A stretch of DNA of 26,613 bases from a virus. A program made the translations under genes and the position numbers. The notes below the pieces were generated by a model. The model worked only from the letters and a program-made list of their open reading frames with translations. It had not been told where the DNA came from and did no database searches. The stretch spans positions 1 to 26,613 of the IMG/VR virus record IMGVR_UViG_3300037225_000364; one strand, 5' to 3'. Shown here piece after piece: positions 1 to 26,613 of this stretch (position 1 is the stretch's first letter; the number at the start of each line of letters is the position of its first letter).

Positions 1-152
1 TCCGAGCAATTCGCCTCGCTGACCGTCAAAATGCCTAGCGTCATCTCAATTCGCCCATCACCTTCTAAAATTTCCCAAACGCGTTTAATTGGCCTAGGAC
101 GCTTTTTTTTCTTTAGTTGGTGTGATTGCACATCTTTTGAATTTTGAAGCAA
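1..152 (-). CDS. Hypothetical protein, 3' end cut by window edge
   Basis: An open frame runs off the left edge on the minus strand, just downstream of the small gene ending at 205. The visible part is basic (a run of Lys/Arg followed by the motif RPIKRVWEILEGDGRIEMTL), which reads like real protein. No ATG is available upstream; the best start I see is TTG at 152 with GAGG eight bases before it, and GTG at 131 is an alternative. It would be the next gene of the replication operon. I do not recognise the family. Start and even coding status are uncertain. Confidence 0.4.
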   Translation of the reverse strand, partial: MLQNSKDVQSHQLKKKKRPRPIKRVWEILEGDGRIEMTLGILTVSEANCS

Positions 153-204
153 TGGCAATGCCTCAGAATGCGAAATTTCGCTATCGGCGATCTTGCCCCC
201 AACC

Positions 205-537
205 TCAAAACGGCAATTCCTGCTCTTCTGCCACCTCGCTCATCGATGTTGGCTTTTCGCTATGCGCCGACCTGCCCTCCCATGAGCGATTTTCAAGAAA
301 TGTTTTGATAGCCTTCTCGAGAAACTTGCTATCCTGGCTCACGGCATCAACATAAGTTTTCCTGCCCCCCTTCGTCACCCCTACCGACGCCGCCGACCAA
401 AACAAACCGTTCTCTTTGGTCTTCTTCCGACAATAAATCACTTCCACGGGCACGCTCAAGCGAAATGTCGCAATCTCTTTCGTGTATTCATCTTCGGGAT
501 AATATTCATGTCCGATAAATTCAAAGCTGCTCATCAT
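205..537 (-). CDS. Small replication-operon protein with SSB-like acidic C-terminal tail
   Basis: A protein of about 110 residues. The body is mixed alpha/beta without a family I can name. The C-terminus ends EEQELPF, acidic residues followed by Leu-Pro-Phe. This resembles the acidic tip of bacterial single-stranded DNA-binding proteins (typically DDxIPF), which docks replication and repair proteins. The start overlaps the stop of the helicase-loader gene (TGATG at 537-539), with AAAGGA just upstream, so translation is probably coupled; ATG at 534 is also possible and is better spaced. Its place after an initiator and a helicase loader fits a replication accessory or ssDNA-binding role. That role is inferred from the tail and context only; I cannot confirm an OB fold. 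Confidence 0.75.
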   Translation of the reverse strand: MMSSFEFIGHEYYPEDEYTKEIATFRLSVPVEVIYCRKKTKENGLFWSAASVGVTKGGRKTYVDAVSQDSKFLEKAIKTFLENRSWEGRSAHSEKPTSMSEVAEEQELPF

Positions 538-1142
538 CAATCCTTTGTGTTCATTTGCCTAAAATCTTTTGATTTAAATTCAATCTTCACGCCGCCGCTA
601 ATGCGCGACACGAGCCGTGGTCCTAAAAGATCATTAAATTCTTTTCCTGTCAAATTTGTTGTATATATATTTATCAATGCCGGCGAGTTGACGCGGGCGT
701 CGATGAGGCAATGGAGAAAATCCAAGAAGCCTTCGGATGGCTTGCGCAAGCCGAGATCATCGAAAACTACTACCTTGACAGACTTTAAAAATGTCAACCT
801 GGCATAATTTTCGCTGTAATTGCCGAAATTGGCCAACCATTGCTGATTTAGCTCCGCAATGTTGACAAAGCGCATCTCATGCCAAGGAATCTTATCGAAT
901 TTTTCTAAAAAATACATGAGGGCAATGGCTGCATAAGTTTTTCCTCGCCCTGGCGCCCCATGAAAGAGCAAATTGCCGACACATGGCGGCTTACATGCCC
1001 AATCTTTAAGAATTTTGCCCTTACGCTGATTTTCGAGAACATTTTCATCAAGGACAATCGACTTTATTTTCGCTCCAAAAAACGCTTCTGGAATGCCTTC
1101 ACGAATATTATCTTCATTGAACTTTTCTATCGGGATAATCAT
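537..1142 (-). CDS. DnaC-like helicase loader (AAA+ ATPase)
   Basis: About 201 residues, matching the DnaC/IstB-type phage helicase loaders. A Walker A motif GAPGRGKT lies near residue 65 and a Walker B strand VVVFDDLG near residue 125, followed by a sensor-like segment INIYTTNL. Proteins of this family bind the replicative helicase and deliver it to the melted origin. The upstream gene is an initiator carrying iterons, so the pair corresponds functionally to lambda O and P. The chosen ATG at 1142 overlaps the initiator stop (TAATG), indicating translational coupling; an ATG two codons upstream, at 1148, is also in frame. The N-terminal region that would contact the helicase is divergent and I cannot say which helicase it serves. 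Confidence 0.88.
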   Translation of the reverse strand: MIIPIEKFNEDNIREGIPEAFFGAKIKSIVLDENVLENQRKGKILKDWACKPPCVGNLLFHGAPGRGKTYAAIALMYFLEKFDKIPWHEMRFVNIAELNQQWLANFGNYSENYARLTFLKSVKVVVFDDLGLRKPSEGFLDFLHCLIDARVNSPALINIYTTNLTGKEFNDLLGPRLVSRISGGVKIEFKSKDFRQMNTKD

Positions 1143-1942
1143 TACCATGCCTTATCGTATTCGTCTTGGCGCTTGCCACCCAAAACCGCTCTTGAATTTG
1201 TTTTTGCGGAGGACTCATTGTCTTCCAAGGTGCGTTTGTGCACCCAGCCGCCATTTTTCATCGTGTGAAAGTCTGATTTGTATTGCTTGCCTGAGCTGCC
1301 CTTGTATGCGTCGAGAATGTCGAGCATCTTGTCGACGAATGGCGCGCCATGATCGGCAATGAGTTTGTCATGCTGTTCTTTCGACAAAGACACATGATCG
1401 CGAAAAAAAATAAAACCCACCCCCCCACTTTTTTTTGAGGAGGGTAAGGGTGGTGTTAATTCTTCTTCATATAGGTTCTTCTTAATATGTTCTTCTTTAT
1501 GTGTCATTTTGACACTACCCTGGTGTCGATTTGACACTACCCCTGGTGTCGATTTGACACTAGGTAGTGTCATTTTGACACCACCCCCCCCTTGAATAAA
1601 TTCAAAGTTTTCATGCCAAATATCAATAATTGTAATGAGATTTGTATCCCTATCACCACAGTGCGTAAGACGACTAGAATGTTTTATAAGAGGTTTTTTT
1701 AAGATAGAATTTATTTCACAAAGAGAAGGAAGGGTTCGATAAAGAACACTCTTACTAAGACCTGCCTGATTTGCAAGATTTTTTGAAGATCTTGTACATT
1801 GGCTCTTTTCTCCTGCAGATCTTTTAATGGCCATATATAATGCAATTTGGTTTGCGGAAAGACCTATTTCGAAAATTATATGAGGAATTAAAGAAAAGTA
1901 CTTATGATCTGAACTTTCGTCTTGGATTGAGTAATTAGACAT
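1142..1942 (-). CDS. Replication initiator, winged-helix N-terminus (O-like)
   Basis: 266 residues. Residues about 20-95 look like a winged helix-turn-helix (LSANQIALYMAIKRSAGE, then SSKNLANQAGLSKSVLYRTL), as in phage replication proteins of the HTH_36/O type. The middle, residues about 115-165, is low in complexity and encoded by the iteron array and homopolymer tracts, so it is probably a linker. The C-terminal part (residues about 175-245) resembles C-terminal regions of phage O-like proteins that meet the helicase loader. Binding sites within the initiator's own gene, and a DnaC-like gene overlapping its stop, strongly support origin recognition. The ATG at 1942 has only a weak ribosome site (GTGAG). 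It could instead be called a DnaD-like or generic HTH protein. Confidence 0.8.
   Translation of the reverse strand: MSNYSIQDESSDHKYFSLIPHIIFEIGLSANQIALYMAIKRSAGEKSQCTRSSKNLANQAGLSKSVLYRTLPSLCEINSILKKPLIKHSSRLTHCGDRDTNLITIIDIWHENFEFIQGGGGVKMTLPSVKSTPGVVSNRHQGSVKMTHKEEHIKKNLYEEELTPPLPSSKKSGGVGFIFFRDHVSLSKEQHDKLIADHGAPFVDKMLDILDAYKGSSGKQYKSDFHTMKNGGWVHKRTLEDNESSAKTNSRAVLGGKRQDEYDKAW
1459..1500. other. AT-rich repeat block beside iterons, candidate unwinding element
   Basis: Immediately next to the iterons is an AT-rich stretch made of repeated TTCTTC units separated by ATATAGG and AATATG. It lies inside the initiator gene on the side away from its start, as the AT-rich region of the lambda origin lies beside its iterons. 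Inferred role: DNA melting. Confidence 0.5.
1501..1581. repeat. Four iterons, candidate replication origin
   Basis: Four copies of a 15-bp palindrome GTGTC-N5-GACAC lie at 1501-1515, 1523-1537, 1546-1560 and 1567-1581. The centre is ATTTT in the outer copies and GATTT in the inner two. Starts are 22, 23 and 21 bp apart, about two helical turns, so bound proteins would face the same side. The array lies inside the initiator gene, as the lambda origin lies inside O. This is seen directly; origin function is inferred. Confidence 0.8.
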
Positions 1943-1953
1943 ATGATCTCACA

Positions 1954-2030
1954 AGGTTATTGACTGTTAACCTGTGAGCTGCTATAAATGAGAGTATGTT
2001 CCATACTTTCATCTGTGGTTGCTCACAGGT
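1954..2030. promoter_or_regulatory. Cluster of dyads, candidate operators upstream of initiator
   Basis: Three inverted repeats: AGGTTA/TAACCT at 1954-1959 and 1968-1973; a perfect 10-bp pair ACCTGTGAGC/GCTCACAGGT at 1970-1979 and 2021-2030; and AGTATG/CATACT at 1993-1998 and 2002-2007. They overlap the plus-strand promoter at 1960-1988 and sit just upstream of the initiator start, so a repressor could control both directions. The binding protein is unknown; the HTH protein at 2780-3001 is a candidate. Confidence 0.5.
1960..1988 (+). promoter_or_regulatory. Sigma70-type promoter for a short plus-strand RNA
   Basis: TTGACT at 1960-1965, a 17-bp spacer and TATAAA at 1983-1988 form a near-consensus promoter pointing away from the initiator gene. 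Transcription would begin near 1995. There is no protein gene on the plus strand before the terminator at 2037-2074. Confidence 0.65.
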
Positions 2031-2074
2031 GATGTTACGGCCAAGTCTCGACAACTTGGCCGTTTCGCTTTCTA
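1995..2074 (+). ncRNA. Putative short RNA (about 80 nt) divergent from initiator gene
   Basis: The interval runs from the expected start of the promoter at 1960-1988 to the tail of the hairpin at 2037-2063. It holds no convincing ORF. Short size, own promoter and terminator, and position next to an O-like gene recall the OOP RNA of lambda. Unlike OOP I see no obvious gene that it would be antisense to, so its target is unknown. Existence of the RNA is inferred from signals only. Confidence 0.5.
2037..2074 (+). terminator. Rho-independent terminator of the short RNA
   Basis: Perfect 10-bp arms ACGGCCAAGT (2037-2046) and ACTTGGCCGT (2054-2063) with a 7-nt loop, followed by an interrupted U-rich tail TTCGCTTTCT. 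The opposite strand lacks a U tract, so the direction is plus. Confidence 0.65.
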
Positions 2075-2128
2075 AGCTAGCAAATTCTTGAATACAACTC
2101 CAGACAAACATAGGCGAGTCCTAAACAC

Positions 2129-2158
2129 TTGTGGAAATAATTTGGGATTCGCTATGAT
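2129..2158 (+). promoter_or_regulatory. Second candidate plus-strand promoter with overlapping dyad
   Basis: TTGTGG at 2129-2134, an 18-bp spacer and TATGAT at 2153-2158. A perfect 9-bp inverted repeat, ATTCGCTAT at 2147-2155 and ATAGCGAAT at 2180-2188, overlaps the -10 box and may be an operator. Any transcript would be about 60 nt and end at the terminator at 2194-2225. The rest of 1943-2245 shows nothing else I can identify. Confidence 0.4.
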
Positions 2159-2193
2159 CTGACGTGTGTTTTTATTTTTATAGCGAATGTAAG

Positions 2194-2225
2194 GCCGGGA
2201 TGGCGATCCCGGCTTTATTTTTTAT
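2194..2225 (+). terminator. Rho-independent terminator, plus direction
   Basis: Stem GCCGGGAT (2194-2201) and ATCCCGGC (2206-2213) with loop GGCG, followed by TTTATTTTTT. It is a strong terminator that reads only in the plus direction, although no plus-strand protein gene precedes it. Confidence 0.8.
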
Positions 2226-2245
2226 ATTCTTTGTCAAATTAAAAA

Positions 2246-2545
2246 TCAAACTTCACAATGGATGTCGGGCAGGAGGCAAAATTCCTCTTTACCCTCTCTG
2301 TCAATGCTATGTACTTTAATTTTAATAACTTCACTGGAAGCTGAATTACAATCGGTTGTAGTAATGTAACCCGATTCTTCCAAGAATTTTAGACATCCAT
2401 ACGCTCGCTCATCATCCAAGACAGAAATATCTTTAAATGAATCGGCCGCGACAATATCTATCATGCGCAGCCATATTTTTGCATATAGCGGAGAAATTGA
2501 CGCTAAGTTATGAAAGCAGTCTGGACAGATAATTTGATTTTTCAT
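2246..2545 (-). CDS. Small winged-helix-like protein with CPDC motif
   Basis: 99 residues starting MKNQIICPDC. The pair of cysteines at residues 7 and 10 may bind metal. Residues about 22-78 (from SPLYAKIWLRMIDI to LKFLEESGYITTT) have the pattern of a small winged helix, so a regulatory or DNA-binding role is likely. The ATG at 2545 has a good ribosome site (AGGGGA). A frame extending 22 codons upstream exists, but it would be read from the promoter at 2571-2599, so the shorter form is right. It is transcribed alone on the minus strand and faces the terminator at 2194-2225. I do not recognise the family. Confidence 0.7.
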   Translation of the reverse strand: MKNQIICPDCFHNLASISPLYAKIWLRMIDIVAADSFKDISVLDDERAYGCLKFLEESGYITTTDCNSASSEVIKIKVHSIDREGKEEFCLLPDIHCEV

Positions 2546-2570
2546 TGATTCCCCTAGGTAAATTTGCTTC

Positions 2571-2599
2571 AAAGTAGGGGCGGTTTGAAATTTTGTCAA
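2571..2599 (-). promoter_or_regulatory. Sigma70-type promoter for 2246-2545
   Basis: On the minus strand, TTGACA (2594-2599), a 17-bp spacer and TACTTT (2571-2576). The -35 box is a perfect match. It lies inside the possible N-terminal extension of the downstream frame and therefore supports the ATG at 2545. Confidence 0.65.
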
Positions 2600-2666
2600 T
2601 TTTACTTTCAAAATATTTTGTTTAACATCTAAAGTTTTTTTTAAATATTAAACAGGGGAGGGGAAT

Positions 2667-2786
2667 GTGAAAGAAGTTTTTAAAGAGGTGTGTGAAGAGA
2701 TAAAGGGGAGCCTTTGGCTGCAAATGCTATTTTCGTTTATCGGTCTTCTTTTTATTGCGCTGATAACTGTGGCAATTGTCTATTGA
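2667..2786 (+). CDS. Small single-pass membrane protein
   Basis: 39 residues from a GTG start with a strong ribosome site (GGGGAGGGG just upstream). Residues 1-15 are charged and amphipathic (MKEVFKEVCEEIKGS); residues about 18-38 are a hydrophobic membrane span ending IALITVAIVY. Its last seven bases overlap the 3' end of the minus-strand HTH gene. Small early membrane proteins of this kind in phages can act in superinfection exclusion or host takeover, but nothing here fixes the function. Confidence 0.6.
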   Translation: MKEVFKEVCEEIKGSLWLQMLFSFIGLLFIALITVAIVY

Positions 2787-3001
2787 TCCCAGTTGTCGGG
2801 AACAAGATCGGCGAATTTGACTTTGTTTTTTGTAGCTTCCTGGATTTTTTTTGCAGTAATGATCCTGACATTTTCACCTCCGCGGCAGATGAGATACATT
2901 TGCGGTACAGATATGCCAAGATGGGCTGCGCATTCCTTCGACGTCCACCTTTCGTTTTTTATCAAGTTGTTAATATATTCTTTTAATTTCATATTTTCCA
3001 T
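2780..3001 (-). CDS. Cro/CI-like helix-turn-helix regulator
   Basis: 73 residues with one helix-turn-helix near residues 20-45 (WTSKECAAHLGISVPQMYLICRG, split here as WTSKECAAHLGIS then VPQMYLICRG). The size and single domain suit a Cro-like repressor or YdaS-like antitoxin-type regulator. It is divergent from the plus early operon, whose promoter lies at 3011-3039, the arrangement expected of a regulator controlling early transcription. The ATG at 3001 lacks a clear ribosome site; the ATG three codons later at 2992 has GGA upstream and may be the true start. No full-length CI-like partner with a cleavage domain is visible in the window. Confidence 0.75.
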   Translation of the reverse strand: MENMKLKEYINNLIKNERWTSKECAAHLGISVPQMYLICRGGENVRIITAKKIQEATKNKVKFADLVPDNWDQ

Positions 3002-3010
3002 TATTTTATG

Positions 3011-3039
3011 TTGTACTGATTGTTATTATGTGATATAGT
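3011..3039 (+). promoter_or_regulatory. Early promoter of the recombination operon
   Basis: TTGTAC (3011-3016), a 17-bp spacer and TATAGT (3034-3039), about 30 bp before the first early gene and directly next to the divergent HTH regulator. It is the likely main promoter for 3069-5404. Confidence 0.65.
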
Positions 3040-3068
3040 CATGGATATACGATAACAGAGGTTTGGAT

Positions 3069-3266
3069 ATGAGTCAAGATATAGAATTATGCAAGATTTT
3101 GTTGAGGAGGCTGAAGAGCCGAATAACATTGGCAGAACAAGCGGCTGATGAGGCGAGGCAGATTTGCCATGACATTCAAGAGATTATTTTTGATGCTGAG
3201 GATAATATGGGTTGCCCAATTATCGAATCGGTATTAAATAAAATAGTTGACGAGGGGGTGGCGTGA
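3069..3266 (+). CDS. Small early protein, helical
   Basis: 65 residues, mostly predicted helix with heptad-like charge spacing (LLRRLKSRITLAEQAADEAR). ATG at 3069 is preferred over the in-frame TTG at 3063 because AGAGG lies about eight bases before it. It is the first gene after the early promoter, and its stop overlaps the next start (ATGA-type overlap). I do not recognise it. Confidence 0.65.
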   Translation: MSQDIELCKILLRRLKSRITLAEQAADEARQICHDIQEIIFDAEDNMGCPIIESVLNKIVDEGVA

Positions 3267-3490
3267 TGAATGCGATTCAATGGAATCCACACGGCTCATG
3301 TGATCATTGCGATTCCATGGAGCAGAGAGCTAATGATGCAGCTTTTACGATGCGCGAGCTAGTTGATTATCTGTATGACGACGGCGATATTGATGCCGAT
3401 ATATTGCATCTTTTGGTTAAAGATGTGTGTTTGTATGTAAAAATTAACGCGCCGGCAATGGCACCCAATGTAACACGGAAAGGAGAATAA
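3266..3490 (+). CDS. Small early protein with CDHC motif
   Basis: 74 residues. A CDHC pair near residue 12 (SCDHCDSMEQRAN) could bind metal; the rest is acidic and probably helical (DYLYDDGDIDADILHLLV). The start overlaps the preceding stop, with GAGGGGG as ribosome site, so it is translated in the same operon just before the ERF gene. Function unknown. Confidence 0.65.
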   Translation: MNAIQWNPHGSCDHCDSMEQRANDAAFTMRELVDYLYDDGDIDADILHLLVKDVCLYVKINAPAMAPNVTRKGE

Positions 3491-3493
3491 ATT

Positions 3494-4096
3494 ATGAATC
3501 AAAGTGAACACATTAACGAATTGGCGACGGCTTTATCAAAGGCTCAGGGCGAGATGCAGGCTGCAATCAAGGATAGTATTAACCCATTTTTCAAGAGCAA
3601 ATATGCCGATCTTGGCAGCGTTTGGGATGCTGCGCGGCCGGTACTTAGCAAATACGGTCTTTGTGTGCTACAAAGTACTGAGATTGTCAGCGACAAAGTC
3701 GTCATGTCCACGATACTTGCGCATAGCAGTGGCCAATGGGTTAAATCAAGTTTGCCACTGAACCCGGCAAAGAATGATAGCCAGGGCATGGGAGCCGCCA
3801 TGTCGTATTTTCGCCGCTATAGTTTGTCAGCTCTGGTCGGGGTTGTGTGCGATGATGAGGATGATGGCGAAACAGCTGTTGGCCGTGGAAAGACACCTCC
3901 AAAAGCTGAAAAGATTTCGATTCATCAATTGCAGAGTTTGACCGATGCCCTTGGCGATGATGACGACTACAGGAAGGTAATTTTAGAGCATTATAAGATT
4001 AAATCACTGGCAGACCTAACCCCGGAACAGCATCAAGTGTGCTTAAGAAAAGCACTGGCGAGAAGGCAAGAACAATTAAAGACGGGGACGAATTAA
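3494..4096 (+). CDS. erf: ERF-family single-strand annealing protein
   Basis: 200 residues. The N-terminal 130 residues match the ERF superfamily (P22 Erf-like): NELATALSKAQGEMQAAIKD, then NPFFKSKYADLGSVWDAARP and, near residue 95, GMGAAMSYFRRYSLSALVG, the family signature around the GxGxxxTYxRRYxLxxLxG pattern. The family binds single-stranded DNA and anneals homologous strands. The last 60 residues are a variable tail. A good ribosome site (AAAGGAG) precedes the ATG. It is in the same operon as a YqaJ-type exonuclease, the usual recombinase-exonuclease pair, which could circularise or repair phage DNA. Confidence 0.9.
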   Translation: MNQSEHINELATALSKAQGEMQAAIKDSINPFFKSKYADLGSVWDAARPVLSKYGLCVLQSTEIVSDKVVMSTILAHSSGQWVKSSLPLNPAKNDSQGMGAAMSYFRRYSLSALVGVVCDDEDDGETAVGRGKTPPKAEKISIHQLQSLTDALGDDDDYRKVILEHYKIKSLADLTPEQHQVCLRKALARRQEQLKTGTN

Positions 4097-4097
4097 C

Positions 4098-4343
4098 ATG
4101 TATTTTCATGAAGCTTATGAAAAGATGAAGCAGGGGTATCTCTTTAAATTTAACGATATCAAATACCGCATATGGGCTGAAACATCCTCGATTGGAAGTT
4201 TAAAAATGCTTGAAAACTGTGAACTTCAATACTATTCAACATATAGCAAAGCATGGAAATTTGCTCATGATGATTTTTTTAATATAAATATGTTTATTAA
4301 ACCCGATTGGGAAATAGGAGAAATTTACGATGGCAAAGATTGA
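4098..4343 (+). CDS. Small early protein, possible DUF2829/Tad2-like fold
   Basis: 81 residues. The start FHEAYEKMKQGYLFKF and the end INMFIKPDWEI follow the pattern of DUF2829-type phage proteins, which begin with an FxEALxxLKxG segment and end in a DWEI-like strand; this family includes the anti-Thoeris protein Tad2. The middle does not match closely, so this is a weak resemblance. It lies between the ERF and exonuclease genes and overlaps the latter by 14 bases. An accessory or counter-defence role is possible but unproven. Confidence 0.6.
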   Translation: MYFHEAYEKMKQGYLFKFNDIKYRIWAETSSIGSLKMLENCELQYYSTYSKAWKFAHDDFFNINMFIKPDWEIGEIYDGKD

Positions 4344-5196
4344 CGTAATCCAAGGGTCGCCGGAATGGCACGAATACCGACGCAAGAAAATCGGGGGGTC
4401 GTCGGCCCCCACCATCATGGGATTGAATAGATTCCAGACGGCCCATGAGCTTTGGGAAGAAATGGTCGGCCTGCGCGAGCCTCAGAAGGAAAATGAGGCC
4501 ATGCGCGAGGGCAAGCGTCTTGAGCCGATAGCGCGCAAGATCGTCGAAGAGGGGCGCGGAATTGTATTTCCTGAAGAAGTACACGACTTAGGCAAATATC
4601 CCCATATTTATTGTTCCTATGATGGGATTAATCATGAGACTAAAGAAATTTTAGAGATAAAATCATCCGTTTGGTTTTACTCTCAGGCAGAAAAAACACT
4701 TGTGCCTGAATCCGTAAATTGTCAAATACAACATGGTTTGATGGTGGCTGGTTATAGCAAAGGAATATTTGCTGCCTGCCATCCGCAGACAGAGAAGGTA
4801 ATCACAATTGGCGTTGAGCGCGATAATGAATTCATTGCTGCCATGTTCGAAAAGGAACTTGAGTTTTACGAATGCGTCACGACATTCAGGGAACCCAAGC
4901 TTACAGATGCCGACTATTTGAACATGCAAGGCAATGATGAGTGGAAATTAGAGAAATTTATCTTTGAGAAGTTCAAGGAAGAAAAGGAACGGATAGAAAA
5001 AAGTCTGGAGGCGTCTAGAAATAGATTGGCTTCCCTCGCTGGCAATCGCAATGCACGCGGCCATGGTTTGACACTGACAAAAGTGTTGACAAAGGGGCGT
5101 GTGAAATACGATGATATACCGGCATTGCAACGCATTGACCTTGATTTATTCAGGGGCGACCCGACGACATCATTTAGATTAACGGTAGGAAAATGA
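4330..5196 (+). CDS. YqaJ-type phage exonuclease (lambda exonuclease family)
   Basis: 288 residues. Family hallmarks in order: an N-terminal GSPEWHEYRRKKIGGSSAP followed by IMGL, the helix EGKRLEPIARKIVEE, an acidic DGIN then EILEIKSS (catalytic D...ExK of the PD-(D/E)XK fold, near residues 97-111), and a QIQHGLMVAG helix near residue 132. The enzyme is expected to degrade one strand of duplex ends 5' to 3', giving ssDNA for the ERF protein encoded two genes upstream. The last 80 residues include a charged coiled coil (KFKEEKERIEKSLEASRNR). AGGAG precedes the ATG. Confidence 0.9.
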   Translation: MAKIDVIQGSPEWHEYRRKKIGGSSAPTIMGLNRFQTAHELWEEMVGLREPQKENEAMREGKRLEPIARKIVEEGRGIVFPEEVHDLGKYPHIYCSYDGINHETKEILEIKSSVWFYSQAEKTLVPESVNCQIQHGLMVAGYSKGIFAACHPQTEKVITIGVERDNEFIAAMFEKELEFYECVTTFREPKLTDADYLNMQGNDEWKLEKFIFEKFKEEKERIEKSLEASRNRLASLAGNRNARGHGLTLTKVLTKGRVKYDDIPALQRIDLDLFRGDPTTSFRLTVGK

Positions 5197-5197
5197 T

Positions 5198-5404
5198 ATG
5201 ACAGATACGCATATTCAGGTTTTGGCCATCATCGGCTCTAATCTGATCATCATGCTGACTTTCTTTGGAATTAGCATCTCATTACATAATGCAATCCGGC
5301 AAGACATAAATGCAATTCAGGTCGAGATTAAAGACTTTCACGGTCGTTTGTGCAAAATTGAGGAAAGGAATCGAGGGTTTTCCAGAAGAAAAAACAGGCG
5401 ATAG
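5198..5404 (+). CDS. Small membrane-anchored coiled-coil protein
   Basis: 68 residues: one membrane span at about residues 7-29 (VLAIIGSNLIIMLTFFGISI), a helical coiled-coil segment (DINAIQVEIKDFHGRLCKIE) and a basic tail ending SRRKNRR. The layout resembles the plus-strand gene at 10319-10540. It is the last gene of the early operon, and its stop codon lies in the stem of the hairpin at 5395-5423. Function unknown. Confidence 0.6.
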   Translation: MTDTHIQVLAIIGSNLIIMLTFFGISISLHNAIRQDINAIQVEIKDFHGRLCKIEERNRGFSRRKNRR

Positions 5405-5423
5405 TTTTTTACGCTATCGCCTG
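5385..5423 (-). terminator. Rho-independent terminator for the minus operon 5475-6222
   Basis: Perfect 10-bp arms at 5395-5404 and 5414-5423 (CAGGCGATAG/CTATCGCCTG). On the minus strand the stem is followed by TTTTTTCTT, a proper U tract. In the plus direction there is no U tract, so it mainly ends the small minus operon, though its stem also covers the end of the plus early operon. Confidence 0.8.
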
Positions 5424-5474
5424 AACTTCCCAAGGCTTTAGGAGTATTACATGAAAAAATTCAATCTCTTTGTA

Positions 5475-5615
5475 TCATTTCTTTGATTTCTTGCGCATCT
5501 TCTTTTTGCAAGAGGCGAGCTTTCTGTCCTGAACTTTGTCCATGGCTAGCAGATCTTTGGTATCTTTCAGGGCGGATTTTTCTTTAGCTTCTATCTTCTT
5601 GATCTTGGCATCCAC
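5475..5615 (-). CDS. Tiny lysine-rich protein
   Basis: 46 residues from GTG, ending SCKKKMRKKSKK; about one third lysine. It follows the 39-residue gene by two bases and lies just before the terminator, so it would be the last gene of the small operon. The ribosome site is weak (AAGGG is distant), so translation may depend on coupling. Highly basic phage peptides often bind DNA, but I do not recognise a family. Confidence 0.45.
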   Translation of the reverse strand: MDAKIKKIEAKEKSALKDTKDLLAMDKVQDRKLASCKKKMRKKSKK

Positions 5616-5617
5616 GG

Positions 5618-5737
5618 TTATTTCTTTTTCCCTTTCTTATGCTCATGTTCTTTTTTATGCTCTTTTTCTTTTTCTTTTCCGTCATGCTTCATGCCCTTGG
5701 GCATTTTGGCGCCCTTGCAGCTCATTTCTTTTTTCAT
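5618..5737 (-). CDS. Tiny Lys/His/Glu-rich protein
   Basis: 39 residues. The C-terminal half alternates Lys, Glu and His (GKEKEKEHKKEHEHKKGKKK), so it is highly charged and probably unfolded or metal/nucleic-acid binding. The ATG overlaps the upstream stop (ATGA at 5734-5737), and GAGG lies upstream. Similar short basic ORFs beside DUF6496 genes may be virion or DNA-packaging accessories; that is inference. Confidence 0.5.
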   Translation of the reverse strand: MKKEMSCKGAKMPKGMKHDGKEKEKEHKKEHEHKKGKKK

Positions 5738-5922
5738 TGCTTTGTTTCCTCTGGTTTTGTTTTGTGAGCTTGTAGAATGTCAACAACGCTATCTATCAAG
5801 GCATTTTTTAATGAAAGATCGCTACCGGCATGCTGTTCAACACAAGTCATTACATATTTAATATATGTGCTCAATCCATCGACGCCATTCAAGCCGACTA
5901 ATTCGAATAATTTGTTGAACAT
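5734..5922 (-). CDS. Small hypothetical protein
   Basis: 62 residues, two predicted helices (FNKLFELVGLNGVDGLSTYI and KNALIDSVVDILQAHK). A strong ribosome site (GGAAGG) and start/stop overlaps with both neighbours (TAATG at 5920-5924 upstream, ATGA downstream) make it a convincing gene of the minus operon. No family recognised. Confidence 0.65.
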   Translation of the reverse strand: MFNKLFELVGLNGVDGLSTYIKYVMTCVEQHAGSDLSLKNALIDSVVDILQAHKTKPEETKQ

Positions 5923-6074
5923 TATTTCCTTCCTTTTTTCTTTGGAATTGAAGCACCCGACTCTCTGGCCGTATTTAGAGCTATTGCTACGGCTTGCTTA
6001 TGCGGCTTTGTCTTCTCTTCTGTCTTGATATTTTCGCCAATCGCCTTCCGGCTTCCGCTTTTAATTAATGGCAT
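5922..6074 (-). CDS. DUF6496-type small protein
   Basis: 50 residues with the recognisable pattern of DUF6496: start PLIKSGSRKAIGENI, then KTKPHKQAVAIALNTARESGA and a basic end PKKKGRK. Members are short, basic and common in phage genomes near structural genes; their function is not established. The ATG lies inside the 3' end of the preceding ORF (14-base overlap), and its stop overlaps the next start, so the cluster is translated as a unit. Confidence 0.75.
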   Translation of the reverse strand: MPLIKSGSRKAIGENIKTEEKTKPHKQAVAIALNTARESGASIPKKKGRK

Positions 6075-6222
6075 CGGGGTCTCGCTGTATTTGTGTGTTA
6101 AAAATCTTGTCTGATTTCCATGGATGATCTCTCTTAGGCTTCGTCGGCCCCTTTTTCGTCAGCCATGCTTCATTAGATTTTTTTATACGAGATGGCTTTT
6201 CTTTTAAAGGATTATTTGTCAT
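6061..6222 (-). CDS. Small basic hypothetical protein
   Basis: 53 residues from ATG 6222 (an in-frame ATG at 6249 would overlap the divergent plus gene start). Basic and proline-containing, with the motif IKKSNEAW near residue 16. The partial ORF at the right edge of the window carries a similar IKKSNENW. No clear ribosome site. First gene of the small minus operon ending at the terminator at 5385-5423. Function unknown. Confidence 0.5.
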   Translation of the reverse strand: MTNNPLKEKPSRIKKSNEAWLTKKGPTKPKRDHPWKSDKIFNTQIQRDPDAIN

Positions 6223-6247
6223 AATGCCATCAAATTTGGAGGTTACC

Positions 6248-6448
6248 ATGTTAAAATATTTTTTACTCTTTTGCTGTCTGTCATCAGTTTCACACGCAGG
6301 GGTTATGCACTTCTACTATCCTGATGATAAAACGCCTATCATCGGTATTTGCAACGAAAAGAATGAGGAAGTTCAATTATTAATCAAAGGTCATGTGTAC
6401 AGCGTTAAAGAGGTAAATCATATGGGAAATTGCCCAAAATGTGACTAA
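6248..6448 (+). CDS. Small exported protein with signal peptide
   Basis: 66 residues. The N-terminus MLKYFLLFCCLSSVSHA is a good signal peptide with likely cleavage after SHA, leaving about 49 residues that end in NCPKCD; three cysteines in the mature part could form disulfide bonds or bind metal. GGAGG lies five bases before the ATG at 6248, which fixes the start. It is a single plus-strand gene between two minus operons, the pattern of a phage moron. Secretion to the periplasm is inferred; function unknown. Confidence 0.65.
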   Translation: MLKYFLLFCCLSSVSHAGVMHFYYPDDKTPIIGICNEKNEEVQLLIKGHVYSVKEVNHMGNCPKCD

Positions 6449-7776
6449 CCGATTCTCACTGCTTTCATATATCCTGCTCCTGTTCCTGTTCCTGTAAAAC
6501 TCGAATCTATATTCAAATAATATGTAGTAGAAGATGAAACATTTATAGTTTGAGGAGGGGCAGTTAAAGATATTGGCGCAGTGCTTGCAAGTCCTAAAAG
6601 TTGATTATAATCAACTCCTATCGTAGTAAATGTTGCACTTGCAGCATTAACACCAACTGAAATTGATACAACGGATGTGGTTGCAGAAATAACAGCAGTT
6701 CCAAAAACCAGCCAATTTCCAGCGGTTAATGTTAAACTTGTAATGTTTGTAGCTGTTGCTGAAGAAACAGATATTCCTGTAGCGGAATGTGATAAAACTT
6801 CTCCAATATATCCGACACTAGGCGTTTGAAATCTTCCTCCAGGTGCAACACCACCTGTTTGACTAGTTACATTAATTACCTCACTTCCGATAAGGGTTAG
6901 ATTACTATAGGTAATTGCCCCCGTTCCCGTTGCTCCTTCTGAAGCTCCTTGTAGTGTGCTGTTGTATATATTAACAGAACCAGGCGACGTAATTGTTAAA
7001 CCTGATGTAGTTCCTCCTGCAATTGTTGAACCAACAATTGTAACCACGCCAACACTAGTTGTTGTCAAGCCTGTGCCGTTTGTTTGCGAACCGGCAGGGC
7101 CGATTGAGGAGAGGTTAATTTGAGAGTTGGCAATAAAAGCATAAGCCCCATTACTAATTGTAATCGTAGCCTGGAAATATGTATTGTACATGTTAAGATT
7201 ACAATAAGTACCTCCGCTTGTACCGGAAACTGTACTTGCTGTTACAGATAATCCAGTATTTAAATAGATACCATTTTCAAAAGTTAAGATTCCTGTCGAA
7301 GAATGAGCAAAATAACCAATTCCTGATGTACCTATATTTCCGTTGCAATTATACAAATTAATGGCTGCTGAAGCACTTGACGAGCTAAATGTTATCCCTG
7401 TGTTATTTGAGCAATTTAGATAACAATTTGTCAAATTAACTACAGAAGCAGCGGAACCAGTGACAGCCAATAATGGCGCCGAATTCGTCTGGAGAAAAAG
7501 ATTTGACAACTCGACTGAGATAGCTGCCGTGACTGTCAATGTGCCATTGATGATGACATTGCCGACGCCGTCGCCAGTAAAAGCAGTAATATTACATGCA
7601 ATGCCGATCGTTGTATTGGCCGTATAAGTTCCCGGCATGACTACAATGGTATCGCCAGCAGAAGCAACGGCTAGCGCGCCGGCTAGCGTCGTATGCGTTC
7701 CTTGGCCGGCAACCGTACTGACGACCCATTTTGCAGGGCTGAAGTAATTTATTGCATTCGAATTAGTTGCTGCCAT
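6445..7776 (-). CDS. Tail fibre/spike protein with beta-helix
   Basis: 443 residues. Residues about 30-310 have the repeated pattern of a right-handed parallel beta-helix of the pectate-lyase type (AGDTIVVMPGTYTANTTIGI, then many short Asn/Ser-rich turns such as LTNCYLNCSNNTGI and LYNCNGNIGTSG). Residues about 320-443 form a C-terminal domain (VGYIGEVLSHSATG, ITSLTLTAGNWLVFGTAVI, TYYLNIDSSF) known from ends of phage tail fibres. It likely binds or cleaves host surface glycan. It is the last late gene, and its stop overlaps the plus gene at 6248-6448 by four bases. No catalytic residues could be identified. Confidence 0.75.
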   Translation of the reverse strand: MAATNSNAINYFSPAKWVVSTVAGQGTHTTLAGALAVASAGDTIVVMPGTYTANTTIGIACNITAFTGDGVGNVIINGTLTVTAAISVELSNLFLQTNSAPLLAVTGSAASVVNLTNCYLNCSNNTGITFSSSSASAAINLYNCNGNIGTSGIGYFAHSSTGILTFENGIYLNTGLSVTASTVSGTSGGTYCNLNMYNTYFQATITISNGAYAFIANSQINLSSIGPAGSQTNGTGLTTTSVGVVTIVGSTIAGGTTSGLTITSPGSVNIYNSTLQGASEGATGTGAITYSNLTLIGSEVINVTSQTGGVAPGGRFQTPSVGYIGEVLSHSATGISVSSATATNITSLTLTAGNWLVFGTAVISATTSVVSISVGVNAASATFTTIGVDYNQLLGLASTAPISLTAPPQTINVSSSTTYYLNIDSSFTGTGTGAGYMKAVRIG

Positions 7777-7786
7777 TCATCGCCTC

Positions 7787-8329
7787 TTAGGTTATTGTCC
7801 AGGTTCCTTGTGCAGCTCTGCCATGCCATGTGGTATCGGAAGCGCGATAAGTGAGCGTTATAGAGTCGCCGTCAAAGTTGCTAACACATGTGCCGGCAGC
7901 AGCGGAAACGGCCTTGCCGAGCCGGATCATTTGTCCGGTATTTGCCTGGATGGTCAATATTCCGGACGCGGAATCGACGTCGAAAACAATCGTATTGCCC
8001 TGGGCTGGCGATGCCGGAAGTGTGCCTGTTGCCGTCGCTGTGACGAAGTAGCCATTGCTTGCGGCAGCGGCGAAGCTCGTCGCTTCATCCGTCCACGTCA
8101 TGGCAATAAATGCAGCAGTTTGATAAGTGGGTTGCGCTGCTGCGCCATTGCTCGTGAGAACCTGGCCCGTCGTCCCTGGCGCAACATTATTGACGGTATT
8201 CGATGCGCCCCCTGTCAAGGTGTCATATTGAGTAATCGCCGTGGTTGATGCTGTCGCCGTTCCGTCCCAGGTCACAAGACCGGCCGTAGTGCTGTTTAAA
8301 TTTAAACTATTGCTTGGTGTTGCTGCCAT
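7787..8329 (-). CDS. Tail/surface protein, paralogue of 8345-8872
   Basis: 180 residues, rich in Ala, Thr, Ser and Gly. The first 75 residues carry the fibre-type pattern NNVAPGTTGQVLTSNGAAAQ. The last about 105 residues (TWTDEATSFAAAASNGYF to GTWTIT) form a module nearly repeated in the next gene. Probably a fibre, tail-tip or virion decoration subunit. A ribosome site (GGAGG) precedes the ATG. Not identified at family level. Confidence 0.65.
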   Translation of the reverse strand: MAATPSNSLNLNSTTAGLVTWDGTATASTTAITQYDTLTGGASNTVNNVAPGTTGQVLTSNGAAAQPTYQTAAFIAMTWTDEATSFAAAASNGYFVTATATGTLPASPAQGNTIVFDVDSASGILTIQANTGQMIRLGKAVSAAAGTCVSNFDGDSITLTYRASDTTWHGRAAQGTWTIT

Positions 8330-8344
8330 AAATCCTCCTGATGA

Positions 8345-8872
8345 TTAAGTGACCGTCCATGTCCCTTCTGGGGCTGGTACGGAAATCCATGTAGTATCGG
8401 CGGCTCGATAGATCAAGATGATTGAATCGCCGTCAAAGTGGCTAACTGCCGTGCCGCCGGATGCCGAGAGCGAAGTTCCCACACGGATCATTTGCCCGGT
8501 GTTGGCCTGGATGGTGAGAATTGCGGATGCGGAATCTATGGCGAACTCTATTCGAGAGCCTTGTGTCGGTGCTGCCGGCAATGTTGCCGTAGCTGTGCCT
8601 ATGATGAAATAGCCGTTATAAGCCGCTGCTGCGAAACTTGTTGCTTCGTCCGTCCAAGGAAAGATTGCTCCAGAAATCAATGTAACTTCCCCTGCGCCGC
8701 TAACCGTAAAGTCCAAAGGATTAAACGAGGCGACGCCGACGGTTGATGTAGTCGCATTTACTCCGGAAACCACGACATTGCCAGTAATCGGCGATGCTGT
8801 TACGCCATTTGTTCCAGTAACTTCATCGACAGCACCGCCGCCGCTATTTGTTGATTTGTAAATCTGACTCAT
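8345..8872 (-). CDS. Tail/surface protein, paralogue of 7787-8329
   Basis: 175 residues from ATG 8872; GAGG seven bases upstream favours this over the in-frame TTG at 8878. The N-terminal half is fibre-like (VTGTNGVTASPITGNVVVSG), and the last about 105 residues repeat the module of the downstream gene (PWTDEATSFAAAAYNGYF, LTIQANTGQMIRVG, FDGDSIILIYRAADTTW, GTWTVT). The two genes look like a tandem duplication with exchanged N-terminal halves. A structural role near the tail is inferred from position and composition. Confidence 0.65.
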   Translation of the reverse strand: MSQIYKSTNSGGGAVDEVTGTNGVTASPITGNVVVSGVNATTSTVGVASFNPLDFTVSGAGEVTLISGAIFPWTDEATSFAAAAYNGYFIIGTATATLPAAPTQGSRIEFAIDSASAILTIQANTGQMIRVGTSLSASGGTAVSHFDGDSIILIYRAADTTWISVPAPEGTWTVT

Positions 8873-8881
8873 CGGCAAACC

Positions 8882-9205
8882 TCAAATAGAAAGTGCGTAA
8901 ATGTATGATATCGAGAATGTTCCCGAGGCACCCGTACCGGTAAATGTTGTCCCAAGAGGAAAAGTGAAGTTGGCCGCTATGCCATGATTGCCGCGAAGAT
9001 CGAGAAGCACAGCCTCACCGCCTGGAAATGTCCGCCATGTTGTCGTACCGCCATTGGTCGAAATGGCGACCGGCGCTGTCCCCTGATTATCAAAGATGAT
9101 GATGACCGGATTTTGCAGCAGCGTGCCGATGGGGACCGCGGCGCCAGTCATGGTCGCCGTCAATTCGACTCCGCATTCGGCAATTTGGCTATTGTTGACC
9201 GCCAT
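8882..9205 (-). CDS. Small virion-type protein
   Basis: 107 residues from ATG 9205, fixed by GGAGG upstream; the longer frame to 9355 is not needed. Mostly predicted beta-strand (NPVIIIFDNQGTAPVAIST, TWRTFPGGEAVLLDLRG), like small decoration or tail-tip proteins of phages. The start lies within the 3' end of the previous gene. No family named. Confidence 0.65.
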   Translation of the reverse strand: MAVNNSQIAECGVELTATMTGAAVPIGTLLQNPVIIIFDNQGTAPVAISTNGGTTTWRTFPGGEAVLLDLRGNHGIAANFTFPLGTTFTGTGASGTFSISYIYALSI

Positions 9206-9392
9206 GGGAAACCTCCGGTATACGTTGCAATTGTTGTTCTTGCTGAATCTTGTGATCAATCTGTGCAGCGATGAAAAGGCGCATCTCAAAAAGGATGTCA
9301 TGGATTTCTCCAAGCTCTGCGCCCTCTGGAAGATGAAGGCGATAGATGCGATCATCTCTATTTACCTCTAGTATTGTTTCTTGCTTAATCAT
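9189..9392 (-). CDS. Small hypothetical protein of the tail operon
   Basis: 67 residues, with strand-then-helix character (ILEVNRDDRIYRLHLPEGA then LGEIHDILFEMRLFIAAQI) and a glutamine-rich end. The ATG overlaps the upstream stop (TAATG at 9390-9394), so it is coupled to the fibre-like gene. Possibly a chaperone or linker for the neighbouring fibre; unknown. Confidence 0.6.
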   Translation of the reverse strand: MIKQETILEVNRDDRIYRLHLPEGAELGEIHDILFEMRLFIAAQIDHKIQQEQQLQRIPEVSHGGQQ

Positions 9393-10183
9393 TAATTGAG
9401 CACCAAGTATGTGAAAGTAATGTTGGCAACGCTCATAACCATGGTCGCCGATGTTCCATTGGTCACCGTAATAACTGATTGGCCTGCGCTATTGACGATA
9501 GATTCTATTGACAATGCCGAGCCGGCCGTTGCCCCTGACCATGTCAGCGCAAGGACTGTTCCTGATCCTGTGATTGACGTATTTGATGTTGTGAACGCCT
9601 GTGCTGCTCCGGAAGCAATGCTGACGCCAGTAAATGTTACGGATACGACGCGGCCATTGGCTGCCACGGTGCCGGATGCTGCCCCAGAGGCAACAGTTGG
9701 TGTCAAGAGAAGGCCAGATGCTGCCGCCGAGGCTGTTAAATTTCCTGTAGTGGCAATAACTCCAGTGCCGCCGGTCACTGTTCCAAACGCAGCGACATTT
9801 CCGGCCGATGCCACAATATTTCCCGTGGTCGCCGTGATGCCAGTGCCCCCAGTTAGGCCGCCTGTCGAGGCAATTGTTCCAGGAGCAATAAACGCCGCCG
9901 GAATAGACAATATGACTGCCCCTGTCGGTGTGGACACTGCAATCTGATTAGCTGTTCCTGTAAGCGAATTGACGATGCCAACGCCAGCGATTGTCAATTG
10001 ATCCCAAACTCCAGCGCCGGCATATATGTAGAATGACGTCGGCCCTATTGGGGGCGTGTAAACCAGTTGGCCTATATCGAAATTGTCGTTATTTGTCGTC
10101 GGCGGATTCTCAAAAGGCAATGGCGCTGGAAATACTGGAATTAACGCTTGTCCTACTCCGTAAGCATTGTAGATTCTTGACAT
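9392..10183 (-). CDS. Tail fibre-like protein with GTG-ITATTGN repeats
   Basis: 263 residues. The N-terminal 75 residues carry a conserved fibre-type start (FDIGQLVYTPPIGPTSFYIY) and VNSLTGTANQIAVSTPTGAV. Residues about 105-150 hold repeats of the type GGTGITATTGNIVASAGNV / GGTGVIATTGNLTASA, as in phage fibre shafts; the rest is Ala/Thr/Ser-rich beta structure. GAGG precedes the ATG. It is the first gene of a left-running group after the 135-bp control region at 10184-10318. Confidence 0.65.
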   Translation of the reverse strand: MSRIYNAYGVGQALIPVFPAPLPFENPPTTNNDNFDIGQLVYTPPIGPTSFYIYAGAGVWDQLTIAGVGIVNSLTGTANQIAVSTPTGAVILSIPAAFIAPGTIASTGGLTGGTGITATTGNIVASAGNVAAFGTVTGGTGVIATTGNLTASAAASGLLLTPTVASGAASGTVAANGRVVSVTFTGVSIASGAAQAFTTSNTSITGSGTVLALTWSGATAGSALSIESIVNSAGQSVITVTNGTSATMVMSVANITFTYLVLN

Positions 10184-10221
10184 TGAGACCTCAAAGTTAA
10201 AATTTTAATTAACCCTAATCT

Positions 10222-10239
10222 TTGAGATAAATATCTCAA
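10222..10239. promoter_or_regulatory. Dyad in divergent control region
   Basis: TTGAGAT-AAAT-ATCTCAA, 7-bp arms, between the divergent genes starting at 10183 (minus) and 10319 (plus). On the minus strand TTGACC lies directly upstream of it, so it may be an operator overlapping a left-running late promoter. No U tract on either strand, so it is not a terminator. Confidence 0.4.
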
Positions 10240-10256
10240 GGTCAAGCAAAATCATG

Positions 10257-10285
10257 TTGCAGAGAAAGAAAGTGTGTGATATGAT
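10257..10285 (+). promoter_or_regulatory. Sigma70-type promoter for 10319-10779
   Basis: TTGCAG (10257-10262), 17-bp spacer, TATGAT (10280-10285). Transcription would start near 10292, shortly before the ribosome site GAGG of the gene at 10319. This gives the two plus genes their own promoter inside a minus-strand late block. Confidence 0.6.
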
Positions 10286-10318
10286 GTAAGTGCTTAAAAA
10301 ACAATATTATGAGGCTAT

Positions 10319-10540
10319 ATGGACTTTTTGAAGAAACATGCGGATACCGTCGCGATTATAGGAGGCATCCTAACATCGGTTCTTTGGATGAATGGGAAAT
10401 TTAATGATGTGGATAAAAAATTCAATGAAATGGATAAGAAGTTTTCCACAATCGAAAAAGATATGGCCGTCATTAAGACGGTGCTGATTATGAAGGAAAT
10501 TATGCCGGATAAATTAGCTAAACATGAGGAGGGAAAATAA
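10319..10540 (+). CDS. Small membrane-anchored coiled-coil protein
   Basis: 73 residues: a short N-terminal helix, one membrane span at about residues 10-25 (VAIIGGILTSVLWM) and a coiled coil with repeated units FNDVDKKFNEMDKKFSTIEK. GAGG precedes the ATG. The stop overlaps the next gene's start. Similar in layout to 5198-5404. Such proteins in phages may be holin partners, spanin-like or exclusion proteins; none is established here. Confidence 0.65.
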   Translation: MDFLKKHADTVAIIGGILTSVLWMNGKFNDVDKKFNEMDKKFSTIEKDMAVIKTVLIMKEIMPDKLAKHEEGK

Positions 10541-10779
10541 TGACAACTTTTTTTTTAACAATAATTACGGGTGGTATTTTTATAGGAATAGCTGAATGTA
10601 TTTATGAAGGAAAAAAAGCTAAACCTTATACGCAAAATTTAAATAATTTTTTATACAATTCTCCAGAGGAGAATTTGAGACAGAAGGAACTTATTCATTC
10701 TCGCTCTTTTTTTCAATCTGCGTTATCAAACGGGGCAATTGTTTTGCTAGTTCTTCTGGCGTATTGGCTGTGCTTATAA
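10540..10779 (+). CDS. Small two-span membrane protein
   Basis: 79 residues with two hydrophobic spans, residues about 3-20 (FFLTIITGGIFIGIAECI) and 61-78 (GAIVLLVLLAYWLCL), joined by a polar loop. It is coupled to 10319-10540. Its last 89 bases overlap the 3' end of the minus-strand 800-residue gene, so the two are convergent. A holin is possible by size and topology, but no endolysin is visible nearby, so membrane function is all that can be said. Confidence 0.6.
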   Translation: MTTFFLTIITGGIFIGIAECIYEGKKAKPYTQNLNNFLYNSPEENLRQKELIHSRSFFQSALSNGAIVLLVLLAYWLCL

Positions 10780-13093
10780 GACCCAATATTCTTACTGCTT
10801 CGGGATTGGAAAGAACTTTCTTTTGCAAAGCATTATATCCTAGTTTTGCGGCTCCCGTTGCAGCTTTTCCCAATCCAAGTCCGACAATGACGGGCCAAGG
10901 AACGTGAAGTGCGTGTAATATAGTTCCTGCAAATCCAGCATCTTTGACATTTTTAAATAGACTTTTGAAAAGAGACTGAGTTTGAGGATTGGAATATAAA
11001 CTGACATTTCTTTCAAAGTTGTTTGCAATCGTTTCTAGAGCCTCAAATCTTCCCACAAGACCTTGTCCACCGATCATTTCTGTTACTTGTCGAACTTCTC
11101 TATTTTTGAAAATATTTCTTGCTTTTCCAAAATCTATTCTTCCGGATTTATCTGTAATAGATGTAAAAATGTCTTCTATAAATAAACGTTCAGCAGCTTG
11201 AAAAATTTGTCTACCTTGAGGACTTCCATTAAGAGATTCTTTTACGATCATATATCCTTTTGGCGTTTCCATTAGATCTAATATTTTTTCTGGACGTTTT
11301 CCAGTATTTACCGATTGAGCCGCATCTTTAAGAATTTCATTTCTTACTTGTGCGCGTCCTCCTGTGGTGGTCAAAGGATCTTTAACATTGATTAATTCAT
11401 GGGCGGCATTTCTAGCATTTGGACTTAATTCTGGAGTTAAATTATTTATTTTTTGTAGATTGGAAGAAGAAGAACCGCCTTGAGTAATTTTATCGACAAC
11501 CAATCGCTCAGCAATACCTTGAATTGTTGGATTTGGAACAGCTTGTTTCAAATTTCTCATGTTACTAGCTTTTTCTGTTGCTGAAACTAGAGATTCAGGA
11601 TTTTCCGTGAATCTTACATTTCTCATATATCTTGTTCCCCAAGTTTCAGCATTTCTTGCATGCAATGTATTAGCTTCATGAAAAAGATTTGCTGCGGTTG
11701 GGTTTTTTGATAGTACACCAGCGGTTTCTTTTCTTAATGTATTTACAATTGGAATAAGTCTATGAGATTGTTCCCTTAATTCACTTCCATAATTAACGGC
11801 TTGATTTGCTTTTTGAACCATATCAACTAATTCATTGGCAGATCTTTTTGTTGGAACTGAAGATGCGGCGATTTCTTGAGCTGGTATTAATGGTTTTCCA
11901 GAAACGTCTAAAAGATTAGAAGCCGGAACAGTGCGTGCAGGGGTAACAGTTTGTAAATCGGAAATCAATCCATTTAAATAGTTAACTAATGGATTTTGTT
12001 CGCCAGAAGGATTAGTTGATACTAATGAATCTCGAAGTTTAATAGAAGCCTCTAAAGTTTCAGGTGCTTCTCCTGAAAGTTTTGCAGCCTCTTTTCTTGC
12101 TGCGCTATAAGCAGTTCTTTCGGCATTAATTACGGTATCTTGAAAAGTAGCATTAGCAGCTTCCTGAATGGCCCTTCCCCCTTGCTCCGGTGTAACCTGT
12201 AGTGGACTTATAATATTTAAATTATTCATTCTAAACATTTGATCAGCCTGACGCCGTAATCCAGAAAGTGGAACTTGAGTTAATTCACTATAACGATTAG
12301 GTGAAATCGCAGCGGCTTGATTTTCAAAACCCCTAATTTGAGTAGTGCTAAAGTTATCTACAATATTTTGTAAAGCATTTCTTTCGCCCTGAACAACATT
12401 TTTTATGACCGCTCGTTCTAATGCAGTTTCTCCAGATCCAAAAATAGCGGGAATTTGACTGGCCGATCGTGTCGCTGCCGCACGGCCACCTTGTGCAATG
12501 GAAGTTGCGATACCTGCGATTCCTCCCGCTAATACATCTGCGCCAATTGCCGAAGCCTCTCCCCAGCCAAACTTTTCAAACTTTCCTTCCTTTCCATATA
12601 ATTCGCGAATTGTTTGCCCTGCCTGACTTCCCACAATACCTGCAATAATTCCTGGAATACCTCCAAGAGTTCCGATTGCTGCACCGGAGGCACCAACTCT
12701 AAGCCTCCTAGAAGTTTGGTCTTCAGATTCTGGAAATTTTGAGATAGTATTGAGGATGGGGTTTTCTTCTTCAAAAGACATTTCTTTAGTTTCATTACCT
12801 AAAGCTTTTTCAATACCTTTTGACCATTCATTAACGCCATATTGTGCCAAACCAGGAATTGACAAAGCACCTTCTGCTAATCCATATAGAATAGATTTTG
12901 CTTTTCCAACTTTTTTAATTTCTGGTTTTTTTTCCCCTCCCAGAAAATTGAGGATCTCCTGATCACTATGACCAGATGCGCGAGCTTCTTCAAATTGTTT
13001 GCCAAATTCCGGCTTATTCGTTTTTAGATAATCAACTATTTCCTCGTCAGAATATCCTTCTTTCTTAGCCTGTTGAAATGCGCTGGCGGTCAT
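10691..13093 (-). CDS. Large internal virion/DNA ejection-type protein
   Basis: 800 residues. It begins with two copies of a short helical repeat (AFQQAKKEGYSDEEIVDYL and QFEEARASGHSDQEILNFL). Glycine-rich hydrophobic segments at about residues 130-165 (GTLGGIPGIIAGIVGSQAG), 180-205 and near residue 735 (PWPVIVGLGLGKAATGAAK) could insert in membranes; between them lies a long helical region. This composition is typical of podovirus ejection proteins that leave the capsid and form a channel through the envelope. No lytic transglycosylase motif is seen. The ATG overlaps the upstream stop (ATGA), so both are made together. Confidence 0.65.
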   Translation of the reverse strand: MTASAFQQAKKEGYSDEEIVDYLKTNKPEFGKQFEEARASGHSDQEILNFLGGEKKPEIKKVGKAKSILYGLAEGALSIPGLAQYGVNEWSKGIEKALGNETKEMSFEEENPILNTISKFPESEDQTSRRLRVGASGAAIGTLGGIPGIIAGIVGSQAGQTIRELYGKEGKFEKFGWGEASAIGADVLAGGIAGIATSIAQGGRAAATRSASQIPAIFGSGETALERAVIKNVVQGERNALQNIVDNFSTTQIRGFENQAAAISPNRYSELTQVPLSGLRRQADQMFRMNNLNIISPLQVTPEQGGRAIQEAANATFQDTVINAERTAYSAARKEAAKLSGEAPETLEASIKLRDSLVSTNPSGEQNPLVNYLNGLISDLQTVTPARTVPASNLLDVSGKPLIPAQEIAASSVPTKRSANELVDMVQKANQAVNYGSELREQSHRLIPIVNTLRKETAGVLSKNPTAANLFHEANTLHARNAETWGTRYMRNVRFTENPESLVSATEKASNMRNLKQAVPNPTIQGIAERLVVDKITQGGSSSSNLQKINNLTPELSPNARNAAHELINVKDPLTTTGGRAQVRNEILKDAAQSVNTGKRPEKILDLMETPKGYMIVKESLNGSPQGRQIFQAAERLFIEDIFTSITDKSGRIDFGKARNIFKNREVRQVTEMIGGQGLVGRFEALETIANNFERNVSLYSNPQTQSLFKSLFKNVKDAGFAGTILHALHVPWPVIVGLGLGKAATGAAKLGYNALQKKVLSNPEAVRILGLISTANTPEELAKQLPRLITQIEKKSENE

Positions 13094-14421
13094 TTGAAAA
13101 TCTCCGAAAGGGGACGTTTTTGATTCCCTTGATTATTTTTTCCGGATTCACTTTTTTGAATCGTATTAACTGCCTCATTTGCTTGCTTCAATTCATCTCT
13201 AAATTGATCTACAATAGGTTTCATTCGTTTATTTACTTGGCTTTCAATGTTAGGCACATATTTAGTTCCTCCCTCTGTTATTTGATCTATTAAATCAGAA
13301 TGGAGAATGGTTAGATCATTAGCTTTTTCTAATATATTCAAACCAGCCATATTAGCTTCTTTAGTTTTGCCAATAGATGGTAACATACTATTTAAAAGTA
13401 AAAATATTTCTCTTTCCGTGGGTTTATTTCCGAATATACCTTTTGTGCCACCCAGAATTTTTTTGTTAGCAGCTTGTAGTTCGGATTCGTCAGGAGTCAG
13501 CCCAAAAAAAAGTTGTCCGTATGGATCATTTTTTGCGATTGCTAACAATCCAGGTTCTTGAATTTCTCCATTGATAGCTTTTCTAGCAGTATCTAAATTA
13601 AATTTTAAATCTTCGGCTTCTGATCTTTTTTGAAATGAAGTATTTACTAATTCGCCAACAGCTTTTTCCCGAAGTTTAGCATATTCGGAACCAGGTTTAT
13701 TTTTTTCTTCTTCAGTATAAATATCCGTTTCCGCCTTTGCATTTCCCTTGGAAACGAGATTATCGGTTAGCATTTGATATTTCCTTGAAGGTGATGCTTC
13801 CGCATATTCTGGAGTAGCTCTAACCTCTTGCATTCTACGCAACTGATCTGGCTTTATTTGCTGGCTCTCCTGGGTTTCATTCTTAGGCTTCCGAGCATTG
13901 ATATAGGGCGCATGATATCTAGGATTAACACCGGCTTTGCCCAATGCTAAACCTAACTGCTCCGGCGACGCATCGGGATTCGCTGCCAGCACATTTTCAA
14001 TCTTCTCGATCTGATCCTGGCGAATCGGTTCATCTAAAGGATTCGCCGCCTTCTCAGCTTTGCCGGCATTCTTCAGCCCTTGCAATTCCTTTTGCTGGGC
14101 GAAAAGCCGCTGCTCTTTTCCTAAGGCTTCCTTTTGCTGTTCCTTGGCTTGGTTCTCATTATAAGCCTGCTTTTCGATGTCGTATTTTTTTTTAAATATC
14201 TGCTCGCCAAGTTCACCATAGGGCGCAAGGATAGATTGAAGTTTTCCCATGCGTGCTGACATTGGCTTGCCTTCCATGGACGGGTCTTCCATGGCTTCGT
14301 CAATGGCTTTATTAGCGAAGTAGCTGGCGACGCCATTACCTAAGCTTTTGCCAAGCTCCATGCCGAGCATTTCCGTTAATTGGGATCCCCGTGAGGGACT
14401 TGATGTATGTATCTGTACCAT
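13090..14421 (-). CDS. Coiled-coil internal virion-type protein
   Basis: 443 residues, very hydrophilic and mostly helical, with a long Gln/Glu/Lys-rich segment at about residues 75-125 (KEQQKEALGKEQRLFAQQKE). No membrane span. It lies between a 200-residue Gly/Gln-rich virion protein and the large membrane-active protein, a trio that resembles the three ejection proteins of podoviruses. A good ribosome site (AAAGGAG) precedes the ATG. Family not recognised; the role is inferred from position. Confidence 0.6.
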   Translation of the reverse strand: MVQIHTSSPSRGSQLTEMLGMELGKSLGNGVASYFANKAIDEAMEDPSMEGKPMSARMGKLQSILAPYGELGEQIFKKKYDIEKQAYNENQAKEQQKEALGKEQRLFAQQKELQGLKNAGKAEKAANPLDEPIRQDQIEKIENVLAANPDASPEQLGLALGKAGVNPRYHAPYINARKPKNETQESQQIKPDQLRRMQEVRATPEYAEASPSRKYQMLTDNLVSKGNAKAETDIYTEEEKNKPGSEYAKLREKAVGELVNTSFQKRSEAEDLKFNLDTARKAINGEIQEPGLLAIAKNDPYGQLFFGLTPDESELQAANKKILGGTKGIFGNKPTEREIFLLLNSMLPSIGKTKEANMAGLNILEKANDLTILHSDLIDQITEGGTKYVPNIESQVNKRMKPIVDQFRDELKQANEAVNTIQKSESGKNNQGNQKRPLSEIFK

Positions 14422-14433
14422 GATTTATCTCCT

Positions 14434-15036
14434 TTACCATCCCCGACCTGACGCGCCTTGCAGGGAATTTCCTTGACCACCACTTAGTTTTTTAAAAAGG
14501 GCTTCAATTCCTGATACGCCAGCCCCTGCAAGTGGGCCTCCAAGAGCTGTCGCGCCAGCAGTTAATAGAGGCTTGAGAAGACCGCCTTCTCCCTTTTGCT
14601 CATGATATGTAAAGGGTTCATAATTCAAACCTTGATTGGACATTTCATTGAACTGACTGAATATGCCTTGAGCTGCCTGATCTTGTTTATTTCCAAACAA
14701 CTGGGCAAGTTGCGCCTCAAAGTCTGAAGATGCGCCGCCGAGTGCTTGTCCGAATCCACTAGACGACAATGCGCCGCCGCCGGCAAACTTCTCTGCAATC
14801 CCTGGCAACGTCTTCTGATTGAATTGCTGCCTATAAGGGTCAGAGAATTTTTCAAACCCCCCAGGGCCAATCAAGTCTTGAAAATGTTGTATCGCCTGAT
14901 CATAGCCACCGCCTCCACTCATCAACTTCTTCAATTGATCAAGAATGCTGCCATGCAATTGATTTTGGCCGGCCGACTTGTTATCCAACTTTGTCATTTT
15001 GTCTTCAGAGCCAAGAAGCCAATCCCATGAACCCAT
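14434..15036 (-). CDS. Gly/Gln-rich virion protein, possible ejection protein
   Basis: 200 residues. The start MGSWDWLLG, the central FQDLIGPGGFEKFSDPYRQQ and the hydrophobic glycine-rich segment near residues 155-175 (LLTAGATALGGPLAGAGVSG) occur in small phage proteins encoded just before ejection proteins. Probably the first member of an ejection trio, with a part able to meet membranes. The exact role is not known. Confidence 0.6.
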   Translation of the reverse strand: MGSWDWLLGSEDKMTKLDNKSAGQNQLHGSILDQLKKLMSGGGGYDQAIQHFQDLIGPGGFEKFSDPYRQQFNQKTLPGIAEKFAGGGALSSSGFGQALGGASSDFEAQLAQLFGNKQDQAAQGIFSQFNEMSNQGLNYEPFTYHEQKGEGGLLKPLLTAGATALGGPLAGAGVSGIEALFKKLSGGQGNSLQGASGRGW

Positions 15037-15052
15037 ATGATACCTATGATAA

Positions 15053-15574
15053 TTAATTCTTTAAATATTCCATGGCCCATACGCACCATGTCAATGCACT
15101 ACCCGTACCATTGACGATAATTATTGTATTTGTCGAGGAGATATATTGCACCGACAGCAATGGGTCATTGATGAACCAGGATTTTCCTGTTGAGTCAAGG
15201 GCACCGCCATTAGATGACACGGGATAGAGATAGCCGGTAATTGCTTGAGGTTGAGTAAATGGCGGCATTGATGGGGGGCCTGTCAAAACTAAAGATGTTG
15301 TGCCAGTTCCGATATTCCCCCCATTTAACAATACAAGATCAACGGTGAGACGATAGCTGCTGCGATTCTGCTGCGGGTCGGCAATCGTATAATATTGGCT
15401 AAACGTTGACGTCTCCTGAAGCAGGAACAAACCGCTTTGCTTCGTATTGACCGCATTAGCCACACGGCGCAAGTACGCCTGCAATATCGACTGATAGTTA
15501 GGCTCTTCCGGATCGATATCAAGGGATATCGGAAGCTGATTTGTGTTTAGTGATTGATTGCTTGAGAAGGTCAT
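15053..15574 (-). CDS. Tail/virion structural protein
   Basis: 173 residues. The N-terminal helix region (SILQAYLRRVANAVNTKQSG) is followed by beta-rich sequence ending TWCVWAMEYLKN. The pattern of an N-terminal set of residues about virion attachment followed by beta strands suits a tail or fibre-anchor protein. Ribosome site weak (AGCGGA). It is placed between the large tail protein at 15603-18359 and the ejection genes. Confidence 0.6.
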   Translation of the reverse strand: MTFSSNQSLNTNQLPISLDIDPEEPNYQSILQAYLRRVANAVNTKQSGLFLLQETSTFSQYYTIADPQQNRSSYRLTVDLVLLNGGNIGTGTTSLVLTGPPSMPPFTQPQAITGYLYPVSSNGGALDSTGKSWFINDPLLSVQYISSTNTIIIVNGTGSALTWCVWAMEYLKN

Positions 15575-15602
15575 ATGTGTAAATCCGCTTTACATGGTTC
15601 AT

Positions 15603-18359
15603 CTAATTCACAATCCTGCCACCCTCTCTAAACCAACAATTCATGGCATTCAATTCGAGCGGGTTTTGATGTGTAGCAAGTTGATTCATGAGCGCATCGT
15701 CATAAGTCAGTGCTATCCTTAAGTATTGCCCATATTGCGTAGAGTAGAAACGGTACCAGGCATATTGAGATCCCGAAGTATAAGGCTGGCCATTCGTTGG
15801 CGAACTGTTCCATATGCCCCCTCCTGCATAAGCTGTAAATCCTGTCGCATCAATGCCGTTCAAGCTGAAATTGTTAACATCGATGACCGTGACCGTGAAA
15901 TTTCCCATCATATTGAGCTGAACCATGCCGAGCACATTGCCAATTGCGATGAGCGTTCCCGTGGTCAAACTATGATTCATGCTTGTGATGATACAAGGAT
16001 TTGTCTGCTGCGCATTTGAGATATAACCGGCATTTTGTGATGAATTGAGAAGTTCAAAATTGCCAAGCAGCATGTTGGCTTGAGAATCCTGAGAGACATA
16101 GGAATTGACAAAGAGCTGAATAGTGATTGCCGGAATTGCCGGCGATGCCTGATTAGAATCCAGCTGAAAGTCAATGAATGACAGCTTGAATTGCTTGCCT
16201 GCACTCTGGAATGGGTTGAAATCTTTGCCGACAATGTTCATCTTAGGAAACAAGGTGATCTGACCGCCGCCAAGGTAAACGGCCGATGAGACAAAACTTT
16301 GCGCCACGTAATTTGTTCCATCCCAGAGGCCTAGCGTTAATGTATTTACATCGACAACACTGACATTATAAATGATATTGTTGATAAGCGGATCCGTCCC
16401 AGTCCAGAGGGTGCCAGTGATGTAGATAATTTCGCCATTGAGAAGGTTATGATTCGGCACGGTGAATTGCGTCGGACTAAGGCTAAAATTGACACCCATG
16501 ATCGTGAGCGACGGCGCAAATAGTGTCGGCGCAGGAACCATGGTAGAGGCATCCTGATTCTCATAGATGAAGATGTAGCCCTGCTGGTTGCCGGCAGTCA
16601 CATAATCGACATATGCCTGATCATCGACATTATCCCAGGACGCATCACTTTCCCAGTATGTCGTCAAACTGTCCCAGGTGATGGCAAATTGGAATTGACC
16701 AATTCCGAAGCATGTGATATTGTCTCTGAATTGCGCCCATGTGTTATTGCGATAATTGAATAAAAGCGTAGCATTCGGAAAGTTCTGCGTATTCTGAGAT
16801 TGGGATGAATCCAGGTAATTCCAATAGACGACCTCCTTCTCAAAGTCGCGGACCCCATGGACGAAATTCGGCCCATTGTTTTGTATTTCGAAGCTGAAGA
16901 CGGTCTCAGGAATTTGGTCATCAATGCGTGAAATGCCGGCAGCTCCTGCCTGTATAATCCCACGGTCACTCACCGTCATAATGCCTTGATCAAAGACAAT
17001 TGGGCTATATGTACTCACAGAACCAAAATCGGAACTGATGCGCTCAAAGATGAATGGAAGGCCATACTCGCCAATATAACGAAGTTGCCACGTGGAATAT
17101 TCGAAAAAGACAATAAGCGTATTGCGATGAAATGCCGCACTCACTATTGACTCATTGGTAGGGGCGTCGAGAAAACCGCCAAGGCCGAACATATCATAAC
17201 GCCACGCGTCGGCAGCTATCGGGTTTCCAATCTGGCTAAAGTTGCACCTGGAATAATTGTTGACTGCTCCAAGATAGCCACCACTGGTCAAGCCCTCCCA
17301 AGTGTTGAGCGCAAGAAGACGCCCATAATATGGAATGATGATTAATGCCTGATAAAGGGTTGTTGTTGCAGTCGTCAATGGCTGTAAATTAGTCCATGCC
17401 GAACCATCATAATAACGTATAGGATCATACGTCGGAGGAGTGGCCGCTTGATGAATGTTGTTATTCGTAACAAAGAAATAACGTTCATCGGGAGTCACGC
17501 CTTGATAATTGGCCGCCCAAAAGAAATCGGTATCTGTTCCTGTCCATGTCGTGCCGAGAACTAACTCTTGAAAACCGCCGACGACATATTGATAGGCGTA
17601 TTTCGTATCGAAGTAAATCGTGTTGTCGATGCCTAATTGGGATGTATCTTCTTTCAATATGCCCATGACCGGCAATTGAGGATAATATGAAAAGCTGATT
17701 GTCGCCGCCGTCCCTGGGGTCGTCGTTGAAAAAATCGTTGCAAACGAAGTAAGATAGTTTATTGTCCCATAGTTATTAACATTGATGCTTACCCACATGC
17801 CGCCGCTAGTATAAGCACCAAACCCAGTCGAATCGACCCCATTCAATGTAAAAGTATCGGCTCCTGTGACGGTTATAGTATATGTGTTTCCATTGAGCTG
17901 CGTCATACCTCCAACGCCTGAAATGGTCACTGTTGACCCTGTGAATAAATGATGTGCGGGACTTGTAATCTGACATGGATTAGCTTGAGTAGCTCCTGTT
18001 ATCATCCCTGTCTGAGCGAGCACGCCATTTCCTTGGTCTGTAAATGTTGTTCCGCCATAAACGATGACGACAGAGCCAGGAATAATTACAGCATCGGGTT
18101 CAGTAATGGGAGGAGTGAGAAAAGCATAGATAGAAAAAGGAACGCCGTAGACAATTCCTGTTCCTAGGCTCGCAGCGGTCAATATGCGGCGCAACTGGCC
18201 GACGCCGACCGTTCCTTCACGCTTCTTCGTCCTCTCGCGCCATACATAGGCATTCTGCAAATCAGAGAAAGCTTGGTCAGCAAGCATCAAAGGCTTACGG
18301 TCAGTGACCAAGCCACCGTCCGGATATCCGCCTATCAGCACTTGATGAAATGATGACAT
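15603..18359 (-). CDS. Large tail/head-completion protein with repeated domains
   Basis: 918 residues. The N-terminus (GGLVTDRKPLMLADQAFSDL, NAYVWRERTKKREG) resembles phage packaged-DNA stabilisation or tail-hub proteins (P22 gp10-like). Two copies of a beta domain are clear: residues about 138-190 (NPCQITSPAHHLFTGSTVTI, MTQLNGNTYTITV, GVDSTGFGAYTSGGMW) and about 790-845 (NPCIITSMNHSLTTGTLIAI, GIDATGFTAYAGGGIW); a third, more distant copy starts near residue 615. The central part has tryptophan/tyrosine-rich repeated strands as in a propeller. Likely part of the tail hub that closes the portal. AGGAA precedes the ATG. Confidence 0.7.
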   Translation of the reverse strand: MSSFHQVLIGGYPDGGLVTDRKPLMLADQAFSDLQNAYVWRERTKKREGTVGVGQLRRILTAASLGTGIVYGVPFSIYAFLTPPITEPDAVIIPGSVVIVYGGTTFTDQGNGVLAQTGMITGATQANPCQITSPAHHLFTGSTVTISGVGGMTQLNGNTYTITVTGADTFTLNGVDSTGFGAYTSGGMWVSINVNNYGTINYLTSFATIFSTTTPGTAATISFSYYPQLPVMGILKEDTSQLGIDNTIYFDTKYAYQYVVGGFQELVLGTTWTGTDTDFFWAANYQGVTPDERYFFVTNNNIHQAATPPTYDPIRYYDGSAWTNLQPLTTATTTLYQALIIIPYYGRLLALNTWEGLTSGGYLGAVNNYSRCNFSQIGNPIAADAWRYDMFGLGGFLDAPTNESIVSAAFHRNTLIVFFEYSTWQLRYIGEYGLPFIFERISSDFGSVSTYSPIVFDQGIMTVSDRGIIQAGAAGISRIDDQIPETVFSFEIQNNGPNFVHGVRDFEKEVVYWNYLDSSQSQNTQNFPNATLLFNYRNNTWAQFRDNITCFGIGQFQFAITWDSLTTYWESDASWDNVDDQAYVDYVTAGNQQGYIFIYENQDASTMVPAPTLFAPSLTIMGVNFSLSPTQFTVPNHNLLNGEIIYITGTLWTGTDPLINNIIYNVSVVDVNTLTLGLWDGTNYVAQSFVSSAVYLGGGQITLFPKMNIVGKDFNPFQSAGKQFKLSFIDFQLDSNQASPAIPAITIQLFVNSYVSQDSQANMLLGNFELLNSSQNAGYISNAQQTNPCIITSMNHSLTTGTLIAIGNVLGMVQLNMMGNFTVTVIDVNNFSLNGIDATGFTAYAGGGIWNSSPTNGQPYTSGSQYAWYRFYSTQYGQYLRIALTYDDALMNQLATHQNPLELNAMNCWFREGGRIVN

Positions 18360-18360
18360 A

Positions 18361-18990
18361 TTAAGTTCCTATCGCCATCCAATAAATTGCAGCCAATTCC
18401 CCAGATGACGATGAATTTACTACTCTAAAACTAGCATTCGTAGTGGCACTCGAACGAACAAAGACGCTATTAGCTCCAGGGTCGCTATTATTTGTATTTA
18501 TTATATTGCCGATAGTTATGGAATAAACTGTGGAAGGCGACGAAAATGCCGTCGGAAAAGCTATCAATGTACTCGCTCCAGCAGGATTCACATTGTTAAA
18601 CCCCCACTGAATTAAAAACCCTCCAGGCAGCCAGGAAAAACCACTGGTAGAATTTGAAGTTGGAAAATTTGATGCCCTGGTCAATTGAATCGCTTGTAAA
18701 AGCGACGTCGAGCCAGGAGGCAATAAAAATAAATTATTTGCTCCTCCTAATGTGCTTCCCCCATTGTATAGATCAATTTCTGTTCCCAGATTTGGAACTG
18801 GAGGTGCAAACATACTGCTATTTGGAAATTGAATAAATTTATGTTGCCCAGGATAACTAGAATTTTGATTATAATGATTGACGCTAACCGTCAGGAAAGT
18901 GCCGTCAAGATTATTCCGGATAGTCGCCTTGGATTGCCCTAGCGTCGAACCATTTTGCGGATAACCAAGATTATATGTAGGAATAGACAT
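18361..18990 (-). CDS. Tail fibre protein, gp53-like C-terminus
   Basis: 209 residues. The N-terminal part (GSTLGQSKATIRNNLDGTFL, VNHYNQNS, GQHKFIQFP) is a module often found in phage virion proteins that attach fibres. The C-terminal about 85 residues (LPGGFLIQWGFNN, STLIAFPTAFSSPSTVYSIT, GELAAIYWMAIG) fit the gp53-like fibre C-terminal domain. Probably a short receptor-binding fibre. AGGAGG before the ATG fixes the start. Confidence 0.8.
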   Translation of the reverse strand: MSIPTYNLGYPQNGSTLGQSKATIRNNLDGTFLTVSVNHYNQNSSYPGQHKFIQFPNSSMFAPPVPNLGTEIDLYNGGSTLGGANNLFLLPPGSTSLLQAIQLTRASNFPTSNSTSGFSWLPGGFLIQWGFNNVNPAGASTLIAFPTAFSSPSTVYSITIGNIINTNNSDPGANSVFVRSSATTNASFRVVNSSSSGELAAIYWMAIGT

Positions 18991-19000
18991 GCCATACCTC

Positions 19001-19132
19001 CTAAACCGCTACAGTTGCAATCGGTTGTGTGTCTTGTGGACGGCGCAATATCTTCTTAGATTTCGCACTCATATTTTTAGAAGAAGGCAGTTTCTTATCT
19101 AACTTCTTCTCTTTGCCTTTGATGACGACCAT
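19001..19132 (-). CDS. Tiny basic protein
   Basis: 43 residues, N-terminal half very basic (GKEKKLDKKLPSSKN), C-terminal half ending PIATVAV. A strong ribosome site (AAGGGG) precedes the ATG, and it fits exactly between two genes, so it is probably translated. Function unknown. Confidence 0.55.
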   Translation of the reverse strand: MVVIKGKEKKLDKKLPSSKNMSAKSKKILRRPQDTQPIATVAV

Positions 19133-19143
19133 GGCGCAACCCC

Positions 19144-19242
19144 TTACGTTGTTGAATTGCCGACGAAAAATGCGCCGCCAGTCTTAACTGGTTTTGCCGG
19201 CGGCGTTTTTAATTTCTTCTTTTCCTTTTTAACTTTCTTCAT
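19144..19242 (-). CDS. Tiny lysine-rich protein
   Basis: 32 residues: MKKVKKEKKKLKTPP then KTGGAFFVGNSTT. The start overlaps the end of the previous gene by 14 bases. Small lysine-rich peptides recur in this genome (5475-5737, 19001-19132). Coding is likely but not certain; function unknown. Confidence 0.5.
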   Translation of the reverse strand: MKKVKKEKKKLKTPPAKPVKTGGAFFVGNSTT

Positions 19243-19381
19243 ACCAATAGTCCCAGTTGCGGAAAGCCGCCACAATTTCATCTTTAATGGCAAAATAAAG
19301 TTCTTCCTGCTCGTTGAAATCGACCACTTCCGCTTCAATGGCCAATACATGGTCATCGCATTTAACAACAAATTTCTTCAT
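19229..19381 (-). CDS. Small acidic protein
   Basis: 50 residues (KKFVVKCDDHVLAIEAEVVD then NEQEELYFAIKDEIVAAFRN and a tryptophan/tyrosine-rich end WDYWYEES). The ATG overlaps the upstream stop (ATGA at 19378-19381). Acidic where its neighbours are basic. The longer frame in the same region on another phase is a shadow. Unknown function, perhaps a virion assembly factor. Confidence 0.6.
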   Translation of the reverse strand: MKKFVVKCDDHVLAIEAEVVDFNEQEELYFAIKDEIVAAFRNWDYWYEES

Positions 19382-20496
19382 ATCGCTCCCGCTCCTCCTA
19401 TGAAACCATTGCTTCCATAGTTATAAGTTAATTGATCCGTGTATAGTGTATGAATGCGCTGCTGCCCGATCTGAGCGTACGTGCGCGTCTCGATGATGTC
19501 GTAACGCTCTCGCAGCATCTTATCAATGAAGATAACGCCATCGCTGTCCAGTCTGTTCTCGAACATTTTCTTTGCCGCGCCGACCGATAGAATTTCCCAC
19601 CATTCGCTGAGTTCAGGGTTGCCGGTCATACTATTGGCAAGAAGTGCTTGAATTGGCTGCCGATATGCAGTCAATTCAATTGTGTAACCGCGGTCAGGCA
19701 CAGGGCGTAGCGTAAATTGATTTTGATAGAACATGATCGACAATGGGATCGCCTGGACTACGGGATTGTAGGCAATGACTATAGGCGTCCCAGCAGGAAT
19801 AGCCTCGGCGAAATAAAGACCCGTGATCTGACCGGTAGCATAATTTATTGTCGCTGTAGGAATAGCAGGCGCAGCAGCAGCAAATTGACGATAATATTGC
19901 CAACCATATTGCACTTGAGGACCTGCGGTTTGAAAGATCTGAATGAGATTTCCGTTGCCATCATCGGTAACATTTTGCGTGTCTCCAAAGCGTACGTTGG
20001 CATGGATAAGCAAATTCTGTACACGCCCTTGAGGAAAATAAAGATTCGGCGTAGTCCGTGCCCCTGGATCATTATTGACGCTGGCAATCAATGGCGTCGC
20101 CAATGTGTAACCACTATATGGGCCATTAGTTCCATTGCCCGTAGCAAAAGTATTGTATTGCTGCCAATTGTAGTTGACGCCGTAAAATTCCCAGGGGCTT
20201 GTGAAAAACTTCAACTCCCTTTTAGCGCAGGAGCATGGGGTGTCCACGGTTGTGTACAATTCGCTATTGAATGGATAAACATCTTGACCGACATTCGTCG
20301 TAAAGGTATAAATGTCCTTCAACTTGAGAGACCGGAACTTGGCAGGCAGATCATAATTATAGAAACTTTGCATCTGCTGAACGATATAAGCATCGGTATC
20401 CTGGAAAGCATTATTAGCAGCAGCCAGTCGCCTTGTCTTTTTGATGGCATCCGAAAGCGCCGGAAAGGTGGGAAACCCAGGTACAAAAGTTGTCAT
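19378..20496 (-). CDS. Connector/tail accessory-type structural protein
   Basis: 372 residues. The first 60 residues are helical (PALSDAIKKTRRLAAANNAF), followed by beta-rich sequence, and the C-terminal 90 residues include SEWWEILSVGAAKKMFENRL, a helix pattern seen in head-tail adaptor and tail accessory proteins of podoviruses. It lies between the capsid group and the large hub protein, as an adaptor would. Start overlaps the upstream stop (ATGA). Role inferred. Confidence 0.6.
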   Translation of the reverse strand: MTTFVPGFPTFPALSDAIKKTRRLAAANNAFQDTDAYIVQQMQSFYNYDLPAKFRSLKLKDIYTFTTNVGQDVYPFNSELYTTVDTPCSCAKRELKFFTSPWEFYGVNYNWQQYNTFATGNGTNGPYSGYTLATPLIASVNNDPGARTTPNLYFPQGRVQNLLIHANVRFGDTQNVTDDGNGNLIQIFQTAGPQVQYGWQYYRQFAAAAPAIPTATINYATGQITGLYFAEAIPAGTPIVIAYNPVVQAIPLSIMFYQNQFTLRPVPDRGYTIELTAYRQPIQALLANSMTGNPELSEWWEILSVGAAKKMFENRLDSDGVIFIDKMLRERYDIIETRTYAQIGQQRIHTLYTDQLTYNYGSNGFIGGAGAI

Positions 20497-20849
20497 AGGA
20501 TTGGCCTATTGTCAAAAGCGTCTTCCAAGGTAACAGTCGCCGTTCCTGGCGGAATCCCTGATCCTGCCGGCACCGCAACGCACGCAATTTGCTCATTTAA
20601 TACAAATATAAAAGGAAAAAAAAAGGTCGTGTCTACACTTATTGTCACAGTATTTGGCGTCAGCGCGATAATTAAAGCCTTTTGGTTGTTTAGCTGGATC
20701 ATCCCATTGGGAGGCGGAACGCGAAAGCTGATCCATTCCCCCAATGTGAAATTATGATTTTCCGTAAACGTGACAAGACCCTGCGCCGCCTGTGTGATAT
20801 TGGCGATATATTGCAAGTTCGGGATGAACTCATATGGCACGAATACCAT
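20493..20849 (-). CDS. Structural protein sharing a domain with 21268-22359
   Basis: 118 residues. The sequence FTLGEWISFRVPPPNGMIQL and PAGSGIPPGT...LEDAFDNR match, position for position, the C-terminal half of the 363-residue protein (GELVDFQIPVPYGMIQL, PAGSGIVPL, LLDAFDNR). It appears to be a single-domain paralogue, probably a virion component of the same place. GTATT follows the ATG, and the previous gene ends two bases before it. Confidence 0.65.
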   Translation of the reverse strand: MVFVPYEFIPNLQYIANITQAAQGLVTFTENHNFTLGEWISFRVPPPNGMIQLNNQKALIIALTPNTVTISVDTTFFFPFIFVLNEQIACVAVPAGSGIPPGTATVTLEDAFDNRPIL

Positions 20850-20851
20850 GA

Positions 20852-21217
20852 TTAAAACATATCCATGGGGATAAACCTTACTCGCGATTGCGCCGTGTAT
20901 GGCCGCGCCGTCTTGGCTTGTCCTTCCGGAGACATCTCAAGTTTATACTTTCGCACCTTGCGCACTGTATTATTCAAGTGGCGAACAATGCCCATGGGCA
21001 AATCGCACACCTCGTCATGAATAAGTTTGATCATCTTGATCAACTCGCCAGGATATTTGCGATAGGCGAATTCGAACCAACCGCCTTGAGCGTCTATGAA
21101 TTCAAACTTGCCATGCACCATTTTATCGTCGTCAGTGCGCATCTGTTTCACCAGTTTTTCCTTTTCGGCCGCCGGCATCGTATTCTTTACTTTTCTTCCT
21201 AATTCTCTCACTTCCAT
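20852..21217 (-). CDS. Small basic hypothetical protein of the head-tail group
   Basis: 121 residues from ATG 21217 (AAGGTGA upstream; the in-frame GTG at 21226 is less likely). Charged N-terminal helix (REL...AAEKEKLVKQMRTDDDKMV) then FEFIDAQGGWFEFAYRKYPGE and a basic C-terminus. Position after the capsid genes suggests head completion or packaging, but no family is recognised. Confidence 0.6.
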   Translation of the reverse strand: MEVRELGRKVKNTMPAAEKEKLVKQMRTDDDKMVHGKFEFIDAQGGWFEFAYRKYPGELIKMIKLIHDEVCDLPMGIVRHLNNTVRKVRKYKLEMSPEGQAKTARPYTAQSRVRFIPMDMF

Positions 21218-21240
21218 GATCTTCACCTTTGTTGTTGGAA

Positions 21241-21261
21241 GGAGGGGAGAGTTTCCCCTCC
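21241..21261 (-). terminator. GC-rich hairpin after the capsid-proximal genes
   Basis: Arms GGAGGGGA (21241-21248) and TCCCCTCC (21254-21261) with a 5-nt loop, just after the stop at 21268. No U tract on the minus strand, so it may be a weak terminator, attenuator or mRNA 3'-end protector that raises expression of the genes upstream relative to those downstream. Confidence 0.35.
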
Positions 21262-21267
21262 CATTTA

Positions 21268-22359
21268 TTAGGCATTAGTTACACCGTTATAATGATCCGC
21301 TCTCCATGCTTCCCAGAACATGGTCGCAGATGCCTCACCGACAACAGAAAGTCCCACGTTCATCACGTATTGATTCCTATTATCAAAAGCATCTAGCAAG
21401 TTTGTTCCTGGAGGGGAAAGAGGCACATTAGGACTTCCATTCAATGGAACGATCCCAGATCCGGCAGGGAAACAATTTGGAGGCGAAGCCCCAAGAGCAA
21501 CCGTTGCCGAGGTCGGATATTGGAATGCTGTAAATCCTGTTGTGTTTACATCTATTGTGATAGATGAAACGGTCGAAGAATTAGTCACAGACAACACCCT
21601 AGCCGCCCCGCTTGGGAAAGAAGAGAGCGCGCCATGACCTGCATTTTTTGTTAAATTGCTTAACTGGATCATTCCATAAGGAACAGGGATTTGGAAATCT
21701 ACCAATTCACCCGGTGTATATGGATTAGGACGGCCAAAATAAACAACGGCTTGAGTTGCCTGAGTGACATACAAAACAGGAAGCCCATTAGGATAGAAAT
21801 TGTTGGCATACACTTTCTGATAAAAACCAGTAGTGCCGTTGGCAATTGTCAATCCGGCAGATGCAGCACTAGCAAGCATTCCGAGAGTAATACTTACCCC
21901 GGCACTTACGGCTGTGACCGTAAACAAGATCGTGCTGATCTGGTGCGCTCCGACTACATTAATTAAACGAACCGTGTCCCCTACGTTGATACCTGTAGTA
22001 GTGCCCGTAAGAACAACGCCTGTAGTTCCATTAATAGCTGTAATCGCCACCTTTGTAAAAAGTGGAGGATGCAACTGATCAATGAATGTAAAACCGCCAC
22101 TTGTACCCTGAGAAGGATACAAATAGTTAGCCCCGGCAGCTCCGCTGATTTGCCCAATTTGCAGGTAAGCACCCTGAGGCAAAGCGCGATTCCATTCACT
22201 TTCCAAGGCTGCAACCGCTGTAGTAGCTGCCCCCCAGTCAGTGACATCTTTGACCCGAAACTTAGTCGGATAGTCTGTTATCGCAATATTCTGCGCCACC
22301 GGCGTCGCTGCGTTAACATATGTCCCGCACTCATAGAATGCATAAGGAAATTGACTCAT
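21268..22359 (-). CDS. Virion structural protein following the major capsid gene
   Basis: 363 residues. N-terminal part (ESEWNRALPQGAYLQIGQIS), a central beta domain (VAITAINGTTGVVLTGTTTG, NVGDTVRLINVVGAHQIS) similar to Ig-like or decoration domains, and a C-terminal domain shared with the gene at 20493-20849. The ribosome site AGGAGG overlaps the stop of capsid exon 4 (TAG at 22369-22371), so its translation is linked to correctly spliced capsid mRNA. Likely an abundant decoration or head-tail protein. Confidence 0.7.
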   Translation of the reverse strand: MSQFPYAFYECGTYVNAATPVAQNIAITDYPTKFRVKDVTDWGAATTAVAALESEWNRALPQGAYLQIGQISGAAGANYLYPSQGTSGGFTFIDQLHPPLFTKVAITAINGTTGVVLTGTTTGINVGDTVRLINVVGAHQISTILFTVTAVSAGVSITLGMLASAASAGLTIANGTTGFYQKVYANNFYPNGLPVLYVTQATQAVVYFGRPNPYTPGELVDFQIPVPYGMIQLSNLTKNAGHGALSSFPSGAARVLSVTNSSTVSSITIDVNTTGFTAFQYPTSATVALGASPPNCFPAGSGIVPLNGSPNVPLSPPGTNLLDAFDNRNQYVMNVGLSVVGEASATMFWEAWRADHYNGVTNA

Positions 22360-22368
22360 AGTAACCTC

Positions 22369-22432
22369 CTATATGCCTGTTGAGCGTAAGTTTTGGATCC
22401 AAAGGTCATTCGTGATGCACTGCCCTTGATAA
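22369..22432 (-). CDS. Major capsid protein, exon 4 (C-terminus)
   Basis: 64 nt. Joined after exon 3 it encodes FYQGQCITNDLWIQNLRS then TGI and stop. The segment ITNDLWIQNLR is the expected C-terminal strand of N4-gp56 major capsid proteins (typically ITNDxWxxNLR). It has no start codon of its own and lies directly after the HNH-bearing intron. The start at 22432 follows from the phase of exon 3 and from the rule that a group I intron ends in G (22433). Confidence 0.8.
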
Positions 22433-23227
22433 CGCTCTATTACTTTCCCCTGCATCTGGGTACTGACCCTTTCGGGCGGGAACTACTCTTCGGAAGTTCC
22501 TCTAGCGGTTTCCTCGCTAGTCTTGACTGTCGCATATCCTTTCGGATTTCTCCCGCTCAGTCGATCACGGTGGAATTTGACCCTATTATGCACCATAAAG
22601 TGACAACTTTTGCAAACCCATATCACATCAAGAGGTTTAGAATAATCAGGATGATGGGCCTCTATAACGCCCTTATCGCTGCCACAAAGAGAACATATTG
22701 TTGGCCTTACTATCTTGCCATAACATACTGCATTACTCAGCAGGCTTCTTGCTCTAGCCTTCTCAGGATATTTCTGTCTTAAGATCAATCCTTGCTGCTT
22801 ATACTTCTCTCTGCCTTTCTCAGTCTGAAAATATTTCTTTTGACTGACTCTAGCTTTAGCCCTGAATTTATCAGGATCTTTGTGATAAGCATCACGATCT
22901 TGCTCTCTAATGCGTTCTCTATTGTTTTCCCTGTATTTGGTTCTTTTTTCTCTCTTCTTTTCTTGATTTATGTTTGCTTTCTCATACTCTTGCATGCACT
23001 TTTTGCATCTTGAGTAATAACCGTCTTTGTATCTAGAACTTTTTCTAAATTCATCAAACGATTTAGTTTCTTCACATTTGGCACACTTTTTCATCTGACA
23101 ACTCCTTTATTGTTATCAGGTGAAGTGTATCATATTCCTTCCGCCTTGTCGCCATAATTATGCTGCAATCGCATAATCACAGGCTTCCAAGTCAATCAGG
23201 GAAAATTTACCCTCGTCTATATCGTCA
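22433..23227 (-). ncRNA. Group I intron 3 of the capsid gene (795 nt, with HNH ORF)
   Basis: 5' site: exon end CTCGTT pairs with the internal guide GACGAG 10 nt later, giving a 6-bp P1 with the U-G pair at the junction. Next comes the block CTGATTGACTT (23189-23199) shared by all three introns. The 3' part, after the HNH frame, keeps the order seen in introns 1 and 2: a stem with arms GGAACT/AGTTCC, then CGCC, then a short stem, then AAAGTAATAG shortly before the 3' end G at 22433. The sequences differ but the pairings are retained. Confidence 0.8.
22483..23094 (-). CDS. Intron-encoded HNH homing endonuclease
   Basis: 203 residues. N-terminal CxxC...CxxC zinc module (KCAKCEETKSFDEFRK, SRCKKC), a very basic helical linker (residues about 40-110) that likely contacts DNA, then the HNH domain: CSLCGSDKGVIEAHHPDYS and WVCKSCHFMVHN near residues 135-170, with the paired His and zinc cysteines all present. 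It is expected to cut intron-less alleles of the capsid gene and so drive intron spread. A strong ribosome site (AAAGGAG) precedes the ATG. Its 3' end reads into the ribozyme core; the stop lies within the GGAACT/AGTTCC hairpin. Confidence 0.88.
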   Translation of the reverse strand: MKKCAKCEETKSFDEFRKSSRYKDGYYSRCKKCMQEYEKANINQEKKREKRTKYRENNRERIREQDRDAYHKDPDKFRAKARVSQKKYFQTEKGREKYKQQGLILRQKYPEKARARSLLSNAVCYGKIVRPTICSLCGSDKGVIEAHHPDYSKPLDVIWVCKSCHFMVHNRVKFHRDRLSGRNPKGYATVKTSEETARGTSEE

Positions 23228-23258
23228 AACGAGCAACCGGCTGTATGTCTTAACATGC
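23228..23258 (-). CDS. Major capsid protein, exon 3 (31-nt micro-exon)
   Basis: Only 31 nt, between introns 2 and 3. With one base from exon 2 and the first base of exon 4 it encodes CMLRHTAGCSF, which fits the N4-gp56 position written DPLxxxxTVGxKF in relatives. Exon 2 ends in phase 1 and exon 3 in phase 2, and only these junctions restore one frame to ITNDLWIQNLR. Borders come from P1 pairing of both flanking introns and the terminal G rule. Confidence 0.75.
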
Positions 23259-23499
23259 CCATCTATTACTTTTATGACCTAGTTTGCTAGGCGGGCTAGT
23301 CCTCTCGGCTAACCTCTCTATGTTTCCATAGAGTCTAGAGTACCGCATCACCCTTTCAGGTGTCTTCTCGCTTACTGCGTTCACGCTGCAAGAGCATATT
23401 GCTCAGCTTGCGCCTTGTTGTCTTCGGCATTACCCGCTAAGAGATTCAAGTCAATCAGAGAAGATTTTAGATCCGCAAATGTTTGATAATCAATGGTTA
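23259..23499 (-). ncRNA. Group I intron 2 of the capsid gene (241 nt, ORF-less)
   Basis: Exon 2 ends GATCCGT, which pairs over 7 bp with the guide GCGGATC 23 nt into the intron, with the junction U opposite G. The shared block CTGATTGACTT is at 23448-23458. The 3' half shows a stem CTCTATG/CATAGAG, a stem GGTTA/TAGCC, CGCC, a stem CCTAG/CTAGG and AAAAGTAATAG, ending in G at 23259. The short length and lack of ORF suggest a minimal ribozyme that could be mobilised by the nuclease of intron 3. Confidence 0.82.
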
Positions 23500-23935
23500 A
23501 CGGATCATTGTTATATCCAGGAGGCAAGTAAATGAACCTTGCCTTACCGCCAGCCTGCCACACAACCTTGTAGGACTCTTTAGCCGCAACGAAGCAGTTG
23601 GCGATGTCATTGCCAAGAAGCGAAGCCCCTGGCGAGACAGAACCTTGCTCGGAGATAAAGAATCGCACGTTGTTAGCGCCGCCGATCTCGGTAGAAAGCG
23701 TCTGCGTGATGTTCGGATACTGGAATTTCTTAGTAAATCCGACCATGTTATAGAGAACAGGGATCATACGGCTTGTAAGCATACAACCGTAGGCATCACC
23801 GATCGGGCTTGTGCCGAACTTCAAATCCGCTTCCACGATATTCGTGATGTACTCAGCACTATTGTTTTGCAATATTGTGAATACGTCGTCGATATCGGAA
23901 ATTGTCATCTCCGTCGGAATATCGCCATTTTGTCC
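23500..23935 (-). CDS. Major capsid protein, exon 2
   Basis: 436 nt: 145 codons plus one base. It begins GQNGDIPTEMTISDIDDV, contiguous with exon 1 ending INCVG, giving the INCVGGxNGDxPTE stretch expected in this family, and continues through GGANNVRFFISEQGSVSPG to IYLPPGYNNDP. Reading on without splicing adds about 39 intron-encoded residues (KSSLIDLNLLAGNAEDNKAQ...) and then stops, so the natural frame in the unspliced DNA is misleading; an unspliced frame beginning TTG at 23938 is not a separate gene. Confidence 0.85.
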
Positions 23936-24314
23936 CAAAATCTGTTACTTTTGTGACCTACAATATATTGTAGGCGGGCTAATCTTCTCAGCTAGCCTCT
24001 CTATGTCTCCATAGAGCTCAGAGCACCGCATCCTAACAACTCTCTTTTCCAACCCCCTACCAATCTTTTTTCTAATGATTTTGGTAGAGGTGAAGTTGTG
24101 GTTAGGTCTTCTCGCTTGCTACGTTCAGGCTGATCATTAATATGAATATTGCAAAACCATTTATTTTCAATATATCCACCAGTCTCAGTGTGTTTATTGA
24201 ATCTTGTTTTGCAATATTTACATTTCATAATCTTGCCCCTTTTTGTCCGTTCGCTTACGCGACGAGGAGTTTAAAGTCAATCAGAGAAGATTTAACGTGG
24301 GCAGATTGTCGTTT
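23936..24314 (-). ncRNA. Group I intron 1 of the capsid gene (379 nt)
   Basis: The exon end GTGGGT pairs with the guide GCCCAC over 6 bp (12-nt loop) with U-G at the junction, and the intron ends in G at 23936. The shared block CTGATTGACTT lies at 24274-24284. Its 3' half matches intron 2: stem CTCTATG/CATAGAG (23999-24005, 24010-24016), stem GGCTA/TAGCC, CGCC, and stem CCTAC/GTAGG (23957-23961, 23970-23974). The last stem is CCTAG/CTAGG in intron 2, a compensated change. Numbered helix assignment beyond P1 is not attempted. Confidence 0.85.
24001..24228 (-). CDS. Intron 1 ORF, small zinc-binding protein
   Basis: 75 residues. Starts KCKYCKTRFNKH and continues to WFCNIHIND, a Cys4/His-type zinc site in the first 30 residues. 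The later part is encoded by intron core sequence and is probably not under protein selection. The ATG has AAGGGG upstream. No HNH or GIY-YIG motif is left, so it may be the remnant of a homing endonuclease or a DNA-binding helper. The ORF sits in a peripheral loop of the intron, where group I introns usually carry ORFs. Confidence 0.4.
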   Translation of the reverse strand: MKCKYCKTRFNKHTETGGYIENKWFCNIHINDQPERSKREDLTTTSPLPKSLEKRLVGGWKRELLGCGALSSMET

Positions 24315-24731
24315 ACCCACACAATTTATGATACTGGCTGAACTTTCGAGATTATCGCGTTGAAGCGCATCCTGAGTTTCTCGCAATGCTTGACCCAAAC
24401 GTGCCGCAGCACTATTCAGGACAGGATCTTCGTTGGTTATTGTCACCTGGCGAGTTAATACCATATACGTGGCATACACTCTTACGCGACAATCGACATC
24501 AACCCTATTGAGCTGTTGTGGCGGAGGATTCGACTGTGCATCGTCAAGAGGCACCTCGAATAGATCAAGGCGGTCATAACGTGACTGCCTATCGATAAAG
24601 CCATTATTGTCCGGCAACTCAACAGGAGACGCAAAAAGATTGTGAATCAAATTGTGCTCAGGAGTTGACAGCAATTTAGCATTGTAACGCTGCTGTATCT
24701 GTGGAGGCAGCGATGCAATTGAAACTGACAT
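24315..24731 (-). CDS. Major capsid protein (N4-gp56 family), exon 1
   Basis: 417 nt, 139 residues. N-terminus SVSIASLPPQIQQRYNAKLL then TPEHNLIHNLFASPVELPDN, and DVDCRVRVYATYMVLTRQVT; RLGQALRETQDALQRDNLES leads into SIINCVG. These segments are typical of N4-gp56 capsid proteins. Spliced with exons 2-4 the protein is 315 residues, normal for the family. ATG 24731 is better spaced from AAAGGA than the ATG two codons upstream. It directly follows a scaffold-like gene, the usual capsid order. The frame runs 20 codons into intron 1 before a stop. Confidence 0.88.
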
Positions 24732-24751
24732 CGTCATTTTCCTTTATGGCA

Positions 24752-25513
24752 TTACGCCATTTCAGGAACCGCACTGGCTGACGCCGCATAACCCATCATC
24801 TCGCGATACAAATCTTTCTTCATGGCATCCGTCATCTTGAAGGCTTGCGCTATCGGGCGTTTATCGAAAGAGGCAGGCGACGGAATTGACTTTTCAGCCT
24901 TTTCGATCTGTTTTTCCGTCTCTTTCTGCCTTCTGACATCCGGTACTTTTTGAGATAGATTCATCGCTTTGATGTACTTATAAGTCTGGACTCCCATCTT
25001 ATAAGGATCTTTTAAGTCTGCTATCGTCTTTGCTAGTTCCGGTTCGCTCTCCTCGAGGAGAGACAAAGTTTCTGGATTGACGATCTCGCTAAAGTCTGAA
25101 TATTGACGGCCGAGCCTTTCGAGAAATTGACTGTCATTTTGCTGTTTGAAATGTTTTTCAATTTCTTTCTTAGCAATCTGTTCGGCGTACTGCTGAGCCT
25201 TCTTTTCTACAAGCCTTTCAACTGTAGCTTTTGGAATAAACTCGCCTGCGCCTATCGAATCAAATTCATCGGGTTCCGGCTTTGGTGCAGAATTGGCAAG
25301 CTGCGCCTGCAAAATCTGATCCATGACCTCTTGTCGCTTCTTCAGTTCTTTTTCGAGTTCGGCATTTTTTAGACGCATAGCCTTCCAATTTCGCTCGTCA
25401 GCTTCTTGTCTCTTGGCTTTAATTGCGTCAGCTTGTTGTTGCTCATTGACTTGGGATTCGCCTATGGGAGCTACCTCGGAAATTTCGCTGTTTTGGCTTG
25501 CTTCTTCTGTCAT
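24752..25513 (-). CDS. Scaffold-like head assembly protein
   Basis: 253 residues, strongly charged and helical: an acidic N-terminus, a coiled coil at about residues 25-75 (KAKRQEADERNWKAMRLKNA...) and Lys/Glu-rich helices through the middle, ending with SASAVPEMA. Directly upstream of the major capsid gene, 14-20 bases before its start. This composition and position are those of capsid scaffolding proteins of tailed phages, which line the procapsid and leave during packaging. A ribosome site (AAAGGA) precedes the ATG. No protease motif is seen. Confidence 0.75.
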   Translation of the reverse strand: MTEEASQNSEISEVAPIGESQVNEQQQADAIKAKRQEADERNWKAMRLKNAELEKELKKRQEVMDQILQAQLANSAPKPEPDEFDSIGAGEFIPKATVERLVEKKAQQYAEQIAKKEIEKHFKQQNDSQFLERLGRQYSDFSEIVNPETLSLLEESEPELAKTIADLKDPYKMGVQTYKYIKAMNLSQKVPDVRRQKETEKQIEKAEKSIPSPASFDKRPIAQAFKMTDAMKKDLYREMMGYAASASAVPEMA

Positions 25514-25566
25514 TGATATCCTTTTGTTTTTTCGCGCATGGCTAGTACACTTTTTGTTCGCCTGAC

Positions 25567-25595
25567 TTGACTTTCAATAAAAAAAAAAGTATATG
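25567..25595 (+). promoter_or_regulatory. Sigma70-type promoter for the zinc-finger gene
   Basis: TTGACT (25567-25572), 17-bp A-rich spacer, TATATG (25590-25595); expected start near 25602, about 16 bases before the ATG. It points against the late block. Confidence 0.6.
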
Positions 25596-25617
25596 TCAAT
25601 TTAAAAATTGGATTACT

Positions 25618-25929
25618 ATGATTTGCAAGATTTGCCGCAATGATCTTGAAAGTAATAAATTTATTTTGAATCAAAGCGCATGTGCGCGCTGCACTTACAG
25701 AGAAAAACTAAAGGTGGGCAGAGAAAAGAAATATTTTTGCAAGACATGCACCGCAGAATGCCATCCGATACGAGGTGCCCTTGGACGCCCTAAGAATGTC
25801 TACTGTTCAGAGGAATGCTCAGAGATCGCTCATAAGAGGCAGATTGACGAATATTGGACTAGGAAGCTTCGGGGAGGGACTGAATCTTATCAGTGGAACA
25901 AGAGACCTGTGTTTCGATTTTCTTATTAA
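25618..25929 (+). CDS. Small multi-CxxC zinc-binding protein, moron-like
   Basis: 103 residues from ATG 25618. Paired cysteines: CKIC (residues 3-6), CARC (about 22-25), CKTC (about 41-44) and CSEEC (about 62-66), so two zinc ribbons are likely. The middle is basic (YREKLKVGREKKYFCK). It is read opposite to its neighbours, has its own promoter, and its 3' end overlaps the minus gene at 25859-26437 by 71 bases. Position in the scaffold-upstream gap fits a moron or a decayed free-standing endonuclease. No nuclease residues are recognised. Ribosome site weak. Confidence 0.6.
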   Translation: MICKICRNDLESNKFILNQSACARCTYREKLKVGREKKYFCKTCTAECHPIRGALGRPKNVYCSEECSEIAHKRQIDEYWTRKLRGGTESYQWNKRPVFRFSY

Positions 25930-26437
25930 TGACTTGGTCGCCGGCATAGAAAGGGTTTTCCTTCCAATTGCCGATCTCATCTTTCATGAAGCCGAAATAC
26001 TCAAGCTGCATCATTTCCCAACGGCGATATAATTGCAGTTGTTCAGCCGGATAAAGATCGGGGCAATTGAGCATATTGAGCATATTAGAGCGGTGAGGCA
26101 ATTCCCAGCAGAAAGAGACTTCATTTGTATAGGGAATGACCCTGAAAACGAGCGTGTCATCTTCAGGATATGGCCGATATTTCGTCTTTATCATTCGGCG
26201 GATGAATGTATTCTTCATCTGCAAGTCGCGTTTCTCATGGACAGTGATGTAGAAAGGACGCCCGTCGAAATCAAGTGTGCCCTGCTTAATCGTGTCATTT
26301 AGATCAACGGTCAGAGAACTACGCAATTCATAGTTCATGTCGCCAGTAATGACTTGCTTCTCACCGCGCATCTGAAGATCGCGATAAATTGCACCGACGG
26401 TTTTTCGCTGAGGGTCGTACTTGCTTCGATTTTCCAT
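25859..26437 (-). CDS. Hypothetical protein upstream of scaffold
   Basis: 192 residues. Charged and aromatic-rich, mixed fold (TVDLNDTIKQGTLDFDGRPF, TFIRRMIKTKYRPYPED, FCWELPHRSNMLNMLN, YRRWEMMQLEYFGFM). AGGTG precedes the ATG. In phages with N4-gp56 capsids a gene of this size often lies between portal and scaffold; the terminase and portal genes would then be just to the right of the window. The family is not recognised and the role is inferred only from position. The last about 24 residues overlap the convergent zinc-finger gene. Confidence 0.65.
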   Translation of the reverse strand: MENRSKYDPQRKTVGAIYRDLQMRGEKQVITGDMNYELRSSLTVDLNDTIKQGTLDFDGRPFYITVHEKRDLQMKNTFIRRMIKTKYRPYPEDDTLVFRVIPYTNEVSFCWELPHRSNMLNMLNCPDLYPAEQLQLYRRWEMMQLEYFGFMKDEIGNWKENPFYAGDQVINKKIETQVSCSTDKIQSLPEAS

Positions 26438-26458
26438 GAGACACCTGTGTAAAATTAT

Positions 26459-26613
26459 TTATCCTCGGCACGCTCCATATTGCCTACCGCACCATTCATC
26501 ATGACGTGTATGTTTTGTGACGAAAAAGTGATCGCGAGTGCGATCTCTTGCTGTCTTTTCTTTAGGTTTTCTCTTCACCCAATTTTCATTAGATTTCTTG
26601 ATCGCCAATTGTA
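26459..26613 (-). CDS. Partial small basic protein, 5' end outside the window
   Basis: A minus frame entering from the right edge: LAIKKSNENWVKRKPKEKTA, then a basic stretch and WCGRQYGACRG before the stop at 26459. It shares IKKSNExW with the gene at 6061-6222. A second frame through the same bases (ending MNGAVGNMERAEDK) is also open for about 40 codons but lacks a start with a ribosome site. I prefer the first because of the shared motif. Function unknown. Confidence 0.35.
   Translation of the reverse strand, partial: QLAIKKSNENWVKRKPKEKTARDRTRDHFFVTKHTRHDEWCGRQYGACRG

Follow-up and report, generated by a model that had tools for sequence, protein, structure and literature searches.

The replication origins of phages lambda, P22 (genes 18-12) and phi80 (genes 15-14) share a layout in which four dyad-arm iterons, 20–24 bp apart, lie in the middle of the initiator gene, with an AT-rich side toward the 3' end of that gene and a loader or helicase gene next to it. 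The iterons of lambda (CCCTC-N5-GAGGG) and P22 (TTACC-N5-GGTAA) are built around the same 5-bp spacer (PMC7466680). For most phages known from sequence alone the origin is unknown, and the 26.6-kb viral record analyzed here (26,613 nucleotides, referred to as the window) provides a clean case that can be read from sequence. The window exhibits the same layout and spacer, while its arm sequence, GTGTC-N5-GACAC, differs, and its loader is DnaC/IstB-like rather than lambda P. The initial annotation had described a lambda O-ori-P arrangement with a different iteron, and this description stands for the mid-gene dyad iterons, the 3' AT-rich tract and the adjoining loader gene. That the array is the phage's replication origin, bound by the protein of its own gene and serving to recruit the loader, is highly probable by analogy with these systems.

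Four exact copies of GTGTC-N5-GACAC were found on the minus strand, all within the initiator gene (1142–1942, minus strand, 266 aa), against 0.01 expected from dinucleotide shuffles, and their positions and 21–23-bp steps are exactly those first claimed for them. In gene order, iteron 1 (1567–1581) and iteron 4 (1501–1515) have the sequence GTGTCAAAATGACAC and encode VKMT in codon phase 1, iteron 2 (1546–1560) is GTGTCAAATCGACAC and encodes VKST in the same phase, and iteron 3 (1523–1537), also GTGTCAAATCGACAC, encodes VSNRH in codon phase 0; the steps between the four palindromes are 22, 23 and 21 bp. Read with their spacers on the plus strand, the outer copies are GTGTCATTTTGACAC and the inner copies GTGTCGATTTGACAC. 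The array is positioned mid-gene, 362–442 nt into the coding sequence, and no further copy with 0 or 1 mismatch is present elsewhere in the window. With three copies in phase 1 and one in phase 0, the gene reads its array in two frames. The phase-0 copy carries the spacer AAATC, where the spacer shared by the two outer copies would read TGA, a stop codon; the stop is avoided and the arms are constant, showing that the spacer adapts to coding.

A scan of viral contigs for two GTGTC-N5-GACAC palindromes 20–24 bp apart returned at least 119 stretches, compared with 1 for a reversed-arm control. At 100 of 117 loci, among the matches listed, the array lies in a gene with a related winged-helix domain encoded upstream, the domain search being based on homology to the O protein of Escherichia phage mEp554 and using only the part of each gene upstream of the first iteron, since inclusion of the iteron-encoded part would have been circular. 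In these relatives the first iteron begins at gene nucleotide 300 (median), and 94 of 104 unique genes spread their copies over two or more reading frames. Use of more than one frame, in the window and in the relatives, means that the DNA is conserved and not the peptide. At two loci the perfect copies, five to six in number, immediately follow a short winged-helix gene and lie outside the coding sequence (L007, 11869–11991; L009, 3202–3302), so the array need not be coding. These observations bear on whether the repeats are instead a coding feature, a disordered linker (VKMT/VSNRH) selected as peptide with no role for the DNA. The iteron region does encode a linker that is mostly of low confidence in the structural model (pLDDT below 50 for residues 112–129 and 148–182), but two-frame use within the window gene already contradicts such selection, as do the multiple frames in the relatives, the two arrays outside coding sequence and the covariation of the arm letters with the recognition helix described below, leaving this explanation scarcely credible.

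Each copy could also form a 5-bp hairpin, and in a separate genome collection 49 of 68 loci with arrays had no related winged-helix gene over the array and were set aside; both points would suit a mobile or structural repeat (a REP-like element, RNA hairpins or a recombination site) lying in the gene by chance. Such a repeat is nevertheless very improbable here, given the lack of any copy elsewhere in the window, the placement of the viral-contig arrays in initiator genes and the covariation with the recognition helix. Other arrangements of the palindrome were also observed. One locus (L010, 1019–1395) has three clusters of GTGTCGAAATGACAC, with 4, 2 and 3 copies, within 400 bp and outside any recognizable initiator gene. 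Five loci in filamentous cyanobacterial genomes (L141, L145, L163, L178 and L182) show tandem arrays of near-GTGTC-N5-GACAC sequences at exact 21-bp steps without an initiator gene, and these are probably unrelated.

The AT-rich tract that had been noted beside the iterons is located at 1441–1500, on the gene's 3' side of the array, and is a candidate DNA-unwinding element. It contains two 14-nt direct repeats (1471–1484 and 1485–1498), and its 60 nt are 68% AT compared with 60% for the rest of the initiator gene, a modest difference in a gene that has AT-richer 30-nt stretches elsewhere. The relatives show the same one-sided enrichment: the first 60 nt on the 3' side of the array average 58.7% AT, compared with 47.4% for the rest of the gene (enriched in 85 of 93 genes; Wilcoxon p = 2e-14), and the enrichment is gone in the following 60 nt (48.6%, 93 genes). 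The coupling to a DnaC-like gene is likewise borne out. The gene for a DnaC-like (IstB-type AAA+) helicase loader at 537–1148 on the minus strand overlaps the initiator gene by 7 bp, and its product matches phrog_50 (DnaC-like helicase loader, E 5e-30) and also IstB-like ATPase. Among 27 genes downstream of initiators, 7 match DnaB-like helicase families and 2, the window's included, match DnaC-like loaders.

The initiator was modeled with AlphaFold2 from 27 sequences (mean pLDDT 63). The model is composed of a confidently predicted N-terminal winged helix (residues ~22–116, pLDDT above 90), in keeping with the winged-helix gene first proposed to hold the iterons, followed by the linker encoded by the iteron region and by C-terminal helices (residues 175–216). 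The recognition helix spans residues 64–76, which places residues 65 and 69 about one turn apart, and S65 and R69 project from one face of it in the model. Codons 65–69 (SVLYR; 1736–1750, minus strand) were assigned by alignment together with the position of the helix in the model.

Membership of the lambda O family by sequence was ruled out: the window protein gave no match to PF04492 (Phage_rep_O) with E up to 10 in a search that detected the lambda (6e-36), phi80 (6e-25) and P22 (7e-38) proteins. The window protein scores 18.5 bits against HTH_36, under the curated Pfam cut-off of 25, and gives a weak match (16.6 bits, E 0.0028 for 10000 sequences) to a profile of mEp554 O-type domains built with the window left out. 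Judged from these sequence profiles, the protein belongs, as a divergent member, to the HTH_36-like phage initiators, a large group already labelled replication initiation or O-like in phage databases. The initial annotation had called the initiator apparently unrelated to that of lambda, which agrees with the PF04492 result, but the protein is not isolated and belongs to this large group. Its C-terminal residues 180–245 (1208–1405) match the phage replisome-organizer family phrog_13246 (2.6e-15), a match not found in mEp554 O, and the C-terminal part seems to have been exchanged while the DNA-binding part and the iterons stayed together. No close relative of the full window protein was found in the search of related loci, and a single-protein scan of the collection returned its own source as the sole match; nine diverse domains, when aligned, diverged too far for the alignment to serve in such a scan.

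Other arms with the same 5-N5-5 geometry occur in related initiators, with paired palindromes in 96 viral stretches for GTGAC and at least 120 for GTGCA. The arm classes were collected through exact palindrome pairs, which under-represents degenerate arrays, and the in-depth comparison covered three arms. The winged-helix domains of these classes were aligned and thinned to 63 GTGTC, 34 GTGAC and 60 GTGCA representatives, and helix positions were numbered from index 0, the opening column of the recognition segment (EISKSTAMRAVDAL in mEp554, where this column is E). Two positions track the arm. Arg is present at index 8 in 57/63 GTGTC, 32/34 GTGAC and 1/60 GTGCA representatives, and it predicts a half-site ending in C in 89 of 90 cases. 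At index 4, Ser is found in 41/63 GTGTC, 1/34 GTGAC and 1/60 GTGCA representatives and Arg in 10/63, 32/34 and 54/60, respectively. The combination of Ser at index 4 and Arg at index 8 predicts GTGTC in 41 of 42 cases (40 of 41 with the window removed) and is found in only 1 of the 94 representatives of the GTGAC and GTGCA classes together. The residue at index 8 has a mutual information of 0.83 with the arm class, and that at index 4 has 0.61; both values lie 24–25 SD above shuffles, compared with a z of at most 3.6 at the remaining 12 helix positions, which act as an internal control for common descent.

Common descent was further addressed with 35 pairs of initiators with unlike arms, in which a later pair was left out whenever its identity to an earlier one, measured outside the helix, exceeded 70%. 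Among the separated informative pairs, 29/29 agree at index 8 and 20/21 at index 4. The cleanest pair, L124 (SKSTAMR, GTGTC) and L304 (SKRTAMR, GTGAC), shares 96% identity outside the helix. The window helix is GLSKSVLYRTLPSL, with S65 at index 4 and R69 at index 8, a combination that predicts GTGTC and matches the observed arms. The code has exceptions at the fourth base. The 10/63 GTGTC representatives with Arg at index 4, most of which have Gln at index 7, indicate that index 4 alone is not decisive, and mEp021, which has Ser at index 4, Arg at index 8 and Asn at index 2, has GTGGC/GTTGC arms, so that at least one further helix position matters. Arms and recognition helix thus covary across the classes, which at the level of sequence shows protein and site to be a matched pair. 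We consider a two-residue code likely, whereby, with a shared GTG outer arm, Arg at index 8 would set the fifth base as C and index 4 (Ser or Arg) would help to set the fourth (T or A). The origin would then be partly predictable from the initiator protein, and natural single-residue changes would have accompanied switches of origin specificity. Our search of the open-access literature found no description of such a recognition code or of a wide GTGTC iteron class, an absence that does not prove novelty.

Once fixed, the rule was applied to cultured phages starting from their proteins, with arrays considered significant at a shuffle p of at most 0.01. The fifth base was predicted correctly in 8 of 8 newly fetched cultured phages with a significant array, and the fourth base in the 2 of 2 new cases to which the prediction applies, Psychrobacter Y8A and Vibrio D290 (GTGAC); a significant array was not found in 8 other newly fetched cultured phages. 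Six phages examined before the rule was formulated all fit at the fifth base, with mEp021 (GTGGC, Asn at index 2) failing at the fourth base. Because several of the phages checked closely resemble sequences in the training classes, and eight of the newly fetched ones lacked a significant array, these results count as support and not as a blind test. When two bacterial classes were surveyed protein first, the yield was mostly winged-helix proteins without detectable iterons, consistent with a code that covers initiators with arrays and not the fold at large. Among six new arrays from that survey, those with GCGCA, GTGAA (two arrays) and GCAAG arms and a GGGTC-like pair conform to the rule for the fifth base, in numbers too few for a test, while L542 (a weak pair, CGACC, with Lys at index 8) breaks it.

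By analogy with lambda O, we infer binding, melting, loader contact and origin firing at the window array. Dimers of the 1142–1942 product would dock on the four palindromes by way of the recognition helix of the winged-helix domain, with R69 and S65 predicted to read the bases on the inner side of each GTGTC arm. With four such dimers positioned two helical turns apart, the DNA could be bent or wrapped, and the AT-rich tract 3' of the array would open. The C-terminal part of the initiator is then predicted to recruit the DnaC-like loader (537–1148), which would put the host DnaB helicase onto the DNA. The palindromes might instead serve copy control as titration sites, or be operators through which the winged-helix protein represses or times the operon that encodes it, with the origin elsewhere. 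In favor of this reading, structure matches of the model are to winged helices in general, with MarR-type repressors close, and the covariation ties the protein to its site but is silent on what binding does. An operator role is nonetheless unlikely, since the sites are positioned far into the coding sequence rather than at a promoter, the AT-rich tract is one-sided, helicase or loader genes adjoin in some relatives, and in the lambda, P22 and phi80 records this layout is the known origin. The GC skew, a check proposed in the initial annotation, does change sign near 2–2.5 kb, but the change coincides with a change of gene direction, and because of this confounding GC skew was not used as evidence for the origin reading.

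Several additional features of the window were observed. On the plus strand, a near-consensus promoter, TTGACT-17-TATAAA, is present at 1960–1988 (identified by eye, outside the scanner's rule), and two strong hairpins follow at ~2009–2062 (fold z-score −5.5), the second of which is terminator-like. The region 1960–2070 is a candidate for a ~70-nt RNA transcribed from the plus strand, away from the initiator gene, at the position that the oop RNA occupies in lambda; the P22 and phi80 records have oop-type features annotated there as well. An imperfect inverted repeat with 29-nt arms (79%) at 1970–2030, just upstream of the initiator gene and overlapping the promoter, could be an operator. An Erf-like annealing protein and a RecE/YqaJ-like exonuclease form a recombination module at 3494–5196 on the plus strand, opposite to the replication module. 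The 918-aa protein encoded at 15603–18359 is a distant match to the tail tubular B protein of Pelagibacter phage HTVC035P, and the phage perhaps combines a podovirus-like tail with a lambda-like replication module. No close relative was found through a structural gene, and the window contains neither an exact terminal direct repeat nor an Rfam match.

The survey suggests a general rule for how initiator proteins choose their origins. Such a rule would help to predict origins in uncultured phages, and it would suggest how related phages that share a host keep their replication apart. It would also open the question of specificity to testing, since natural pairs of proteins exist whose recognition helices differ at a single residue.

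The RepA_N initiators of plasmids and satellites (pSK41, pTZ2162 and Vibrio PLE RepA) and the DnaD N-terminal domain have a winged helix similar in fold to that of the window protein. Fold matches of the window N-terminal domain include 4pt7 (Z 9.2), 4pql (Z 9.4), 5kbj (Z 8.2) and DnaD 2v79 (Z 8.7), scores that many MarR-type or unrelated winged helices equal, and no RepA_N or DnaD_N profile match was listed for the window protein. RepA_N proteins act as dimers on semi-palindromic iterons (PMC7145576), and their iterons, 8–9-bp repeats converging on an A tract, are unlike those of the window. A close parallel for the array is in mEp554, which has four GTGTC-N5-GACAC palindromes at steps of 23, 22 and 23 inside its annotated O gene; the paper describing this phage does not discuss its origin and mentions neither ori nor iteron (PMC11893012). 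As in the window, the mEp554 array is read in two frames and accompanies a related winged-helix domain. The two proteins share ~29% identity over residues 25–147 and have unrelated C-terminal parts, and the mEp554 record, unlike the window, has no recognized loader gene directly adjacent. Set beside these systems, the site itself is of a known kind, and the two-residue code is the interesting part.

What the first reader, a model, noticed from the sequence alone, without database searches (positions are those of the whole stretch)
22369..24731. Major capsid gene split by three related group I introns
Seen in the sequence: three interruptions of an N4-gp56 capsid gene, each with an exon end ending in U that pairs with a guide immediately upstream of a shared block (CTGATTGACTT, with T/C variation before it), and each ending in G. 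P1 pairs are GTGGGT/GCCCAC, GATCCGT/GCGGATC and CTCGTT/GACGAG. Exons of 417, 436, 31 and 64 nt join in one frame of 315 residues carrying the family's INCVGGxNGDxPTE and ITNDLWIQNLR segments. Three introns in one phage capsid gene would be unusual. Automated annotation would call broken or frame-shifted capsid fragments.
Basis: partly seen in the sequence, partly recalled or inferred. Interest (0 to 1): 0.93.

Follow-up and report, generated by a model that had tools for sequence, protein, structure and literature searches.

The report
Phage capsid gene with three ribozyme introns
An uncultivated phage's major capsid gene is cut by three self-splicing-type RNA introns; its relatives show the same gene invaded again and again, sometimes by tiny introns that lack their own catalytic core and always sit just upstream of a complete one.

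Summary
On the minus strand, exons 24731-24315, 23935-23500, 23258-23228 and 22432-22369 join into 315 codons of an N4-gp56 capsid protein (TIGR04387, 100.9 bits; the fragments score 50.6 and 38.9 against a cut-off of 60). Many relatives encode the same residues uninterrupted; the nearest, L004, keeps only intron 1. All three inserts are group I introns: the 5' exon ends in U, P1 has a U.G pair, the intron ends in G, and P3, P7 and P8 covary across 31 family members (97.8% of cells paired, 72% in shuffles). Splicing itself was not shown.

The wider finding lies in relatives. One intron family has invaded this gene at over 60 sites, up to five full introns per gene. Forty-eight of 203 genes also carry 28-79 nt micro-introns with P1 and P10 but no room for a catalytic core. 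All 48 have a complete intron 24-96 nt downstream. Some core-less introns carry a LAGLIDADG gene. Likeliest reading: dependent introns excised by the neighbour's ribozyme, a natural counterpart of engineered trans-excision. The window holds none.

The parts
24315..24731 (-). capsid exon 1 (417 nt), ends ...GTGGGT
   Evidence: spliced alignment, uninterrupted relatives
23936..24314 (-). group I intron 1 (379 nt), at codon 139 phase 0
   Evidence: the same site holds family introns in L004, L035, L036, L047, L055, L063, L082
23500..23935 (-). capsid exon 2 (436 nt)
23259..23499 (-). group I intron 2 (241 nt, no ORF-bearing loop), at codon 284 phase 1; this site was seen only in the window
23228..23258 (-). 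capsid exon 3 (31 nt mini-exon)
   Evidence: read without a break in L004, L006, L007
22433..23227 (-). group I intron 3 (795 nt, carries an endonuclease ORF), at codon 294 phase 2
22369..22432 (-). capsid exon 4 (64 nt with stop)
24297..24302 (-). intron 1 guide GCCCAC (P1 with exon GTGGGT 24320-24315)
23470..23476 (-). intron 2 guide GCGGATC (P1 with exon GATCCGT 23506-23500)
23212..23217 (-). intron 3 guide GACGAG (P1 with exon CTCGTT 23233-23228)
24284..24290 (-). intron 1 P3 5' strand TCTTCTC; 3' strand GAGAAGA at 24113-24107
23458..23464 (-). intron 2 P3 5' strand TCTTCTC; 3' strand GAGAAGA at 23369-23363
23199..23205 (-). intron 3 P3 5' strand TTTTCCC; 3' strand GGGAGAA at 22554-22548
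24117..24122 (-). intron 1 P7 5' strand G(T)AGCA; 3' strand TGCTC at 24025-24021
23373..23378 (-). intron 2 P7 5' strand G(C)AGTA; 3' strand TACTC at 23342-23338
22558..22562 (-). intron 3 P7 5' strand GACTG; 3' strand CAGTC at 22529-22525
22483..23094 (-). ORF of 203 aa in intron 3, phage endonuclease family phrog_2340; by inspection an HNH-like zinc motif; its 3' end overlaps the ribozyme core
   Evidence: E 4.2e-36; no Pfam match at E<=0.01
24001..24228 (-). small ORF (75 aa, CxxC motif) overlapping the core of intron 1, no family found

Best explanation
The major capsid gene of this uncultivated phage is interrupted by three full group I introns of one family. In each, an internal guide near the 5' end pairs with the last 6-8 bases of the upstream exon (P1, U.G at the cleavage site); the P3-P8 core with its P7 guanosine site should cut there, and the intron's last G should mark the 3' site, so that four exons are joined into one mRNA for a 315-residue N4-gp56 capsid protein. 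Intron 3 carries an endonuclease ORF of a family found in other phage introns, which probably drives homing. Shown: exon boundaries, frame, pairing, covariation, family membership. Inferred: splicing, its efficiency, and homing.
For: Exon joins: uninterrupted relatives encode exactly the joined residues, and an independent spliced alignment puts the introns at the same bases. L004 (95% identical over exon 2) has intron 1 but reads through sites 2 and 3. Joined protein TIGR04387 8.1e-29, 100.9 bits, above the cut-off of 60; fragments below it. P3/P7/P8 on 31 introns including these three: 97.8% of cells paired (shuffles 72.1%), covariation score 0.718 (shuffled 0.205, slid copies at most 0.19), P3 98.2% and P7 99.4% paired. 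P1 swap test 87% against 8%. Family profile hits all three and nothing else in the window. A same-site relative hits Rfam RF00028 at 2.4e-6. Intron 3 ORF phrog_2340 4.2e-36, the family reported in Bastillevirinae DNA polymerase introns (PMC11878797).
Against: No Rfam RF00028 match for any of the three, even at E<=10. No RNA evidence exists here. P10 at the junction is weak in the window's introns: 3 bp flush in intron 1, 1 bp flush in introns 2 and 3. P4-P6 were read by eye, not tested. The alignment used for the pair counts had the P8 hairpin loops of two sequences trimmed by hand.
Confidence: 0.96

Rival explanations
1. The gene is a decayed pseudogene or an assembly artefact, with frame breaks from insertions that are not spliced.
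For: The fragments alone fall below the curated capsid cut-off, and the Rfam group I model finds nothing.
Against: The exons join flush with intact relatives; no residue is lost in 315. The inserts have covarying P3/P7/P8 and site-specific P1. L028, from another metagenome, carries the same intron 1.
Confidence: 0.02
2. The intervening sequences are group I introns but splice only with a protein factor, or inefficiently, so that they regulate capsid amount rather than being neutral passengers.
For: In Bastillevirinae four of eight spliced genes did so only in infected cells (PMC11878797).
Against: Not testable here; intact core helices argue for self-splicing competence.
Confidence: 0.25
3. 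For the short inserts in relatives: they are removed by translational bypassing, as in T4 gene 60, and not by splicing.
For: They are 28-79 nt with a hairpin at the 5' edge, in the size range of the T4 gap (known from general knowledge).
Against: Bypassing needs matching take-off and landing codons, which are absent (GAT against ATG or TTG at site 80), and several inserts split codons at phase 1 or 2. It does not explain U.G at the junction, the flush P10 of 4 bp or more (87% against 0.9% swapped) or the strict presence of a full intron downstream.
Confidence: 0.05
4. For the short inserts in relatives: they hitchhike with the downstream intron by co-conversion and are spliced by some other factor.
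For: Both differ between close relatives (44 changes of micro-intron state on the tree), as expected of homing co-conversion.
Against: One micro site (88.0) pairs with six different partner sites, and six micro sites in three capsid clades all have a partner within 96 nt. No lone micro-insert was seen.
Confidence: 0.15

Closest known systems
LittleE (Cluster J mycobacteriophage) capsid intron and BAKA tail-gene intron (PMC3706429)
   Same: Group I type intron in a phage major capsid gene, exon ends in U and intron in G, splicing shown by RT-PCR and protein sequencing, endonuclease ORF in the capsid intron.
   Different: One intron in the capsid gene, different capsid family (HK97 gp5 type), not shown to belong to this intron family.
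Twort orf142 and Bastillevirinae introns (PMC11878797)
   Same: Several group I introns in one phage gene (up to three in Bastillevirinae genes), exon skipping recorded, endonuclease family phrog_2340 in introns.
   Different: Described in tail tube, DNA polymerase, terminase and reductase genes, not in a capsid gene; that paper states that colonised genes are mainly of nucleotide and DNA metabolism.
Rfam RF00028 Intron_gpI
   Same: Same core helices where a family member does match (L036).
   Different: The model misses the window's three introns and nearly all family members in the loci scanned.
Engineered trans-excision ribozymes and spliceozymes (PMC4094466)
   Same: Removal of a short internal segment guided by P1 and P10, as proposed for the core-less introns of relatives.
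   Different: Those are laboratory constructs; the relatives would be a natural case with the ribozyme tethered 24-96 nt downstream.

Membership tests
Group I introns (window's three) | 5' exon ends in U that forms a U.G pair at the end of P1 | tested here: met
   family-wide swap test
Group I introns (window's three) | intron ends in G | tested here: met
   boundaries fixed by uninterrupted relatives
Group I introns (window's three) | P3/P7 pseudoknotted core, supported by covariation | tested here: met
   P3 98.2% and P7 99.4% paired, 109 double-change cells against 24 in shuffles
Group I introns (window's three) | P4-P6 domain | tested here: inconclusive
   CTTG/CAAG (introns 2, 3) and CTTT/AAAG (intron 1) seen by eye, not counted formally
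Group I introns (window's three) | P10 at the 3' exon | tested here: inconclusive
   3, 1 and 1 bp flush in the window; 54% of family introns have 3 bp or more against 9% swapped
Group I introns (window's three) | match to Rfam RF00028 (a detection aid, not a defining feature) | tested here: inconclusive
   no match for the three; same-site relative L036 38.7 bits, E 2.4e-6
Group I introns (window's three) | guanosine-initiated self-splicing | not testable with these tools
   needs RNA
N4-gp56 major capsid protein | joined protein above the curated cut-off of TIGR04387 | tested here: met
   100.9 bits against 60, positions 5-317 of 324
Intron-encoded endonuclease phrog_2340 | profile match over most of the family | tested here: met
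   E 4.2e-36, positions 8-164 of 171
Group I introns (micro-introns of relatives) | own P3-P8 catalytic core | tested here: not met
   28-79 nt; the 946-987 nt variants have no core by profile and no Rfam match in L414; so not filed as group I introns, only as elements that appear to use a group I core
Trans-excision substrates of group I ribozymes (micro-introns of relatives) | P1 and P10 defining both splice sites | tested here: met
   P10 of 4 bp or more flush in 87% of 52 distinct micro-introns against 0.9% swapped and 1.9% shuffled
Trans-excision substrates of group I ribozymes (micro-introns of relatives) | excision by a separate ribozyme | not testable with these tools
   only co-occurrence tested: 48 of 48 genes, independent pairs 8.3 for, 0 against

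The most novel reading that the evidence does not exclude
Relatives of this gene carry dependent group I introns: elements that keep the splice sites and guide (P1, P10), sometimes with a LAGLIDADG gene in the P1 loop, but have lost the catalytic core and are excised by the ribozyme of a full intron 24-96 nt downstream. That would be a natural case of one group I core removing two introns, parallel to the proposed origin of spliceosomal introns from group II. The window shows the autonomous state of the same intron family.
Probability: 0.78. Interest if true: 0.93.

Novelty: new variant of a known kind. Interest (0 to 1): 0.82.

Why it matters
For the window: group I introns in phages are thought to favour nucleotide and DNA metabolism genes. 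Here one family has invaded a structural gene that must be highly expressed, at dozens of sites among relatives, so splicing must keep pace with capsid demand, and standard models and annotation miss it. For the relatives: naturally core-less introns that depend on a neighbour's ribozyme would make testable, in a simple RNA system, how autonomous self-splicing introns can decay into splice-site-only introns served by a shared catalytic RNA.

Tried and rejected
Rfam alone as the test for group I: rejected, since it misses the family. Translational bypassing for the short inserts: rejected on codon mismatch and phase. In-frame protein insertions for the short inserts: rejected, all 52 break the frame or hold a stop. 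The 15-mer scan TTCTCTGATTGACTT alone is unspecific; of the loci fetched by the two motif scans about half held this capsid family, so protein-fetched, intron-blind sets A, B and C were used for all counts of co-occurrence. Spliced alignments of some very distant capsid genes (L111, L125, L166, L236, L256, L273, L284) gave implausible introns and are not relied on. Cultured relatives: none close; the best phage records reach about 25-27% identity. Paper searches for core-less or dependent group I introns returned nothing or only engineered cases; the library lacks most subscription papers.

Full report
WHAT WAS CHECKED. The window is a 26,613-base IMG/VR virus record. The exons are 417, 436, 31 and 64 nt and join to 315 codons and a stop.

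INDEPENDENT SUPPORT FOR THE JOINS. A capsid-protein scan of IMG/VR found 166 relatives, of which the best 80 were kept. Most read through all three sites without a break and encode the same residues, for example NNDPCMLRHTAGCSFYQGQCITNDLWIQNLR. L004, 95% identical over exon 2, has intron 1 only, and its sequence is contiguous across sites 2 and 3. The joined protein matches TIGR04387 at 100.9 bits (cut-off 60), whereas the two large fragments score 50.6 and 38.9, below the cut-off, so routine annotation would be expected to leave them unnamed.

WHAT THE INSERTS ARE. Rfam's Intron_gpI gives nothing for the window, even at E<=10. It does match an intron at the same site as intron 1 in L036 (38.7 bits, E 2.4e-6, below the gathering score of 50), aligned through P7, the S element and P9. 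That alignment showed where P3 and P7 lie in the window's introns: P3 CUUCUC/GAGAAG (introns 1, 2) and UUUUCCC/GGGAGAA (intron 3); P7 AGCA/UGCU, AGUA/UACU and GACUG/CAGUC. On 31 family introns the named P3, P7 and P8 pairs are standard in 97.8% of cells (72.1% in shuffles), with 109 double-change cells against 24, covariation score 0.718 against 0.205, and at most 0.19 when the partner is slid. The P8 hairpin loops of W_I1 and L109_227 were shortened by hand before that alignment, which does not touch the counted pairs. A nucleotide profile trained on relatives plus intron 2 finds exactly three places in the window, one per intron; introns 1 and 3 were not in its training set. The internal guides differ from site to site and fit their own exon: P1 of 6 bp or more in 87% of 211 distinct family introns, against 8% after swapping exon flanks.

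HOW IT MOST LIKELY WORKS. Inferred from group I biochemistry: exogenous guanosine bound in P7 cuts after the U of P1; the freed exon attacks after the terminal G; three rounds give the capsid mRNA. Intron 3's 203-aa ORF is an endonuclease of family phrog_2340 (E 4.2e-36), a family reported in Bastillevirinae polymerase introns, so homing is likely. Intron 2 is compact and carries no endonuclease-like ORF. Not shown: splicing, homing.

HOW COMMON. In three protein-fetched, intron-blind sets of relatives (203 complete, distinct genes) 104 have at least one full intron; the window's own clade has 0, 1, 2 or 3 full introns in 40, 24, 2 and 1 genes; two other clades reach 4 and 5. More than 60 insertion sites are seen in this one gene. 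In the 80 loci fetched by the capsid protein all 36 family cores lie in or at the capsid gene. Loci fetched by intron motif show the same family in other phage genes as well, by ORF inspection an unrelated capsid, a portal-like, a tape-measure-like and a reductase-like gene.

THE UNEXPECTED PART: CORE-LESS INTRONS IN RELATIVES. Six of the first 80 relatives have a 38-47 nt frame-breaking insert at codon 80, and others have 28-79 nt inserts at codons 85, 87/88, 90/91, 103/104 and 114 (numbering shifts by one between clades). Each follows a U, ends in G, has P1 of 6-8 bp with U.G at the junction and, directly upstream of the guide, usually a P10 match to the downstream exon: 4 bp or more flush in 87% of 52 distinct micro-introns, 0.9% after swapping exons, 1.9% after shuffling. 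The alignment program prefers U and G at the junctions and P1 was used as a filter, but P10 was not used to choose them. Example of covariation at codon 80: downstream exon GCCGU with ACGGC, GCCGA with UCGGC, GCAGG with CCUGU. All 52 break the frame or contain a stop, so the capsid cannot be made unless they are removed. They have no room for P3-P8.

DEPENDENCE ON A NEIGHBOUR. In the intron-blind sets 48 genes have micro-introns and all 48 have a full intron 24-96 nt downstream; a full intron in that region occurs in 26 of the 155 other genes (Fisher p 6e-28, not corrected for descent). The same micro site (88.0) is served by partners at six different sites, and some genes hold two micro-plus-full pairs (L406, L409, L411, L433, L435). 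On a capsid tree micro-intron presence changes 44 times; in phylogenetically independent pairs a nearby full intron goes with it in 8.3 of about 11, against it in 0 (median p 0.008). Full introns with a closely similar guide occur at micro sites 87.0 (L093) and 85.1 (L208), which suggests loss of the core from a full intron. At codon 104 about nine loci carry 946-987 nt inserts with no core by profile and none by Rfam in L414, a LAGLIDADG ORF (PF00961, E 1.3e-8 and 7.9e-10) inside the P1 loop, the guide about 24 nt from the 3' end and a flush P10, again followed closely downstream (38-54 nt in those measured) by a small full intron.

READING. The most economical explanation is that one group I core removes two introns: its own and the core-less one upstream. 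This resembles laboratory trans-excision ribozymes, which need only P1, P9.0 and P10 (PMC4094466). Translational bypassing fails on codon identity and phase. No naturally core-less group I intron was found in the held papers, but the library is partial.

MEMBERSHIP AND NOVELTY. The window's three introns are filed as group I introns: the defining features tested were met, and splicing was not testable. A capsid intron and three introns in one phage gene are each known (PMC3706429; PMC11878797). New here are the combination, the Rfam-invisible family and its repeated invasion of one capsid gene. The core-less elements of relatives are not filed as group I introns, since they lack the core; they appear to work as substrates of one. 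The window itself contains none of them.

Noticed in passing
L010, L053, L056, L059, L070, L074 (codon 80); L303-L305, L306, L309, L371, L402, L406 and others (codons 88, 91, 104, 114): 28-79 nt micro-introns with P1 and P10 but no catalytic core, always 24-96 nt upstream of a full group I intron.
   Followed up: yes
L389 3598-4547, L414 3614-4559, L418 2417-3403, L437 1976-2951: 946-987 nt inserts at capsid codon 104 without a core but with a LAGLIDADG ORF in the P1 loop, guide near the 3' end and flush P10.
   Followed up: yes
L287, L137, L092, L098, L141, L276, L290, L206, L108: The same intron family sits in other phage genes: by ORF inspection an unrelated capsid protein, a portal-like, a tape-measure-like and a reductase-like gene.
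   Followed up: partly
L004 1925-2306 compared with window 24314-23936: The intron ends are nearly identical but the middle differs: other ORF and other P7 letters (GACTA/TAGTC instead of G(T)AGCA/TGCTC), as if the core had been exchanged by recombination.
   Followed up: no
window introns 1 and 2 (24314-23936, 23499-23259): These two share a P7 variant with a bulged base (G(T)AGCA, G(C)AGTA) that is uncommon among the aligned family members, which suggests spread of one core within the gene.
   Followed up: no
L300 (Verrucomicrobia MAG contig, 40.4 kb) and L301 (Acidobacteria MAG contig, 40.7 kb): Only two genome-bin contigs carry this capsid (85% and 66% identical); both are of phage-genome size, a weak hint at the host phyla.
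   Followed up: no
window 15603-18359, minus strand: 918-aa structural protein with repeats matching PF16190 (E1_FCCH) at 1.5e-22 and a virion structural family (phrog_3287).
   Followed up: no
L389, L414, L437 and L454 against their downstream partner: Where the core-less intron bears the homing gene, the nearby full intron is small (196-213 nt), as if ribozyme and endonuclease were divided between two elements.
   Followed up: partly
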